Shown here: positions 1-64,000 of the stretch, one piece after another | Layout of the letters: every line of letters starts with the position of its first letter | How positions within the stretch are numbered: position 1 is the stretch's first letter | Source: Candidatus Palauibacter scopulicola | Lineage (GTDB): Bacteria; Gemmatimonadota; Gemmatimonadetes; Palauibacterales; Palauibacteraceae | Assembly: GCF_947581915.1 (NCBI RefSeq) | Contig: NZ_CANPWG010000030.1 | Span: forward strand, 1 to 64,000 | DNA: 64,000 nucleotides | Direction of reading: 5' to 3' | Translations under genes and position numbers: made by a program | Notes under the pieces: model-generated | What the model was told of the DNA's origin: nothing | Seen by the model: the letters and a program-made list of their open reading frames with translations, nothing else | Database searches by the model: none

Positions 1-30
1 TAACGTCCAGCGCGCCGGCCCATCCCGCGT

Positions 31-1329
31 TCAGCGCGGAGGCGGGGGATCCCGGCGCGAGGGCGGCTCGTCCGGCGGCTCGCCGCGGGCGTCTCTTCGT
101 TCCGTGACGAGGAGGCGAACGCCGGAAATCGCGCCCTCCATCAGCGAGTCGATCGCCGCCCCCAACTCCTCCCCGCCGAGGTTCGCCAACTGCTCCCGCA
201 CATCCTCGGGGAGCCGCCGGATGAGCTGTGCGCGGCCGCGCTCGCGCCATTCGCGGCGGCGGGGATCGGCCTCGGTGCGCTGGGCATCCGGCGACATCGC
301 CTCTCCCTCGCCGAACGCGCCGACCGCCGTGAGGAAGGGGAGCGCGAACGCGCTGTCGAGGGTCGCGGCGCGTTCGTAGTGGGCCTCCGCCTCGTCGGCA
401 CGGCCTTCGCGGTGCAGCGCGTTGCCCCGGTGGAAGGCGGCGAGGGCCTCGAGATTCCGCGTGCCGAGGTGGCTGATTCGGACCGGCTCGCCCGGCGGCG
501 TGCCGGAGAGGTTGGCGGCGAGCCGTACGGTCAGCGTGTCCACGAGTTCGAAGACGTCGGCCCCCCGGGCGAAGTCCGCCGACGCGATGGTACCGTTCTC
601 GAGTTCGATCAACTGGGCGTCGATGCGCATGTCTTCCGGCGACCCCGTCACGCTGCCCCAGAGCAGCAGGCGGGCGCCGCTCCCGCGCGCCACCGTCAGC
701 GCCAGAGCCTCCGGGATCTCCTCCTCCTCAGAGACGCCTCCCTCCATGAGGAGGTCGTAGAGGCTCTGCCGGCCGACGACGCGCAGACCCGGGAGTTGGG
801 CCAGGTTCGTCGTGAGCAGGTCGGCGAGACCCGAACCGAGCCACTCGAGTTCCGGCTCGGGCACGTTGTTCCGGAAGGGCAGGACCGCGAGCGAGTTGGG
901 CCCCAGGTCGGGCGTCGAACCCGCGAAACTCGCCGCCCCTTCGCCGCCGGCCGCGGCCGCGGCGGTGGCGGGCGCTGCGGCGTCGACACCGCCGGCCTGC
1001 GACGGGACCGCGGTCGCGATCCGGTAGGTGCCGATCGCGCCCAGGGAGGCCAGGGTGAGCAGAAGCCAAGCCTCGGCCCGGCGAATGCGCTGCGGGCCGC
1101 GTTCGCCGTGATACCAGCCGATGACGAGAAAGGCGGGGAACCCGAGGATGGCGAGGAAGACGACCGTGTCGAGGATCTTTCTCGAGAACGCGTAGGTCCC
1201 GACGATGAAGTCGGTGATCTCCACGCCGAGCCAAGCCGCGCCCACGTACACGAGCGCGATCTGCACCATGCGCCGCTTCCGGATCTTCTCCAGGATCGAC
1301 GCGCCGTTCCCCTCGCTGTTCATCATCAT
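31..1329 (-). CDS. Membrane-anchored FlgO/TolB-like protein with a TPR
   Basis: 432 residues, complete. Three hydrophobic helices at about 22-46, 53-72 and 88-107 anchor it in the inner membrane. After an Ala/Gly-rich linker comes a FlgO/TolB-N-like domain (about 145-275) beginning NSLAVLPFRNN and containing GLADLLTTNLAQLPGLRVVGR, a pattern common in proteins that combine membrane helices, this domain and TPRs. One TPR-like unit follows at about 290-325 (AAFHRGNALHREGRADEAEAHYERA). The tail is charged and proline-rich. The N-terminus has three consecutive ATG codons with no clear Shine-Dalgarno, so the exact start is uncertain by one or two residues. Function is unknown; a scaffold or sensor role at the inner membrane is only a guess. 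It is shorter than many relatives, which carry several TPRs, but there is no visible frameshift. Confidence 0.75.
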   Translation of the reverse strand: MMMNSEGNGASILEKIRKRRMVQIALVYVGAAWLGVEITDFIVGTYAFSRKILDTVVFLAILGFPAFLVIGWYHGERGPQRIRRAEAWLLLTLASLGAIGTYRIATAVPSQAGGVDAAAPATAAAAAGGEGAASFAGSTPDLGPNSLAVLPFRNNVPEPELEWLGSGLADLLTTNLAQLPGLRVVGRQSLYDLLMEGGVSEEEEIPEALALTVARGSGARLLLWGSVTGSPEDMRIDAQLIELENGTIASADFARGADVFELVDTLTVRLAANLSGTPPGEPVRISHLGTRNLEALAAFHRGNALHREGRADEAEAHYERAATLDSAFALPFLTAVGAFGEGEAMSPDAQRTEADPRRREWRERGRAQLIRRLPEDVREQLANLGGEELGAAIDSLMEGAISGVRLLVTERRDARGEPPDEPPSRRDPPPPR

Positions 1330-1392
1330 CCGCCCGTCCCGGTCTCCGGAGCCGCGATGGTCCGCCGCTGAAGGCTATCGAGCCCTGCGACA

Positions 1393-1426
1393 CCGCCGGA
1401 GCGGCGAACGGTTGCCGCTCCGGCGG
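1393..1426 (-). terminator. Stem-loop after the BNR-propeller gene
   Basis: A perfect 13-bp inverted repeat (1393-1405 with 1414-1426, arms CCGCCGGAGCGGC / GCCGCTCCGGCGG) with an 8-base loop lies 11 bases past the stop codon of the minus-strand BNR gene. No T-run follows on either strand, so it is either a non-canonical terminator or a 3'-end stabilising hairpin. Confidence 0.45.
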
Positions 1427-1436
1427 GCCACCAAAG

Positions 1437-4400
1437 CTACGGGTCCTCGCGGTCGTCCTCTCCGTCGGGCTCGTCCCAGAACCCGAAGCCTTCCTTCCGT
1501 ACGACCTCGAGCGGGACCGTGTGGGTCTCGTCGCCGATCGTGATTGCCACGGTGTAGCTCCCGGGATCGGCCAGACCGCCTCCGCCCCCGCCGCCGGCGA
1601 AGAAGCGGCGGAAGGTCGACATGCCGCCCCGGTCGCGGACGGCCTCGCCCACCTGCTGGAACACCTCGCGCATGGCGGCCGGGTCGGCGCCGCTCTCGGC
1701 GGCCGCGGCGGCAGCCATGGCCGCGGTGCGACCCCCTCCCCGGCCTCCACCCTGCCCCGCCCTGCCGGGTGGCGGATAGCGCTCGGCCGGCCGCTCCTGC
1801 CAGCCGCCGGTGCCGCCTCCTCCACCGCCCCCGCCGCCGGTGAACATGCGGATGATCGCGCCCTGGTTGCCGCCCTGCATCATTTCGAGCACCTGGTCCA
1901 TCGTTTCCCGCGCGACGCCCTCATGCTCGACCAGCGAATCGCCCACCGCCTCGTAGAGCCGGGCGGTGCGCAGGCTGTCCAGCCGATCCGCCGGGGACGG
2001 CTCACGCGGCGCGCTCTGCCGGTTGAACGTCCACCGCACGCGCTGCACGCCGGCCGCGGCCGAACCGTTCAGCGTCTGCACGGTGTCGCCCGAAGCGTTC
2101 AGGATCGCGATCGAGGCCTGGGGACGGTTGCCGCCCCGCGCGGCCATCATGCCCGCCATGCCGCCGGGCATCGCAACGGCTGGGGCCTCCTCGGCCTCCT
2201 CCTCCTCGGCCTCTTCCTCGGCCTCCTCGGCTTCCTCGGCCGCCTCGGCGAGCGCCTCCGCCACATCCTCCGGGACGTAGTAGGAGATCTGCGCCCCGTA
2301 GTCGCCCGCGTCCGCCTGGAAGTTGCTCTGCGCGACGAACTCGCCGCCCACCGGCGGGTCCCCGAACTGGATCGCCGTCTTCGGCTGGAACACCGTCACG
2401 GTCTCCGGCAGGCGCCCGCCGTCGAGCTGCTGCAGGAGCGAGATGTCGGCGACGAAGATGGAGCGGCCGTGCGTGCCCGCGATGATCTCGCTCTCGCGCG
2501 GATGGATCTTCAGGTCGTGGACCGGCACCGTGGGCAGGCCGTTCATGAAGCGCGACCACGACCCGCCGCGGTCCGTGGACACGTAGGCGCCCACGTCCGT
2601 CCCCACGAAGAGGAGGTCCGGGTTCACCGGGTCTTCCCGCACCACGTGCACGAAGTCCGGCTTGCCGGTCGGGAGGTTGGACGAGATCGAGCGGAAGGTC
2701 TCCCCGGCGTCATCGGTCACGTAGACGTACGGCGCGTAGTCGTCGCGCCGGTGGTTGTCGAACGTCACGTAGAACCGGTTCGGATCGTGGCTCGAGGACT
2801 CGATCCGGCTCACGTACGTCCCCTCCGGCACGCCGTCAAAGCGGTCCGTGAGTTCGATCCACTCCGCCCCCTCGGGCGTCCGCCACACGCGGCCGTCGTC
2901 GGTCCCCGCGTAGAGTTCGCCCTCGTTGAGCTTCGATTCGGCGAGCGAGACGATCGTCGCGAAGTTCTCCGCCCCCGTGACGTCCGGCGTGATGCCGCCC
3001 GTCGTGTTGTAGGCGATCTCGATCTTCTCCGGGTCCGCGTAGGTGAGGTCGTCGGAGATCGGCGTCATCTCATCCGTGTCGTACGTCCACTTCAGGACGC
3101 GGTTCGCGCCGATGTACAGCGTCTGCGGGTCGTGGGGCGACAGCTCGAGCGGCGTGTTCCAGTTGAACCGCATGTCGTAGAGCGCGGAGTCCTGCGCGAC
3201 GAGGGCCTGCAGTTCCTCGATCTGCGCCACGTTGCCGGCCGGCGGATTGTCGGGGTCGTCCCCCGTCAGGATCGCGATCGAGTCACGCAGCGTCTGCGTG
3301 CGGTCGCGCCAGTCGGGCTGCTGCAACTGGTGGCGCTCGCCGGTGCGCGTGTTGCGCCAGTAGATCCGCCCCTGCTGCGATTCCCCGAACACGATGTCCG
3401 GGTTCGTCGGGTCCTGCGGCGCGTAGAAGCCGTCGCCGCCCCCGATCGAATACCACATGTGATTGTCGATGGAGCCGCCGGCGCGGGCGCTCGGCCCGCA
3501 CCACGTATAGTTGTCCTGCAGTCCGCCGCACACACGGTAGGGTGTGTCCATGTTGTAGCTGACCGCATAGAACTGTCCCATGGGAATACGGTTGGGGAAC
3601 TCGAAGTTGCCGCCCCGGTCCCACGTGATCGCGATCCCGCCGTCATTCCCCAGTATGAAGTGGTCCGGATTGGTGGGGTCCCACCACAGTGCGTGATAGT
3701 CGACGTGTACGCCCTGGGCCGGGTTCCCGACCGTGCGGCCTCCGTCACGGGAGAAGAAGAGGGAGGACCAGTAGATGAAGTCCGGGTCGTCCGGCGACAC
3801 CCAGACTCCGGAATAGTAGAAGGGCCGCGAGTTGTTCGAGTTCATGAACTCCCACGTCTCCCCGCCGTCGGCGGAGCGGTACAGGCCCGAGGCGTGTCGG
3901 TCGCCGTTCTCATCCGCCTCCTCCGGAGCTTCGGCCTCGACCATCGCGTACATGACCTGCGGGTAGCTCGGCGCGATCGCGATCTCGAGCCGTCCCAGCA
4001 TGGTCTCGGGGAGGCCGTTGCCCTCCACCTTCTCCCAGGTGTCGCCGGCGTCGGTGGACTTCCAGATTGCGCTCCCGGGGCCGCCGCTGTTGAAGAAGTA
4101 CGGGCCGCGCACGCGCTCCCAACTCGTCGCCCACAGGATGTCCGGATTCTGCGGATGCATGTCGACATCGACGAAGCCGGCTTTTTCGGACACGAAGTTG
4201 ATGCGCTCCCACGTGTCGCCGCCGTCCTTCGTGCGGTAGAGCCCGCGCTCCTCGTTGTCCCCCCAGGGGTGGCCGAGCGCGGCGACGTACACCCAGTCCG
4301 CCTTCGTCGGGTGGACGATGACGCGGCCGATCGCCTGCGTGTCCTCGAGCCCCTTCAGCTCCCACGTGAGCCCGCCGTCAACGGACTTGTAGATGCCGCC

Positions 4401-4775
4401 TCCGGGCGAGATCGAGTTGCGCGAGTCCTCCTCGCCGGTCCCGGCCCACACGATGTCCGGGTTGCTCGGCGCGATCGCCATGTCGCCCATCGAGACGACC
4501 CGCTCGTTGTCGAAGACGGGGCGGTAGGTCGTCCCGTTGTTCGTCGTCTTCCAGATCCCGCTCGACGCGCCCGCGATGAAGAAGGTCCCGGTGCCCGGTA
4601 TGCCCTCGATGTCCGTGACCCGCCCGGCCATGTTCGCCGGACCGATCGAACGCCATTCCATCTCGGCCATGAAGTCTTCGTCGGCCACGGCCTCCTGGGC
4701 GGCCGCCGGGGCCGGGAGGGCGGTGGTCGCGAAGAGGGTCGCGAAGAGGACGGGGAGAAACGCACGCTTCAGCAT
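1437..4775 (-). CDS. Secreted VPS10/sortilin-type BNR-repeat propeller protein
   Basis: 1112 residues. It has a Sec signal peptide (MLKRAFLPVLFATLFATTAL, cleavage near AAA-QE). At least four Asp-box/BNR repeats (S/TxDxGxTW) are visible in the first third: TTNNGTTY, SVDGGLTWE, TKDGGDTWE, STDAGDTWE and SADGGETWE. These are the blades of the WD40/YVTN/BNR-like or sortilin-type propeller. A further propeller segment runs to about residue 780. The C-terminal third is unusual: an almost pure Glu/Ala helix at about 835-865, a Met/Gly/Ala stretch, and two poly-Gly runs near 980 and 1060. The ATG has a good Shine-Dalgarno (AGGAG, 9 bases upstream). Such proteins are exported and of unknown substrate. 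The family assignment is sure; the function is not. Confidence 0.88.
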   Translation of the reverse strand: MLKRAFLPVLFATLFATTALPAPAAAQEAVADEDFMAEMEWRSIGPANMAGRVTDIEGIPGTGTFFIAGASSGIWKTTNNGTTYRPVFDNERVVSMGDMAIAPSNPDIVWAGTGEEDSRNSISPGGGIYKSVDGGLTWELKGLEDTQAIGRVIVHPTKADWVYVAALGHPWGDNEERGLYRTKDGGDTWERINFVSEKAGFVDVDMHPQNPDILWATSWERVRGPYFFNSGGPGSAIWKSTDAGDTWEKVEGNGLPETMLGRLEIAIAPSYPQVMYAMVEAEAPEEADENGDRHASGLYRSADGGETWEFMNSNNSRPFYYSGVWVSPDDPDFIYWSSLFFSRDGGRTVGNPAQGVHVDYHALWWDPTNPDHFILGNDGGIAITWDRGGNFEFPNRIPMGQFYAVSYNMDTPYRVCGGLQDNYTWCGPSARAGGSIDNHMWYSIGGGDGFYAPQDPTNPDIVFGESQQGRIYWRNTRTGERHQLQQPDWRDRTQTLRDSIAILTGDDPDNPPAGNVAQIEELQALVAQDSALYDMRFNWNTPLELSPHDPQTLYIGANRVLKWTYDTDEMTPISDDLTYADPEKIEIAYNTTGGITPDVTGAENFATIVSLAESKLNEGELYAGTDDGRVWRTPEGAEWIELTDRFDGVPEGTYVSRIESSSHDPNRFYVTFDNHRRDDYAPYVYVTDDAGETFRSISSNLPTGKPDFVHVVREDPVNPDLLFVGTDVGAYVSTDRGGSWSRFMNGLPTVPVHDLKIHPRESEIIAGTHGRSIFVADISLLQQLDGGRLPETVTVFQPKTAIQFGDPPVGGEFVAQSNFQADAGDYGAQISYYVPEDVAEALAEAAEEAEEAEEEAEEEEAEEAPAVAMPGGMAGMMAARGGNRPQASIAILNASGDTVQTLNGSAAAGVQRVRWTFNRQSAPREPSPADRLDSLRTARLYEAVGDSLVEHEGVARETMDQVLEMMQGGNQGAIIRMFTGGGGGGGGGTGGWQERPAERYPPPGRAGQGGGRGGGRTAAMAAAAAAESGADPAAMREVFQQVGEAVRDRGGMSTFRRFFAGGGGGGGLADPGSYTVAITIGDETHTVPLEVVRKEGFGFWDEPDGEDDREDP

Positions 4776-4932
4776 GATTCGCGGCTCCTGACTGTGGTGG
4801 TGCTCGTGGGCGTAACGGCGCCTTGTCGGCGCAAGTGAGTAGACACCCGCGCGCGCTCCGGCGTTTGAGGCCTCGGGGCATTGTCGCGGATGGTCCGCCT
4901 CCGTGGATTCGTCGTGAGGCGATGCCGCCGCT

Positions 4933-5913
4933 TCAACTCCGACTCCCCGGCGTCGAACTCCCGGGAGGGGGGTCTTCGTCCTTCAGGGCGCGGATGCGCC
5001 GGACCAGCCGGTCGCGCCAGGCGCAGAGGGCGGCTGTGGCGCCAGCGCCGTACATCGCCTCGGTCTCCTCGTGGATCCCCTCGATCGTGCGGCCCGAGAA
5101 CTCGGGGTCCGCTTCCAGCTCCCGCCACAGCTCGCGGTACGCGTCGCCGTAGCGCCGGAAGTACTCGCCCGCGCCGCCGTCCGCGTTCGTGTGGCCGGTG
5201 CCGAACGGCCCGAGCAGCGCCCAGCGCAACCCCAGGCCTTCTCGCACCACGGTGTCGATCGCCTCGGCGGAGGCCGCGCCGGACTCGTACAGGAAGACAG
5301 CCTCCCGGATCAGAGCGGCCTGTAGGCGGTTGAGGAGGAAACCGGACACGTAGCGGTTCATCTGCACGGGAGATTGGCCCACGCTCTCGAGAAAGGCGAG
5401 CGACGCGGTGAGTACTTCGGGGCGCGTGCCCTCCCCGGGGAGGACCTCCACCATGGGGATGACGTGCGGTGGATTCACGGGGTGCGCGACGACGCAACGG
5501 CCGGCGCCCGCGAGACCGTCCGCGATCCGCGACATGTCGTGCGCGGACGTCGAACTGGCCAGAATCGTGCCGGGATCCGCCGCGCCGTCCAGTTGGGCGA
5601 AGATCCGCTGCTTGACGGCGAGCGTCTCGGGCCCGCTCTCCTGCACCCAGCCCGCGCCCGAAAGCGCCTCCTCCAGCGTGTCGCAGCGTCGAACCGCCTG
5701 CGCTTCTCGGAAGGCGGTCACGGCATCTACGAACCGGAGGGCCTCGTCCTCCTCCGCGGACGCCCGCGCCCACTCGAGCGCGCGCGCCAGTTGCTCCGGG
5801 TCGGGGTCGAACACGCGCGTCTCGCACCCGGCCCGGGCGAACACGTGGATCCAGCTTCGGCCGATGACGCCGGCCCCGACGACGGCGACGGTTCGAATCG
5901 TGGGCTGGGTCAC
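4933..5913 (-). CDS. 3-hydroxyacyl-CoA dehydrogenase family NAD-dependent oxidoreductase
   Basis: 326 residues from a GTG at 5913. A Rossmann NAD-binding motif (VVGAGVIGRSW) opens the protein, followed by the 3HCDH signature (SSTSAHDMSRIADG) and the catalytic-region motif HPVNPPHVIPMVEVLPG. A helical C-terminal dimerisation domain contains NRLQAALIREAV. The HPVNPP wording is closest to L-gulonate 3-dehydrogenase/lambda-crystallin and 3-hydroxybutyryl-CoA dehydrogenase-like enzymes, so a soluble hydroxyacid or hydroxyacyl-CoA oxidoreductase is likely; the substrate cannot be read. An in-frame ATG at 5964 would overlap the last base of the adjacent tRNA gene and add 17 unrelated residues, so the GTG is preferred, though neither start has a strong Shine-Dalgarno. 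It stands alone between the BNR gene and tRNA-Leu. Confidence 0.8.
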   Translation of the reverse strand: MTQPTIRTVAVVGAGVIGRSWIHVFARAGCETRVFDPDPEQLARALEWARASAEEDEALRFVDAVTAFREAQAVRRCDTLEEALSGAGWVQESGPETLAVKQRIFAQLDGAADPGTILASSTSAHDMSRIADGLAGAGRCVVAHPVNPPHVIPMVEVLPGEGTRPEVLTASLAFLESVGQSPVQMNRYVSGFLLNRLQAALIREAVFLYESGAASAEAIDTVVREGLGLRWALLGPFGTGHTNADGGAGEYFRRYGDAYRELWRELEADPEFSGRTIEGIHEETEAMYGAGATAALCAWRDRLVRRIRALKDEDPPPGSSTPGSRS

Positions 5914-5963
5914 GGGTCTGAGATCGTCGGGGGAATGCCGGAAGAAACGGGTGCGATGGGTCA

Positions 5964-6047
5964 TGCCGGAGGAGGGACTCGAACCCTCAAGGGATTGCTC
6001 CCACCGGATTTTGAGTCCGGCGCGTCTGCCAGTTCCGCCACTCCGGC
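5964..6047 (-). tRNA. tRNA-Leu(CAA)
   Basis: 84 bases. The 7-bp acceptor stem is GCCGGAG/CTCCGGC with discriminator A, the anticodon stem CCGGA/TCCGG holds loop CTCAAAA (anticodon CAA), there is a long class II variable arm, and the T-loop is GGTTCGAGTCC. CCA is not encoded. Confidence 0.95.
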
Positions 6048-6091
6048 TCGCGAGCGCGGCCCTCAGATCTACAACGGCGGGCCGCGCGCGG

Positions 6092-7366
6092 CTATTGCAT
6101 CTCGTCGAGCGCCTGGTAGACCAGCGTGCGCAGCTTCGCGTGATCGTCCACGCCGCCCGTCGGGATGAGCTGCGTGAAGTAGACGACGACGAGATCCTCG
6201 GCGGGGTCCACCCAGTACGTCGAGTGGTACGCGCCGCCCCACCCGTATTCGCCCACCGAGCCGGGGGTTCCGCGCGCGCCGAGATCGGCCAGCACGCTGA
6301 ACCCGAGCCCGAAGCCGACCCCGCCGCCCCAGTTGAACCGGTCTCCCACGTGGTTGACGGTCATGAGGTCGACGCTCTTGCTCGACAGGATGCGGGCGCC
6401 GTCGAGTTCGCCGCCGTTCAGCATCATCTGCAGGAAGCGGGCGTAGTCGTGCGCCGTGGAGAGGAGCCCCGCGCCGCCGGAGAAGCTCGCCCGCGGGCCA
6501 TCGACGTACGCGCCCTGACCGACCATGCCGCCCGGATCGGGCGCCGGCGCGAGTCCGTCCTCCGAGGCCGAGTACACGACGGTGAGCCGGTCGCGCTTCT
6601 CCTCCGGCAGGTAGAAGTGCGTGTCCACCATGCCCAGCGGCTCGAAGATCCGTGCCCGGAGGAAGGCGTCGAGCGGCTCGCCCGACACTTCCTCGACGAG
6701 GGCGCCGAGGATGTCCGTCGCGTAGCCGTACACGTAGCGCTCGCCCGGCTGCGCGTCCATGGGGAGGGCGGCCATGCGCCGCACGGTCTCCCGGACCGGC
6801 TCGTCGCGGTGCGCGAAGTACCAGCCCTGAATGCCCGCCTCCTCCCAGAGCTCCGCCGCCGGACCGCCCCCGTAGCCGATGCCGGCCGTGTGCGTGAGCA
6901 GATCCCGGATCGTGATCGGCCGGTTCGCGGGCACGATGTCGTACCCGCCCGCCCCGTCGGGGACGGCGACCGTCGTCTCCATGTACTCCGGCAGATAGCG
7001 ACCCAGCGGATCGGAGATCAGGAGTCCGCCCTCCTCCTGCAGGATCATCACGCCGACGCTCACGATCGCCTTCGTCTGCGAGGCGATGCGGAAGATGTCG
7101 TCCGTCTCCATGGGGTCGCCCGCCGCGACGTCCCGGTGGCCGACCGCCTCGAGGTAGGAGACCTCGCCCCCGCGCGCGACGAGGGCGACGGCGCCCGCCA
7201 GCCCCCCCTCCTCCACGTAGGACTCCAGCGCGCCGCTGAGCCGCTCGAGGCGACCCGCGTCCGACTCGGCCGCCGTCGACCCCGGGACGCCTGACACAGC
7301 GAGCGCCGCACCGACCACGAGCAACGGGAGCACGCCCCACAGGAGGCGTCTGGGCATTCTGTTCAT
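6092..7366 (-). CDS. Exported serine hydrolase, beta-lactamase class C/esterase family
   Basis: 424 residues with a Sec-type signal peptide (about 1-33, ending STAAES). The nucleophile motif SxxK is S96-Q-T-K99 ([11 protein letters not shown]). The second catalytic tyrosine motif is around Y213-Y215 (YVYGYATD, with Thr in place of the Asn of penicillin-binding proteins), as in family VIII esterases and DD-peptidase-like hydrolases. A typical [12 protein letters not shown]-like region follows ([17 protein letters not shown]). The ATG has GGAGG seven bases upstream. It acts in the periplasm or outside. Beta-lactamase, esterase and D-aminopeptidase activities cannot be separated from sequence alone. 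It follows the Tat amidase gene by 37 bases on the same strand, so the two may be cotranscribed. Confidence 0.85.
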
Positions 7367-7402
7367 CCTTCGTCCTCCGTCTTCCGCCTGTCGCGGTCCC
7401 GC

Positions 7403-9034
7403 TCAGTCGAGCGCGGGATGCCGCGTATGCCAGTCCGTCGCCGCCTGGAAGGCGTGCGCCACACTGAGAATCTTGTCGTCCGCGAACAGGTCGCCGATAA
7501 GCGTCGTCGTCAGAGGCTGCTCCGCCTCCTCGCCCTCCGGCCCGAGCGGGCCGAAGCCGTACTGGACGACGGCCGCGGGGTGCCCCGTCTCGTTCGTGAG
7601 CCCTACCTCTCCCGAGCCGGTGGCGAACATGTCGAAGCCCTCCATCGCCTCGGCCATGCGCTTCATCACGATGAGGCGCCGCCGCTGCGCGTGCACGTAG
7701 TCCATCGCCAAGCCCTCGCGCCCGCGGCGGAACCGCGTGAAGTCGCGCTCCTGCACCTCGCTGAGCCCCTCCGGCACCGGTGGCAGTTCCCCGCCCGGGG
7801 CCACGTGGAAATCGAAGGCCGACGACGACTCGGCGCCCAGCGAACTCGCCGACTGGGCGGGCAGCTCGCGCATGAGCCGCGGCCGCGCACCCAGTTCCTC
7901 CAGCTTCTCGACGAAGGAGTGCGGTGCGTCCTCCGTGTATCCGATCGAGAGCGCGCCCAGGTCCGGATTCCGCTCGAAACGGAACGGGGTCGTCACGGAG
8001 GCGGGGTCCTTCTCGTCCGCGCCGTGGATCTCGTTGAACACGAGCGCGCAGTCCTCGATCGTGCGGCACATGGGACCCGTCTTGTCCATGCTCCACGAGA
8101 GCACCATGCCCCCGTAGCGGCTCACGCGGCCGAAGGTGGGCCGGAGGGCGCTCAGCCCGTTGCGGCGGCTCGGAGAGACGATCGACCCGCGCGTCTCGGT
8201 CCCGATCGAGAACGCGACGCAGCCCGCCGCCGTCGCCGACCCCGGCCCGGCGGAAGACCCGCTCGATCCCCAGGCCAGGTTCCACGGGTTCAGCGTCCGG
8301 CCGCGGTACCAGCGGTCGCCGCGCGCGAACTCTCCCGTCGCGAGCTTCGCGATGAGCACGGCGCCCGCCGCGTTCAGCCGGCGCACGACCTCCGCGTCCT
8401 CCTCGATCATCTGGGTCTGGAAGGCCGCCGAGCCCCAGGTCGTCCGCGCCCCGACGGTCGAAAAGAGGTCCTTCAGGCCGTAGGGGATCCCGTGCAGCGG
8501 GCCCCGCCACTCGCCCGCGCGGATCTCGGCTTCCGCCTGCTCCGCCTCCTCCCTGCCCCGGTCCTCGAGGATCGTCACCGCGCACAGCAGCACGGGGTCG
8601 TACCGCTTCATGCGCTCCATGTAGATGTCGAACAGTTCCGTCGGCGAGACGTGGCGCTCCCTCACGAGGGCCGACAGCCGGTGCACGGGGAGGAACGCGA
8701 TCTCCTCCTCGCTGGACGGCACGGGCCCCTCCCAGGGTTCGACGTCGATCGGGGTCTTCTCGAACGGGTTCATCCCCGCGCGCCAGTACTTCTCCAGGAG
8801 CGCCCCCGTCCCGCCCGGATACGCCTGGAACTGCAGGGCCGGCGGCTCCCCGTTCCCGAGCGGGATGACCTCCTCCTGCGCGGCTTCACGCAGCCCGTCG
8901 AAGTCCGGAGCGCCGGGAGCGAGAGGAGTCGCCTCCGGAACGGCCACGAGCGAGCGCGGATCCAGCGCCCCCGCCGCCGTTGCGGCGGCGGCCGCCTTCA
9001 GAAACCCGCGCCGACGGATTCCTCCGTGTGACAT
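7403..9034 (-). CDS. Tat-exported amidase (amidase signature family)
   Basis: 543 residues from the ATG at 9034. A twin-arginine signal (IRRRGFLKAAAAATAAGAL) opens the protein. The amidase-signature Ser-cisSer-Lys triad is visible: Lys near 188 in HGIPYGLKDLFS, the Ser cluster near 257-261 (WGSSGSSAGPGSATAAG) and the nucleophile Ser near 284 in IGTETRGSIVSPSRR. The length fits GatA-like or aryl-acylamidases with a leader. Export by Tat and the lack of gatB or gatC nearby argue against tRNA amidotransferase. A GGGGGG tract sits just upstream of the chosen ATG; an ATG two codons upstream and a GTG at 9079 behind AGGAG are alternatives. The amide substrate is unknown. It sits upstream of the serine hydrolase, suggesting a shared periplasmic hydrolytic task. 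Confidence 0.88.
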   Translation of the reverse strand: MSHGGIRRRGFLKAAAAATAAGALDPRSLVAVPEATPLAPGAPDFDGLREAAQEEVIPLGNGEPPALQFQAYPGGTGALLEKYWRAGMNPFEKTPIDVEPWEGPVPSSEEEIAFLPVHRLSALVRERHVSPTELFDIYMERMKRYDPVLLCAVTILEDRGREEAEQAEAEIRAGEWRGPLHGIPYGLKDLFSTVGARTTWGSAAFQTQMIEEDAEVVRRLNAAGAVLIAKLATGEFARGDRWYRGRTLNPWNLAWGSSGSSAGPGSATAAGCVAFSIGTETRGSIVSPSRRNGLSALRPTFGRVSRYGGMVLSWSMDKTGPMCRTIEDCALVFNEIHGADEKDPASVTTPFRFERNPDLGALSIGYTEDAPHSFVEKLEELGARPRLMRELPAQSASSLGAESSSAFDFHVAPGGELPPVPEGLSEVQERDFTRFRRGREGLAMDYVHAQRRRLIVMKRMAEAMEGFDMFATGSGEVGLTNETGHPAAVVQYGFGPLGPEGEEAEQPLTTTLIGDLFADDKILSVAHAFQAATDWHTRHPALD

Positions 9035-9040
9035 CTCCAT

Positions 9041-9666
9041 CCCCCCTTCGCCGATCTCTGCTTCCTGCTGTGCGGACACACGCAACTCCTGTGAACTGAG
9101 ACGGGCCGACCCTGGTTCGGGCCGGGCTGCTCTACGAACTCAGACTGCCGAGAAACGCTCTGCCCGACAAGCCACTAGATTGAGTGACCGAACGATCGGA
9201 CCAGGAGCGATGACACGGAAATGCGCGAGACCGAGAAACCCCTTCCTCGGGAGGAGCCGGAAGACGGCGACGGGATCGATATGGAGACGGACGCGGAACC
9301 CAGCCGACGGTTCACCGTCGACGACATCTTCACGCCGCACGACTTTGGGCCCTGGCCGGAGGGATTCCGATGCAGCCGCGAGGAGTTGTACAGCGACGAT
9401 GGGCGATAGGTGAGGCCGGGGCGGGCGCGACCACTTCGGTACATCCGACTTCATCCCAACGTCGTCCCTGCCACAGGAGGGTGATCCGCCGCCCCGGCTT
9501 CAGTTCTCCCGTAAGACCCGACCCCGCGGAGCAAGCAAAGGTTCCGCGCGTCCGGGACACTGAGACGCACCGAGCCCGGGAAGCGTTGCTTCGCCCCCGG
9601 CCCGGCGTACGAGAGCCCGGCGCGCGATGAGCCGCTTCAGCCGGGCCGGGACGCCGTGCGGGGCCC
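9041..9666. other. Sparse 626-base gap between amidase and antiporter genes
   Basis: Apart from one small plus-strand ORF (9221-9409) nothing recognisable is coded here. An interrupted inverted repeat (GCCCGGC at 9615-9621, GCCGGGC at 9640-9646) lies just past the antiporter stop and could be its 3' hairpin. No tRNA, promoter with both boxes or mobile-element remnant was found. Confidence 0.4.
9221..9409 (+). CDS. Small acidic hypothetical protein
   Basis: 62 residues, Glu/Asp-rich, with the C-terminal half VDDIFTPHDFGPWPEGF reading like a real protein. Codon third positions are strongly G/C, like neighbouring genes, and it lies alone on the plus strand in an otherwise empty gap. An AGGAG lies 13 bases upstream of the ATG, farther than ideal. 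No family is recognised. It could be an orphan antitoxin-like or regulatory peptide, or a chance ORF. Confidence 0.4.
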   Translation: MRETEKPLPREEPEDGDGIDMETDAEPSRRFTVDDIFTPHDFGPWPEGFRCSREELYSDDGR

Positions 9667-10794
9667 CTACCCCGGCAGGTTGAAGAAGGCGAGGGCGAGG
9701 AGGACGTACACGGCGAGGAGGAGGACGCCCTCCATCCAGTGCGTCTTGCCGTCATCTGCGATCTGTCCCACGACGAGGACGGAGACCGCGACCGCCACGA
9801 CTTCGAGCGGCGTGAAGACGAGGTCGATCGGCTGCGGCCCGATCGCGTAGGAGAGGAAGACGAGGAGCGGAGCGATGAAGAGTGCGATCTGCAGGGACGA
9901 TCCCACCGCGATCTGAACCGACAGGTCCATCTTGTTCCGCAGGGCGACGAGCACGGCGGTCGAGTGTTCGGCCGCGTTGCCGACGAGGGCGACGACGATC
10001 ACCCCCACGAAGACCTCGGTCATCCCCAGGGCGTGCGCCGCCTCCTCCGCCCCGCCGACGAGGATCTCGCTCATCCAGCCCACGAGCGCGGCCGCCCCGA
10101 CGAGGACGGCGAACGACTTGCCCTTCGACCACGCGGGCGCCGCGTGCGCCTCGGCGCCTGCGTGCCCCGTCCCCTGGTAGAGCTCCGGGTGCGTCCGCAG
10201 CGCGAACACGAGCGAGAGGACGTAGCAGACAATGAGGACGACGGAGATCTCGAGACTCAACCACCCGGACCCGGACCCCGCCGCCGCAGCCGCCCCCGTC
10301 GCCGCGGCCGTCCCGGTCTCCGCCCCGTCCCGGAGATAGTACAGCAGCGACGGGATGACGAGCCCGACCGCACTCAGGAGGAGGAGCGTGGAGCCCAGCT
10401 TGGCGGCGGTGCGGTTGAAGGTCTGCGTCCGGAACTTCAGGCCCCCGAGCAGCGCGCTGAGTCCGAAGATGAGGAGGATGTTCCCGATGATCGAGCCGGT
10501 GAGCGATGCCTTGACCAGGTCGTGCAGGCCCGCTCGGAGGGCGAAGATCGCGATGATGAGTTCCGCAGCGTTCCCGAACGTCGCGTTCAGCAGCCCACCG
10601 AGGCCGGCGCCCACGTGCTCGGCCAGCATCTCGGTGGATTTCCCCATGATCCCGGCGAGGGGAACGATCGCGACCGCGGAGGTAAGAAAGAGCGTGGTCG
10701 CCGACGCGTGGACGATGTACTCGAGGACGAGGGTGATGGGAACGAAGACGAGAAGGAGCAGGAGAACCTGGTCCGCTTGCAGCCTGAGAGCCAA
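9667..10794 (-). CDS. Ca2+/H+ antiporter, CaCA/CAX family
   Basis: 375 residues, about eleven membrane helices. The two inverted halves each carry the diagnostic acidic motif: GNAAELIIAIFALRAG in the first and GNAAEHSTAVLVAL in the second, whose Glu residues bind the cation. The two halves are joined by a hydrophilic linker containing a His/Ala-rich stretch. The start is taken as TTG at 10794 because AGGAGGAG stands 6 bases before it and the resulting length matches the family; extending upstream would run into the tRNA-Cys gene. It expels Ca2+ in exchange for protons at the inner membrane. It stands alone downstream of tRNA-Cys. Confidence 0.9.
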   Translation of the reverse strand: MALRLQADQVLLLLLVFVPITLVLEYIVHASATTLFLTSAVAIVPLAGIMGKSTEMLAEHVGAGLGGLLNATFGNAAELIIAIFALRAGLHDLVKASLTGSIIGNILLIFGLSALLGGLKFRTQTFNRTAAKLGSTLLLLSAVGLVIPSLLYYLRDGAETGTAAATGAAAAAGSGSGWLSLEISVVLIVCYVLSLVFALRTHPELYQGTGHAGAEAHAAPAWSKGKSFAVLVGAAALVGWMSEILVGGAEEAAHALGMTEVFVGVIVVALVGNAAEHSTAVLVALRNKMDLSVQIAVGSSLQIALFIAPLLVFLSYAIGPQPIDLVFTPLEVVAVAVSVLVVGQIADDGKTHWMEGVLLLAVYVLLALAFFNLPG

Positions 10795-10845
10795 CCCGTT
10801 CTCCTCCTGTGTTCGCGGGAAGTGCGAAGGAAGATCCGAAGCAAA

Positions 10846-10916
10846 AGGCGCCGTCCGGATTCGAACCGGAGTAGGGGGCTTTGCAGGCCCCTGCCTAACC
10901 ACTCGGCCACGGCGCC
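10846..10916 (-). tRNA. tRNA-Cys(GCA)
   Basis: 71 bases. Acceptor stem GGCGCCG/CGGCGCC with discriminator U, the base expected for tRNA-Cys. Anticodon stem GGGGC/GCCCC, loop CTGCAAA (anticodon GCA), T-arm GGTTCGAATCC. CCA is not encoded. It lies 51 bases upstream of the antiporter start on the same strand. Confidence 0.95.
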
Positions 10917-10967
10917 GGAGTTCGCACAGCCTAATGGAGCGACCACACGGATGCCACCGCCGGAAGG

Positions 10968-10996
10968 TTCTCCATCGCGCCCCGGGCTGCTATACT
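10968..10996 (+). promoter_or_regulatory. Promoter for a leaderless transcript
   Basis: A -35-like TTCTCC (10968-10973) and a -10 TATACT (10991-10996) are 17 bases apart. The ATG of the following gene begins six bases after the -10, so transcription should start at or next to the start codon. No Shine-Dalgarno is present, which agrees with a leaderless mRNA. Confidence 0.5.
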
Positions 10997-11002
10997 CGCG
11001 CG

Positions 11003-12664
11003 ATGCTCCCGTCGACCCGACGCGCCCTCCCGATCCTTCTCGCCCTCGTCTCCGCGGCCACGGCTCCCAGCCAGCTGGCCGGGCAGTTCAGCGACGCGCG
11101 ACTGCCGAGGCAGGGGAAGCTGTGGCTCACGATCGCCCCGACGCTGCTGAACTGGTCCGAACAGTTCGCCTTCGACTCGAGCGCGGCGATCGTCGACGGG
11201 GAGCGCGAGCCGCTCGCCGCCCACTTCGACGGTCCGCTCGCCCGCCGCATGTTCCCTCCCCCCTTCGCGCTCATCCAGGAACTCAACGACGATGCCGAGG
11301 CGCTCGGCTTCGAACCCGTGACGGAGGACGACTTCTCGTTCGGCGGCCTCGACTTCTCGGCGATGCGGGCTCAGGTACGCCGGCTCGCGCTCGGTGTCGA
11401 GGTGGGGGTCCTCGACTGGGTCAGCGTGGGAGCCCGGGCCCCGTTCACGCTCACGGACATGACGGTCGGCTTCGCCTTCGATTCCACCGCTACCGTGACC
11501 GGAAACGTTGCGGCCTTCGAGTCGGGAGCGCCCTTTGTCCTGGATGCGCGGTCGGCGCTCGACGATCTCGGCGAGCTGATCGATGGCGGCTCCCTGACCG
11601 GAACGGCGCTCGATGAAGCGGTCGCGCTCCGGAGCGCGACGCTCGACTTCGTCAACGCACTCCGGCGGCGAGCCTCCGCCGGAGCCCTGATTCCCACCGC
11701 CTCTAGCGTGGCGGGGACCCAGATGGCGCAGCGTTTCGCGGATTTCGCGGCGGCGTTCGACGCGCTCGGCCTGACGCTGCCCGAGCTCTCCCTGCCCGAG
11801 TTCGCGACGGAGGAAGACTACGACACACTGTTCCTGAGTCAGGGCTTCGCCGACCGGCTGCCGCGGGACACCAGGAACGAGCTCGATCTGGGAGAGGTCG
11901 AGGTCTTCCTGCGCGTGAACCTCATCGACGGCATCACCCGCCGAAGGCCGATCCCGGGGCCGGCCGCGGATGCGGCGGCGGGGTCCGATCCCGGAACGGA
12001 CCCGGAACGCGGCATTCGGCTGCGTACGAGCGTGGGCGCGCTCGCCCGCCTCCCGATCCGAAACCGCAACCTCACGATCTTCGGAGACCCGTCGAATTCG
12101 GCGGACATACCGATCGGGGACGGCCAGACCGACATCGAACTGGCGTTGTACCAGGACATCGCCTTCGGGAGCCTCTTCATGATCCGCGCGTCCGCCCGCT
12201 ACGGGATGCAGCGCCCCGACGAAGCGGTGATCCGCTTCACCCCTCCGGATCGCCCCTACAACCAGGCGGACCTGGTCGCGCTGATGAGACGGGATCTGGG
12301 GGACTACCTCGCGGTGCTGGTCCGCCCTTCCCTGCGCTTCAACGCCGCCCTCAGCGTAGGGCTCGAGTACGACTACTTCCGGCTGCCTGCCCCCACCTAC
12401 CAGTTCGTGGGGATGATCGAGGGGCTGGACCCGAACACGGTGGCGGCCGAGGGAGCGCAGACCCGCCACCGGCTGGGCGTCGGATTCCTCATCGATATCT
12501 CCGAGGCCGGGGGCGTCGAGGAACTGCATGAGGGGGCCAGGCCGGTGCGTGGCGCCTACCAATTTGGCATCTCGCTGCGGCGGGCCATCTCCGGCTCGGG
12601 GGGACGAACGCCGGCCTCCTTCCGCTACGCGGCCGAACTCCGCTTCCCGATCACGATCTTCTAG
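11003..12664 (+). CDS. Putative outer-membrane beta-barrel protein, family not recognised
   Basis: 553 residues. A Sec signal peptide (MLPSTRRALPILLALVSAAT, cleavage near LAG-QF) is followed by a segment GKLWLTIAPTLLNWSEQFA. Repeated short amphipathic strands (for example GVEVGVLDWVSVGARAPFTL, IRASARYGMQ, VGLEYDYFRL) and a C-terminal strand ending in Phe (AELRFPITIF) suggest a barrel inserted in the outer membrane. The middle (about 170-300) looks helical and may form a periplasmic insertion. I recognise no named family. The gene stands alone, convergent with recN (3-base gap), and appears to be driven by a leaderless promoter. Confidence 0.7.
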   Translation: MLPSTRRALPILLALVSAATAPSQLAGQFSDARLPRQGKLWLTIAPTLLNWSEQFAFDSSAAIVDGEREPLAAHFDGPLARRMFPPPFALIQELNDDAEALGFEPVTEDDFSFGGLDFSAMRAQVRRLALGVEVGVLDWVSVGARAPFTLTDMTVGFAFDSTATVTGNVAAFESGAPFVLDARSALDDLGELIDGGSLTGTALDEAVALRSATLDFVNALRRRASAGALIPTASSVAGTQMAQRFADFAAAFDALGLTLPELSLPEFATEEDYDTLFLSQGFADRLPRDTRNELDLGEVEVFLRVNLIDGITRRRPIPGPAADAAAGSDPGTDPERGIRLRTSVGALARLPIRNRNLTIFGDPSNSADIPIGDGQTDIELALYQDIAFGSLFMIRASARYGMQRPDEAVIRFTPPDRPYNQADLVALMRRDLGDYLAVLVRPSLRFNAALSVGLEYDYFRLPAPTYQFVGMIEGLDPNTVAAEGAQTRHRLGVGFLIDISEAGGVEELHEGARPVRGAYQFGISLRRAISGSGGRTPASFRYAAELRFPITIF

Positions 12665-12666
12665 CG

Positions 12667-14331
12667 TTACAGCCGGCCGGCGAGCAGCTCCTCGGCGTGG
12701 GCGCGCGAGGCGTGGCTGGCGGGGTCGCCGCCGAGCATGCGAGCGACTTCGTGGACGCGTTCTCCGCCGGTGAGCACGCGGACCGATGTCCGCGCGCCTT
12801 CGGCTTCCGTGACCTTACCGACGGAGTAGTGGGCGTCGGCGCGCGCCGCGATCTGCGCGAGATGCGTGACGACGAGCACCTGGTGCGCGGCCGAGAGCCG
12901 CACGAGCCGGGCCGCCACGCGGTGCGCCACCTCTCCCCCGATCCCCGCATCGATCTCGTCGAACACGAGCACCGGCAGGTCGTCCACCTCGATGAGGGCG
13001 GTCTCGAGCGCGAGCATGAGGCGGCTCATCTCTCCTCCCGAGGCCACGCGCCGCAGCGGCGCCGGAGGGAAACCCGGATTCAGGGAGACGAGAAACTCCA
13101 CCCGTTCGGCGCCGGTCGCCCGGATGTCGCCGTATGCGTCGAGCGCGATCTCGAGACGGCCTCCCCGGAGACCGAGTTCGGGGAGCGCGGCCGTCACCGC
13201 TTCGGCGAGCGCGCGGGCCGCCAGTCGGCGCCGGTCGGAGAGTTCGGACGCCAGCGCGGCCAGTTCGGCGGACGCCGCCTCCCGCGCCGCTTCGAGGCGC
13301 TCGATCTCTTCATCGGCCCCTCGCACGGTTTCCAACTCGCGCCGCGCCTCCACGCCCGCGCGGATCACATCCTCCAGCGTGCCGCCGTACTTGCGCTTGA
13401 GCCGGTAGAGGAGGTCCTGCCGGACGCGGATTTCGTCGAGCCGTCGAGGGTCGTGCTCGATCGCGTCGCGGTAGGGAGCCAGGCTCCGGCCAAGCTCCTC
13501 CACGTTGCGGAGCGCCGCCTCGAGCAGGTCGCGGAAGGGGCCGGCCTCGCGGTCGATCGCGACGAGGGCCTCGAGGCGCGCCGCGAACTCGCCCAACCGG
13601 TCGACGATCGACCCCTCGGCCTCGTATAGCCCGTGGTGCAGCGAGCCCGAGAGTTCGATCAGCTCTTCGGAGTGCGAGAGGCGGCGGGCCTCCGACTCGA
13701 GCGCCTCATCTTCGTCCGGTTCGAGCCCGGCTGCGGCGATCTCGTCCCGCTTGAAGCGCAGGTAGTCCGCCCGTTCACGCCCCTCGCGCGCCGCGCGCCG
13801 CGTGTCCTCCAGGCGCCCCTCGATGCCGTGCACCCGTCCGTAAGCGGCCGCCGTCCGGGCCGCCAGCGTCTCGTGCCGGCCGTGGGCGTCCAGGATCCGC
13901 CGCTGCCACGCGCGATCCAGGAGCCGCTGGTGATCGTGCTGACCGTGGAGGTCGAGGAGCCGGCCACCGAACTCGCGCAGCCTCCCGGCCGTGGACGGTG
14001 AGCCGTTGACCCATGACCGGTGCCGGCCCTCGCGGCGCAACTCGCGGCACAGGATGAGCCAGCCGTCCTCGTGATCGACGCCCGCGTCCTCGCACAGCGT
14101 CCGCAGTCCCTCGATGTCCTCGATCTCGAACCGGCCCTCGATGCGGGCGGACCCGGCGCCCGCCCGGATCATGTCCTGCGACGGCCGCCCTCCGACGAGG
14201 AGCGCGAGCGCTTCGACGAGGAGCGACTTCCCCGCTCCCGTCTCGCCGCTGAGCACGCTGAGGCCCGGTCCGAATTCAAGGGTGGCTTCCTCGACCACGG
14301 CGAAGTTCCGGACGCGAAGCTCCCTCAGCAC
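12667..14331 (-). CDS. recN: DNA repair protein RecN
   Basis: 554 residues from a GTG. An SMC-like ATPase of recombinational double-strand-break repair. The N-terminal half-ATPase has LRVRNFAVVEEATLEF and Walker A GETGAGKS. A long coiled coil is in the middle. The C-terminal half carries the ABC signature region (LRRVASGGEMSRLMLALE) and Walker B LPVLVFDEIDAGIGG. The GTG start overlaps the nadK stop by seven bases, so translation is probably coupled. nadK-recN adjacency is common in bacteria. Last gene of the folD-to-recN operon. Confidence 0.96.
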   Translation of the reverse strand: MLRELRVRNFAVVEEATLEFGPGLSVLSGETGAGKSLLVEALALLVGGRPSQDMIRAGAGSARIEGRFEIEDIEGLRTLCEDAGVDHEDGWLILCRELRREGRHRSWVNGSPSTAGRLREFGGRLLDLHGQHDHQRLLDRAWQRRILDAHGRHETLAARTAAAYGRVHGIEGRLEDTRRAAREGRERADYLRFKRDEIAAAGLEPDEDEALESEARRLSHSEELIELSGSLHHGLYEAEGSIVDRLGEFAARLEALVAIDREAGPFRDLLEAALRNVEELGRSLAPYRDAIEHDPRRLDEIRVRQDLLYRLKRKYGGTLEDVIRAGVEARRELETVRGADEEIERLEAAREAASAELAALASELSDRRRLAARALAEAVTAALPELGLRGGRLEIALDAYGDIRATGAERVEFLVSLNPGFPPAPLRRVASGGEMSRLMLALETALIEVDDLPVLVFDEIDAGIGGEVAHRVAARLVRLSAAHQVLVVTHLAQIAARADAHYSVGKVTEAEGARTSVRVLTGGERVHEVARMLGGDPASHASRAHAEELLAGRL

Positions 14332-15233
14332 TCTGGTTCTTCTCCGTCCCCCCCGGACAGGGGCGCGGGGTGCTCGCGGACGTCGCCCCACCGCAGCTTC
14401 CGCCTCAGGACGCTGAAGAACGAGTGGCGGGGCAGCCGGACCAGCCCCACGGCGTGTCTCGAGCGGGCGACCTCCACGCGATCCCCCACCGACAGGCGAC
14501 AGCCCGGCTGTCCGTCGACGGTCAGTTGCAGGTCGTGGTCCCCCGAGAGGAGTTCGACGGAGATCCGCGTGTCCCCCGAAAACACGACCGGGCGCACGGC
14601 AAGGGTGTGCGGCGAAATGGGCGTCGCGACGATGCCCTCCATCGTCGGCGAAACGATGGGGCCGCCCGCGGAGAGGCTGTAGGCCGTCGAGCCCGTGGCC
14701 GTGGCGAGGATGATGCCGTCGGCGCTGTAGTGTCCCACTTCGTCGTCGTCGGCCCGCACGCGCAGCCCGATCAGGCGGGCGAAGCCGCTCTTGTGAATGA
14801 CGGCGTCGTTGATCGCGTAGAAGCTCTGTCCGTCGGGCCCGCTGGACCCGTTCGGCACCACGCGGACGCGGAGGGCGAGCCGCTTCTCGAGCGCGTACTC
14901 CCCGCCCGCCACCATCGACATCGCCGCCTCGAGTTCAGCCTCCGACACCATCGTGAGAAACCCGAGCCGCCCCAGGTTGCAGCCCAGCACGGGGATCCCG
15001 CGGGGCGCCGCCAGACGAGCCGCCCGCAGCAGCGTTCCATCCCCTCCGAGTGCCAGGACGAGGGCGACATCCCCCTCGATCTCCTCCGGTGCGGCGGAGT
15101 CGCGGCTCGCCGTCCGCGCGAGCGACGGTTCGAAGATGAGCGAGACCCCGAGTTCGCCCGCCTTCCGCTCGACGCGCTGAAGGAGCGGCTCGAGTTCCGG
15201 GTGATCGGCGATGCCGATGATGAAGAACTTCAC
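14325..15233 (-). CDS. nadK: NAD kinase
   Basis: 302 residues. Phosphorylates NAD to NADP in the cytoplasm. The diagnostic GGDG motif lies in LVLALGGDGTLLRAARL. The NAD-binding region NDAVIHKSGF and the glycine-rich DGIILATATGSTAYSLSAGGP are present in the right order. The length is normal. It starts seven bases after the prenyl synthase stop and overlaps recN, placing it in the middle of a tightly packed operon. Confidence 0.96.
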   Translation of the reverse strand: MKFFIIGIADHPELEPLLQRVERKAGELGVSLIFEPSLARTASRDSAAPEEIEGDVALVLALGGDGTLLRAARLAAPRGIPVLGCNLGRLGFLTMVSEAELEAAMSMVAGGEYALEKRLALRVRVVPNGSSGPDGQSFYAINDAVIHKSGFARLIGLRVRADDDEVGHYSADGIILATATGSTAYSLSAGGPIVSPTMEGIVATPISPHTLAVRPVVFSGDTRISVELLSGDHDLQLTVDGQPGCRLSVGDRVEVARSRHAVGLVRLPRHSFFSVLRRKLRWGDVREHPAPLSGGDGEEPEC

Positions 15234-15240
15234 GGGCGGC

Positions 15241-16146
15241 TCAACGGTCGCGGTCGAGGACGAGGCGTCCGATTTCGCGCAGCCGGTTCGCGGCCGCGAG
15301 CGGCGAAATCTCGCCCAGCGCCTCGCGGCCGAACTCTTCCGCGCGCGCTCTCGCTCCCTCCAGACCGAGGACCGATGGTGTCGTCGCCTTTCCCAGAGCT
15401 TCGTCCCGTCCGCCGACCTTCCCCATGCGGGCCGAGGATCCTGTCACGTCGAGGATATCGTCGACCGTCTGGAATGCGAGTCCGATCGCGGTCCCGAAGC
15501 GGGTCAAGCGATTGACCGTCTCCTCGGACGCGCGCGCCGCGACGCCGCCCATGGTGCAGCAGGCCGCGATGAGGCGCGCGGTCTTGCCGAGGTGGATGCG
15601 CTCGAGCGTCTCGAAGCTGACGCGCCTCTTCTCGGCGAGGAGGTCGAGGAGCTGTCCTCCGACCATGCCATCGCTGCCGGCCGCCGCGGTGAGGACTCCG
15701 ATGAGGCGGCCCGCGACGGGATCCGGCAGCTTCAGGCCCGCCGCTCCCTCGGCCACGGCGCGCATCGCGAGCGGAAGCAGCGCCGCGCCCGTCATGACCG
15801 CGGCGCGCTCCCCGTACCTGACATGCACCGTCGGCCGCCCTCGGCGAAGGTCATCGTCGTCCATGCACGGGAGATCATCGTGGATCAGGGAGTACGTGTG
15901 GACGAGTTCGGGCCCCAGCGCCACGCGATGGAGCGCGCGCGCGCCGTTTCCGGCGCCCGGCCCGGTGGCGCCGCCCGCGGCTTCCCAGGCCCCCACGAAG
16001 AGAAGAGGCCGGATCCTCTTCCCCTTCGCGAGCACGGCGTACCGGATGGGGTCCGCGATCGGGCCCGTTCCCCGCAGCGTCTCGGACAGCCAGCCCTCAA
16101 GTTCGTCATCGATGGCGGCACGCAGTTCGTGGAGCGCGAGGATCAC
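15241..16146 (-). CDS. ispA: Short-chain polyprenyl diphosphate synthase (IspA-type)
   Basis: 301 residues. Condenses isopentenyl diphosphate with allylic diphosphates to give farnesyl or geranylgeranyl diphosphate. The first aspartate-rich motif is HDDLPCMDDDDLRRGRP, with the two extra residues seen in bacterial-type FPP synthases. The second is FQTVDDILDVTG. Between xseB and nadK, as in the widespread xseB-ispA arrangement. The ATG overlaps the xseB stop (ATGA). Chain length (C15 or C20) cannot be fixed from sequence alone. Confidence 0.92.
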   Translation of the reverse strand: MILALHELRAAIDDELEGWLSETLRGTGPIADPIRYAVLAKGKRIRPLLFVGAWEAAGGATGPGAGNGARALHRVALGPELVHTYSLIHDDLPCMDDDDLRRGRPTVHVRYGERAAVMTGAALLPLAMRAVAEGAAGLKLPDPVAGRLIGVLTAAAGSDGMVGGQLLDLLAEKRRVSFETLERIHLGKTARLIAACCTMGGVAARASEETVNRLTRFGTAIGLAFQTVDDILDVTGSSARMGKVGGRDEALGKATTPSVLGLEGARARAEEFGREALGEISPLAAANRLREIGRLVLDRDR

Positions 16147-16424
16147 GGTTCGCCGTCCGGCCGGTCGTCCGGCGTCCCGTCCGGCGCTTCCGCGCCTTCC
16201 AGCGGCTTCGCCTCCAGTCTCCCCGTAGACGAAGCGATGAGTTCCTCGACCCGGCCGCTCGCCGTCTCAAGCCAGCGCCGCGCTTCGCCGAGACGCTCGA
16301 TCCCCTGCTCGAAGAGGGCGATCGCCTCGTCCAGGCCGATGCCCTCGCGGTCGAGGCGGGCGACGATCCCTTCCAGTTCCCGGATCGCCGTCTCGAATTC
16401 GAACTCCTTCAACGGCTCGCTCAT
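16143..16424 (-). CDS. xseB: Exodeoxyribonuclease VII small subunit
   Basis: 93 residues. The conserved helical hairpin reads FETAIRELEGIVARLDREGI followed by LDEAIALFEQGI. Partner of XseA in the single-strand exonuclease that degrades DNA to acid-insoluble then soluble oligonucleotides. Four-base ATGA overlaps with both xseA upstream and the prenyl synthase downstream show coupled translation. The Pro/Asp/Gly-rich tail after residue 75 is longer than in many relatives. Confidence 0.95.
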   Translation of the reverse strand: MSEPLKEFEFETAIRELEGIVARLDREGIGLDEAIALFEQGIERLGEARRWLETASGRVEELIASSTGRLEAKPLEGAEAPDGTPDDRPDGEP

Positions 16425-17731
16425 GCGTCAGGCTCCCCGGCGGCCGGGTCCGCCGCGTCGCGTTCCACGGCATCCGTCGTCGCCGCGACCTGTCCCCCGG
16501 CGACCCGCAGGCGGAAGCGCTGGCTCGGCGTGAAGTCGTCGATCCGCGTGAGGCGGCGTCCATCGAGGTCCGTGGCGACGGCGTAGCCGCGGGCCACGGT
16601 CTTGAGCGGGCTCCGCGCGTCGATCGATGCGGCCAGTCCGGCGAGCCGTGTACGCGAGCGGGCGAGCACGCGCTCCATCCCTGCCGGGAGACGGGCCGCC
16701 ATCGTGTCCAGGCGCAGCTTCGCAACGTCGCGCGCGTGTCCCGCGGAGGCCGGCAGGCGCTGCGCGAGCGCCTCCACGCGGTCGCTCCCGCGCACGATGA
16801 GCCGGCGCAGCCCGCGGGCCAGACCTCTTCCCGCCACATCGAGCGTGGCGCGGACGCTCCCGATGTCGGGCGCCGTGAGTTCCGCGGCCGCGGACGGCGT
16901 CGGCGCCCTGAGGTCCGCCACCAACTCGCACAGAGTCACGTCGACCTCGTGCCCGATCGCGCAGATCACCGGCACCGGACTCGCCGCGACGGCTCGAACC
17001 GCCGCCTCCTCGTTGAAGCACCACAGATCCTCCACAGACCCGCCGCCCCGGCTCAGGATGATCGCGTCGAGCGTCCGGTCCGGATCGCTCGCATCCCAGT
17101 CCGCGAGACGCCCAAGGGCGGCCCGCACCTCGGCGGCGGCGCCCTCGCCCTGCACGCGGCAGTGGCGCACGACGATGTCGACCCAGGGGGCCCGCCGTCG
17201 AAGCACCGTGATGATGTCGTGAAGCGCCGCGCCCCCGCGCGACGTGACGACGCCCACGCGGCGAGGGAATGCGGGCAATGCACGCTTCCGCTCCGGATCG
17301 AGCAGGCCCTCCGCCGCCAGCTGCCGGCGGAGCCGCTCGAAGGCGATCCGCCACAACCCCTCGCCCGCCGCCTCGAGGGCGCGCACGCGCAACTGGAACC
17401 GGCCCTGCCGAGCGTAGAGGGTCGGACGGCCGTGGACGAACACCTCCATGCCGTCCTCCGGGTCCGCCGGCAGGCGCCAGGCATCCCCCCGGAAGAAGAC
17501 GCAGGCGACGCTGGCGTCCCGCTCCTGGTCCCGGAGGGAGAAGTAGCGGTGCCCGGCGGGGGAGCGGTTCCAGTTCGTCACTTCGCCGCGCACCCAGAGG
17601 TCGCCGAACCGCTTCTCCAGCGCGCCGCGCGCCGCCTCGTTCAGGTCGGACACGGTGATCGCGCCCTCCGGCGAGCGGCCGTCGCGGACTTCCGCCGCGC
17701 CGAACAGCGAGGCCTGACGCGTCACGTTCAA
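16421..17731 (-). CDS. xseA: Exodeoxyribonuclease VII large subunit
   Basis: 436 residues. The N-terminal OB-fold (about 25-120, LWVRGEVTNWNRSPAGHRYFSL) binds single-stranded DNA. The catalytic domain contains VGVVTSRGGAALHDIITVL and IILSRGGGSVEDLWCFNEE, both hallmark stretches, plus PVICAIGHEVDVTLCELVAD. A C-terminal coiled region holds the small subunits. Overlaps folD and xseB by four bases each. Confidence 0.96.
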   Translation of the reverse strand: MNVTRQASLFGAAEVRDGRSPEGAITVSDLNEAARGALEKRFGDLWVRGEVTNWNRSPAGHRYFSLRDQERDASVACVFFRGDAWRLPADPEDGMEVFVHGRPTLYARQGRFQLRVRALEAAGEGLWRIAFERLRRQLAAEGLLDPERKRALPAFPRRVGVVTSRGGAALHDIITVLRRRAPWVDIVVRHCRVQGEGAAAEVRAALGRLADWDASDPDRTLDAIILSRGGGSVEDLWCFNEEAAVRAVAASPVPVICAIGHEVDVTLCELVADLRAPTPSAAAELTAPDIGSVRATLDVAGRGLARGLRRLIVRGSDRVEALAQRLPASAGHARDVAKLRLDTMAARLPAGMERVLARSRTRLAGLAASIDARSPLKTVARGYAVATDLDGRRLTRIDDFTPSQRFRLRVAGGQVAATTDAVERDAADPAAGEPDA

Positions 17732-18645
17732 CCTGACGCGGCCACCGTGCCCGCCGCGGCGAGGCTCGCCGTCCGCTCCGCCGACCTCACGGTGTTCCGG
17801 AGGAGCATGGCGATCGTCATCGGCCCCACACCGCCGGGGACCGGAGTGATCCAGCTCGCGCGCTCCGCCGCCTCGTCGAACGCCACGTCGCCGACGAGCC
17901 GATAGCCTCGTTCCGTCGTCGGATCCTCCACCCGGTTCACGCCCACATCGATCACGACGGCGCCCTCCCGCACCATGTCGCCGCGGACGATGCCGGGGAC
18001 GCCGACGGCGACGATGAGGATCTCCCCCTGACGCGTCACGGCGCCGAGGTCGGCGGTCCGGCTGTGGGCCACGGTCACCGTGGCGTTCGCCCCGGGTTCC
18101 TTCTGCAGCATGATCTGGGACATCGGCATGCCGACGATGTTCGAGCGACCGACGATGACGACGTGGGCGCCGGACGTCTCCACGCCCGTTCTCCGGATGA
18201 GTTCCTGCACGCCGGCGGGGGTGGCGGGTCGGAAGGCGCTCGCGTCCCCCTGGGACATTCGCCCCTGGTTCACGGGATGGAACCCGTCGACATCCTTGCC
18301 GGGGTCGATCCTCTCCGTCACCTCGCGTTCATCGAGGTGTCGAGGCAGGGGGAGCTGCACGAGAATCCCGTGGATCGCCGGATCGGCGTTCAGGTCGTCT
18401 ACGATGCCGAGGAGTTCCGAGCGGCCGATGTCGGCGGGCGGCTTGATGTCGCGGGCGTGGATTCCGGCCTCTTCGCAGGCCCGCGTCTTCATCCGCACGT
18501 AGACCTGCGAGGCGGGATCCTCGCCGACGAGGACGACACCGAGGCCGGGCCGGATCCCCCGCTCCGCAAGGGCCCGCGTGCGTTCCGCCACTTCCGCCCG
18601 GATCTCGGCCGCGATCCGCTTCCCGTCGATGAGCTGCGCCGTCAT
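17728..18645 (-). CDS. folD: Methylenetetrahydrofolate dehydrogenase/cyclohydrolase
   Basis: 305 residues. Bifunctional one-carbon enzyme interconverting 5,10-methylene-, methenyl- and 10-formyl-tetrahydrofolate. The catalytic Lys sits in VYVRMKTRACEEAGI; QLPLPRHLD and the NADP-binding GRSNIVGMPM are present. The ATG is preceded by GGAGA. First gene of the folD-xseA-xseB-ispA-nadK-recN run, all overlapping or within a few bases; it follows rny by 27 bases and could be read through from it. Confidence 0.96.
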   Translation of the reverse strand: MTAQLIDGKRIAAEIRAEVAERTRALAERGIRPGLGVVLVGEDPASQVYVRMKTRACEEAGIHARDIKPPADIGRSELLGIVDDLNADPAIHGILVQLPLPRHLDEREVTERIDPGKDVDGFHPVNQGRMSQGDASAFRPATPAGVQELIRRTGVETSGAHVVIVGRSNIVGMPMSQIMLQKEPGANATVTVAHSRTADLGAVTRQGEILIVAVGVPGIVRGDMVREGAVVIDVGVNRVEDPTTERGYRLVGDVAFDEAAERASWITPVPGGVGPMTIAMLLRNTVRSAERTASLAAAGTVAASG

Positions 18646-18672
18646 CCATTCTCTCCGCTGTTCGCGTGGTTG

Positions 18673-20244
18673 TTAGCGTGCGAAGTCCACGGTTCGCGAC
18701 TCTCGCACGACGACGACCTTGATCTGCCCCGGATATTGCAACTCGTTCTCGATGCGGCGGGCCGTCCGCTCCGACAGCCTCGCCATCTCCTCGTCGGAGA
18801 CCCTGTCCGGAGTCACCATGATCCGGATCTCCCGCCCCGCCTGGATCGCGTAGACCTTCTCGACCCCGTCCCAGGAACTCGCGATCTCCTCCAATTTCTC
18901 CAATCGCTTCACGTAGTGCTCAAACGACTCCCGCCGGGCGCCGGGGCGGGCGCCCGAGATCGCGTCCGCCGCCGTGACGAGGAAGGTCTCCGGATAGCGG
19001 GCGGGCTCCTCGCCGTGGTGCGCGCGGATCGCGTTCAGCACCCCGTCCTTCTCGCCGCACTGCTTGCACAGATCGTAGCCGATCTCGACGTGGCTCCCCT
19101 CCTTCTCGTGCGTGAGCCCCTTGCCGATGTCGTGCAGCAGGCCCATTCGCTTCACCAGTTGCGCATCGAGCGACAGCTCCGCCGCCATCGTCGCGCCGAT
19201 GAGCGCGACCTCGTGCGCGTGCTGCAACTGGTTCTGGCCGTAGCTGGTCCGGAAGCGGAGGACGCCGAGGACTTCGCGGAGCTTCGGATGCAGGTCGTGG
19301 ATGCCGAGTTCGTACAGGACCTCGTCGGCCGCCTGCCGCATCGTCGTCTGGACATCTTCCCGCGCCTTCTCCACGACCTCCTCGATGCGGCCGGGGTGGA
19401 TCCGGCCGTCGCCGACGAGGCGGTCCATCGCCAGCCGCGCGACCTCGCGGCGGACGGGATCGAAGCAGGAGAGGATGACGGCCTCGGGCGTATCGTCCAC
19501 CACGACGTCGACGCCGGTGGCCGCCTCGAAGGAGCGGATGTTCCGGCCCTCGCGCCCGATGATCCGGCCCTTCATGTCGTCGCTGGGGAGCGTAACGACC
19601 GAGACGGCCGCTTCGGAGGAGTGATCGACGGAGAGCTTTTCGATCGCCTGGGAGATGATCTTGCGGGCTTCCCGTTCGGCCTCGGTCCGGGCCCGCTCGG
19701 TGACCTCCCGCACGTGTTGCGCGGCGTCCGCGCGCGCCTGGTCGCGAATCTGGCCCACCAGCTCGCGGCGCGCGGCTTCCCGGCTGATGCCCGCGATCTC
19801 CTCGATGCGCCTTCCGAGTTCCCGTTCGCGGTCGACGAGTTCCTTCGCCCGCGTGTCGAGCTCGCCGCGCTCCGCCTCGATCTGCTCGCGGCGGCGATCC
19901 ACCCGCTCCTGCCGCTGGTCGATCTTCTCGAGCTTCCGCTCGAGCGTCTCGCTCCGCTCCAGCGTCCGCTGCTCCAGCCGCTCCAACTCGGCGCGCCGGC
20001 GCTCCGCTTCCCGGGCCGATTCCTCCCGGAGCCGCTGCGCCTCCTCGCGCCCCGCCAGTTCCGCCGCCTTGCGGAGACTGCCCGCCTCCAGCTTCGCGGA
20101 CTCGATGATGTTCCGGCCGTCGCTCTCGAGGCGGCCGCGCGCCCGGCGCAGTCCCCGCCGCTCGATCAGGATCCCCGCGACGCCCCCCGCCACGAGACCC
20201 GCGATGGCCAGCAGCATCATCGGCACGGTGATGGATTCCAGCAT
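18673..20244 (-). CDS. rny: Ribonuclease Y
   Basis: 523 residues from the ATG at 20244 (GGAG seven bases upstream). An N-terminal membrane helix (MLESITVPMMLLAIAGLVAG) is followed by a long Arg/Glu coiled coil (about 25-215). A KH domain has the motif GRIIGREGRNIRSFE, the HD phosphohydrolase domain has HDIGKG, and the C-terminal domain is conserved. An endoribonuclease that starts mRNA decay at the membrane. A farther ATG at 20301 would place the start inside the terminator hairpin just upstream and is rejected. Confidence 0.96.
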   Translation of the reverse strand: MLESITVPMMLLAIAGLVAGGVAGILIERRGLRRARGRLESDGRNIIESAKLEAGSLRKAAELAGREEAQRLREESAREAERRRAELERLEQRTLERSETLERKLEKIDQRQERVDRRREQIEAERGELDTRAKELVDRERELGRRIEEIAGISREAARRELVGQIRDQARADAAQHVREVTERARTEAEREARKIISQAIEKLSVDHSSEAAVSVVTLPSDDMKGRIIGREGRNIRSFEAATGVDVVVDDTPEAVILSCFDPVRREVARLAMDRLVGDGRIHPGRIEEVVEKAREDVQTTMRQAADEVLYELGIHDLHPKLREVLGVLRFRTSYGQNQLQHAHEVALIGATMAAELSLDAQLVKRMGLLHDIGKGLTHEKEGSHVEIGYDLCKQCGEKDGVLNAIRAHHGEEPARYPETFLVTAADAISGARPGARRESFEHYVKRLEKLEEIASSWDGVEKVYAIQAGREIRIMVTPDRVSDEEMARLSERTARRIENELQYPGQIKVVVVRESRTVDFAR

Positions 20245-20273
20245 CGCCAGACTCCACTCCTCGAACCATCTAT

Positions 20274-20305
20274 GAACAAAAAAACCGGCGGACTCATCCA
20301 CCGGT
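20274..20305 (-). terminator. Rho-independent terminator between zapA and rny
   Basis: Reading the minus strand, ACCGGTGGA pairs with TCCGCCGGT (nine pairs, one G-U) across the loop TGAG, followed at once by seven T. It ends 30 bases before the rny start, so it closes a transcript coming from zapA or from a small RNA in the gap. Confidence 0.85.
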
Positions 20306-20518
20306 GCATGCCGCTCAGATCGGACGGAACGATGCGCTCCGGCCGATCATCTATCTGAAGCTGGGGCCACGCTCTTGCGAAGCCGCCTTACGGACAGCAC
20401 AACACCGATTCCCGCTAACTCAGGTCAGGAAACGTTGCTCCGGAATCTGCACGCCGCAAGCGGAGGGTCGTCACCCATCGAACGGCCGGACTCCGGTTCG
20501 GCCGAAGCGACGAAGGAC
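20306..20518 (-). ncRNA. Structured RNA candidate between zapA and rny (6S-like by position)
   Basis: About 210 non-coding bases lie between the zapA stop and a strong intrinsic terminator. The minus strand can form a hairpin GATCGG-C-CGG ... CCG-T-CCGATC (20316-20349 region) and a second imperfect stem around TTTCC/GGGAA near 20410-20435. zapA immediately upstream of the 6S RNA gene (ssrS) is a conserved arrangement in many bacteria, so 6S RNA is the first guess. I could not demonstrate the single central bubble of 6S RNA by eye, so the identity is unproven and the 5' end is unknown. Confidence 0.4.
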
Positions 20519-20824
20519 CTACGGCGCGGTATTGCCTGCGATGGATTCAAGCCGGTCGGTCACCTCCGTGACTCGCGCCGCGACGGCGGCCGTGAGCTGC
20601 TCGACCTCGCTGCGGGCCTGGAGGAGTTCATCGGTAATCTCGAGGGCGGCAAGGATCGCGGCGCGGTGGGGTTCGGCCACACCCGTCATGTGCGCGCGTT
20701 GAATCGCGTCATCCACGTACTTCGCGCACGCCCGTGTGTGCGCCTCGCCCCGGTCCGTCCGAATCCGGTATCGACCGCCGAAGATCGTCACGCCGATCGG
20801 GGGTGAATCATCCGCTGAAGTCAT
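20519..20824 (-). CDS. zapA: Cell division protein ZapA
   Basis: 101 residues. An N-terminal beta segment (PIGVTIFGGRYRIRTD) and a C-terminal coiled coil (about 60-98) match the small FtsZ-ring-associated ZapA family, which crosslinks FtsZ filaments at midcell. Its ATG overlaps the stop of the upstream coiled-coil gene by four bases. Confidence 0.88.
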   Translation of the reverse strand: MTSADDSPPIGVTIFGGRYRIRTDRGEAHTRACAKYVDDAIQRAHMTGVAEPHRAAILAALEITDELLQARSEVEQLTAAVAARVTEVTDRLESIAGNTAP

Positions 20825-21081
20825 ACTTCATCCTCCACATGAGCGAGGCGATTGCGCAGTCGCACGGCCTTTTCCCTGGCCTTGGCCAGCAACTCGCGCA
20901 GGCGGCGGTTCTCCGCCGTCACCGCCTTGAATCGCTCTTCGATGTCGGGGGTCGCCGGTCCACTCGTGCGGACGACCCGGGCTTCCTCCCAATGGGTCTC
21001 GACCCTGCCCGCCGCCCGAGAGAGGCGGTCGAGCAGACGTTCGACTTCCCGTTGCCGGTCAGGACCTCCGGATTCTGGCAC
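20821..21081 (-). CDS. Small coiled-coil protein, ZapB-like
   Basis: 86 residues from a GTG at 21081 that lies inside the 3' end of pheT (23-base overlap), with GGAG ten bases upstream. The sequence is nearly all charged helix (DIEERFKAVTAENRRLREL and LAKAREKAVRLRNRLAHVE), the size and character of ZapB or similar division coiled coils. The GTGA/ATGA-style packing with pheT before and zapA after makes a functional link with ZapA likely. No ATG start exists in this frame, so gene callers may extend it wrongly into pheT. Confidence 0.7.
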   Translation of the reverse strand: MPESGGPDRQREVERLLDRLSRAAGRVETHWEEARVVRTSGPATPDIEERFKAVTAENRRLRELLAKAREKAVRLRNRLAHVEDEV

Positions 21082-23536
21082 CGAACCGTTTCTCCAGGGC
21101 TTTGGAAAGGGCGGACATCTCCGATTCGACGTCCCGATCCGTGAGCGTACGGTCGGGAGCCCGGAAGCGAAACGTCCATGCCAGACCGAGGCGGCCACCC
21201 TCGATCTCTTCGCCCGAGTAGACGTCGAAGAGGCGGACGTCACGCAGGAGATGGGACGTCGCTTCTCTCGCCGCGCGCTCGATGTCCGCGGCGGGCACGC
21301 CGCGCGGCACCGTCATCGAGAGGTCCCGGCGCACGGCCGGAAACGGCGACGTTTTCCGATAGGCGGGCACCGTCCGACCCTCGACGGCGGCGAGATCGAA
21401 CTCGAGGGCGAAGGCGGGTGCGGCCCACGGAGGCGCGTCGAGGGACGCGCCTTCCACGGCCCCCGCGACGCCGATCACGCGGCCGTCCTTCACTGCGCGG
21501 AACCCTCCGGGGGAAAGCCACGGCCCCATGAGAGACGTCCCGTCTTCCGGCGCGTCCGCGACACCCTCGAGCGGCTCCAGCGTCGCCCCGCACAGACGAT
21601 CCGCGAACGACCCGGCGATCTCCTTGAGATCCCACAGGTCGAAGTCGAGCCCCGGCCCCGACCAGTGATCGGGACGCCGGGCTCCGGCGACGACGGCCCC
21701 CACTCGGCCGGACTCCTCGAAACGGCCGGTCCCGGCCTCCTCCTCTTCCGGTCCGGCCCCGTATCCGAAAACGGTGCCGAGTTCGAACAGGCGCACGTTG
21801 CGGTTGCCGCGCGCATAGTTGTGTTCCAGCCGCCGCAGCAGCACGGGGACCATGGCCGAGCGAAGGCAACTCTCCTCGGCCGAGAGCGGGTTCGGCACCG
21901 AGACGACGGCGCGATTCCCCCGGAAATCCTCCGGCATGAAGCTCAGGCTGCGCGCTTCGAGGAGTCCGCGTCCGGTGAGTGACTCCCGCACTCGGGCCGC
22001 TTTTTCGACCCGTGGATCCGCCGGTACCGCGCTGGGCCGGAACCTGCGGTCCTGGCCCGGCGCGGCGTCATAGCCGACGCGGCGGGCGACTTCCTCCACG
22101 AGATCGATCTCCCGGGCGACGTCGGTGCGCCACCCGGGCACGGCGACGCGCAGCAGGTCGGCGGGGCCGTTCGCGCCATCGCCGCCGTCCGCGCCGGGGA
22201 GGGCCTCGAAGCCGATCGGCGCGAGCGCCGCGCGGACCGCCGCCCCGTCGAGGCCGAAGCCGAGGACCTGGTTCACGCGGCTCACGCGAACGTCGATCGG
22301 CGGGGCCGGCGCCGGGGCCGGGCCCGCACGGATGCCGATGACGTCCGCCTCGCCGCCAGCCGTCGCGAGAATGAGTTCCACGCAGCGCGCGAGCGCCCGC
22401 TCCTGGGCGTGGACATCGATCCCCCGCTCGAAGCGGTAGGACGCGTCGGTGGAGAGCCCGGCACCGGTGCGGGTCCGCCGCACGCCGGCCGGATCGAATG
22501 ACGCGCACTCGATGAGCAAGTCGACCGTGTCCCCCGTCACCTCCGTGTCGAGTCCGCCCATCACACCCGCGAAGGCGATGGCGCGATCGCGATCCGCGAT
22601 CACGGTCTGGCCGGGCGTCAGCTTGTGCTCCTGGCCATCGAGCGTCGTCAGCGGCTCTCCCGCCACGGCCGCACGCACGCGGATCTCCGATCCGCCCAGC
22701 CGCGCGAGATCGAAGGCGTGCAGAGGCTGGTTCAGTTCGTGGAGGACGTAGTTCGTCGCGTCGACCACGTTGCTGATCGGACGCGCTCCCACCGCGAGGA
22801 GCCGGCCCGCTAGCCACGGCGGCGACGGCCCGACCCGGACCCCCCGGATAACGGCGGCCATGTAGCGGGGACACCGGTCGAGATCCTCGATGCGGACCGT
22901 GACGCCGGCGCCGCTCGCCTCGGACTCGCCGTCCCGCCACTCGGGCGACCACACCGGTCCCCCGAAGTCGCGCGGCGCCGGAGGCCCTCCCACCTCCCGC
23001 GCGACACCCATGTGGCAAGCGAGGTCGACCCGGTTCGGATTGAGGTCCAGCGTGAGACGCGTGTCGGGCAGGCCCAGCGCCGCCGCGAGCGGCGTTCCCG
23101 GCTCGAGCCCGTCCGCGAGACGCATGATGCCCCCCTTGTCGCGGCCCAGCTCGAGTTCGGCCTCCGAGCACAGCATGCCGTGACTCAACTCGCCGCGAAT
23201 CGTCCGGCTCTCGATGCGGAAGCCGGCGGGGAGTTCGCCGCCGGGCGCCACATGCGGATAGAAGCCTCCGGTGGCGATGACGGGTGCCCCGCACACCACG
23301 TCGAGCACCTCGCCGGCGCCCCGGTCCACCCTGCACAGCGTGAGGCGGTCCGCGTTCGGGTGCGGACGGGTCTCGAGGACGCGGGACACGACGATCCCGT
23401 CCAACCCCCCGCCCACGGTTTCGATCTTCTCCACCGCGGCGGCGGTCATCGTCAGGCGCTCGGCCAGGACCCGCGGGTCGCGCAACTCCCCGCGCAGTCC
23501 GGCCAGTTCGTCGATCCAGTTGAACGAGATGTTCAT
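21059..23536 (-). CDS. pheT: Phenylalanine-tRNA ligase beta subunit
   Basis: 825 residues. In order: N-terminal domain beginning [18 protein letters not shown]/tRNA-binding domain (about 40-150, GIVVSRVLETRPHPNADRL), B3/B4 editing domain (about 210-370), B5 DNA-binding-fold domain, the catalytic-like core (NPLSAEESCLRSAMVPVLLR) and the C-terminal ferredoxin-fold anticodon-binding domain (KTSPFPAVRRDLSMTVPRGV). Forms the alpha2-beta2 enzyme with PheS. The ATG overlaps the pheS stop by four bases. Confidence 0.97.
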   Translation of the reverse strand: MNISFNWIDELAGLRGELRDPRVLAERLTMTAAAVEKIETVGGGLDGIVVSRVLETRPHPNADRLTLCRVDRGAGEVLDVVCGAPVIATGGFYPHVAPGGELPAGFRIESRTIRGELSHGMLCSEAELELGRDKGGIMRLADGLEPGTPLAAALGLPDTRLTLDLNPNRVDLACHMGVAREVGGPPAPRDFGGPVWSPEWRDGESEASGAGVTVRIEDLDRCPRYMAAVIRGVRVGPSPPWLAGRLLAVGARPISNVVDATNYVLHELNQPLHAFDLARLGGSEIRVRAAVAGEPLTTLDGQEHKLTPGQTVIADRDRAIAFAGVMGGLDTEVTGDTVDLLIECASFDPAGVRRTRTGAGLSTDASYRFERGIDVHAQERALARCVELILATAGGEADVIGIRAGPAPAPAPPIDVRVSRVNQVLGFGLDGAAVRAALAPIGFEALPGADGGDGANGPADLLRVAVPGWRTDVAREIDLVEEVARRVGYDAAPGQDRRFRPSAVPADPRVEKAARVRESLTGRGLLEARSLSFMPEDFRGNRAVVSVPNPLSAEESCLRSAMVPVLLRRLEHNYARGNRNVRLFELGTVFGYGAGPEEEEAGTGRFEESGRVGAVVAGARRPDHWSGPGLDFDLWDLKEIAGSFADRLCGATLEPLEGVADAPEDGTSLMGPWLSPGGFRAVKDGRVIGVAGAVEGASLDAPPWAAPAFALEFDLAAVEGRTVPAYRKTSPFPAVRRDLSMTVPRGVPAADIERAAREATSHLLRDVRLFDVYSGEEIEGGRLGLAWTFRFRAPDRTLTDRDVESEMSALSKALEKRFGARIRRS

Positions 23537-24567
23537 GCGAACTGCTGTAAGAAGCTCATCTCCCCCTCATAGAGGAGCCGCATGTCGGGGATCCCGTGCC
23601 GCACCATCGCGATGCGGGCCGGTCCCATCCCGAATGCATAGCCCGTGTAGCGCTCCGGGTCGTAGCCCACGGCCTCGAACACCGAGGGATCCACCATCCC
23701 ACTTCCCATGATCGTGATCCAGCCCGTGCGCTTGCAGGTCGAGCAGCTGCTGCCGGCGCACACCGTGCACGACACGTCCACCTCCGCCGAAGGCTCGGTG
23801 AAGGGATAGAAGGACGGCCGAAACCGGCTCTTCGTTCCCGGGCCGAAGAAGTGGTGCACGAAGTGCTCGATCGCGGCGCGGAACTCCACGAAATCCACGC
23901 CTTCGTCGACCGCGAGTCCCTCGATCTGCTCGAAGGCGGGAGCGTGCGAGGGGTCGAAGGAGTCGCGCCGGTACGCGAGCCCCGGCACGACGACGCGGAC
24001 GGGCGGCCGGAAGGCCTCCATCACGCGCGCCTGGACGGGCGAAGTGTGCGTCCGCAGCACGACATCCCTGTCCAGGTAGAAGGTGTCCATCATGTCCGCG
24101 GCAGGGTGATCGAGCGGGATGTTGAGCGCGGTGAAGTTGTACCACGTGGACTCGATCTCGGGGCCGAGCACGCTCGTGAAGCCGAGTTCGGCGAAGATCT
24201 CGCAGATCTCGTCGATGACCCGGGTCACCGGGTGCAGGCCGCCAACCCAGCGCCCGCGGGCGGGAAGGGTCAGGTCGATGCGGGCGCTCGGCCCGGCGGT
24301 GGCGCTCTCCAGCGCCTTCGCCCGCTCCTCGAGGGCGCCGCGCAGCACCGTCTTCACGGCGTTCGCGCGCTGACCGACGTCACGGCGGGCCGGGGGTTCG
24401 ACGGTGCCGATGAGGGACATGACGTCAGCCAGCTGACCGTTACGGCCCAGGTATTCGACGCGGGCGGACTCGAGCGCGGCGGAGTCCGCGGCCTCCCCGA
24501 TCGCGGTGAGCCCCTTCCCCTCGATAGCCGCGAGCCGATCGAGGAGAGACGCTCCGCCCGCGGTCAT
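23533..24567 (-). CDS. pheS: Phenylalanine-tRNA ligase alpha subunit
   Basis: 344 residues. N-terminal coiled coil (about 1-90) then the class II aminoacyl-tRNA synthetase core: motif 1 region [20 protein letters not shown], motif 2 region [13 protein letters not shown] and VYR-like [19 protein letters not shown], motif 3 [14 protein letters not shown]. The ATG at 24567 overlaps the rplT stop (ATGA). A Cys cluster ([19 protein letters not shown]) is inserted near residue 290; similar cysteine pairs occur in some PheS proteins. Confidence 0.97.
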
Positions 24568-24920
24568 GGGCCGTGCGCTTTGGCCACCTCGACGAGCTTT
24601 GTAAAGGCGGCCGGATCCCGGATGGCGAGGTCCGCGAGCACCTTGCGGTTGAGGTCGACGCCGGCGCTCTTCAGCCCGCTGACGAACCGGGAATACGAGA
24701 TACCGTTCTGCCGGGCCGCGGCGTTGATGCGGGCGATCCACAGGCGGCGAAAGTCGCGCTTCTTCCTGCGCCGGTCGACGTAGGCATAGGCCCAGCCGCG
24801 CTCGACGGAGTTCTTCGCCGTGCGATAGAGCTTGGACCGCGCCCCGAACTGGCCGCGGGCTTCCTTGAGGATCTTCTTCTTTCGACGGTTGCGTGCAACG
24901 CTGCTCGTCGCGCGTGGCAT
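24564..24920 (-). CDS. rplT: 50S ribosomal protein L20
   Basis: 118 residues, basic. Starts [20 protein letters not shown] and contains the signature [20 protein letters not shown]. Binds 23S rRNA early in 50S assembly and, in several bacteria, represses the infC-rpmI-rplT operon through its leader. Strong AGGAGGT six bases before the ATG. Confidence 0.98.
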
Positions 24921-24992
24921 GACCGCACCTCCTGATTCCTGATGCTGAGACTGTCGGGTACTGTCCCGGGAATGGGCGAACGGGCGCCCGAA

Positions 24993-25187
24993 TCAGGTTC
25001 CCAGGAGCCGTTTCACCCGCTTCTCGTCCGCTTTCGCCACAAGGGTCCCCTGCCGGAGCCGACGCTTACGCTTGGGGCTCTTCTTCGTCAGGATGTGGCT
25101 GTGGTAGGCACGCCGGCGCCGGAACTTCCCGCTGCCGGTCTTTCGAAACCGCTTCGCGGCCGACCGGTTCGTTTTCATTTTCGGCAT
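24993..25187 (-). CDS. rpmI: 50S ribosomal protein L35
   Basis: 64 residues: [20 protein letters not shown], then the basic [19 protein letters not shown] core typical of bL35. Second gene of infC-rpmI-rplT. GGAG is ten bases upstream of the ATG. Confidence 0.98.
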
Positions 25188-25268
25188 CTTGCGTATGCTC
25201 CGGTTCAGCTCCGTCTCTTGCCGTCCGTGACGGAGTCGTCGTCTTGGAGTGTCAGCAGCCCGTGGCTG

Positions 25269-25781
25269 CTACGTGCGGTGCGGTCCCATCAGCATGGTCA
25301 TCGTGCGACCTTCGTGGGAGATGTCCGACTCCACCACCGCGATGTCCTCCAACTCGTCCTTCACCATCTCGAGGATCCGCCGCCCGCGTTCCGGGTGCGT
25401 GACCTCGCGGCCCCGGAACATGAGCGTGAATTTCACCTTGTCGCCATCGCCGAGGAACCTGCGCGCGTGCCGCATCTTGAAGTCGATGTCGTGCGCCTCG
25501 ATCTTCGGCCGCAGCTTCACTTCCTTGACGTGGATGATGTGCTGTTTCTTCTTCGCTTCCCGCGCCTTCCTCGCCTGCGCGTACTTGTACTTTCCGAAGT
25601 CCATGAGCCGGCAGACGGGCGGTCGCGCGGCAGGCGCAACCTCCACGAGGTCGAGCCCGCGTTCGGCCGCGAGGGCGCGAGCTTCGTCCGTCGCGACGAT
25701 GCCGAGCTGATTGCCCTCTTCGTCGATGAGCCGGATCGGGCTGATCCGGATCTTGTCGTTGACTCTGGGATCTCCGTTCAC
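25269..25781 (-). CDS. infC: Translation initiation factor IF-3
   Basis: 170 residues, a little short because the N-terminal extension is minimal. N-terminal domain signature VNDKIRISPIRLIDEEGNQL, linker RLMDFGKYKYAQARKAREAK, C-terminal domain with ALIMFRGRE-like FTLMFRGREVTHPERG. Binds the 30S subunit and proofreads initiator tRNA and start codons. The start is GTG with GAGGT just upstream; IF-3 genes often use rare start codons for autocontrol, but GTG alone does not show this here. An intrinsic terminator lies immediately upstream. Confidence 0.96.
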   Translation of the reverse strand: MNGDPRVNDKIRISPIRLIDEEGNQLGIVATDEARALAAERGLDLVEVAPAARPPVCRLMDFGKYKYAQARKAREAKKKQHIIHVKEVKLRPKIEAHDIDFKMRHARRFLGDGDKVKFTLMFRGREVTHPERGRRILEMVKDELEDIAVVESDISHEGRTMTMLMGPHRT

Positions 25782-25994
25782 TGCACCTCATAAGAAAAGC
25801 CCGGTTCGGCGACGGCCGACCGGGCACGAAGGCACGCCCCTCGGGAGGAGTGCACCATCGACCCGGCAGCAGCACGATTCCGTGCGCCGATAGGGTGGGG
25901 GCATCGCGGCCCCGCTTGTCAGTTTTTCAACGCCCGGAAAGTGCCCCCGAGCGCCCTCCCTGTCAACGACCGCCCGCGGGAGCACTGGTAGACG
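25782..25994 (-). promoter_or_regulatory. infC operon leader, probable attenuation region
   Basis: 213 non-coding bases between thrS and infC. A perfect -35 TTGACA (25961-25966) is followed 17 bases later by a weak -10 CACTTT. The transcript can form a hairpin around GGTGCAC/GTGCC (about 25830-25857) and then the terminator at 25791-25825. No T-box sequence was found. Autoregulation by L20, as known for other infC leaders, is the leading hypothesis but is not shown. Confidence 0.5.
25791..25825 (-). terminator. Intrinsic terminator just before the infC ribosome-binding site
   Basis: Minus strand: GCCCGGT-CGGC, loop CGTC, GCCG-A-ACCGGGC (11 pairs with one bulged A) followed by TTTTCTT. The T-tract ends about ten bases before the infC GTG, so it must be bypassed for infC expression from upstream; it either ends thrS transcripts or acts as an attenuator. 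Confidence 0.8.
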
Positions 25995-27938
25995 TCACGC
26001 CTTGAGCGACCGGGTCTCCACGCGCTGACGGATACGCGATACGAAGTCGGCCAGGGGGACGACTTCCTGTTTGCGGTCGGCGCCGCGGGCGCGGACGGCG
26101 ACGGTGCCGGCCTCGATTTCGCGGTCGCCGACGACGAGGAGGTAGGGGACCTTCTGCAGTTCGCCGTCGCGGATGCGGTAGCCGAGCGTGTCGGAGCGGG
26201 CGTCGAGTTCGACCCGCAGGCCCTCCGCGGCGAGCCGGTCCCGGATGTCCCCGGCGGCCGCCGCGTGTGCGTCGGTGATCGGGAGCACGCGGACCTGGAC
26301 GGGCGCGAGCCACGGGGGAAACGCCCCGGCGAAGTGCTCGATGAGCACGCCCGTGAAGCGCTCGAGGGTGCCGAAGATGGCGCGGTGGATCATCACGGGG
26401 CGGTGCGGCTTGTTGTCCGTCCCCATGTATTCGAGTTCGAACCGCTCCGGCAGGTTGAAGTCGAGCTGGATCGTGGCGCCCTGCCACTCGCGCCCGATCG
26501 CGTCCTTGTACTTGATGTCGATCTTGGGGCCGTAGAACGCGCCGCCGCCCTCGTCGAGCTTGTATTCGAGCCCGCCGCGCTCCAGCGCATCGCGCAGGGC
26601 GCCCTCGGCCACGTCCCACACCTCGTCGCCCCCGATCCGCTTGTCCCCGTCCGGGCGCGTGGAGAGATCGAACCGGTAGTCGAGGCCCAGCGTCGTCATC
26701 ACGGTGTCCACGAGTTCGAGACAGATGAAGATCTCGTCCTCGATCTGCTCCGGAGTGCAGAAGACGTGTCCGTCGTCCATGGTGAGCATGCGCACGCGCA
26801 GCAGCCCGTGCAGCGTCCCCGACCGCTCGTTACGGTACACGTTCGCGACCTCGGCCAGGCGCACCGGCAGATCGCGGTAGCTGCGGGGGTTCGCCGCGTA
26901 GATCGTGATGTGGCCGGGACAGTTCATCGGCTTCACGCGGAACGCTTCGCCGTCCTCATCCTCCATGCGGGGGTACATGTTCTCCGCGTAGTTCGGGAGG
27001 TGCCCGGAGCGCCGGAAGAGCGCCTCGCTGGAGATATGCGGCGTGTAGACGAACTGGTAGCCGTGCGCCTCCTGCAGGTCTTCGATCCAGCGCCTCAGTT
27101 CGAGCTGCACGCGCGCGCCCCTGGGGTGCCAGCACACCAGCCCGGGCCCGATCTCGTCCTGGATCGAGAACAGGTCGAGTTCCCTGCCCAGCTTCCGGTG
27201 ATCGCGCTTGCGGGCCTCCTCGACGCGCGCGATGTACGCCTCGAGCGCCTCCCGCGAGTAGAAGGCCGTGCCATAGATGCGCTGGAGCATCTGCCGGCGC
27301 TCGTCGCCCCGCCAGTAGGCCCCCGCGGCGCTGAGAAGGCGGAAATGGCGGATCTCGCCCGTGCGGGGGGCGTGCGGTCCCCGGCACAGGTCGAGGAACG
27401 GGCCGTTCCGATAGACGGAAATCGCCTCGTCCTCGGGGATCTCGTCCAGCCGCTCGAGCTTCAGCGGGTCGTCCGCGAACAGTGCGCGGGCTTCGTCGCG
27501 CGTCACCTCGCGGCGTTCGAACGGGTCGTCCGCCCCCGCGACCTCGGCCATCGTGCGCTCGATCTCTTCCAGGTCCTCCGGCGTGAAGGGGGCCGGGACC
27601 TCGAAGTCGTAGTAGAAGCCGTCGTCGATCGGAGGGCCGAAGCCGATCCCCGCCCCCGGATATCGCTCGCGCACGGCGGTGGCGAGCGCGTGCGCCGCGG
27701 AGTGGCGAAGGACGTAGAGGGCGTCGGGGTCCTCGTCGCTGCGCGTCACGATCGCGACTTGCGCCCCGTCGGGAAGGGCGGCCGACAGATCCGTGAGCAC
27801 GCCGTCAACGCGCGCGGCCACGGCGGCCCGGGCCAGTCCGGGACCGATCGCCGCAGCGAGGTCTGCGGCGCTCGAGCCGCGCGGCAGCCGCTTCGGAGAA
27901 CCGTCGGGGAGCGTGATGGCAATCGGGGATTCGTTCAT
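25995..27938 (-). CDS. thrS: Threonine-tRNA ligase
   Basis: 647 residues. TGS domain (1-65, ITLPDGSPKRLPRGSSA), editing domain with the HSAAHALATAVRERYP zinc-like motif (HxxxH), second editing-domain motif, class II catalytic core (RNERSGTLHGLLRVRMLTMDDGH) and anticodon-binding C-terminal domain (PVQVRVLPITDAH). Charges tRNA-Thr and edits Ser-tRNA-Thr. thrS upstream of infC-rpmI-rplT-pheST is a classic gene order. Only a weak Shine-Dalgarno is visible. Confidence 0.97.
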   Translation of the reverse strand: MNESPIAITLPDGSPKRLPRGSSAADLAAAIGPGLARAAVAARVDGVLTDLSAALPDGAQVAIVTRSDEDPDALYVLRHSAAHALATAVRERYPGAGIGFGPPIDDGFYYDFEVPAPFTPEDLEEIERTMAEVAGADDPFERREVTRDEARALFADDPLKLERLDEIPEDEAISVYRNGPFLDLCRGPHAPRTGEIRHFRLLSAAGAYWRGDERRQMLQRIYGTAFYSREALEAYIARVEEARKRDHRKLGRELDLFSIQDEIGPGLVCWHPRGARVQLELRRWIEDLQEAHGYQFVYTPHISSEALFRRSGHLPNYAENMYPRMEDEDGEAFRVKPMNCPGHITIYAANPRSYRDLPVRLAEVANVYRNERSGTLHGLLRVRMLTMDDGHVFCTPEQIEDEIFICLELVDTVMTTLGLDYRFDLSTRPDGDKRIGGDEVWDVAEGALRDALERGGLEYKLDEGGGAFYGPKIDIKYKDAIGREWQGATIQLDFNLPERFELEYMGTDNKPHRPVMIHRAIFGTLERFTGVLIEHFAGAFPPWLAPVQVRVLPITDAHAAAAGDIRDRLAAEGLRVELDARSDTLGYRIRDGELQKVPYLLVVGDREIEAGTVAVRARGADRKQEVVPLADFVSRIRQRVETRSLKA

Positions 27939-28043
27939 CGGCCTACCCGTCGATGTACGATGTTGGGTTCGACTCTCGGTGGCAGCGGAAGCTAGGGTCG
28001 GGTGCGCGGATCGCCAAGCACCGGTTTGTCCGGGGCGGAGCGC

Positions 28044-30014
28044 TCAGCGCGTCCTCAGGACGGTGACCTGCGCCTGCGTCCGTCCGGGCAGGTTCGCCCC
28101 GGCGGGGTCCATGACTTCCACCACCAGGTCGGGCGTCGCGCCGGAGGTCACGAGCGAAAGGTAGCGCCCCGTGGAGGAGTTCACGGTGAACTCGGTCGAG
28201 CTGTTCGTCGATACGTGCACGTTTACCCGCGATGGCGTGAGCGGGAAGTCGCGGGTGAACGGACACCGGTTGCCGAGATTGGATTCGCTGAGTTGTCGGT
28301 ACAGCGCCGCGAGATTCCAGGTCGTCCACTGCGTCCGGGGATCCGCGTCGGCCGGCGCGCGGTCATCCGCGATGAGAGAGGTGAGGTACAGCGAGAGGAG
28401 TTCCTCCCATTCGATGTTCACTCCGGCGACCGCCTGGAGCGTGCGCTCCACGTTGGTGACGCCCTTGAAATGCGCGGGCCCGCCCGAAGTCAGATACCGG
28501 AACAGCTCCTCCTCCCGACTCCCGGGCAGCGCTCCCCCGCTCCCGGACGCCCCGAACTGGTCGCCGAGCCAGCGTACGAACCCGTACGCGAAACCACGGA
28601 ACGAGAGGGATTCCACTCCGCCGGGATCTTCGCCGGACGCGTCGCCGAGTGCCGGGGCCGCCGCCGGACCGTTGGGATCCGGTGGACATCCGCCCCGCAG
28701 GAAACGCCCCAGGCGAATCTGGTTCACGACGTGGAAGTGGTTGTAGGCGGTGAGCTGTTCCTCGCTCGTCGTGATCATGTCCAGATCGAGGTTGGATCGT
28801 GTCCCGAGCCCCGCGGCCCGCAGGCCGGCGATCTCCTCCGCAAGGTGGGCCATGCCCTCATCGAGCCATGCGACCTCTCGATCGCCGAAGATGTTCCCGC
28901 TCCCGAGCGTGACGCGCTGCTGGGTGTTGAGCAGGTGGGCGAACTCGTGCGCGACCGTCGACCGCGCAAGCGCGTTCGCGAAGCTGATGCTGATGTCCGA
29001 GCCGTAGTCCTCGTCCGGATCCGGGCCCACGAGATAGAAGATCTCCCCTTCGTTCGAGGCTTCGCAGCTGGATCTGGTCGTGAGATCGCGCGCCAGGAAG
29101 AAGCCGGCGACGACGCTCTCCTCTCCCGCGGGCGTGAGCTTGTTCACCTCGGCCGTGATGAGGGCGAACACGGTCCCGTTGTTGTCGATGTCCGCCGGTT
29201 CGCCGAAGTAGGCCACATCCACCGGATACACGACTTCGTCAAGTTGTCGGCCGATCGCCTCGAACTCGGCCTCCGAGAACCGGTCGCTGTCCGGCTGACT
29301 GTGGAACTGGAGATCCTCCACGATGGTGAAGTGCTCTCCCGCGTACCTGACTTCGCCCGTGACCATCGTCGGGTTCCGGCAGTTCACGACGAGATTCGCG
29401 CCCACGCCGACCCTGAAGGAGAGGGTGTCCCCGAGGTCCGGCGGCCGCAGGGCATCGGTCAGGCTCAGGGGATCGAGCCCCGGCGTTCGGGAGCGTATGG
29501 GCTGTGCGCCGACCGCGGCGAGTTCCCGCAGCTCCCGCTCCCGAAGCACGCGTTCGCGGGCGAACCAGGACTCCCGGCGGCGAAGGTCGCGGCTCAACTC
29601 TCCCCCTCCGCCGGAGAGACGCGGAGGTTGGGACGGGGTCACGTTTCCGGAGGCCCGCTCGGCCCGCACCCGTATACAGCCGCTAACGCTCTGGCCGGGC
29701 GCCTGGGAGGCGCTCTGTACGATGACCTCGTAGTCGCGGGATACGTCCGAGCCCGCCAGCCTGAAGGCGCGCACATCCGCCGAGTTGTCGAGCGTGACGT
29801 GCTGGCCGGGGGCCAGGTCGAGCGTGACGGATACGGACGCTGTGGCATCTCCGCCGCACCCGGTGGCGAGTGGAGGCGGAGGAGGAGGCGGTGGCGGGTC
29901 CGTCGTACCGCCGCCGCAGGCCGCGAGCGCGAGACCGGAGAGCACGGCTGCCAGCGGACGCGGGAGGCCGTCAGGGCCCGACGAGCGTGGCCTTCCGCCG
30001 CACAGTCTCAGCAT
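28044..30014 (-). CDS. Lipoprotein zinc metallopeptidase, HExxH type (M30-like), copy 1
   Basis: 656 residues from the ATG at 30014. A lipoprotein signal ends LSGLALAAC-GGG, followed by a run of nine prolines. The zinc site is H356-E-F-A-H360 in STVAHEFAHLLNTQQRV, and a downstream Glu in the segment VAWLDEGMAHLAEEIAG fits the M30/hyicolysin-like pattern. It ends with a beta-rich domain and the tail VTVLRTR. Probably anchored at the cell surface or periplasmic side and proteolytic. Same strand and same plan as the next gene upstream, with the zinc motif at almost the same residue number: a tandem duplicate. In copy 1 the catalytic residues all look intact. Confidence 0.8.
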   Translation of the reverse strand: MLRLCGGRPRSSGPDGLPRPLAAVLSGLALAACGGGTTDPPPPPPPPPLATGCGGDATASVSVTLDLAPGQHVTLDNSADVRAFRLAGSDVSRDYEVIVQSASQAPGQSVSGCIRVRAERASGNVTPSQPPRLSGGGGELSRDLRRRESWFARERVLRERELRELAAVGAQPIRSRTPGLDPLSLTDALRPPDLGDTLSFRVGVGANLVVNCRNPTMVTGEVRYAGEHFTIVEDLQFHSQPDSDRFSEAEFEAIGRQLDEVVYPVDVAYFGEPADIDNNGTVFALITAEVNKLTPAGEESVVAGFFLARDLTTRSSCEASNEGEIFYLVGPDPDEDYGSDISISFANALARSTVAHEFAHLLNTQQRVTLGSGNIFGDREVAWLDEGMAHLAEEIAGLRAAGLGTRSNLDLDMITTSEEQLTAYNHFHVVNQIRLGRFLRGGCPPDPNGPAAAPALGDASGEDPGGVESLSFRGFAYGFVRWLGDQFGASGSGGALPGSREEELFRYLTSGGPAHFKGVTNVERTLQAVAGVNIEWEELLSLYLTSLIADDRAPADADPRTQWTTWNLAALYRQLSESNLGNRCPFTRDFPLTPSRVNVHVSTNSSTEFTVNSSTGRYLSLVTSGATPDLVVEVMDPAGANLPGRTQAQVTVLRTR

Positions 30015-30160
30015 GCTCGGCCTGCGTGTCTCACCGTTCGATCTCTCTGGCACGGTCCGTGACGGCCGCCGGCTCCCTGGCAGATCCTCCCGCCGGCCGG
30101 CGCCCTCCGGCGGGCAAGATACCCGTCCTGCGCGATCCGTGCCCGCGAGGGTCGGCACGG

Positions 30161-32065
30161 TCAACGCGTCCGGAGCACGAGGATGCGGACGCCCTCGGAA
30201 GAAGGGACGGGAAGCCCGGCCTGGGTCGTGAGCCTCAGACGGACGTCCGGGTGCGGCCCCTCGCTCACAAGCTGAAAATAGTAGCCCGTCGAGGCGGCGA
30301 GTTCGAAGTCGATCCGGGCATCCGTCCCGTCGGCGAGTGGAATGTCCATCGCCTCCAGCGGGAAGGCGCGCGCGAAGGGAACCCTTCCCTCCAGTTCCCG
30401 GTGCAGGGCGGCAAACACATCGCGAAGGTGCAGGGTCTTCACCTGCGTCGATGAAGGCGCGCCGGGCAGGTCATCCGCAATGGGGGCAAGCGCCCACGCC
30501 GCGAGCAGGTCGTCCCATGTGCCCGGCGCGCCGTACGCCGAGGCGACCCGCTCGACGTTCTCCACGCCGCGCGCGCGAGCGACCCCGCCTCCCGCCAGGT
30601 CGTGAAAGATGGCCTCCTCCGCGGCTCCGCCGAGCCGTCCGCCGCCCTGCGTCGCGTACTGGTCCGCGAACCAGCGCAGGAAGAGCCATCCGAAGCCCCG
30701 CATCGCAAGCGACGAGATTCCGTCCGGGTCCCGCGCATGGGCGTCGCCCAGCGCGGGGGTCCGGTGCGGCCCGAGCAGGTAGAACGCGGAACGGCGGAGG
30801 TTCGGGAAGAGATAGGTTCCGAAGTTTTCGGAGTCGGCAAGGAGTTCCGCGAAGTCGTAGTTGCCGCCGGGACTCAGGCCCACCCTCGACATCCCGACGA
30901 ACGTCTCCGCCGAATGCGCCAGCGCCTCGCTCAGCCAGGTTTCCTCGAGGGAGGCGAACGACCCCCGGGCGAGCACGGTTCGGCGCTCGGCCGAAATGAG
31001 GTGCGCCAGTTCGTGCGCGGCCACGCCGACGGCCCCGGTCGTCGCGAATTGCGCGAGTACGGGTTTGGAGAACCGCCCGTCGGGATCGGCGGCGAGGAGG
31101 TAGAGGATCTCCCCCCCGTTGGAAGCCGGGCAGTCTTCGGGGTCGGCCAGGTCGGCCGGATTGAAGAACCCCAGGATCCTGGTTTCGCTGTCGCGGGGCG
31201 TGGTCCGGTTCACGACGGGCGTGAACAGGACCCATACGACGCCGTTTCCGTCGATGTCCGCCGGCTCGCCGAAATACGCCGTGAGCACGGGGAGAACCGA
31301 CCACTCGAGCGATCCGAGGACGGCTTCGTAGCCGTCGCCGGGCACGACGCCGGCCGCGTCGAGATCCTCCACGATCGCGAAGTTGGGGCCCACGGCGCGG
31401 ACGACGGCGGCGACGTCGTGGATTCCGTCGCAGTCCACGTCGAGATTCGGATGCACCGCGTTGCTGAAGGTCACGGTGTCGCCGACGGCGGGGGGCGTCG
31501 GGCCGGCGTGGGCCTGGTTGGCGCGCACCATGCCCGGGGCCGGCGGGGCGGCGGACGCCGGGCGGAGCGGACGCGCACCCCGCACGGCGCGGCGGGCATT
31601 GGTCCGCAAGGTGAGGTCGGCCCGCGATGCTTCCTCGAGGCGGCGTCTGTCGTTCTCGAGGTCGAGTGCGTCGGCCGGCAGCGCGCGTGCGGGAGCGGCG
31701 AGCGGAGGAACCCGCGCCGCCGCCCCCCCCCTCGCCCGGGCATCGAGTCTGAGACGCGTCGTCGCCCCCGGCCTGCGCAGAGCGCTCTGCACGACGAGCA
31801 GATACTCCGCCGCGGCGTTGCCGGCCCCGATTTCCACAACCTGGACACCCGCCGCCGGCAGCACGCACATCTCCCCGGCCACGAGGGACATCGTGACGCG
31901 ATTCGCGCCGCGCCCCGCCGCGACGGGACAGAGTTCGTCAGCGGGGCCCGTTGCGTCGGCGCAGGCCAGCGGCGTCAGGGCCGCGAGCCACAGCGTCGAC
32001 CGCGCGGCGCGCGCGCGAGCCGCCGGAGGTCCGGGGTGGGCGAGGCTGGATCCGAGGTATCGCAT
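30161..32065 (-). CDS. Exported zinc metallopeptidase, HExxH type (M30-like), copy 2
   Basis: 634 residues. Signal-like N-terminus with a possible but imperfect lipobox (ALTPLAC). Zinc motif H351-E-L-A-H355 in GVAAHELAHLISAERRTV; WLSEALAHSAETFVG supplies the downstream acidic residue. A cysteine pair near the middle (DLADPEDCPASNGGEILYLL) matches the equivalent segment of copy 1. Tail ILVLRTR parallels VTVLRTR of copy 1. The two copies are clearly diverged (few long identical stretches), so the duplication is old. A leaderless-type promoter lies directly upstream and copy 1 starts 147 bases after this gene ends, so one transcript could carry both. Confidence 0.78.
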   Translation of the reverse strand: MRYLGSSLAHPGPPAARARAARSTLWLAALTPLACADATGPADELCPVAAGRGANRVTMSLVAGEMCVLPAAGVQVVEIGAGNAAAEYLLVVQSALRRPGATTRLRLDARARGGAAARVPPLAAPARALPADALDLENDRRRLEEASRADLTLRTNARRAVRGARPLRPASAAPPAPGMVRANQAHAGPTPPAVGDTVTFSNAVHPNLDVDCDGIHDVAAVVRAVGPNFAIVEDLDAAGVVPGDGYEAVLGSLEWSVLPVLTAYFGEPADIDGNGVVWVLFTPVVNRTTPRDSETRILGFFNPADLADPEDCPASNGGEILYLLAADPDGRFSKPVLAQFATTGAVGVAAHELAHLISAERRTVLARGSFASLEETWLSEALAHSAETFVGMSRVGLSPGGNYDFAELLADSENFGTYLFPNLRRSAFYLLGPHRTPALGDAHARDPDGISSLAMRGFGWLFLRWFADQYATQGGGRLGGAAEEAIFHDLAGGGVARARGVENVERVASAYGAPGTWDDLLAAWALAPIADDLPGAPSSTQVKTLHLRDVFAALHRELEGRVPFARAFPLEAMDIPLADGTDARIDFELAASTGYYFQLVSEGPHPDVRLRLTTQAGLPVPSSEGVRILVLRTR

Positions 32066-32071
32066 CGCAGG

Positions 32072-32100
32072 ACATTAACCGCGGGGGGCGGATGCGCGAA
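32072..32100 (-). promoter_or_regulatory. Promoter for a leaderless metallopeptidase transcript
   Basis: -10 TAATGT (32072-32077) stands exactly six bases before the ATG at 32065, with TTCGCG (32095-32100) 17 bases farther upstream. No Shine-Dalgarno is present. The match is modest on its own and is supported by the same geometry at two other genes here. Confidence 0.4.
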
Positions 32101-32121
32101 GGCCCGGCCGAAGCCGGGCCT
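32100..32121 (-). terminator. Stem-loop after groL
   Basis: Nine-pair perfect stem AGGCCCGGC/GCCGGGCCT around a stable UUCG-type tetraloop (minus strand TTCG), 65 bases past the groL stop. No T-run follows. Likely the 3' end of the groSL transcript. Confidence 0.55.
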
Positions 32122-32185
32122 CTCGCACTTCCCGAACAGCTGGCGGCGGGAGACGGCTCTCCGCCCCCGCCATGCAAGGCGGCTG

Positions 32186-33844
<1,659 letters not shown>

Positions 33845-33896
33845 TCATCCGGGCGCGTCAGTCAACGGTTTGACCCGCCGTCTCCCGCTCCAGCGG

Positions 33897-34205
33897 CTAG
33901 AGGACGGCCAGAACGTCGCTTTCCTTCACGATCAGATAGTCATCGCCATCCAGGGAAACCTCGGTCCCGGCGTACTTGCCGTAGAGGACCCGGTCTCCGG
34001 TGTTGACTTCCATCGGGATGCGCTCACCGTCGTCGTTCATGCGGCCGGGGCCCACGGCAACGACGGTGCCCTGCTGCGGCTTCTCCTTCGCGGTGTCCGG
34101 AATGTACAGACCCCCGCGCATCTCCTCGGTCTCTTCGAGCGGCGCGACGACGATGCGGTCGGCCATGGGGGAGATGTTCAGTTTCGTGTTCGAGGCGGTT
34201 GCCAT
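33897..34205 (-). CDS. groS: 10-kDa co-chaperonin GroES
   Basis: 102 residues from the ATG at 34205, with AAGGAGGG nine bases upstream. Conserved LNISPMADRIVVAPLEETEE, mobile-loop region GGLYIPDTAKEKPQQGTVVA, GDRVLYGKYAGTEVSLDG and the C-terminal YLIVKESDVLAVL. Lid of the GroEL cage. A longer in-frame start would run through the CIRCE operator and is rejected. Confidence 0.98.
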   Translation of the reverse strand: MATASNTKLNISPMADRIVVAPLEETEEMRGGLYIPDTAKEKPQQGTVVAVGPGRMNDDGERIPMEVNTGDRVLYGKYAGTEVSLDGDDYLIVKESDVLAVL

Positions 34206-34278
34206 CTTGCCTGTCCCTCCTTGGACCTTCGGTGTTGGGTGATCCTTCCGATGAAAGCCGCGAGGGACCCCGCGGCTG

Positions 34279-34305
34279 TTAGCACTCTGGTGCGCCGAGT
34301 GCCAA
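34279..34305 (-). promoter_or_regulatory. CIRCE operator (HrcA binding site)
   Basis: Minus strand reads TTGGCACTC-N9-GAGTGCTAA, a full match to the CIRCE inverted repeat. It begins nine bases past the -10 box of the groS promoter, so HrcA bound here would block transcription initiation until heat shock. It lies in the 5' untranslated region, 74 bases before the groS ATG. Confidence 0.95.
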
Positions 34306-34314
34306 GGCGAGCCG

Positions 34315-34343
34315 AAGATATGCGGGTGCACGGTTCCGATCAA
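34315..34343 (-). promoter_or_regulatory. groSL promoter
   Basis: -35 TTGATC (34338-34343) and -10 TATCTT (34315-34320) with a 17-base spacer, immediately upstream of the CIRCE operator. A housekeeping sigma-70-type promoter, as expected for HrcA-controlled groE operons. Confidence 0.8.
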
Positions 34344-34354
34344 GGGGCGCGGGG

Positions 34355-34383
34355 TTATGAAACCCGGCCCGTACACGTATCGT
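34355..34383 (+). promoter_or_regulatory. Divergent promoter for the small membrane protein
   Basis: TTATGA (34355-34360) and TATCGT (34378-34383) are 17 bases apart; the predicted start is about 20 bases before the ribosome-binding site GGGAGG. It is back-to-back with the groS promoter. Confidence 0.4.
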
Positions 34384-34410
34384 AGGGGCGGGCCAGAAAG
34401 GGAGGTCGAC

Positions 34411-34629
34411 ATGTTTCGTGCAGCCGTAGTGCTGGTGGCCGCGGGCGCGGTGGGTCTGTGGGTGACGGGAATCCTCTTCTCCGTCGTCCTGCCCCTGGTG
34501 TGGATGGTCGTGAAGGTCGCGATCTTCGTCGCGGTCTTCTACCTGATCGTGCGGATGATCAATCCGGAGTTCGCGAACAAGATGAAGGAGAAGTGCTGCG
34601 GAAGCGCCGCTTTCTTCCGCGGGTCCTGA
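34411..34629 (+). CDS. Small membrane protein, unknown function
   Basis: 72 residues. Two hydrophobic helices with a short turn (FRAAVVLVAAGAVGLWVTGI and VWMVVKVAIFVAVFYLIV) and a basic tail with adjacent cysteines (KEKCCGSAAFF). GGGAGG stands five bases before the ATG. Divergent from groS across a shared 200-base control region. No family recognised. Alone on its strand, convergent with coaX. Confidence 0.7.
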   Translation: MFRAAVVLVAAGAVGLWVTGILFSVVLPLVWMVVKVAIFVAVFYLIVRMINPEFANKMKEKCCGSAAFFRGS

Positions 34630-34644
34630 ACTGACGTCGGCCCG

Positions 34645-35424
34645 CTAGCCGTCCGAGCCGGCGGGCGACTCGAACAGATACCGGTCCGCGATCGCCAGAC
34701 CGGTGATCGTCAGGGCCGGCTCGATGCGGTCGACGGTGCGGCAGTGCGGTCCCACGACCCGCGCGAGTCCGCCCGTCGCCACGATGAGCGGCTCGCGCTC
34801 CCATTCCTCGATGATCCGCCGCACGATGCCGTCGATCCCCTCCACCACCGAGTAGAACCCGCCGCTCCGCAGACAGTCTTTCGTATTGCGGCCGATGACC
34901 CGGGCTGGCTCTTCGACATGGATCTGCGGGAGTTGCGCCGTCGCGCGCGCGAGCTGGTCCGTGCCGGCCGTGGGCCCGGGCGCGATGACGCCGCCCACGA
35001 AGACGCCATCGGCGGTAATGCAGTCGAAGGTCGTCGCCGTCCCGAGATCCACGACGACGGTGTCGCGACGGTAGAGTTCCGCGGCGGCGAGCGTGTTCGC
35101 GATGCGGTCGGCGCCGACTTCGAGGGGGTGGTCGACGTCCAGCCGCACGGGGATGGGAGAGCCGCCGTTGAGGAAGCGCAGCGGGGCGTCGAGGGTTCCC
35201 CCCACCGCGAGCCAGACCCGGTGCAGCACGGGGACGACGGAAGCGACGACGATACGCTCCGGAGCGGGCAGGTCCCGGGCCCCGAGCAGCCCGCGGATCT
35301 GGAGTCCGATCTCGTCCGCCGTTCGGCGGCGATCCGTCGCGATCCGCCACGTGTGTACGGGGGTGAGATCCTCGAACCAGCCGAGGACGGATTCGGTGTT
35401 CCCGATGTCTACGGTGAGGAGCAT
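34645..35424 (-). CDS. coaX: Type III pantothenate kinase
   Basis: 259 residues. ASKHA-fold phosphate motif DIGNTESVLGWF at the N-terminus, PVHVRLDVDHPLEVGADRIAN-like motif (LEVGADRIANTLAAAELY), then VVDLGTATTFDCITADGVFVGG and ATGGLARVVGPHC. First step of coenzyme A synthesis; type III enzymes lack feedback inhibition by CoA. The start at 35424 is chosen from the family (MLLTVDIGNT); a TTG six codons earlier overlaps birA. Immediately follows birA, as in many genomes. Confidence 0.93.
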   Translation of the reverse strand: MLLTVDIGNTESVLGWFEDLTPVHTWRIATDRRRTADEIGLQIRGLLGARDLPAPERIVVASVVPVLHRVWLAVGGTLDAPLRFLNGGSPIPVRLDVDHPLEVGADRIANTLAAAELYRRDTVVVDLGTATTFDCITADGVFVGGVIAPGPTAGTDQLARATAQLPQIHVEEPARVIGRNTKDCLRSGGFYSVVEGIDGIVRRIIEEWEREPLIVATGGLARVVGPHCRTVDRIEPALTITGLAIADRYLFESPAGSDG

Positions 35425-35428
35425 GGGA

Positions 35429-36247
35429 TCAGCTTCCGCCAAGAGCGATGGAACCCGCGACGACGCGGCGCAGGGCGCCCCCGCGCGGCCGCAGGAGGAG
35501 GGCGCCGTCCGGAGCGATCCCGGCCGCGAGGCCCACGGCGGGTTCGCGGTCCGAGAGCCGGTGCTCGACCCAACGGTTCTTCAACCAGTCGAGACGGTCG
35601 AGTTCATCGAGCGAAGGCGCGTCGAGTGAAGTCGGTGCACGGGGAAGTCGGCGCTCGAGTCCCGCCACCACCGCGTCCGCGACGTCGACGAGGCGCGCCG
35701 AACCCACGCAGTCGGCGAGGGCCACCGCTCCGACCACGTCATCCGGCAGCCGATCGGACTCGACGTTGATGCCGACGCCGACGACGAGGAACATCTCCTT
35801 GCCGTCTGCCCGGGCCGTTTCCGCGAGGATGCCGCCGAGCTTCCGATCCCGCGCCATGAGGTCGTTGGGCCACTTCACGGCCGAGCCGAGGCCCGGGAAG
35901 CGCCGGTTCAGTTCGCGAGCCAGATCGACGCCGGCCACGACGGTGACGAGCGGCGGGACGGTGGCTTCACGCGGGCGGAACGCCATGCTCAGATAGACGC
36001 CCGCCCCCGCCGGGGACGCCCAGCTCCGCCCCCCCCTTCCCCGCCCGGCCGTCTGCTCGCGGCAGAGCACGATCGTGCCGGACGGCGCCCCGGCCTCCGC
36101 CAGCTCGCGGGCGAGGTCGTTCGTCGAAGGGATGCGGTCGAAGGTGAAGACCGACTCCCGGTCCCAGTGCTCGCGCAGCGCGGCGACGGACTCCCCGCCC
36201 CAGTCTTCTGCCTCTTCTGCGAGCATGGTCGCTCCGACGTCAGTCAT
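35429..36247 (-). CDS. birA: Biotin-[acetyl-CoA-carboxylase] ligase (no DNA-binding domain)
   Basis: 272 residues. Biotinyl-AMP motif GRGRGGRSWASPAGAGVYLS and KWPNDLMARDRKLGGILAET, and a small SH3-like C-terminal domain. The winged-helix repressor domain of E. coli BirA is missing, so it is a catalytic-only ligase that biotinylates acetyl-CoA carboxylase carrier protein. It begins seven bases after uppP and ends four bases before coaX. Confidence 0.93.
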   Translation of the reverse strand: MTDVGATMLAEEAEDWGGESVAALREHWDRESVFTFDRIPSTNDLARELAEAGAPSGTIVLCREQTAGRGRGGRSWASPAGAGVYLSMAFRPREATVPPLVTVVAGVDLARELNRRFPGLGSAVKWPNDLMARDRKLGGILAETARADGKEMFLVVGVGINVESDRLPDDVVGAVALADCVGSARLVDVADAVVAGLERRLPRAPTSLDAPSLDELDRLDWLKNRWVEHRLSDREPAVGLAAGIAPDGALLLRPRGGALRRVVAGSIALGGS

Positions 36248-36254
36248 TCAACCG

Positions 36255-37055
36255 TCATCCGCGCAGCGCCGGCCAGATCGCGGCCGCGGCCAGGTACCCT
36301 CCGCCGATGAGCCAGCAGTACCAGGCGAAGCGGTGGAATACCCGCCGTTCAAGCGTCCGCAGGAAGATACGAATGGCGAACACCCCTGACAGGGCCGAAG
36401 CCGCGAAGGCGACCGCGAGGGGCAGCACCCCGGCCGCGAGTCCGGCCTCGCCGAGATCCGACGCCTGCAGCACCGCCGCCCCTCCGATCGCGGGGATGGA
36501 GAGGAGAAAAGAGAACTCGGCGGCGCGGCGGGGCTCGACGCCGGCGGCGGTCGCCATGGCCACGGTGCTCCCGGAACGGGAAATGCCCGGCAGGATGGCG
36601 AGGGCCTGCGCCAGCCCGACGGCCAGCGCCCCGGCGACCGTCGGCCGTGCGCGCGTACCCCGGCGAGACAGGCGCCGGATCGACCAGACGACGCCGCCCG
36701 TGACGAGCAGCAGCGCCGCCGCGAGCACGGGCCGCTCGAATGTGGGCTCCAGCACGCCCCGCAGACCGACCCCGACGGCGGCGGCGGGGAGCGTGGCCGC
36801 GGCCAGGAGGCCGACGTCCCGGAGGCTCCCGCGATCCGCCGAGCACACGCCGCGGAGCAGCGCCGCGAGGCGCCGGCGATAGACCCAGCACACGGCGCAC
36901 AGCGTCGCGACGTGCACGGTGACCTCGAACACGACACCGGGGAGTTCGATCCCGAACAGCGCCTGCCCGAGCACGAGATGCCCGGAACTCGACACGGGCA
37001 GGAACTCGGTGAGGCCCTGGACGACGCCGAGGACGAAGGCTTCGAACGCGTTCAC
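36255..37055 (-). CDS. uppP: Undecaprenyl-diphosphatase
   Basis: 266 residues, about eight membrane helices. The catalytic segments are VVQGLTEFLPVSSSGHLVL near the N-terminus and PGISRSGSTVAMA (the second conserved Ser/Arg motif). Recycles undecaprenyl diphosphate to the monophosphate carrier for peptidoglycan and O-antigen synthesis. The ATG overlaps the bshA stop by four bases. Confidence 0.95.
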   Translation of the reverse strand: MNAFEAFVLGVVQGLTEFLPVSSSGHLVLGQALFGIELPGVVFEVTVHVATLCAVCWVYRRRLAALLRGVCSADRGSLRDVGLLAAATLPAAAVGVGLRGVLEPTFERPVLAAALLLVTGGVVWSIRRLSRRGTRARPTVAGALAVGLAQALAILPGISRSGSTVAMATAAGVEPRRAAEFSFLLSIPAIGGAAVLQASDLGEAGLAAGVLPLAVAFAASALSGVFAIRIFLRTLERRVFHRFAWYCWLIGGGYLAAAAIWPALRG

Positions 37056-38206
37056 TCGGTCGCAACCCGGGAGCCGTCCCCGTCGGCGAGGACGTCGCGG
37101 TAGAGCGACTCGTAGCAGGGAACGATGCGGTCGATCGTGAAGCGTGCCAGGGCACGGTCCCGCGCGGCGCTCGAGAACGCGTCCCAGCGCGCCTCATCGC
37201 TCAGCAGCGAGATCGCCGATGTCGCCATGGCGTCGACCGCTCCGACGGGATGCAGGTAGCCGGTCACACCGTGCTCCACGACCTCGTCGAGGCCCGTCCC
37301 GGAGGACCCGACCACGGGAACGGCGGAAGCCTGCGCTTCCAGCGCCACCAGACCGAAGGATTCCTGCTCGCTCGGGAGGAGGAAGAGATCCGCGCCGGCG
37401 AGGAGTTCGGCGACGGAGTCGATCTTGCCGAGGAAGACGACGCGCTCCGCCATGCCCAGCTCCGCGGCGATCTCCGCCGCGCGCTGCCGCTCCGGACCGT
37501 CTCCCACGAGAATGAGGCGAGCCGGCAGGGCGCGCTGAATCCGCGCGAACATCTCCATGAGGTCCGGGATCCGTTTGACCGCCCGGAAGTTCGAGATGTG
37601 CATCACAACCTTCTCTCCGGCCCGCGCGAGCCGGTGCCGGCCCCGGTGGCGCTCCCGGTCGTAGATCTTCGGATCGACGAAGTTCGGGATGACCTCGATC
37701 GCGCAGCGGCTGCAGTCGAAGTCGCGATGCGTCCGCTCCCGCAACCACTCGGAGACGGCGGTGAGCCGATCGGATTTCTCGATCGAGAAGCGGGTGATCG
37801 ACCAGTACGATGGATCCTGGCCCACGAGCGTAATGTCCGTGCCGTGCAGCGTCGTCACCAGCTTCACGTCGCGCCCTCCGTCGCGGAGCATGTCGCGTGC
37901 GATCCATCCCGCCGTCGCGTGCGGGATCGCGTAGTGCACGTGGAGGAGGTCGAGTTCCTCGCGCCGCGCCACTTCGTGCATCGTGACGGCGAGCGCGAGC
38001 GAGTAGGGAGGATACTCGAACAGCGGGTAGCGATTGACCTCGACTTCGTGGAAGTAGACGCCATCGATGAAGTGGGTGAGGCGGAACGGCTGGGCATAGG
38101 AGATGAAGTGTACCTCGTGCCCCCTGCGGGCGAGGCCGAGCCCCAGCTCGGTAGCGATCGCCCCGGAGCCCCCGTACGTCGGATAGCACGTGATCCCGAT
38201 CTTCAT
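37052..38206 (-). CDS. bshA: N-acetyl-alpha-D-glucosaminyl L-malate synthase BshA
   Basis: 384 residues. A GT4 glycosyltransferase: N-terminal MKIGITCYPTYGGSGAIATE is the BshA hallmark, and the C-terminal domain carries the donor-binding EQESFGLVALEAQASAVPVV. Adds N-acetylglucosamine from its UDP form to L-malate, the first step of bacillithiol. bshB and bshC are not in the window. The second of two adjacent ATG codons is chosen (AGGA seven bases before it). Starts ten bases after miaA. Confidence 0.93.
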   Translation of the reverse strand: MKIGITCYPTYGGSGAIATELGLGLARRGHEVHFISYAQPFRLTHFIDGVYFHEVEVNRYPLFEYPPYSLALAVTMHEVARREELDLLHVHYAIPHATAGWIARDMLRDGGRDVKLVTTLHGTDITLVGQDPSYWSITRFSIEKSDRLTAVSEWLRERTHRDFDCSRCAIEVIPNFVDPKIYDRERHRGRHRLARAGEKVVMHISNFRAVKRIPDLMEMFARIQRALPARLILVGDGPERQRAAEIAAELGMAERVVFLGKIDSVAELLAGADLFLLPSEQESFGLVALEAQASAVPVVGSSGTGLDEVVEHGVTGYLHPVGAVDAMATSAISLLSDEARWDAFSSAARDRALARFTIDRIVPCYESLYRDVLADGDGSRVATE

Positions 38207-38216
38207 CATCCCTTCC

Positions 38217-39161
38217 TCACCCTGATTCGCGCCAGTCGGCCACGATGCGGCGCGCAAGTTGCTCCGGTGTCGTCGACCCGTCCAGCACCGGAAGCACGAC
38301 GGCGTTCTCCGGGACCTGATGGCGGAACCATGTCCGCTGCCGGCGGGCGTAGCGCCAGGTGGCCCTCGACACGCGCTCGATCGTCTCGTCCACTCCCGCT
38401 TCGCCGCGGACGAGCGCCGCGACATCCGCGTAGCCCAGCGCGTCGAAGGCGCGCGATCCGTCCAGGCCGCGCGCCAGCAGGTCGCGAACCTCCTCCGGCC
38501 AGGCGCCACCGCGGATCAACACCGCGGCGCGGCGTTCGATCCGCTCGCGGAGGAGCGGCGCGGGCCACTCCAACACATAGGTCGCGGTCCGCAGCGGCGG
38601 GCGGTCGGCCGGAGCGCGCGTCATCCAGCGGGTCAGCGGCTCACCCGTCAGGAGCGCGAGTTCTACCGTGCGCGCCGCCCGCTGCCGGTCGAGCGGACGC
38701 CGCCGCGCGGCCAGCACCGGGTCGAGGCGGGTCGCCCAGCGCGCGAGTTCCTCGCGTTCGAGCGGGTCCAGCCACGCGTGCAGCGCCGCGCGGCGTGCCG
38801 CGTCGAGCGGGGGCTCCTCGAACATCGGGTGCGTGAGGGCCCGCAGGAACAATCCCGTCCCGCCGGCGAGGATGGGGACACGGCCGCGGGCCCGGATCTC
38901 GCCGAGCCAGCGGACCGCCAGGCGTGCGAAGCGACCCGCGCCGTAGCGCTCGCGCGGGTCGAGAAAGCCGACACCGTGGTGCGGCGCGGAGGCGAGTTCG
39001 CCGGCGGACGGCGCCGCGGTCCCGATGGCGAAACCTCGGTACGCCTGTCGGCTGTCCATGGAGATGATTTCACCGTTCAGCCGGCGCGCGACATCGATGG
39101 CGACGGCTGTCTTGCCCGAGGCGGTAGGCCCCGCGATGACCGGCACGGGCAAAGTCCCCAC
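38217..39161 (-). CDS. miaA: tRNA dimethylallyltransferase
   Basis: 314 residues from a GTG. P-loop VIAGPTASGKTAVAIDVAR, catalytic Asp/Arg motif ISMDSRQAYRGFAIGT, PILAGGTGLFLRAL, and the C-terminal DALGYADVAALVRGE and ATWRYARRQRTWFRHQ. Adds a dimethylallyl group to A37 of tRNAs reading U-starting codons. Starts 11 bases after mutL, matching the well-known mutL-miaA pair. The Shine-Dalgarno is weak and a TTG two codons on is an alternative start. Confidence 0.94.
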   Translation of the reverse strand: MGTLPVPVIAGPTASGKTAVAIDVARRLNGEIISMDSRQAYRGFAIGTAAPSAGELASAPHHGVGFLDPRERYGAGRFARLAVRWLGEIRARGRVPILAGGTGLFLRALTHPMFEEPPLDAARRAALHAWLDPLEREELARWATRLDPVLAARRRPLDRQRAARTVELALLTGEPLTRWMTRAPADRPPLRTATYVLEWPAPLLRERIERRAAVLIRGGAWPEEVRDLLARGLDGSRAFDALGYADVAALVRGEAGVDETIERVSRATWRYARRQRTWFRHQVPENAVVLPVLDGSTTPEQLARRIVADWRESG

Positions 39162-39172
39162 GGGTGCGGCGG

Positions 39173-40966
39173 CTACCCTCGGCCGAACCGCCGGTCGAGC
39201 TCCTCGACGCTCAGGCGCACGATCGTCGGGCGGCCGTGGACGTCGTGTCCGGGCAGCGGGGTCGCGAACAACCGGTCGAAAAGTTCCCTCGCCTCTTCCG
39301 GGGAGATCTGCTCGCCCGCCTTGATCGCTCCCTTGCACGCCATGCTCATCGCGACGCGCTCGTGCTGGCTGCGCGCCGCGTTCACGAGCGGGGAGCCTTC
39401 CGCCAGTTCCCGCACCATCTCCCGCAGGCAGCCCTCGGCGTCGAACCGGGCGTGGGGCTGCGGGGCCGCCGTCAGGATCCACGTCCGCTCACCGAACGGC
39501 TCCAGCTCGAACCCCTGCCGGGCGAGCAATCCGGCGAGATCCTCGAGCGCCTCGGCCTCCGGGGGCGAGAACTGCAGGGTGACCGGAAAGAGGAGCGCCT
39601 GGGAGGTGCCCCCTCCGGCTTCGAAGCGCGCCATGATCTCCTCATAAAGCACTCGCTCGTGTGCCGAGTGCTGGTCGACGATGAGGAGCCCCTCGCGGGT
39701 CGCGGCCAGGATGTAGCGGTCGTGGAGTTGCCACAGCTCCGGGCCGGCGAACGGCGCCTCCGTCTCGGCCCCCTGCCCGCTCGCGCCGGCGTCGGCCCCG
39801 GGCTCGCCCGGCCCCCCCGCGTCGTCCCGCCCGGAGACGAAGAGCGCGAACTGCGGCATCTCCGCGGGCGGCTCGCCGCGGGGTTTCGCGACGCCACCGC
39901 CGGAGGGCGTTCGAAGGCCCCGCCCAGCGTCCGGCGCATCGCCCGGGATGCCCAGCGGCTTCGTCGAATCGAGCCGCGCCAGCGCGGCGCGCACGGCTGC
40001 GCGAACGGCCGCCTCGACGCTCTCGCGGTCGCGGAAACGCACCTCCGCCTTGGCCGGATGGACGTTGACATCCACCGCTGCGGGCGGCGTTTCGATGCGC
40101 AGGAAGAGGCTCGGCCGGACGCCCTCCATGACCGTGGTCCGAAACGCATCGTCCACCAGCCGCAGGAGAGCGGCATCCCGGAAGGGACGGCCGTTCACGA
40201 AGGTGTAGCGGCGCCCTCCCCTCGCGCGCGCCGCATCGGGCCGCTGGATGAAGCCCCGGACCCGCACCGGGCCGCCCGCATCCTCCACGGGAATGAGCGT
40301 GGGCGCGAGGTCGCCCCACAGCTGTCCGACCCGTCCGAGCCAGTCCCGCGCGGGGGCGAGATCCATGGAGACGCGGCGATTCGACTCGAGCCGAAAACCG
40401 ACGGCCGGGTTCGCGAGCGCGAGGAGCACGAGGGCCTCGCCCGCGGCCCGCGTCTCGGCGGCCGCGCTCCGAAGGAACTTTGCGCGTGCCGGGAGGTCGT
40501 GGAACAGCGCCCGGACCGTCACCGTCGTGCCGCGCCGGCGCGGCACGTCGTCCACGCTGCGGATGCGCCCGAAGTCGACCCGCGCCCGCACGCCCTCTTC
40601 CGGACTCAGCGCCGTGTGCAGTTCGAAACGGCTGACCGCCGCGATGGAGGGCAGCGCCTCGCCGCGGAAGCCGAAGGAGCGGACGCTTCGCAGGTCATCC
40701 ACGCTCCGGATCTTGCTCGTCGCGTGCCGGTCCAGGGCGAGCACGGCGTCCTCGCGGTTCATCCCGCTCCCGTCGTCCGAGACCCGGATCTCGGTCTTCC
40801 CACCGTTGCGGAGCGCGACTTCGACGCGACGCGCCCCGGCATCGACCGCGTTCTCGGCCAGTTCCTTGACGACGGAGGCGGGACGCTCGACCACCTCGCC
40901 CGCCGCAATCTGGTTCGCGACGTGGTCGGGCAGGATCTGCACGCCGCCCGCCCCCCGGCGGTTCAC
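39173..40966 (-). CDS. mutL: DNA mismatch repair protein MutL
   Basis: 597 residues from a GTG overlapping the tatD stop (GTGA). GHKL ATPase motifs: IAAGEVVERPASVVKELAEN, DDGSGMNREDA, HATSKI and GFRGEALPSIAAVS. After a Gly/Ala/Pro linker (about 330-415) comes the dimerisation domain with DQHSAHERVLYEE and the tail RPTIVRLSVEELDRRF. The endonuclease metal motif DQHAxxERxxYE is present as DQHSAHERVLYEE, so it may nick DNA like other non-E. coli MutL proteins. mutS is not in the window. Confidence 0.96.
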   Translation of the reverse strand: MNRRGAGGVQILPDHVANQIAAGEVVERPASVVKELAENAVDAGARRVEVALRNGGKTEIRVSDDGSGMNREDAVLALDRHATSKIRSVDDLRSVRSFGFRGEALPSIAAVSRFELHTALSPEEGVRARVDFGRIRSVDDVPRRRGTTVTVRALFHDLPARAKFLRSAAAETRAAGEALVLLALANPAVGFRLESNRRVSMDLAPARDWLGRVGQLWGDLAPTLIPVEDAGGPVRVRGFIQRPDAARARGGRRYTFVNGRPFRDAALLRLVDDAFRTTVMEGVRPSLFLRIETPPAAVDVNVHPAKAEVRFRDRESVEAAVRAAVRAALARLDSTKPLGIPGDAPDAGRGLRTPSGGGVAKPRGEPPAEMPQFALFVSGRDDAGGPGEPGADAGASGQGAETEAPFAGPELWQLHDRYILAATREGLLIVDQHSAHERVLYEEIMARFEAGGGTSQALLFPVTLQFSPPEAEALEDLAGLLARQGFELEPFGERTWILTAAPQPHARFDAEGCLREMVRELAEGSPLVNAARSQHERVAMSMACKGAIKAGEQISPEEARELFDRLFATPLPGHDVHGRPTIVRLSVEELDRRFGRG

Positions 40967-41769
40967 GCCGCGCCCTCCACGCCGTAGAAGCGGCGCGCGT
41001 TCGCCGCCGTGAGCGCCGCGGCCTCCTCGAAGGATGTGCCGCGCACCTCCGCCAGCCGCTCGCATGTGTGTGTAAGGTAGGCGGGCTCGTTTCGGCGTCC
41101 GCGGCGGGGGGCGGGCGCGAGGTAGGGGGCGTCCGTCTCGATCAGGAGCCGGTCGGCCGGAACCGCGCGGGCCCACTCGGCCAACTCGGGGACGAAGGTG
41201 ATGAGGCCCGAAAAGGAGACGTACCAGTCCGCATCCAGGGCGGCACGGAGGAGTGCTTCGCCTCCCGTGAAGCAGTGCAGCACGCCGGAGGCGCCGTCGC
41301 CGTACTCTCTCACCCGTTCCGCCGTCTCGGCCTCCGCTGAGCGCGAATGTACGACGACCGGCAGACCGAGCCGGGCCGCCATCCCGAGGTGGGCCTCGAA
41401 GTTCTCCAGCTGCGGCCGTCGGGCCGCATTGTCGTAGTGGAAGTCGAGCCCCGTCTCACCGATCGCGACGACTTCAGGGGCTTCGGCGATGCGCTCGATC
41501 TCGCTCAGGAGGGAGGCCGAGGTCCGGTCCGCCGCGTGCGGATGGAGCCCCGCCGTCGCCCACAGGCCCGGCGTCCGGGCGGCCAGCGCCGCGGCCTGCT
41601 CCGCGTCCTCGGGGTCCGAGGCGACCGTGACCATCCGGCGTACGCCCCGCGCGCGGGCCCGGTCCACCACCGCGCCGAGATCGGGGGCGAAGCGGTCCGC
41701 CGTCAGATGAAGGTGCGAATCGAAGAGCGTCGTCCCGGCCCCCGTACCGGTCACCGTTGGCCCGGTCAC
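40963..41769 (-). CDS. tatD: TatD family metal-dependent hydrolase
   Basis: 268 residues. Metal ligands are visible in FDSHLHLTADRF, ATAGLHPHAA, AIGETGLDFHYDN, VVVHSRSAEAETAERV, GVLHCFTGG and LLIETDAPYLAP. A TIM-barrel nuclease/hydrolase of the TatD/YcfH group, with 3'-5' exonuclease activity in characterised members. GTG start ten bases after secF. Confidence 0.93.
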   Translation of the reverse strand: MTGPTVTGTGAGTTLFDSHLHLTADRFAPDLGAVVDRARARGVRRMVTVASDPEDAEQAAALAARTPGLWATAGLHPHAADRTSASLLSEIERIAEAPEVVAIGETGLDFHYDNAARRPQLENFEAHLGMAARLGLPVVVHSRSAEAETAERVREYGDGASGVLHCFTGGEALLRAALDADWYVSFSGLITFVPELAEWARAVPADRLLIETDAPYLAPAPRRGRRNEPAYLTHTCERLAEVRGTSFEEAAALTAANARRFYGVEGAA

Positions 41770-41778
41770 CCAGGAAGG

Positions 41779-42711
41779 CTAGGTGCGGGCGGCGATCGCG
41801 GAGCGCCGGCGCGCCCGGTCGTGAATCTCGAGGAGAACGGGAGACGCGACGAAGATCGACGAATACGTCCCGATGAGCACGCCGATGATGAGCACGCTCG
41901 CGAAGGGCCGAATCACGGCGCCCCCGATGACGACCAGCGAGAACAGCGCGATCAGCGTCGTGCCGCTGGTGAGGACCGTGCGGGGCAGCGTCTCGTTCAG
42001 GCTGCGGTTGAGCGTCGCGTCGTACGCTTCCTTCCGCTTCTTTCTGAGATTCTCCCGCACGCGGTCGAAGACGACGATCGTGTCGTTGAGCGAATAGCCG
42101 ATGATCGTGAGAATTGCGGCGACGGTCGCGAGGTTGATCTCGATGTCGAACAGCGAGATGAACCCGAATGTGATGAGCATGTCGTGCACGGTCGCGATGA
42201 CGGCGGCGACGCCGAACCGCCACTCGAAACGGAAGGCGAGGTAGATCAGGGTCAGGAGGAACGACAGCAGTACGGCGATGACCGCCGTGCGCTGGAACTC
42301 GTCGCCCACCTTGGCGCTCAACGTATCGCCGCGCGCGATCTCGAAGCTCCCGGCGGAGTACTGCGTCTCGAGGCTTGCCCTGATCTGGTCCCGGATCGCG
42401 TTCTGGTCCTCTTCCTCCCCGACGGGCACGCGCAGCAGAAAGTCGTACGTCTCCGCTCCGACCGTCCGCAGCTGCTGAATCTGGACCCCCGTCGTGCCCC
42501 CGGCCGTCAATGCGTCGCGGATCTGGCCCACATCGGTCGTCTCGGTGAACTGCACCTCGAGCAGGACGCCGCCCGTGAACTCCACGCCCGTCCGCAGCCC
42601 GCCGCGAAAGATGATCGACAGGAGACCGATCGTGATGATCGCGGCCGACGCGAAGTACGCCGGCCGGCGCATGGAAAGGAACTTGTAGTGCGCGTTCTGG
42701 AAGACCCTCAT
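41779..42711 (-). CDS. secF: Protein translocase subunit SecF
   Basis: 310 residues, six membrane helices. The SecF signature starts with GLRTGVEFTGGVLLEVQF; the last helices contain GYSLNDTIVVFDRVREN and TVLTSGTTLIALFSLVVIGG. With SecD it uses the proton gradient to pull exported proteins across the inner membrane. 13 bases after secD. Confidence 0.96.
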   Translation of the reverse strand: MRVFQNAHYKFLSMRRPAYFASAAIITIGLLSIIFRGGLRTGVEFTGGVLLEVQFTETTDVGQIRDALTAGGTTGVQIQQLRTVGAETYDFLLRVPVGEEEDQNAIRDQIRASLETQYSAGSFEIARGDTLSAKVGDEFQRTAVIAVLLSFLLTLIYLAFRFEWRFGVAAVIATVHDMLITFGFISLFDIEINLATVAAILTIIGYSLNDTIVVFDRVRENLRKKRKEAYDATLNRSLNETLPRTVLTSGTTLIALFSLVVIGGAVIRPFASVLIIGVLIGTYSSIFVASPVLLEIHDRARRRSAIAART

Positions 42712-42724
42712 GGTGACTTCGTTC

Positions 42725-44455
42725 CTATATGCTTACGGACTCCCGGGAGCCGCGTCGGTTCAGGTACATGATGAAGAGCGTCCGCGTCACGTAGATCGCG
42801 GAGAAGAACGACGCGAGGATCCCGATGCAGAGCGTGACCGCGAAGCCCTGCACCGCGCCGGTCCCGAACTGGAAGAGGATGATCCCGGTGATGAGCGTGG
42901 TGAGGTTCGCGTCCACGATCGCCGACAGGGCGTTGCCGAATCCCGCGTCCACCGCCGTGCGCGGCGTCTTCCCGGCCGCGAGCTCCTCGCGCACCCGTTC
43001 GAAGATGAGGACGTTCGCATCCACCGCCATTCCGATGGAGAGGATGAGACCCGCAATGCCCGGCAGCGTGAGCGTCGCTTCGAGGCCGGCCAGACCGCCC
43101 AGCATGAAGATGACGTACGTGAGCAGCGCTCCGACGGCGAGGATTCCCGCCGCCCGGTAGTAGATCATCATGACGATGATCACGCCGACGATCCCGATGA
43201 TGAAGGCCGTGCGGCCCTGCCGGATGGAGTCTTCGCCGAGCGAGGCGCTCACGTTGCGCTCCTCGACGACCTCGATCGGCATGGGCAGCGCGCCGGCCCG
43301 AAGGACGAGCGCGAGTTCCTGGGCCTCCTGGAAGGACGCTCCGGGGGTGAGTTCGATCTGGGCGCGCCGGCTCAGAACGCTGCGGATGACGGCGTAGCTC
43401 TGGACCCGGTCGTCGAGGACGATGGCCATGTTCTGGCCGATGTTGCGCGCCGTGCCGCGCTCGAAGACCCGCGAGCCGCGCCGCGTCGTCTCGAACGGAA
43501 CGATCGGCTGGTTGAAGGTCGGGTCGCGGTTCGCCGGCCCGGCATCCTGGAGCATGTCGCCGGTGATGAGCGGTTCCGCCTCGAGCACGTAGAGCGGCAC
43601 GTAGGATCCCGCGCCCGCCCCGACCTGCTCCACTCCCCAATGGAGCGTGACGCCGCGGGGGAGCGCTTCCCGGACGCCCTCGAGTTCCAGCCACGCCGCC
43701 GCAGTAGGCTGATCCTCCTGCGGCACGAGATACTCGCCGAGGATCCGTCCCTGTCCGAGCAGCGCCGAGAGCGGCCGCGCGGTGGCTTCATCCACGGCGT
43801 CGACAGCCTCCTCCCCGGTCGCGAGCGAATCGCCGGCCGGATCATCTCCGTCGGCCCCGTCGGCCGAATCCTCGGCTTCGGCCGCGCCTTCCTCGTTGGC
43901 CGCATCCTCCGCCACGGCGGAATCGGCGGCGCCGCCGAGGATGTCGCTGAGGTCGACTTCCGGCTCGGCCTCCAGCGTGGTGACCTGGAGGTTCTCGATC
44001 CCCACCGCGTTCACGATCGCGCGGTCGATCCGCTCCAGGGCGTCCATGAACTCCTGACCGTCCGTGACGATCTTGAACTCCATGAACGCGGTCTCCGTGG
44101 CGATCCGCTTCGCCTGCTCCGGGTTGTCGACCCCCGCGAGCTCGATGATGATGCGGTTGCCGGAGCGCTGGATCGTCGGCTCGCGGACGCCGAACTCGTC
44201 GATCCGGTTCCGAATCGTCGTGAGCGTGCGGTCGACCGCATCGTCAAGATCCTCACCGCTGAGGGCGCCCTCGGGGTCGTAGATCTCGACCGTGAGTTGC
44301 ATGCCGCCCTGCAGATCCAGTCCGAGCTTGAGCGGCCAGACCCGCTCGGACTCGCCCGTCACTTCGTCGACGATGGTCTCGGGCACCAGGGCGAAACCGC
44401 AAACGGTTATCAGAACGGCGATCCAGACCAACCGCCATCGTACCGAACCGAACAT
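42725..44455 (-). CDS. secD: Protein translocase subunit SecD
   Basis: 576 residues. PLKLGLDLQGGMQLTVEI near the N-terminus, the P1 head with the motif RIDEFGVREPTIQR, and the C-terminal membrane domain with GMAVDANVLIFERVREEL. Residues about 163-228 are an acidic, Ala/Asp/Glu-only insertion in the periplasmic region, not usual in SecD. yajC, which often precedes secD, is absent. First gene of secD-secF-tatD-mutL-miaA; no Shine-Dalgarno is evident at its ATG. Confidence 0.96.
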   Translation of the reverse strand: MFGSVRWRLVWIAVLITVCGFALVPETIVDEVTGESERVWPLKLGLDLQGGMQLTVEIYDPEGALSGEDLDDAVDRTLTTIRNRIDEFGVREPTIQRSGNRIIIELAGVDNPEQAKRIATETAFMEFKIVTDGQEFMDALERIDRAIVNAVGIENLQVTTLEAEPEVDLSDILGGAADSAVAEDAANEEGAAEAEDSADGADGDDPAGDSLATGEEAVDAVDEATARPLSALLGQGRILGEYLVPQEDQPTAAAWLELEGVREALPRGVTLHWGVEQVGAGAGSYVPLYVLEAEPLITGDMLQDAGPANRDPTFNQPIVPFETTRRGSRVFERGTARNIGQNMAIVLDDRVQSYAVIRSVLSRRAQIELTPGASFQEAQELALVLRAGALPMPIEVVEERNVSASLGEDSIRQGRTAFIIGIVGVIIVMMIYYRAAGILAVGALLTYVIFMLGGLAGLEATLTLPGIAGLILSIGMAVDANVLIFERVREELAAGKTPRTAVDAGFGNALSAIVDANLTTLITGIILFQFGTGAVQGFAVTLCIGILASFFSAIYVTRTLFIMYLNRRGSRESVSI

Positions 44456-44713
44456 CTAGCTTGTCACCGTTCTTCGTGGGTTTCGTGATCGCGGCCCGCG
44501 GCGGGGGCACGAGCGACCCCGGTCGAGCCGGGCACTGTCGCTGCGACGTGGCAAAGGGACGCAAAGTTAGCCCAGCGGCCCGTGAGAGGAAACTACGCGG
44601 CGCCCCGCGCCGGATGGTACGTTCCTCCGCCGCGGCGCGCCATCTCGGGCGCCGCACGCCGGACCTCGCGCGGGCGGGGTCGACACCCGGGGCCCGGAGC
44701 GGTGAGGACGCTC

Positions 44714-46264
44714 ATGGCAGACAACCGTTCGGAGGACAGGTCCGGGAAGCGCTCGCGCGGCCAGCGCATCGGGCTGTGGCTCGGACCGCTCCTCTTCCTG
44801 CTGATGCTCCTGCTCGACCTCGAGCCGGGACGGCCCGAGGTCACCCGCATGGCGGCGGTGGCCGTCCTCATGGCCACATGGTGGATCACCGACGCGATTC
44901 CCCTTTTCGCCACCGCGCTGCTTCCGCTCTTCCTGTTCCCGGTCCTCGGAATCGAACGGACCGGGGAGACGGCGCCCATCTACTTCAACAGCACCATCGT
45001 CCTCTTCCTCGGCGGCTTCATGATCGCGCTCACGATGGAGAAGTGGGACGTGCACCGGCGTATCGCCCTCTGGGTCATCCGCGCGGTGGGCGGCGGCCCC
45101 GCGCGCATCGTGCTCGGCTTCATGCTGGCGGCGGCCTTCCTCTCCATGTGGATCTCGAACACGGCCACCGCGATCATGATGGTCCCGGTCGGACTGGCCG
45201 TCATCCTCCGCATGGAGGAGCAGTTCGGTCGTGGCCGGACGCGCGCCTTCTCCGTGTCGATCATGCTCGGGATCGCGTACGCCTGCTCCGCCGGCGGGAT
45301 CGCCACGCTGGTCGGCACGCCGCCGAACCTCTCCCTCCAGCGCATCTTCGCGATCACCTTCCCGGACGCCCCGCACATCTCCTTCGGTGTGTGGTTCGTC
45401 ATGGCGCTCCCGATCGCGGCGCTCATGCTCGTCTTCGCGTGGATCCTCATCACGCGGGTCTTCTTCCGCGTGCCCGACGACGTCTCGGTCGACCGTGAAG
45501 TCGTGGAGTCGGAGATGCGGAAGCTCGGCCCGGTGGCCTTCGAGGAACGGGCGATCCTCGCCGTCTTCGCGACGACGGCCCTGCTGTGGGTGTTCCGCGC
45601 GCCGATCGAGATCGGCCGGCTCACGATCCCGGGGTGGTCGTCGCTCCTGCCCTACGGCCACCTGATCGACGACGGCACCGTCGCGATCACGATGGCCTGC
45701 GTTCTCTTCCTCGTGCCGACGCGGTCGCCCGGCGCAAAGACCGCCACGGTCATGGGGCCCGGCGTGGTGCGACGGCTCCCGTGGAACATCGTGCTGCTGT
45801 TCGGAGGAGGCTTCGCGCTCGCGCACGGCTTCCAGACCACGGGGCTGGCGCGGTTCGTCGGGGAGGGGTTCAGCGGGTTGTCGACCGTGCCGCCGCTCGT
45901 GCTGATCTTCGTCATCTGCCTCGCGATGACGTTCCTCACCGAACTCACGTCGAATACGGCCACGACGGAGATGGTGCTCCCGATCTTCGCGGCCGTGGCC
46001 GTCGCCACCGGCGTTCACCCGCTCCTGCTGATGGTGCCGGCGACGCTCTCCGCCTCGTGCGCCTTCATGATGCCGGTGGCAACGCCGCCCAACGCCGTGG
46101 TGTTCGGGAGCAACCGGGTGAGGATCGCGGAGATGGCGCGGGTGGGGCTGTTCCTCAACCTCATCGGCGCGATCGTCATCACGCTGATCTTCCGCGCCCT
46201 GGGGCCGCTCCTGTTCGGGATCGAACCCGGCGTCCTGCCCGACTGGGCGCACCTGGGCTCGTAG
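44714..46264 (+). CDS. DASS/SLC13 family sodium-coupled dicarboxylate transporter
   Basis: 516 residues, about eleven helices. Both sodium-site SNT motifs are intact: SMWISNTATAIMMVPVGLAV and TELTSNTATTEMVLPIFAAV, as in VcINDY and citrate/succinate transporters. The ATG follows GAGG at six bases. Imports C4-dicarboxylates or other di- and tricarboxylates with Na+; the substrate is not fixed. Alone on the plus strand, divergent from secD across 258 bases in which I see no convincing promoter. Confidence 0.92.
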   Translation: MADNRSEDRSGKRSRGQRIGLWLGPLLFLLMLLLDLEPGRPEVTRMAAVAVLMATWWITDAIPLFATALLPLFLFPVLGIERTGETAPIYFNSTIVLFLGGFMIALTMEKWDVHRRIALWVIRAVGGGPARIVLGFMLAAAFLSMWISNTATAIMMVPVGLAVILRMEEQFGRGRTRAFSVSIMLGIAYACSAGGIATLVGTPPNLSLQRIFAITFPDAPHISFGVWFVMALPIAALMLVFAWILITRVFFRVPDDVSVDREVVESEMRKLGPVAFEERAILAVFATTALLWVFRAPIEIGRLTIPGWSSLLPYGHLIDDGTVAITMACVLFLVPTRSPGAKTATVMGPGVVRRLPWNIVLLFGGGFALAHGFQTTGLARFVGEGFSGLSTVPPLVLIFVICLAMTFLTELTSNTATTEMVLPIFAAVAVATGVHPLLLMVPATLSASCAFMMPVATPPNAVVFGSNRVRIAEMARVGLFLNLIGAIVITLIFRALGPLLFGIEPGVLPDWAHLGS

Positions 46265-46351
46265 CAGGGAGAAGCTCGGGGGGCGGGGATTCGGCCGGAC
46301 CGCGGGGAACGGCCCGGCCGCCACAGCCCCCTGAGACTGCCGGACCGGCGG

Positions 46352-47269
46352 TTACATGCCGGAGGCGTGCGCTCCCATCACGAGCCAGTGCAGCATGAGA
46401 CCCCCGTCCTCGCCTCGCGAGTAGAGCCCCGCGAAGTGGCCGCCGCCGGCCCCGTCCGGACCCTCGGTGCCGTACGTGCCGATGCCGACCACGTGGCCCT
46501 CGTCCAGTTCGTGCGCGGACCAGCCGCTGATCCCGCTGAACGTCACGCCCGCGTCGAACATGGCCTGCAGCCCTTCCTCCACGGCCGCGCGACCCTCGCG
46601 GGCCCGCTCGCCCGGCATCATCGCAACCGCGTTCTCCGTGAAGGTGTTCGCGACCATCGAGGCGTGCCCCATGTTGTAGTGGGTGGCGAAGTAGTCGCCG
46701 CTCGCCTGGATGAGGTCGCCGCCCATCCCCTCGGGCATCTCCATCGCCGGGCCGGCGGACATCGACTGGTCGGGCGTGTCGTAGTTGCTCACGACCCCCT
46801 TGAGCGACCATGCGCCGTCCACGTTCTCGGCCACCGCCATGTAGTACCCGGAGTTGCGGACCTCCGCCCCGTCCACCGTTCCGGTGAGGACGTAGTGGCC
46901 GCGCGAAACGATCTGGTCGCCGAAGCCCATCGTCTCTCCCGGATGGATCGCGAGCTGCGACCCTTCCGCGTCGATCCGCGCCTGGAGGGCAGCGCCGACC
47001 GCCGCGCTCCCGTGGACCATGGCGCCGGAGGCGCTCCATAGGAGTCCGTCCTCCGAGTAGCGATCACCGACCATGCTGCCGTGACCCATGTTGAAATGAG
47101 TCTCGTAGTAATCGGTGATTTCCGTCATCGCCGCTTCGGCGTCGGACATGGCCGGGGCGTCGTCCATCGCCTCCGTCGTCTCCTCCGCCATCGCGGCTTC
47201 TTCCGTCTCCGCCCCGCCGCAGGCGACGGTCAGAGCCAGGGCAAAGGGGGCCAGGGTGCGGATGCGCAT
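46352..47269 (-). CDS. Lipoprotein with two tandem NTF2-like (SnoaL/DUF4440) domains
   Basis: 305 residues. Lipoprotein signal ending LALTVAC-GG, an acidic Glu/Ala/Met linker, then two related domains: YYETHFNMGHGSMVGDRYSE (first) and YFATHYNMGHASMVANTFTE (second), each about 115 residues. The copies keep the pattern Y-x-T-H-x-N-M-G-H. NTF2-like folds often bind small ligands or act as steroid-isomerase-like enzymes; here a periplasmic or surface binding role is only a guess. Excellent AAGGAGGT before the ATG. Longer upstream starts are rejected on this ground. Confidence 0.8.
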   Translation of the reverse strand: MRIRTLAPFALALTVACGGAETEEAAMAEETTEAMDDAPAMSDAEAAMTEITDYYETHFNMGHGSMVGDRYSEDGLLWSASGAMVHGSAAVGAALQARIDAEGSQLAIHPGETMGFGDQIVSRGHYVLTGTVDGAEVRNSGYYMAVAENVDGAWSLKGVVSNYDTPDQSMSAGPAMEMPEGMGGDLIQASGDYFATHYNMGHASMVANTFTENAVAMMPGERAREGRAAVEEGLQAMFDAGVTFSGISGWSAHELDEGHVVGIGTYGTEGPDGAGGGHFAGLYSRGEDGGLMLHWLVMGAHASGM

Positions 47270-47435
47270 CGGGGTACCTCCTTCGAAATAAGACGCCGCG
47301 CCCTCCGCACGCGTGCCTTTCACTGCGGCGAACGTCGACGAAACAGGGCGTAACTGCCGGAACGTTAGGCGTTTCAAGGCGGATCCGTCAATGCAACGGG
47401 CGACCGGATCGACCGCCCCGGCCGGACCGCCGAGA

Positions 47436-47465
47436 TTGGCCCGCCATTCCGCCCCCGCTTACGTT
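47436..47465 (+). promoter_or_regulatory. Possible promoter of the metalloprotease gene
   Basis: TTGGCC (47436-47441) and TACGTT (47460-47465), spacer 18, with a leader of about 70 bases to the ATG. Weak by sequence alone. Confidence 0.3.
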
Positions 47466-47543
47466 GAGCGCCCGGGTCGAAAGCCAGCGCTGGGACACCA
47501 CGCTCGGCCCGTCCACTCCATCCCTGAACCGGAAGCCGACAGC

Positions 47544-50069
47544 ATGTTCCAGATCGCGCGCAGCACACGCCCTCTCGCCCTCGTCCTTTCGCTCTCGCTC
47601 CTCATCGTGGCCACGGGCTGCATCCGGCCGTTTGCCCGGCCCGCGCCCGGCCCGTCCGCCGCGAGCGGAGGGGGACCCGGCCCCCGCAGCGGCGGCGGTG
47701 GTGACGAAGACGGGCCCGAACCCTATGCCGAAGTCGTCACGGAGGAGGCGGTCACGGACTCGGGGATGGTCCACGTCCACCGGGTGGACGACAAATGGCT
47801 GTTCGAGATTCCGGAAGCGATTCTGGGACGCGAGATCCTGCTCGTGAGCCGCCTGGCATCGGTCCCCGAAGGGATGGGCTACGGCGGCCAGAAGGCGAAT
47901 ACGCAGGTTCTTCGCTGGGAGAGGAACGGGCCGGACAACGAGCGGATATTCCTCCGCGTCGTGCGACACACGAACGTGGCGGACGAGGCCCTTCCGGTGT
48001 CACGGGCCGTGCGGGGCGCGAACTTCGAGCCCATCCTGCGAGCCTTCGACATCGAGGCGCTGAACGACGACTCGACAAGCGTCGTCATCGACGCCACGCC
48101 GCTGTTCGAGTCCGACACCCCGATGTTCGGGCTGAGCCAGTTCCGACGCGACGCGTACCGGGTGCGCTCGCTGGACTCGAACCGCACCTACGTCGACTGG
48201 ATCAAGAGCTTCCCCCGCAACGTCGAGGTACGGCACGTCCTCACCTACAACGCGCAGACGCCTCCGTCGAACGCGAGCACGAACTCGATTTCGATGGAGA
48301 TGAACCAGTCGATGGTCCTGCTCCCGGACGAACCGATGCAGCCGCGGCTGCACGATGAGCGTGTCGGGTACTTCAACGTGAACCAGGTGGACTACGGCCT
48401 AAGCGATCAGAAGGTCGTCACGCGCACCTACATCACGCGCTGGCGGCTCGAGCCGAGCGACACCGCGGCTTTCCGGCGCGGCGAACTCGTCGACCCGGTC
48501 AAACCCATCATCTACTACCTCGACCCGGCGACGCCGGAGAAGTGGCGGCCCTACCTGATTCAGGGCATCGAGGACTGGCAGGAGGCGTTCGAGGCGGCGG
48601 GGTTCAGCAACGCGATCCAGGGGCGCATGCCCCCCTCCTTCGAGGAGGACCCGGAGTTCAGCCCGGAGGACGTGCGCTACTCCGTGATCCGCTGGCTCCC
48701 GTCACAGGTTCAGAACGCCTCCGGGCCGCACGTCCACGACCCGCGCACGGGTGAGATCCTCGAGAGCGACATCCAGTGGTATCACAACGTCGCCAACCTG
48801 CTACGGAACTGGTATCTGATTCAGACCGGGGCCGTGAATCCGGCGGCGCGCCGCGCCCTCTTCGAAGACGAGGTCATGGGCCAACTGATTCGCTTCGTCG
48901 CCGCGCACGAGGTCGGCCACACGATCGGGCTCCCGCACAACATGAAGTCGAGTTCCGGCTTTTCGGTGGACTCGCTGCGGGCGCCGGGATTCGTGTGCCG
49001 CAACGGGGTCGCTCCGTCGATCATGGACTATGCGCGCTTCAACTACGTCGCGCAGCCCGAGGATGAGGGCGCGTGCACGGATCCGCGGGTCGGTCCGTAC
49101 GACCTCTTTTCGGTCAACTGGGGCTACCGGCCGATCCTGGACGAGGACGCGGACGGGGAGCGCGCCACGCTCGACGCCTGGATTCGCGAGGTGGAGGACG
49201 ATCCGGTCTACCATTTCGGCGACGGTACCCCGATCGATCCGACGTCCCAGACGGAGGCGATCGGCTCCGACGCGATGGAGGCGAGCGACCTCGGCATCGA
49301 GAACCTGAAGCGGATCCTGCCCAACCTGATCGAGTGGAGCAGCGACGGCCGCGAGGGCGAGAACTACGAAGAGCTGGCGGAACTCTACAACAACCTCATC
49401 GGCCAGTGGAGCCGCTACATGGGCCACGTCGCGACCGTGGTCGGCGGGGTGACGCGCACGCGGAAGCGCATCGGGCAGGAGGGCCCGGTGTACGAGTTCG
49501 TGGACGAAGCCACGCAGCGGCGGGCCATGGACTTCTTCGAGCGACAGGCCTTCGACCCGCCCACGTGGATGGTCGACGAGGACATCCTTTCGAAGATCGA
49601 GAACCCGTCCACCGTGGACCGCTTGCGGGGCATCCAGGTTCGGGTCGTTAACCTGATCCTCGACCCCGGCCGCATGCAGCGGCTGATCGAGGCGGAAGCG
49701 CGTAACGGGGACGATCACTACAGCCTGGGCGAGATGTTCGAGGACCTGCGCGCCTCGATCTGGGGAGAGCTGGACACCGGCGCCCGGATCGGGGTCTATC
49801 GGCGGAACCTCCAACGCGGGCACCTGGAGCGGCTCGAGTACCTGATGACGCAGGAACTCTCGCTCCCCGCCTTCTTCTTCGGCGGCCTATCGGACTTCTT
49901 CACCTCGGTGGACGTGTCGCAGTCGGACATCCGGGCCTTCGTGCGGGGCGAACTCCACGGGCTACAGGATGCGATCGAGCGCACGCTGCGGCGCCGGCTC
50001 GACCGCACGACGGAACTGCACCTGCGCGATGCCCTCGCCAGGATCGACGACATCCTCGACCCCGCCTGA
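47544..50069 (+). CDS. Lipoprotein zinc-dependent metalloprotease, DUF5117/DUF4953 type
   Basis: 841 residues. Lipoprotein signal ending LIVATGC. A Gly/Pro/Arg-rich stretch, then a DUF5117-like domain (about 75-250, IFLRVVRHTNVADEALPVS), then the catalytic domain. The extended zinc site is H455-E-V-G-H-T-I-G-L-P-H465, a metzincin-like HExxHxxGxxH, followed by a plausible Met-turn in APSIMDYARFNY. The long C-terminal half is helical. Family members are surface or periplasmic proteases of Gram-negative bacteria. Upstream ATG codons in frame lack a signal peptide, so the start is taken at the signal peptide. Confidence 0.87.
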   Translation: MFQIARSTRPLALVLSLSLLIVATGCIRPFARPAPGPSAASGGGPGPRSGGGGDEDGPEPYAEVVTEEAVTDSGMVHVHRVDDKWLFEIPEAILGREILLVSRLASVPEGMGYGGQKANTQVLRWERNGPDNERIFLRVVRHTNVADEALPVSRAVRGANFEPILRAFDIEALNDDSTSVVIDATPLFESDTPMFGLSQFRRDAYRVRSLDSNRTYVDWIKSFPRNVEVRHVLTYNAQTPPSNASTNSISMEMNQSMVLLPDEPMQPRLHDERVGYFNVNQVDYGLSDQKVVTRTYITRWRLEPSDTAAFRRGELVDPVKPIIYYLDPATPEKWRPYLIQGIEDWQEAFEAAGFSNAIQGRMPPSFEEDPEFSPEDVRYSVIRWLPSQVQNASGPHVHDPRTGEILESDIQWYHNVANLLRNWYLIQTGAVNPAARRALFEDEVMGQLIRFVAAHEVGHTIGLPHNMKSSSGFSVDSLRAPGFVCRNGVAPSIMDYARFNYVAQPEDEGACTDPRVGPYDLFSVNWGYRPILDEDADGERATLDAWIREVEDDPVYHFGDGTPIDPTSQTEAIGSDAMEASDLGIENLKRILPNLIEWSSDGREGENYEELAELYNNLIGQWSRYMGHVATVVGGVTRTRKRIGQEGPVYEFVDEATQRRAMDFFERQAFDPPTWMVDEDILSKIENPSTVDRLRGIQVRVVNLILDPGRMQRLIEAEARNGDDHYSLGEMFEDLRASIWGELDTGARIGVYRRNLQRGHLERLEYLMTQELSLPAFFFGGLSDFFTSVDVSQSDIRAFVRGELHGLQDAIERTLRRRLDRTTELHLRDALARIDDILDPA

Positions 50070-50130
50070 GCCACGGGAGGCGCGCGACCGGGCCGGGAGT
50101 CGAGGGAAACGCGTCGGCGATAACGGGTCG

Positions 50131-50172
50131 AAAAAAACACAGAGTGCCGGGGAAGCACCCCGGCACTCTGTG
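50131..50172 (-). terminator. Very strong intrinsic terminator
   Basis: A 15-pair perfect stem (50138-50152 with 50158-50172, arm CACAGAGTGCCGGGG) with a five-base loop, followed on the minus strand by seven T. It lies 33 bases past the stop of the hsp20 remnant, so it is that gene's original terminator and now ends the toxin-antitoxin transcript. Confidence 0.92.
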
Positions 50173-50205
50173 CGTGGTTCGCGCCCTCGCGCTGCGCGGA
50201 CGCGG

Positions 50206-50340
50206 CTACTTCATGCCGCCGACCGCCACACGGTGCGGCTTCGCCTCCGGCGACTTCGGCAGCTCGACCGTGAGCACACCCGCGTCGAGGTGCGCCGCGA
50301 CGTCCTCGCCGCGGATCGAGGCGGGAAGCGCAATCGGCGT
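50206..50340 (-). pseudogene. 3' fragment of a small heat-shock protein (Hsp20) gene
   Basis: About 42 codons of intact alpha-crystallin C-terminus remain: IALPASIRGEDVAAHLDAGV then LTVELPKSPEAKPHRVAVGG ending MK-stop. They contain the conserved A-x-x-x-x-GVL element and the last strands. Upstream the frame turns to unrelated residues near 50340 and no alpha-crystallin N-terminus or start codon is found, so the 5' part of the gene is lost. The intergenic stretch up to the PIN gene (50341-50460) holds nothing recognisable. Its terminator is still perfect. Confidence 0.75.
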
Positions 50341-50460
50341 GCCCGGACGACGCGCCGCCGGGGTCGGGATTCTCTGCCTTCGGTGCAGGGCGCGGGAGGG
50401 AGAACTGCCGTTTCGACGAGCGGAACTCCGTCCGGGCCCGCCAAATCGGCAGACCTCCGC

Positions 50461-50862
50461 CTATGCGAGGAAGTCTATCAACGCTCGGGGTGGAACAACC
50501 ACGACGGTCCGGTACGGAGAGACATCCAACAGGTCTCGATCGCCACTCACGACGTACTTGGCTGCCGCGGGCATGGCGCATGCGATGAACTTGTCGCCAT
50601 CCGCATCGCGACAGATCGGTTCAGCCAGGGGCGGCGCCTCCACGAGCGTCGCAGAAGTACCGAGCAGGTCGAGTGCGGGCGTCAGGTCGACACCCGGAAA
50701 TCGGGAAGACAGCCGCTGGCCGACGCGTACGTACTCCTCGATGATCTCCCGGGAAACGACGACGTCGACGCGACCGTCTCGCCACGCTTCGAGGATGCTG
50801 CCGGGATGGCCGCCGAAGAACACGCCGGACACGAATACGTTCGTGTCCAGAACGATCCTCAC
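50461..50862 (-). CDS. PIN-domain ribonuclease toxin of a type II module
   Basis: 133 residues. PIN acidic residues lie in LDTNVFVSGVFF (first Asp), SREIIEEYVRV (Glu), RDADGDKFIACA (Asp pair) and VSGDRDLLDV (last Asp). This wording fits the putative toxin component, PIN family (COG1569-like), rather than classic VapC. Likely an RNase held in check by the AbrB-type partner. The ATG overlaps the antitoxin stop by four bases. Confidence 0.88.
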   Translation of the reverse strand: MRIVLDTNVFVSGVFFGGHPGSILEAWRDGRVDVVVSREIIEEYVRVGQRLSSRFPGVDLTPALDLLGTSATLVEAPPLAEPICRDADGDKFIACAMPAAAKYVVSGDRDLLDVSPYRTVVVVPPRALIDFLA

Positions 50863-51119
50863 GCCGAACGCACGGCCTCGATCGCCGCGACGATGTCCGA
50901 GCCCCGGAGCCCCACGCGGCGCGCGTCTTCCCGAGCCCGCGCAACGATGCCATCGAACTCACGCATTGAAGGTGGGTCCACCACCTTGAGTACTACGGTG
51001 CCATCTTCCCCGAGGACGACGAACTCGGTCCCCGTCTCCAGTCCGAGACGTCGTCGGATCGGCTCCGGAATGACGACCTGCCCCTTCGAGGACAGTTTCG
51101 TGGTAGCTATGCGGTCCAT
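50859..51119 (-). CDS. AbrB/MazE-type antitoxin
   Basis: 86 residues. The swapped-hairpin DNA-binding domain is TTKLSSKGQVVIPEPIRRRL followed by LETGTEFVVLGEDGTVVLKV; the C-terminal part (about 50-86) should wrap the toxin. Such antitoxins repress their own promoter. A perfect-geometry promoter ends six bases before the ATG, giving a leaderless message. Confidence 0.9.
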   Translation of the reverse strand: MDRIATTKLSSKGQVVIPEPIRRRLGLETGTEFVVLGEDGTVVLKVVDPPSMREFDGIVARAREDARRVGLRGSDIVAAIEAVRSA

Positions 51120-51125
51120 GCCGCA

Positions 51126-51154
51126 ATCCTACCAGTAAGACGACATCCCGTCAA
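51126..51154 (-). promoter_or_regulatory. Toxin-antitoxin promoter, leaderless geometry
   Basis: -35 TTGACG (51149-51154), 17-base spacer, -10 TAGGAT (51126-51131), then six bases to the ATG. Transcription should start on the start codon. No Shine-Dalgarno. Confidence 0.75.
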
Positions 51155-51176
51155 CGCGCCGGCGATGCCGGCGAGG

Positions 51177-54100
51177 CTAGAAGCGGACGCGGACGCCGAG
51201 CTGGGCGCGGCGGGTGTCTCCCAGGCCGCTGCGGATCGTGCCGTCGAAGTTGAACAGGAGCCCCGTCTGCGCGGTGTCGAGGAAGTTGTCGGCGCCCGTC
51301 AGGTTGAAGACCTCCAGGATCGGCTCGACGGTGCGCCCGTCCCCGATGTCGAAGGCCTTCGAGAGTCGCAGATCCCAGGTGAAGAAGTCGTTCTCCCGCC
51401 GAAGCGTGTTGCGCCTGAGGACGGAACCATCGGCGCACACGCGGTCCGCCGGCGCGCCCGCGCGCTCGCCCGCCGGCGCGGCGAGAGGATTCGCCTCGGT
51501 CGGGCCGCAGCTCGCCGACACCGGCGACGCGGACAGATACCGGAAGACGTGGTTGAGGACGACGCCGCGCCCGAGGTCGAAGAGCATGAAGCCGGTCAGC
51601 TGGTGCCGCCGGTCTCGGATCGACCAGTTGTACTCGGGCTCGAAATCGGTTGCGGTCGCATAAAAGAAGTTGAACGGATCACGTTCGTTATCGTCGTCCG
51701 ACCGGTCGAAGCCCAGCGTGTAGTTCGCCTCGAAATTCAGCCTCCCGCGGAGCGCGCCGTCCCCGCGTAGTCCGAGCGAGACGGCGTTGTAGCGGGAGCG
51801 CGCGCTGCTCTCGGTCACGGTGACCGTCCCCAGCCCGCTGGCCCCCTCCGCGAAGGGCGCCCCGAGTTCCGCCGCGTTGCGGTCCACGAAGCGGAACAGG
51901 TTGTCCGTGCGGGCGTGCTGCAGCGAAAGCTCCACCGCGGTGCTGCCGCTCAGCGCGTGCTCCACGGCGACGTTGAACGACCACGTCCGGGGCAGTTCGA
52001 GGTTGCGGTCCGCGATGTTCACGCCGGGCTGGAAGGGCGGCGTGCCCGGCGGCGGCGGCGTCAGAAACTCTCCGATCTGCGGCGGCGGCGGCAGGAACGT
52101 CGCGTCGCTGGCGGCGAACTGCGTGCCCTGGAACGCGCCGTTCGTCGTGCGGTGCTGCGCGAACACCAGCATCGGGATGCGCGAGAAGTAGGACCCCGCG
52201 TTCAGGCGGACCAGCGTGCGCCCGTCGTCCCGGGGATCCCAGGCGAGCCCGAAGCGCGGCTGGAAGTTGTCGAGGTCATCCGGAATCGTCCCGTCCGACG
52301 GGAAGCCGGCGGTCCCGATCCACGGTCCGTAAAAGGTGTCCCCGGGCTCGATGAACATCCCCGGGTGCCACGACCCTTCCCAGCGCACGCCGAGGTTCAG
52401 GGTCAGGTTGTCGCGCGGGCGCCAGGTGTCCTGGATGTAGAGGCCGAGTTCGTGCATCGAGAAGTCCTGCAGTCCGAGCTGCCCGGCCGGAGTGTCCCCC
52501 AGCGTGAGGGCCTGCAGGTAGAGAAGTACGGGGCCGGTGATCGCGGTCCCCGGCGGGCAGACGCCCTCCGCACTGTCGGAACCGTCGGAGCAGGTGACGT
52601 ACCGGTTCCCCTGCGTTACGAAGTTCATGAATCCGTCGACGGAGGAGAACTTGTAGAGGCCGTTCGCGAAGCCGATGAACTGCTGGCCGACGCCCGTCCG
52701 GTTGTACTCCGCGCCCACCTTGAACAGGTGGTCTCCCGCCAGGAAGGAGAGGTTGTCGACGAGCTGGATCCGGGTGTCGTAGCCGGGGTCGATGGGGAGG
52801 AAAAAGGGCATCCCGATGCGGAACCCGTCCGCGAAGTCCATCGCGATGTCCGGGAACGGACGGCCGCCGATCGCCGCGAAGGCCGGCTGCGGCGGGGGGG
52901 CGGAGCCCGGAATCAGCGGGCCGTCGTATCCCCGCGGCCGATCCTCGCGTGCGTACTGGACGCGGAACTCGTTGGACACGGTGTTGGAGAGCTGCGACCG
53001 GAGGCTCGCGTTGATCGCGTGGGAGAAGTCCTCCTCGAGGCCGTTGGCGCTGAGCCCCCAGGAGTCCACGTCGAACGTCCCGTTCACCTGCTGGGACCAG
53101 GTGTAGTTGTACTTGAAGGACGCCTGGTGACGGTCGCTGAGGTTGAAGTCGAGCTTCGCCACGAGCGCCCGGTTGTCGTCGGTGCGGCGGATCGGACCGA
53201 ACTCGTCGTCGAACCGGCCGGGCCATTGCGCCTGAAGGAAGTTCTCCAGCTTATCGAGTTCGGAGGCGTTCACGACGTTGCGCGTGAACTGCTTCGTCTC
53301 GCTCGCCTCCTGCTGGTCGTAGGCGACGAAGAAAAACGCCCGGTCGCGCACGATCGGGCCGCCGAAGGTGAAGCCGAACTGGCCGCGCCCGAACTCGGGC
53401 TTCCCGCCTCCGCGCTCGCTCGAGTATGCGGTGGAGATGGCATCCCACTGGCCGAAGTAGTGCGCCGAGCCCGCGAACTCGTTCGTGCCCGACTTCGTGA
53501 TGACGTTCACGAAGCCGCCCGCGGAGCGCCCGAACTCCGCCGACGCCCCCTGGCTCACGACGACGATTTCCTCGATGGCGTCCTGGTTGAAGGTGAAGGC
53601 CGGGCGCTGCCCGCCGCGCTGTTCGCCGAAGAAGGGGTTGTTGAAGTCGGCTCCGTCCACGGAAACGTTGTTGAAGATCCCCCGCTGTCCCCCGATGTTG
53701 AGGACTTCGCCGTCCGGACCCTGCGACACGGACACGCCCGGAGTGAGGAGCGTGTAGTCGAGGAAGTTGCGGCCGTTGTTGGGCAGGTTGTCGACGACCT
53801 CTTCGGCAAGCCGATGGGAACTCGACGGGTCCCCGGTGTCGACGAGGGGCGTCCGGTCCGCCGTCACCGTGATCTCGGACACCGCGACGGGCTGGAATTC
53901 GAGCACGAGATCGAGGACCTCTCCTACGCGGAGGACGAGCCCTTCGGTGCGCTCGTCGCCGAACTGCCCCAGCGCCCGGGCGGTGACGTCGTAGACGCCC
54001 AGCGGAAGGAGCGTGCGCACGAACGCCCCGTTCGAGCCCGTCACGACCGTCGTCGCGAAGCCGGTGGCGCGATGCTCGATGATCACGGCGGCGCCGGCCA

Positions 54101-54257
54101 CGGGCGCTCCCACCGGGTCGCGGACGACCCCCCGGATGACGCCGGTCGTCGCCTGGGCCTGCGCGGCCGCGCCCGACGTGGCGGCGCAGCACAGCGCGAG
54201 CACGGCGAACAGGAGGGTGGACCCGCGTCGGGAGACCGGAACCCGGCATGGCCGCAT
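51177..54257 (-). CDS. TonB-dependent receptor with carboxypeptidase-regulatory-like domain
   Basis: 1026 residues. Signal peptide (about 1-33, ending AAAQA), a CarboxypepD_reg-like beta-sandwich (about 37-120, GVIRGVVRDPVGAPVAGAAV), plug domain (about 130-240, VDNLPNNGRNFLDYTLLTPG and SAGGFVNVITKSGTNEFAGS) and a 22-strand-type barrel ending RRAQLGVRVRF with terminal Phe. No SusD partner and no TonB box is obvious. Strong AAGGAG six bases before the ATG. Imports an unknown large substrate through the outer membrane. Confidence 0.93.
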   Translation of the reverse strand: MRPCRVPVSRRGSTLLFAVLALCCAATSGAAAQAQATTGVIRGVVRDPVGAPVAGAAVIIEHRATGFATTVVTGSNGAFVRTLLPLGVYDVTARALGQFGDERTEGLVLRVGEVLDLVLEFQPVAVSEITVTADRTPLVDTGDPSSSHRLAEEVVDNLPNNGRNFLDYTLLTPGVSVSQGPDGEVLNIGGQRGIFNNVSVDGADFNNPFFGEQRGGQRPAFTFNQDAIEEIVVVSQGASAEFGRSAGGFVNVITKSGTNEFAGSAHYFGQWDAISTAYSSERGGGKPEFGRGQFGFTFGGPIVRDRAFFFVAYDQQEASETKQFTRNVVNASELDKLENFLQAQWPGRFDDEFGPIRRTDDNRALVAKLDFNLSDRHQASFKYNYTWSQQVNGTFDVDSWGLSANGLEEDFSHAINASLRSQLSNTVSNEFRVQYAREDRPRGYDGPLIPGSAPPPQPAFAAIGGRPFPDIAMDFADGFRIGMPFFLPIDPGYDTRIQLVDNLSFLAGDHLFKVGAEYNRTGVGQQFIGFANGLYKFSSVDGFMNFVTQGNRYVTCSDGSDSAEGVCPPGTAITGPVLLYLQALTLGDTPAGQLGLQDFSMHELGLYIQDTWRPRDNLTLNLGVRWEGSWHPGMFIEPGDTFYGPWIGTAGFPSDGTIPDDLDNFQPRFGLAWDPRDDGRTLVRLNAGSYFSRIPMLVFAQHRTTNGAFQGTQFAASDATFLPPPPQIGEFLTPPPPGTPPFQPGVNIADRNLELPRTWSFNVAVEHALSGSTAVELSLQHARTDNLFRFVDRNAAELGAPFAEGASGLGTVTVTESSARSRYNAVSLGLRGDGALRGRLNFEANYTLGFDRSDDDNERDPFNFFYATATDFEPEYNWSIRDRRHQLTGFMLFDLGRGVVLNHVFRYLSASPVSASCGPTEANPLAAPAGERAGAPADRVCADGSVLRRNTLRRENDFFTWDLRLSKAFDIGDGRTVEPILEVFNLTGADNFLDTAQTGLLFNFDGTIRSGLGDTRRAQLGVRVRF

Positions 54258-54315
54258 GGACGACTCCTTACTCTCGATGGTGGATCCAGGCATGGAGACT
54301 CGGGGGTTCTGAGGA

Positions 54316-54389
54316 TGGGCCCGGCAGGATTCGAACCTGCGACCTTGGGATTATGAGTCCCCTGCTCTAACCGGCTGAGCTACGGGCCC
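54316..54389 (-). tRNA. tRNA-Met or tRNA-Ile2 (CAU anticodon)
   Basis: 74 bases. Acceptor GGGCCCG/CGGGCCC with discriminator A; anticodon loop CTCATAA (CAT); T-arm GCAGGTTCGAATCCTGC. The body resembles both elongator tRNA-Met and the lysidine-modified tRNA-Ile2, and I cannot separate them by eye. The lack of a mismatch at the top of the acceptor stem rules out initiator tRNA. CCA is not encoded. 86 bases after selD. Confidence 0.93.
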
Positions 54390-54475
54390 GGACGGAGCGT
54401 GAAACGTACACGCCGCGGCGGTCCGCTCCAACGCCGCGAAGGCGGCTGCGGGACCACCACGCTGCCGCGGCGCGG

Positions 54476-55537
54476 TCACGGCGCGACCTCGACTCCGACC
54501 GCCGGACCGTCCCGCGCGGTGACTTCTCCGATCACCGCGGCCGCATAGCCCGCCGCGGCGAGCGCCGACGACGCGGACGACGCCTCGTTCGCGGGGACGG
54601 CCGCCAGCAGTCCGCCGGAGGTCTGAGGGTCGAGCAGAACGGTCCGCAGGTCGTCGGGGACGGCGTCATCCCACCGCACCTGCGATGCGTAGGCGTCCCG
54701 GTTCCGGGTCGTACCGCCCGGCACGCACCCCTCTCCGGCGAGACGCAGCGCTCCGGGAAGGAGCTTCGGCGCCGAAGCCCGGATCCGGGCGCTCGCGTCC
54801 GAGGCACCGCACATCTCGAGCAGGTGGCCGAGAAGCCCGAAGCCGGTGACGTCGGTTGCCGCATGAACGTCGAAGCCGGAAAGGACGGCCGCCGCCTCGC
54901 GGTTGAGTTGCCGCATGGAATCGACGGCGACGAGCAGGTCGGCCGGATCCGTCACGCCACGCTTGAGCCCGGTCGTGACGACGCCCGTTCCGAGCGCCTT
55001 GCCGAGCACGAGCGCATCTCCCGGCCGCGCTCCGCCCTTTCTCCACAGGCGGTCCGGATCGCCGAGTCCGATCGCCACCAGGCCGAACTTCGGCTCCGCG
55101 TCGTCGATCGAGTGTCCCCCAGCCACCGCGATGCCGGCCTCGCGGCACACTTCGCCCGCGCCGCGGAGGATCGCGCCGACGGTCTCATCGGAGAGGGTCC
55201 CGGCGGGAACCGCCAGGATGTTGAGCGCGAAGATGGGGCGGGCCCGCATCGCGTACAGATCTCCGAGCGCGTTCGCGGCCGCGATGGCCCCGAAGTCCGC
55301 CGCATCGTCGACGAGCGGGGTGAAGAAGTCCAGGCTCGCGACGATGGCTTCCCCATCGTCGAGCAGATACACGGCGGCGTCGTCCGGGCCCTCGAGTCCG
55401 ACGAGGAGCCGGTCGTCCGGAACGTGCGGAACGTGCTGCAGGATACGGCCCAGATCCTCCGGACCGAGCTTGCACGCTCAGCCGGCTCCATGCGAATATT
55501 GGGTCAGGCGGGCCGCTTCGGCCGACGGCGAGTTCAC
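54476..55537 (-). CDS. selD: Selenide, water dikinase SelD, itself a selenoprotein
   Basis: 353 residues, including selenocysteine. Makes selenophosphate from selenide and ATP for tRNA-Sec and selenouridine synthesis. The frame starts at a GTG overlapping the upstream stop (GTGA) and reads LTQYSHGAG-U-ACKLGPEDL, where U is TGA at 55478-55480. E. coli SelD has LTQYSHGAGCGCK, so the TGA replaces the catalytic Cys17, followed by the conserved Lys at residue 23. Downstream ATP-binding features are intact (VAGGHSIDDAEPKFG, DVTGFGLLGHLLEM, DPQTSGGLLAAVP). Read as a stop, the TGA would leave an internal ATG start missing the active site. The family uses both Cys and Sec here, so the call is strong. 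Confidence 0.92.
55440..55480 (-). promoter_or_regulatory. Candidate bacterial SECIS element of selD
   Basis: Directly after the TGA the mRNA can fold CUC-GGUCCG-GAG (55457-55468), with a GGUC-containing loop beginning 12 bases past the UGA; bacterial SECIS loops typically carry GGUC about this distance from the codon. The stem is short (three clear pairs, perhaps extended through a bulge), so the exact fold is uncertain. Confidence 0.35.
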
Positions 55538-56244
55538 CAGTTCCGCTCCACGACGGGATCCTGGAATCGGTTGCGGCCCATCACGCGGTCGCGGATCGCG
55601 GCCTCCGCGTCGCCCGCCTGTTCGAGGAGCGCCGCCGCCTGCTCGGGCGACAGCATCTCCAGCTCGCCGGAGCCCGCGGCCGCCGCGGCCCCGGCGCCGG
55701 CCCCCTGCGGAGACTGCCCCTGCCCGCCCTGCTGCTCGTCGCCGCCGCTCTCCCCTTCCTCTTCGAGCCAGCGTTCGACGAGTTCGAGGTTCCAGCGCGC
55801 GTCCTCATCGTCCGCGCGGCGGCGGAGAACCTCGCGAAAGGCCTCGCGCGCCGCCTGCAGGGCGGCCCGCCGCGCGGACGGGTCACTCTGGGCGAACCGG
55901 CCGTCGAGGGCCGTGCTGAGTCCGAGGTTGTAGAAGGCGCTCTCGCGTACTTCTTGCCGCTCGCTGCCGATCGAGAGTTCCAGGGGGGCCTGTGCCTCGC
56001 CCACCTGCCCGTCCTGGAGGAGAGCCGTCCCGTAGTTGTAGTGATCGACCGGCCGGTCGGAGGAGGCGGCTCGTTCCCTGTAGCGCGCGACGGCCTCGGA
56101 TTCGGACGCCTGGGGGTCGGCGGACCCGGCCTGACCCGCCGCCCCCGCCGACGCATCCTGTGGCTCCCCCCCGGCAAACGCCGCGAGCGAGGCGGCCGCG
56201 GCCGCCAGCCCCAAGATCGCGCACCTCCGCGTCGACTCAACCAC
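55534..56244 (-). CDS. BatC-like TPR protein of the aerotolerance operon
   Basis: 236 residues. Signal peptide (about 1-25), TPR-type helices (DHYNYGTALLQDGQVGEAQA and ESAFYNLGLSTALDGRFAQ), then an acidic Gln/Gly-rich linker with GGDEQQGGQGQSPQG and a short C-terminal helical part. Position after two VWA proteins and the TPR content fit BatC/BatE. GTG start overlapping batB by eight bases; its stop overlaps selD. Confidence 0.7.
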   Translation of the reverse strand: MVESTRRCAILGLAAAAASLAAFAGGEPQDASAGAAGQAGSADPQASESEAVARYRERAASSDRPVDHYNYGTALLQDGQVGEAQAPLELSIGSERQEVRESAFYNLGLSTALDGRFAQSDPSARRAALQAAREAFREVLRRRADDEDARWNLELVERWLEEEGESGGDEQQGGQGQSPQGAGAGAAAAAGSGELEMLSPEQAAALLEQAGDAEAAIRDRVMGRNRFQDPVVERNW

Positions 56245-57226
56245 GTGGCAACAGGAACCCTTCTCCCCAGAGGCTGACGAAGGCGAGCAGAAGCAACGCC
56301 GCTACGGCCACGTCGTCGGTCGATGTCAGGGGTTCCCGGTCACCCTCCGCCAGTTCCCGCTCGATCGCGTCGGTACCGTCCGAACCGTCAACGTAGCGCC
56401 CGCCCGTGCCGAGAGACATCTGCCGCAGCGACGCGGCGTTCAACCGCGTGATGACGGGACTGCCGTCCGGTCCCTGAAGCACCGAAGCCCCGCCCCGCCG
56501 CCGCGCGGCCATCGTCGGGTCCAGCGATGCCTCCCGCGTCAGGGGAATCTGTCCTCCGAGTTCGGTTCCGATCCCCACCGAGTGAATGACGATCCCCTGA
56601 TCCCGGGCCCTCCCGATCGCCTCCCCCAAGGGGGCACCGGCGGTTTCCTCGCCATCGGACAAGACGACGATCGACTTGCGCGCGCTCTCCTCGCCGCCGG
56701 CGAGGAGGTCGATCGCCTGGGTGAGGCCGGAAGCGAGCGAGGATCCGCCCAGCCCCACCGCGGCGGGCCGCACCCCCTCCGCCAGCATCTCGATCGCGCT
56801 CATGTCCGTCGTCAGCGGCGAGAGCACATACGCGCGGCCCGCGAAGTAGACGACGCCCATCCGACCCTGCGTGCGCGTCGCGAGGCGGGCGGCCAACTGC
56901 CGCTGCACCTCCAGCCGGCTCGGCTCGACGTCGCCCGCCAGCATCGAGTTCGACGCGTCAAGCACGAGGATCGTTTCCGCCCCCCCTTCATCGAGACGCC
57001 GGGCCTCCGTCCCACCGGAACCGGAGGCGAGCGCGATGGCGGCGACGCCCGCGCCGAGCAGCGCCAGGCGAACGGGCGGGAGGGCGTGCGCCGGCAGCCG
57101 CACGTAGCGCTCGAGCAGCGAGGTCTCGGCAAGTTTCTCGCGATCCGCCCCCGACCGGCGCGACGCAAGCAGCCTGAGCCCTACGGCCACGGCTCCGAGC
57201 AGGAGGGCGATCGGGAGCGGGGCCAC
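56237..57226 (-). CDS. VWA-domain membrane protein, BatB-like
   Basis: 329 residues. Two N-terminal helices, a von Willebrand A domain (about 85-290) with MIDAS DASNSMLAGD and downstream VVLSDGEETAG, and a C-terminal helix (VAVAALLLLAFVSLWGEGF). Inner-membrane partner of the preceding VWA gene. GTG start two bases after it. Confidence 0.82.
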   Translation of the reverse strand: MAPLPIALLLGAVAVGLRLLASRRSGADREKLAETSLLERYVRLPAHALPPVRLALLGAGVAAIALASGSGGTEARRLDEGGAETILVLDASNSMLAGDVEPSRLEVQRQLAARLATRTQGRMGVVYFAGRAYVLSPLTTDMSAIEMLAEGVRPAAVGLGGSSLASGLTQAIDLLAGGEESARKSIVVLSDGEETAGAPLGEAIGRARDQGIVIHSVGIGTELGGQIPLTREASLDPTMAARRRGGASVLQGPDGSPVITRLNAASLRQMSLGTGGRYVDGSDGTDAIERELAEGDREPLTSTDDVAVAALLLLAFVSLWGEGFLLPRG

Positions 57227-57228
57227 GG

Positions 57229-58221
57229 TCAGACCCAGACCCGGCGGGAACGCGTCGCCGCCACGAGGAGTTCGAGAAGGACGAGCGCGAGCGCCGCGAT
57301 GAGAAGTTCCCGCCGCATCCCGACCCTCTCCTCCGTCCGCACTTCCTTGATCGGAGTGGTCTCGAGTTCGTTGATCCGCTCGTAGATCCGCGTGAGTCCC
57401 TCCGGGTCGGTGGCGCGAAAATAGAGCCCCCCCGTGCGGGTCGCCATGCGGTCGAGGAGTTCGTCGTTCACGTGGACGCGGATATTGGCGTACTGATACC
57501 CGAAGGCGGTCCGGGCCACAGGCACGGGGGCGACCCCGTCGCGGCCGACGCCGATGGTGTAGACGCGGATGCCGAGGGAGGCGGCCGCGGCCGTCGCCTC
57601 CTCCGGCGAGATGCCGCCGCTGTTGTTGTCTCCGTCGGTGAGCAGGACGACGATACGGGATTCCGGTTCCAGATCGCGGAGCCGGTTCGCCGCCGTGGCC
57701 AGCGCGACGCCGATGGCCGTCCCATCCCTGAGCTGTCCGGCCTCGAGCCGCTCCACGGCACTCTCCACCACGGCGTGGTCCAGGGTCCCGGGGACCATCG
57801 TGAGGGCCTCCCCGGCGAAAGCGACGAGGCCGATCCAGTCCGACTCCCGTCCCTCCACGAAGCGGATGACCTCCCGCTTCGCGACCTCGATGCGGTTATC
57901 GGGCCGGAAGTCCTCCGCCAGCATCGAACTCGAGATGTCGACCGCCAGCATGATCGCCACGCCCTCGCGCTCCGACTCCACGCGCTCCCATACACGCACG
58001 GGGTTGACGAGGGTGATGATGACGAGCGCGAGAGCGAGAGAGCGAAGGGCGGCCGGGAGCCACCACCAGAACCGCCCGCGACCGCGGCCCCGGGAACCGG
58101 CGAGACGGGCGATGTCCGGATACGGGAGACGGATCCTGCCGGAACCCATCAGGGCCCAACCGAGCGGCAGCAGGACGAGCAGCAGGAGGAACGGCCAGCC
58201 GGGAAGCGCGAACTCACTCAC
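57229..58221 (-). CDS. VWA-domain membrane protein, BatA-like
   Basis: 330 residues. N-terminal helices, then MIDAS DISSSMLAEDF, the DUF58-type insertion, VVLLTDGDNNSGG (second MIDAS loop) and a C-terminal helix. The Bat family name (Bacteroides aerotolerance) is by position and domain; the biochemical role of these proteins is not settled. GTG start overlapping the upstream stop (GTGA). Confidence 0.85.
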   Translation of the reverse strand: MSEFALPGWPFLLLLVLLPLGWALMGSGRIRLPYPDIARLAGSRGRGRGRFWWWLPAALRSLALALVIITLVNPVRVWERVESEREGVAIMLAVDISSSMLAEDFRPDNRIEVAKREVIRFVEGRESDWIGLVAFAGEALTMVPGTLDHAVVESAVERLEAGQLRDGTAIGVALATAANRLRDLEPESRIVVLLTDGDNNSGGISPEEATAAAASLGIRVYTIGVGRDGVAPVPVARTAFGYQYANIRVHVNDELLDRMATRTGGLYFRATDPEGLTRIYERINELETTPIKEVRTEERVGMRRELLIAALALVLLELLVAATRSRRVWV

Positions 58222-59186
58222 GCGGCGCCTCCATTCTTCCTCGCGACGGCCCCATCGGCGTCATCCCGGGCGGCGTCATCCGGCACGGCGCCCGGCTCGG
58301 CCGACTCGGCGGCCGGCGGCGACTCGGCCATGTCGGCGCGCACGAACGCCTCACCGATGTCCACGTCGCCGAGCGGACCCTCCCACTCCGTCCGCATGCG
58401 CGCGAAGCGGGCCAGGATCGAGTGGCGCAGAGCGGCGACGAGCCCCGCATCGGAGTCGCCGAGCCCCAGGAGTTCCCTCGACGGCGCCCACCCGCGCGTC
58501 ACGTTCGCGTAGCGCCGAAGCGTCTCCTCGTAGCCGTCGTAGAACCGATCACCGGTCACCTGCTGCCGGACCCATCCCTCGCGGAGGCGCGCGAGGTCGC
58601 GAAGCGCGAGATCGCCCGGGCCGAGGGGGACATCGGCGGCGGTCGCGGCGGTGCGGCCGCGGCGCCAGGTCCACCAGGCGAGTCCGGCGAGCGCCCCGGC
58701 GAGGACGACCAGCCACCAGGGCGGGGCCCGCAGGCTGAGCAGGGGCCGGGCATCCCTCAGCTCGAGGGGATCATCCGCCGCCGGCAACACGCTCACTACG
58801 GGGACCGCGGGCGGCTGCAGCCGACGGACGACGCCGCCCGCGGCCGCGAGTTCCACCTCCACCGGCGGGATGACGAGCGTGTCGGCGCGCCAGGCGCGAA
58901 TCGTGTACTCCGCTTCCCATCGCCGACCCTCGTCGACGGACCGGATCTGCACCGGCCCCGTCTGCTCGATCGACTCCGGCCCGTCGATGAGCGCGGGAAA
59001 GCGAACCTCTCCGGTTCTGTCCTGTCCAACGACGAGGCGGACCGTGAACTCTTCGCCGACCCGCACGGACTCCGGTAGCACCGTCGCCTCGAGGTCGACC
59101 GCCGACTGGGAGGCCAGCCCCGGGGCGCACCCCAGGGTCAACGTCAGGCCGAGCGCCGCCCGGACCGTCCGCCGGGACCTCCTCAC
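58218..59186 (-). CDS. BatD-like exported beta-domain protein
   Basis: 322 residues from a GTG at 59186. Signal peptide (RTVRAALGLTLTLGCAPGLA), then an Ig/cadherin-like domain starting ATVLPESVRVGEEFTVRLVV (the BatD N-terminal feature) and a membrane helix near 190-210 (WWLVVLAGALAGLAWWTW), and a cytoplasmic helical tail. An upstream ATG would need 34 extra residues overlapping DUF58, so the coupled GTG (GTGA) is preferred. Confidence 0.75.
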   Translation of the reverse strand: MRRSRRTVRAALGLTLTLGCAPGLASQSAVDLEATVLPESVRVGEEFTVRLVVGQDRTGEVRFPALIDGPESIEQTGPVQIRSVDEGRRWEAEYTIRAWRADTLVIPPVEVELAAAGGVVRRLQPPAVPVVSVLPAADDPLELRDARPLLSLRAPPWWLVVLAGALAGLAWWTWRRGRTAATAADVPLGPGDLALRDLARLREGWVRQQVTGDRFYDGYEETLRRYANVTRGWAPSRELLGLGDSDAGLVAALRHSILARFARMRTEWEGPLGDVDIGEAFVRADMAESPPAAESAEPGAVPDDAARDDADGAVARKNGGAA

Positions 59187-60115
59187 CGGAGCCTCCGCCG
59201 GCTGCGGGCGGCGAAGAAGCCGGAGAGCCGGGACTCGTACGGGGTGTCGGTACGCAGCCGCATGAGGTCGACGTGGCAGTGCGCACACAGGCGCTCCAGC
59301 GCCCGCGCTCCCGTCGTCGAGTGCTCCATGAGCCGCTGCCGAACCGCCGCATCTCCGAGGTCGACCACGGCGCGATCCCCCGTTTCGGGGTCCACGACTT
59401 CGACCCAGCCCGATGCCGGGATCGTCGTTTCCGCAGGGTCATCGACCGCGAGCGCCACCACGTCGTGGCGGCCCGAGAGCCCCAACAGCGGGCGGGCCAG
59501 GTCCCCGGCGCCCACGAAGTCCGAAATCACGAACACGAGGGAGCGGACGGTGAGCATGCGCGCCGCCGTCGCGAGCGCGAGATCGAGATCCGTCCCCTTC
59601 CCCTCGGGCCGGACGGACACCAGTTCATGCAGGAGGCGCAGGTTGCGGTTGCGGCCCCGCGCCGGCCGCACGTAACGCTCGATGCGGTCGCTGACGAGGA
59701 GCATGCCCACCGGATCTCCGGCGCGCATCGCCGCGAGCGCGAGCGTGCTCGCCACCTCCGCGACGAGGTCGCGCTTCAGCGATCGCCGCGTACCGAACTC
59801 GTTCGAGGCGGAGACATCGACGACGAGGAGGACGGCAAGCTCCCGTTCCTCCACGAAGCGCTTCACGTACGGGCGCCGCATGCGGGCGGTCACCTTCCAG
59901 TCGATCGCCTGGAACGGGTCGCCCGGCTGATATTCGCGGACCTCGGAGAACTCGATGCCGTGTCCGCGGAAAAGCGACGGGTAGGGCCCCAGAGCCGGGT
60001 TGTCCATGAACCGCCGGCTCTTCAACTCCAGCCGCCGAACCTCTTTGGACGCGGCGGAGGAGTCGGCCGTCGGCGCCGGCCGTCGCGGGCGCCACAGGAA
60101 GTCGGGCAGCCTCAC
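59183..60115 (-). CDS. DUF58-domain protein
   Basis: 310 residues. The DUF58 core is EVREYQPGDPFQAIDWKVTA, and a VWA-like motif follows (VVDVSASNEFGTRRSLKRD) with VFVISDFVG. Usually encoded between a MoxR AAA+ ATPase and VWA proteins, as here. GTG start overlapping moxR by four bases. Confidence 0.9.
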   Translation of the reverse strand: MRLPDFLWRPRRPAPTADSSAASKEVRRLELKSRRFMDNPALGPYPSLFRGHGIEFSEVREYQPGDPFQAIDWKVTARMRRPYVKRFVEERELAVLLVVDVSASNEFGTRRSLKRDLVAEVASTLALAAMRAGDPVGMLLVSDRIERYVRPARGRNRNLRLLHELVSVRPEGKGTDLDLALATAARMLTVRSLVFVISDFVGAGDLARPLLGLSGRHDVVALAVDDPAETTIPASGWVEVVDPETGDRAVVDLGDAAVRQRLMEHSTTGARALERLCAHCHVDLMRLRTDTPYESRLSGFFAARSRRRLR

Positions 60116-61134
60116 GGCACCGGCACGGTCTCCAGGAGATGGTCGAGGATGTGATCGGCATCGATCTGTTCCGCCTGCGCCTGGAAGGTCAGGACGAGCC
60201 GATGCCGAAGAACATCGCGGGCGATCGCCTTCACATCCTCCGGAACGACGAAGGCCCGGCCCTCGATGAAGGCATGGGCGCGTGCCGCTCTCGCGAGGAA
60301 TATCGTGGCGCGCGGCGAGGCCCCGAACTCGATCCAGTCCACGAACTGCGCCAGGCCGTGGGCCGCGGGCTCACGCGTCGCGAGCACGAGCTGGAGGATG
60401 TAGTCCTCGAGCCGGCGGTCCACATAGATCGCCGGAAGCATGGCGCGCGCGGCGAGGATACGATCCGGTTCCACGACGGCCTCGACGGGGGGCGGATCCT
60501 CTCCCGCCATGAGCCGCATGATGGATCTCTCTTCCTCGGGCGCTGGGTAGCCGACGCGGGTCTTGAACATGAACCGGTCCACCTGCGCCTCGGGAAGCGG
60601 ATAGGTGCCCTCGTGCTCGATGGGATTCTGCGTGGCCATGACGAGGAACGGCACGGGGAGCGGATGCGTCTCCTCTCCGATCGTCACCTGGCGTTCCTGC
60701 ATCGCCTCCAGCAGGGCGGACTGGACCTTGGCGGGCGCGCGGTTGATCTCATCGGCAAGGACGATGTTCGCAAAGATCGGCCCCCGCTTCGGAGTGAAGG
60801 TGCCCGTCTTCTCCTCCCACACGAGCGTCCCCACGACATCGGCGGGCAGCAGATCCGGCGTGAACTGGATACGCCGGAACGTGGTGTGGATCGCCTCGGC
60901 AAGCGTGCTGACGGTGAGCGTCTTCGCGAGTCCCGGCACACCTTCCAGCAGAATATGGCCGCCCGTGACGAGGCTCATCAGAACGCGGTCGAGGAGGGCA
61001 TGCTGTCCGACGATCCGTTTCGCCAGTTCGTTTCGGACCTCGGCCACGAAGGCCCCCGCCTCCCGGATCGCGGCCTCCTGGGTCTCGAGATCCTCACCCG
61101 AGATCCGTTGGGCCGTCCCGGCTTCTCCGTTCAT
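60112..61134 (-). CDS. MoxR-family AAA+ ATPase
   Basis: 340 residues. Walker A LEGVPGLAKTLTVSTLAEAI, Walker B IVLADEINRAPAKVQSALLE, sensor-1 PFLVMATQNPIEHEGTYPLP, and the C-terminal lid with VVPEDVKAIARDVLRHR. Thought to work with the downstream VWA proteins as a chaperone for membrane or periplasmic complexes. First gene of the coupled operon; it starts 49 bases after rluB with a GAGAG signal. Confidence 0.92.
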   Translation of the reverse strand: MNGEAGTAQRISGEDLETQEAAIREAGAFVAEVRNELAKRIVGQHALLDRVLMSLVTGGHILLEGVPGLAKTLTVSTLAEAIHTTFRRIQFTPDLLPADVVGTLVWEEKTGTFTPKRGPIFANIVLADEINRAPAKVQSALLEAMQERQVTIGEETHPLPVPFLVMATQNPIEHEGTYPLPEAQVDRFMFKTRVGYPAPEEERSIMRLMAGEDPPPVEAVVEPDRILAARAMLPAIYVDRRLEDYILQLVLATREPAAHGLAQFVDWIEFGASPRATIFLARAARAHAFIEGRAFVVPEDVKAIARDVLRHRLVLTFQAQAEQIDADHILDHLLETVPVP

Positions 61135-61183
61135 GCGTTCTCTCGCTATCGCGGTGATGTTCGGTCTGCCAGCAGCCCGATGT

Positions 61184-61924
61184 TCACTCCGTAACCGCCC
61201 GGGAGCAAGCGGGACCCGCCGCCCGGCGGAGTGCCGCCCGCTCTTTCGGAGACAACTCGCGGGTCGTCCCCGCTGCGAGGGCGCCCAGTCGAATCGGCCC
61301 GAACGAGGTTCTGCGAAGCCGCCGCAACGTGACGCCGAGTGAGGCCAGCATACGCCGGATTTCCCGGTTCCTTCCCTCGGTCAGGACGATCTCGACGGTG
61401 GGGGACGACGTATGCGGGGGCGTGATCCAGCCCGATCGGCGGGCTCGCGCGGATCCGTCTTCGAGCGCCACACCGGCCCGCAACCGGTCCGGAAGTTCCG
61501 CCGGCACGGGGCCGCGGAGTTTCGCATGATATACCCGCTCGATGCCGGTCCGAGGGTGGAGGAGCCGATGTGCGACGTCCCCTTCATTCGACAGGAGAAG
61601 GAGGCCCTCGCTCATGAAGTCGAGACGGCCGACGTGGGGGAGGTGGCGGGTGGCGGCGGGGAGCAGGTCGTAGATGATCGGTCGCCGGCCGGGATCGTGC
61701 CGAGTGCACGCATATCCCGGCGGCTTGTGGAGTGCCAGCCAGAGCACGGGCTTCAAGTGGATGCGGCGGCGGTCCACCTCGACCCGGTCGGCGTTCGGAT
61801 CCACCTTGGTGCCGAGCTTCGTCACGACCTCGCCGTTCAGGCGCACGCGGCCGCTGGCGATGAGTTCTTCGCTCCCGCGCCGGGAAGCGACGCCGGCCCC
61901 GGCAAGGTATTTCTGCAGTCGCAT
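61184..61924 (-). CDS. rluB: Pseudouridine synthase, RsuA/RluB/RluE/RluF family
   Basis: 246 residues. N-terminal S4 RNA-binding domain (MRLQKYLAGAGVASRRGSEE), then the catalytic Asp in HVGRLDFMSEGLLLLSNEG, and the family motif EGRNREIRRML. Modifies rRNA or tRNA uridine; RluB is the likeliest by position after scpAB. A longer in-frame start upstream is not supported. Confidence 0.88.
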   Translation of the reverse strand: MRLQKYLAGAGVASRRGSEELIASGRVRLNGEVVTKLGTKVDPNADRVEVDRRRIHLKPVLWLALHKPPGYACTRHDPGRRPIIYDLLPAATRHLPHVGRLDFMSEGLLLLSNEGDVAHRLLHPRTGIERVYHAKLRGPVPAELPDRLRAGVALEDGSARARRSGWITPPHTSSPTVEIVLTEGRNREIRRMLASLGVTLRRLRRTSFGPIRLGALAAGTTRELSPKERAALRRAAGPACSRAVTE

Positions 61925-61947
61925 GAGCCGTCCGCCTGGCGTAGTGG

Positions 61948-62529
61948 CTAGTTCTCGGCGGGCCCTTCCCGCGGCGACGCATCGCCGGCGGACACCTCCG
62001 GTTCGCTGCGCACGAGCGCGACGGAGAGGTCCTCCGGCGCGGGGAGATCGTCCAGCGACTGCAGGGCGAAGTGATCCAGAAAGCGAGGCGTCGTCCCGTA
62101 GAGGAGCGGTCGCCCGAGTCCTTCTCCCCGCCCCACGACCTCGATCAGTTCCCAGTCCTGGAGCGTTCGCAGCACCGAAGTGGTCGCCACGCCCCGGATC
62201 TCTTCGACCTCGATGCGTCCGATCGGCTGCCGGTACGCGATGATCGCCAGCGTCTCGAGGGCGGCGCGGGAAAGCGTCGGCGGACGGGGCACCGAGTCGA
62301 ACCGCTCGAGATACGGCACGAATTCCGGACGTGTGAGGATCTGGAACCCGTCTCCGAGCTGGTAGACCTGGAACGCGCGTCCGTCCGTGTCGTAGTGCTC
62401 GCGCAGCGCGGCGAGCGCTTCGCGGACGCGCCGCACGTCGAGCGCGTCGTCGGCCCGGGCCAGTTCGCGGGCGGTGAGCGGCGTCTGGCTCGCGAACAAC
62501 GCGGCTTCCACGATCTGCTCCGGGCTCAC
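61948..62529 (-). CDS. scpB: Segregation and condensation protein B
   Basis: 193 residues from a GTG overlapping the scpA stop. Two winged-helix domains (SPEQIVEAALFASQTPLTAR and LSRAALETLAIIAYRQPIGR). Partner of ScpA and SMC in chromosome condensation and segregation. Confidence 0.94.
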   Translation of the reverse strand: MSPEQIVEAALFASQTPLTARELARADDALDVRRVREALAALREHYDTDGRAFQVYQLGDGFQILTRPEFVPYLERFDSVPRPPTLSRAALETLAIIAYRQPIGRIEVEEIRGVATTSVLRTLQDWELIEVVGRGEGLGRPLLYGTTPRFLDHFALQSLDDLPAPEDLSVALVRSEPEVSAGDASPREGPAEN

Positions 62530-63302
62530 GCGGCCCCCTCTCCCCCGCGGTCTCTCGAGCGGCGCCCCAACAGCCAGATCGCACCGAACCGCTTCACCTG
62601 CTCCAGCCTCACGAGCTGTTGCCTGGCGAGTTCCAGGCAGGCGAGCAGCGCGGCGACGACGTGCGGCCGCTCCTGCCACGAGTCGAACAGTCGATTGAAC
62701 GGCACCCGCCGGTGCTCGCCCAGCAAACGCCGGATGACGACGATCTTGTCCTCGACCGGGACGATGCGGATGGGGGCGACATGCGTCGTGACGGGATCCG
62801 GGCCCCGGATATCGCCGAGGACCGCAAGGAAATCGTCGAGCGTCGTCGAGAGCGCCTGGCCGTCGGTCTCACGCGGAGGTCGCGGTGGCAGGAAGCCCTT
62901 CGACATGTGGCGCCGACGTTCGAGTTCCGCCGCGCCCAGCGTCCGCGCGATCTCCTGAAACAGCTCGTACTCCAGCAGACGCCGTACGAGTTCGGCCCGC
63001 GGATCATCTTCCCACTCCGCGTCGCTGCGCCCCGGCAGCAGCAGTTGCGCCTTGATGTGGACGAGGGTTGAGGCCAGTTCCAGAAATTCCCCGGCGCGGT
63101 CGAGCTCCAGGCGATCGATGCCGTCGGTGAGGGCCTCCTGGAACTGCCGGGTGATGGTGGAGATCGGGATGTCGAAGATGTCGATGTCCTGCGACCGAAT
63201 GAGGTGCAGGAGCAGATCCAGAGGCCCCCGAAAGCGGTCGAGCTCGACGAGGAACGGCTGCGCCGTCCGCTGGCTCGGAAGTCGGTTGGGAACGGCCGTC
63301 AC
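62526..63302 (-). CDS. scpA: Segregation and condensation protein A
   Basis: 258 residues from the GTG at 63302 (GGGAGGT just upstream). Conserved FRGPLDLLLHLIRSQDIDIF near the N-terminus, LVHIKAQLLLPGR, and a C-terminal winged helix (VAALLACLELARQQLVRLEQ). Kleisin linker of the SMC complex. First gene of scpA-scpB-rluB, possibly running into moxR. Confidence 0.94.
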   Translation of the reverse strand: MTAVPNRLPSQRTAQPFLVELDRFRGPLDLLLHLIRSQDIDIFDIPISTITRQFQEALTDGIDRLELDRAGEFLELASTLVHIKAQLLLPGRSDAEWEDDPRAELVRRLLEYELFQEIARTLGAAELERRRHMSKGFLPPRPPRETDGQALSTTLDDFLAVLGDIRGPDPVTTHVAPIRIVPVEDKIVVIRRLLGEHRRVPFNRLFDSWQERPHVVAALLACLELARQQLVRLEQVKRFGAIWLLGRRSRDRGGEGAA

Positions 63303-63575
63303 GACACCTCCCCGCACGCTCGGGCCGACGGCAACCGGAAATCGCCGGCCAGTCGGCGCGTAATCTAGTGCGGTGTCCCGGAAATACCACGTGCGTCACC
63401 GCGGCGAGTACCCAACGCAAGCGTGCCGCCCAACGTGCCGGGTTGGAGGTATCCGCCAAGTCTGGTATGTTCCTCCGCTGATTTTCCGGACGGATGGGAG
63501 GGTCCGCCTGCGGCCCGCAGCCACCGCCGCACGTTTGAAGACGCTTGAAGCAGAAAAAGAAGGAATCGGAATCGA

Positions 63576-63830
63576 ATGCCGAATAACGAGAGTCAGAAGA
63601 AGCGGCTGCGCCAGTCGCGCGCGAGGAGGCTCCGGAACCGCCGGGTGCGGTCCGAGATCCGCACTCGGACCAAGCATCTTCTCGCAACGGAATCGCCGGA
63701 GGAGGCAACGCCGGCGCTGTCCGAGCTGTACCGCGTTCTCGACCGCGCGACCCGCCGCAACGTCATCAAGCCGAACGCCGCGGCTCGTCAGAAGGCGCGA
63801 GCGGCACGGCACGTCAACGGCCTGAGCTAG
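63576..63830 (+). CDS. rpsT: 30S ribosomal protein S20
   Basis: 84 residues, strongly basic. MPNNESQKKRLRQSRARRLR and RRNVIKPNAAARQKARAARH match bS20. AAGGA is 11 bases before the ATG. Binds 16S rRNA during assembly. Confidence 0.96.
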   Translation: MPNNESQKKRLRQSRARRLRNRRVRSEIRTRTKHLLATESPEEATPALSELYRVLDRATRRNVIKPNAAARQKARAARHVNGLS

Positions 63831-63845
63831 CAGCTAGCAGCCCCG

Positions 63846-64000
63846 CTAAGCCTTGGCGACCGAGTCCCCGTAGCGGATCTCGCCGCCGACGATCGTGCAC
63901 TTCACGCGTCCCGTCACCTCCCACCCGCTGAACGGTGTGTTCCGGCTCTTCGAGCGGAAGTTGGCGGGGTCGACCGTCCACGCCTCCTCCGGATCGAAGA
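63846..64000 (-). CDS. pyrC: Dihydroorotase, 3' end (runs off the window)
   Basis: The last 51 codons are visible and end at the TAG at 63846. They read AWTVDPANFRSKSRNTPFSG, then WEVTGRVKCTIVGGEIRYGD, the C-terminal signature of dihydroorotase of the multi-domain-amidohydrolase type. Third step of pyrimidine synthesis. The start lies beyond 64000. Confidence 0.9.
   Translation of the reverse strand, partial: FDPEEAWTVDPANFRSKSRNTPFSGWEVTGRVKCTIVGGEIRYGDSVAKA

Follow-up and report, generated by a model that had tools for sequence, protein, structure and literature searches.

On the minus strand of the window (the whole stretch of DNA analysed, 64,000 nt from Candidatus Palauibacter scopulicola), the gap that separates zapA from rny contains what comparison among relatives indicates to be a real, conserved and structured RNA without a match in Rfam, and this RNA is most likely a cis-acting leader of rny rather than a separate small RNA (sRNA). 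Read from zapA to rny, a promoter-like site is followed by a structured core of 123 bases, whose hairpins covary, and by an intrinsic terminator. The fuller proposal, that it forms an autoregulated and attenuated rny 5′ leader, is given an even chance of being correct. Sequence comparison establishes the position of the promoter, the structure, the terminator and two short AUAGA words, together with their conservation, and places no 6S RNA here.

On the minus strand the genes run in the order pheT, a small coiled-coil ORF, zapA (20824-20519), the gap, rny (ATG at 20244), folD, xseA and xseB, the names being those of the first-pass annotation combined with a reading of the ORFs. The zapA ORF (20519..20824), named from that annotation and from gene order, has homologues 5′ of rny in relatives, and the rny ORF (18673..20244), which encodes RNase Y, has homologues at the same place. 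The host genus is Candidatus Palauibacter, phylum Gemmatimonadota, and the RNase Y of the window is 98% identical to those of P. denitrificans and P. rhopaloidicola, the closest named records in the rny searches. From the end of zapA at 20519 to the rny start codon at 20244 the gap measures 274 bases; no credible gene was found within it in the ORF list, and a GGAG visible at 20252..20255 is the probable rny Shine-Dalgarno sequence. For comparison, zapA-rny gaps were gathered from the order and from other families, where f1 denotes the family of the window and Palauibacter a genus within f1.

Just after zapA, a -35-like hexamer TTGCGG (20454..20459) and a -10-like hexamer AACGTT (20431..20436) are seen directly on the minus strand, separated by a 17-base spacer, and transcription would start near 20424. 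A generic sigma-70 scan did not call the AACGTT-containing site of the gap. The same pattern, TTGC-N16-18-nAnnnT, occurs at this place in 65 of 73 zapA-rny gaps across five families, while about 5.2 would be expected by shuffling. It is found in 22/25 gaps of f6, 5/5 of f3, 4/4 of f8, 7/7 of f2 and 27/32 of f1, the last made up of 15/16 in other genera and 12/16 in the genus Palauibacter. The four sequences of the genus that lack the pattern are L005-L007, which carry GACGTT, and L014, which has no clear site; L146 failed through the 300-base cut-off, and its site was present in a separate look. In f3 and f6 no other gene is visible between the promoter pattern and rny, so the promoter of those families must serve rny. 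Because the same promoter position leads straight into rny there, the gap in the window is best read as an extended 5′ leader of rny with a terminator within it; the leaders of f1, f2 and f8 are longer than those of f3 and f6, and are terminator-ended.

Conservation extends from the -35-like site at about 20460 through the start of rny, and does not include the first 50 or so bases 3′ of zapA. This bears on the alternative that the gap is the 3′ UTR and terminator of a pheT-zapA operon, with rny expressed from its own promoter. All genes are co-oriented and a terminator does follow zapA, as such an operon would have it, but the conserved part begins at the -35-like site and not at the zapA stop codon, and two conserved hairpins would be superfluous for termination, leaving roughly one chance in eight for this explanation.

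Fifteen sequences of the genus were used to build a covariance model, R2, for the conserved core on the minus strand (20278..20400), which covers the final 123 bases. Of 17 genus genomes, BLAST searches with the gap matched 13 at E < 1e-50 and three more weakly, and R2 (146.8 bits in the window) located the core once, at the corresponding position, in 16 of the 17 (E ≤ 1.5e-18). Over 43 genomes of the order R2 found nothing else below E 0.03, and its matches to other genera within f1 are only weak (best E 0.0019 in 137 kb). The one exception in the genus is G012 (L139), where rny overlaps the zapA stop codon (ATGGCTGA) with no gap at all, and promoter, RNA and terminator are all gone; the leader element is dispensable in this genome.

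The consensus fold has two hairpins upstream of the terminator, both on the minus strand. P1 (20358..20388) shows changes on both sides in 2 of 10 pairs, and P2 (20318..20348), the best-supported helix, has compensatory changes in 7 of 12. Overall, compensatory changes were found in 9 pairs compared to 2.7 in shuffles, and 95% of cells pair, in an alignment that was fitted to the model and so leans toward it; slid controls reach up to 6 pairs. The folding energy of the single sequence is modest evidence by comparison: the whole 243-base minus strand gives a z-score of -1.78, with 10 of 200 shuffles as stable, and the plus strand gives -0.92. It is the conservation seen in the alignments, rather than single-sequence fold statistics, that makes the core more than chance.

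The core ends in an intrinsic terminator on the minus strand (20278..20305), with a 9-bp stem, a 4-base UGAG loop and a run of 7 U. Taken by itself it is within chance, as a scan of 1.2 kb found one terminator where 0.6 were expected. All 16 gaps examined from the genus have it, however (2.5 expected by shuffling), as do 31 of the 32 gaps of f1 (5.4 expected by shuffling), and terminators are also seen in 7/7 gaps of f2 (1.8 expected) and 4/4 of f8 (1.3 expected, with that of L164 looking spurious). Of 20 leaders in f6, 13 have a terminator-like hairpin immediately ahead of the Shine-Dalgarno sequence, against 1.2 expected, while only 1 of 18 rny leaders in f7 has one. On these sequence counts, a terminator-like hairpin is a common component of rny leaders in some families of the phylum. 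What the first-pass annotation had drawn from the letters, namely a structured small RNA candidate on the minus strand, in a gene-free gap of about 210 bases between zapA and rny that ends in a textbook terminator, therefore stands; the covariation among relatives that it proposed as a check was found, and the lack of conservation that would have spoken against it is not the case.

That annotation had gone on to suggest 6S RNA, a suggestion that does not hold. Rfam searches of the gap, including the 6S model that had been proposed as a check, gave nothing relevant at the gathering score or at E = 10, and the Rfam 6S model had no match at E ≤ 0.001 in the whole genome of the host. This model performs poorly in Gemmatimonadota: over 298 genomes of the phylum, RF00013 matched in 28 at E ≤ 0.1, with 3 above the cut-off. 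For that reason a phylum-specific 6S covariance model, R1, was built from 17 of these matches, leaving out L111 as a suspected contaminant and, from the alignment, the near-duplicate or partial sequences L121-L123, L128, L129, L131, L133, L135, L136 and L138. L111 (G313) was among the 3 matches above the Rfam cut-off, but the ZapA and HemE of its 6S-bearing contig look betaproteobacterial, which we take as a possible sign of bin contamination. The closing stem and bubble flanks of R1 covary, with changes on both sides in 19 of 31 pairs, and the model detects 6S in 40 of the 43 genomes of the order. In the host genome its sole match at E ≤ 10 lies on another contig (G000:C58:39276-39429, locus L222; 75.9 bits), where the 6S gene has its own terminator and, upstream, a promoter-like TTGCCG...TAACGTT similar to the site in the gap. 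On the gap, with filters off, R1 gave 10.4 bits on a trivial 32-base hairpin, and the closing stem, bubble and UUGAGCC...GGGCUUCA strands typical of 6S in the phylum were not found with it. The gap RNA adjoins zapA, is of comparable length and is terminator-ended like 6S RNA (RF00013), but its fold consists of P1, P2 and the terminator, with no central bubble. The gap RNA is not the 6S RNA of this genome, and a very diverged second copy is extremely improbable.

The position next to zapA had been put forward as typical of 6S genes, and this is true in another class of the phylum and inapplicable to this family. The order zapA-6S-rny is found in L114 and L118 (f11, another class, both detected with Rfam), L178, also of f11, seems by eye to have this arrangement too, and 6S lies just downstream of zapA in L112 (f4) and L113 (f9). 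Adjacency to zapA is a feature that the gap shares with 6S genes, but also with non-6S leaders throughout the family, and synteny by itself can mislabel 6S. The zapA-6S order is probably the older one, 6S having since relocated in other families. No rny match was obtained in G044 and G047 (f4) or in G050 (f9), and two of these three have the zapA-6S order; loss of RNase Y or incomplete bins are possible causes. Within the literature collection searched, no paper on 6S RNA in Gemmatimonadota was found. As a by-product, the Gemmatimonadota model finds 6S where that of Rfam gives none in the host genome.

A serious rival to the rny-leader reading is that the gap encodes an independent, trans-acting sRNA with its own promoter and terminator, rny being merely a neighbour; this is possible, at somewhat under one chance in three. 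The unit is self-contained from promoter to terminator, 6S-like in size, structured and single-copy in the genus, and different terminator-ended RNAs occupy the same slot in f2 and f8, as would be expected of a replaceable sRNA slot. The distance from terminator to rny start codon is about 33 bases, and because so little is left, a separate sRNA whose transcription sometimes continues into rny would fit equally well. The same short distance, in which no second promoter is visible in the genus, also argues against an unconnected rny, as do the promoter directly preceding rny in f3 and f6 and the AUAGA word common to the RNA and the rny start region. The RNAs of f2 and f8 look unrelated in sequence to that of f1. 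In f2, the gaps of L155, L157, L158, L160 and L161 hold another conserved RNA, about 270 bases long (AGCCCTGTGGCTG...TGGAAATGG, with a GCGGCAGGG terminator). Searches with Rfam at E ≤ 1 gave no match on the f2 loci L157, L158 and L161, and at E = 1 nothing relevant on L144, L149, L157, L158, L161, L222 and L219.

The word AUAGAU occurs twice in the leader. The first copy (20349..20354, minus strand) lies immediately 5′ of P2, and the second (20268..20273, minus strand) follows the terminator and precedes the rny Shine-Dalgarno sequence. Across f1, ATAGA occurs within 27 of 31 RNAs, against 1.5 expected by shuffling, with 4 of the 31 lacking it, and between terminator and rny in all 31 leaders, against 2.3 expected by shuffling. 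These 31 comprise 15 sequences of the genus, which are close relatives and not independent, and 16 from elsewhere in the family, in which little else of the leader is shared. Left out were L009 (same BLAST score as L008), G012 (no gap), and G030 and G031 (rny not found); for L014-L016 a 60-base stretch next to rny was used, which extends into the coding sequence. In f7, ATAGA is found near the start in 14 of 18 rny leaders (reversed word, 1/18), and in f6 the word near rny is rare (2/20). By eye, it lies between the Shine-Dalgarno sequence and the ATG in f7 and mostly upstream of the Shine-Dalgarno sequence in f1; since its place relative to the Shine-Dalgarno sequence differs, the mechanics of the start site alone are insufficient to account for it.

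The words could instead be -10-like elements of further promoters and not RNA sites, as they are A/T-rich, lie near the start, and ATAGA is close to a -10. By eye there is no TTG-type -35 at 16-18 bases from them, and their A and T are misplaced for nAnnnT, so that this explanation is improbable. A general 5′-UTR or start signal AUAGAUG was also considered. In the genome this 7-mer is found 71 times and the reversed word 14 times, but the majority of 30 inspected contexts look antisense to coding sequence and the idea was rejected; a start test on proxy genes (0 of 39 starts in the window) was unusable, the longest-ORF proxy having evidently dropped rny itself. Likewise, a leader peptide starting at the ATG within AUAGAUG was rejected, as by eye the 11-codon reading is not conserved in L014-L016 or in other genera.

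RNase Y sites in B. subtilis follow a weak pattern, a GA within AU-rich, unstructured RNA and often with downstream structure (PMC11780869). The AUAGAU before P2 has the GA in an AU-rich single strand and structure downstream, so that AUAG/AU followed by P2 resembles this weak consensus, which comes from B. subtilis. In that species, RNase Y is described as cutting its own mRNA in the 5′ UTR and early coding region and so controlling its own synthesis (PMC10303841). As AUAG/AU followed by P2 fits the site pattern, an rny leader with basal attenuation by the terminator and RNase Y cleavage at the two words is proposed. In this scheme, transcription would begin at a sigma-70-type promoter just 3′ of zapA, and the RNA would form two hairpins before reaching the intrinsic terminator, which lies about 33 bases from the rny start codon. 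The majority of transcripts would end at that point, giving an RNA of about 130-150 nt, and read-through past the terminator would yield the rny mRNA, the terminator setting the basal level of rny. The two AUAGA(U) words, before P2 and before the rny Shine-Dalgarno sequence, would likely be cut by RNase Y itself, which would limit its own mRNA as in B. subtilis. We infer the making of the RNA, its role as a leader and not as a separate sRNA, the read-through and the cleavage.

Some observations run counter to the leader reading, as leaders in f7 mostly lack a terminator-like hairpin (17/18) and those in f6 mostly lack the near-rny ATAGA (18/20). The loss of the element in G012, the absence of the upstream word from 4 of 31 family RNAs and the weak R2 matches in other genera of f1 count against it too. 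An intrinsic terminator between a promoter-like site and a gene is the arrangement of a transcription attenuator, and the order of promoter, folded RNA, terminator and gene is shared with terminator-type attenuators and riboswitches; the gap differs from these in having no Rfam aptamer and no well-supported antiterminator. For an antiterminator fold, only a weak alternative pairing was seen, in close relatives. A closing stem, P0, formed by the 5′ part and GAGCGGCAUGCACC, was considered and rejected: it occurs in several close relatives but could not be made out in L014-L016, and its overlap with the terminator is limited to about 3 pairs.

A folded leader is also known for another decay enzyme: in E. 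coli the decay-initiating endonuclease RNase E controls its own mRNA through the rne 5′ UTR. Both the enzyme and the structure are different there. The rne hairpin is described as bound without being cut (PMC10303841). A second likeness, drawn from published description, is to the B. subtilis rny 5′ UTR, a structured leader of the same gene that is self-cut in AU-rich stretches with a stem-loop; the part of that account used here describes no intrinsic terminator (PMC10303841).

Ribonuclease leaders of self-control are thus already known, and the gap RNA most likely adds a variant. A broader and more tentative reading is that AUAGA(U) at the rny start belongs to a phylum-wide element of RNase Y autoregulation, as a cleavage site kept from f1 to f7, and that it was duplicated into a terminator-ended leader in Palauibacter and its family, where the activity of RNase Y would be read both as cutting of the mRNA and as processing or attenuation of the leader. 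Outside Bacillus, for which self-regulation of this kind is established, the zapA-rny gap offers a concrete candidate for control of the main RNA-decay enzyme in a mostly uncultured phylum.
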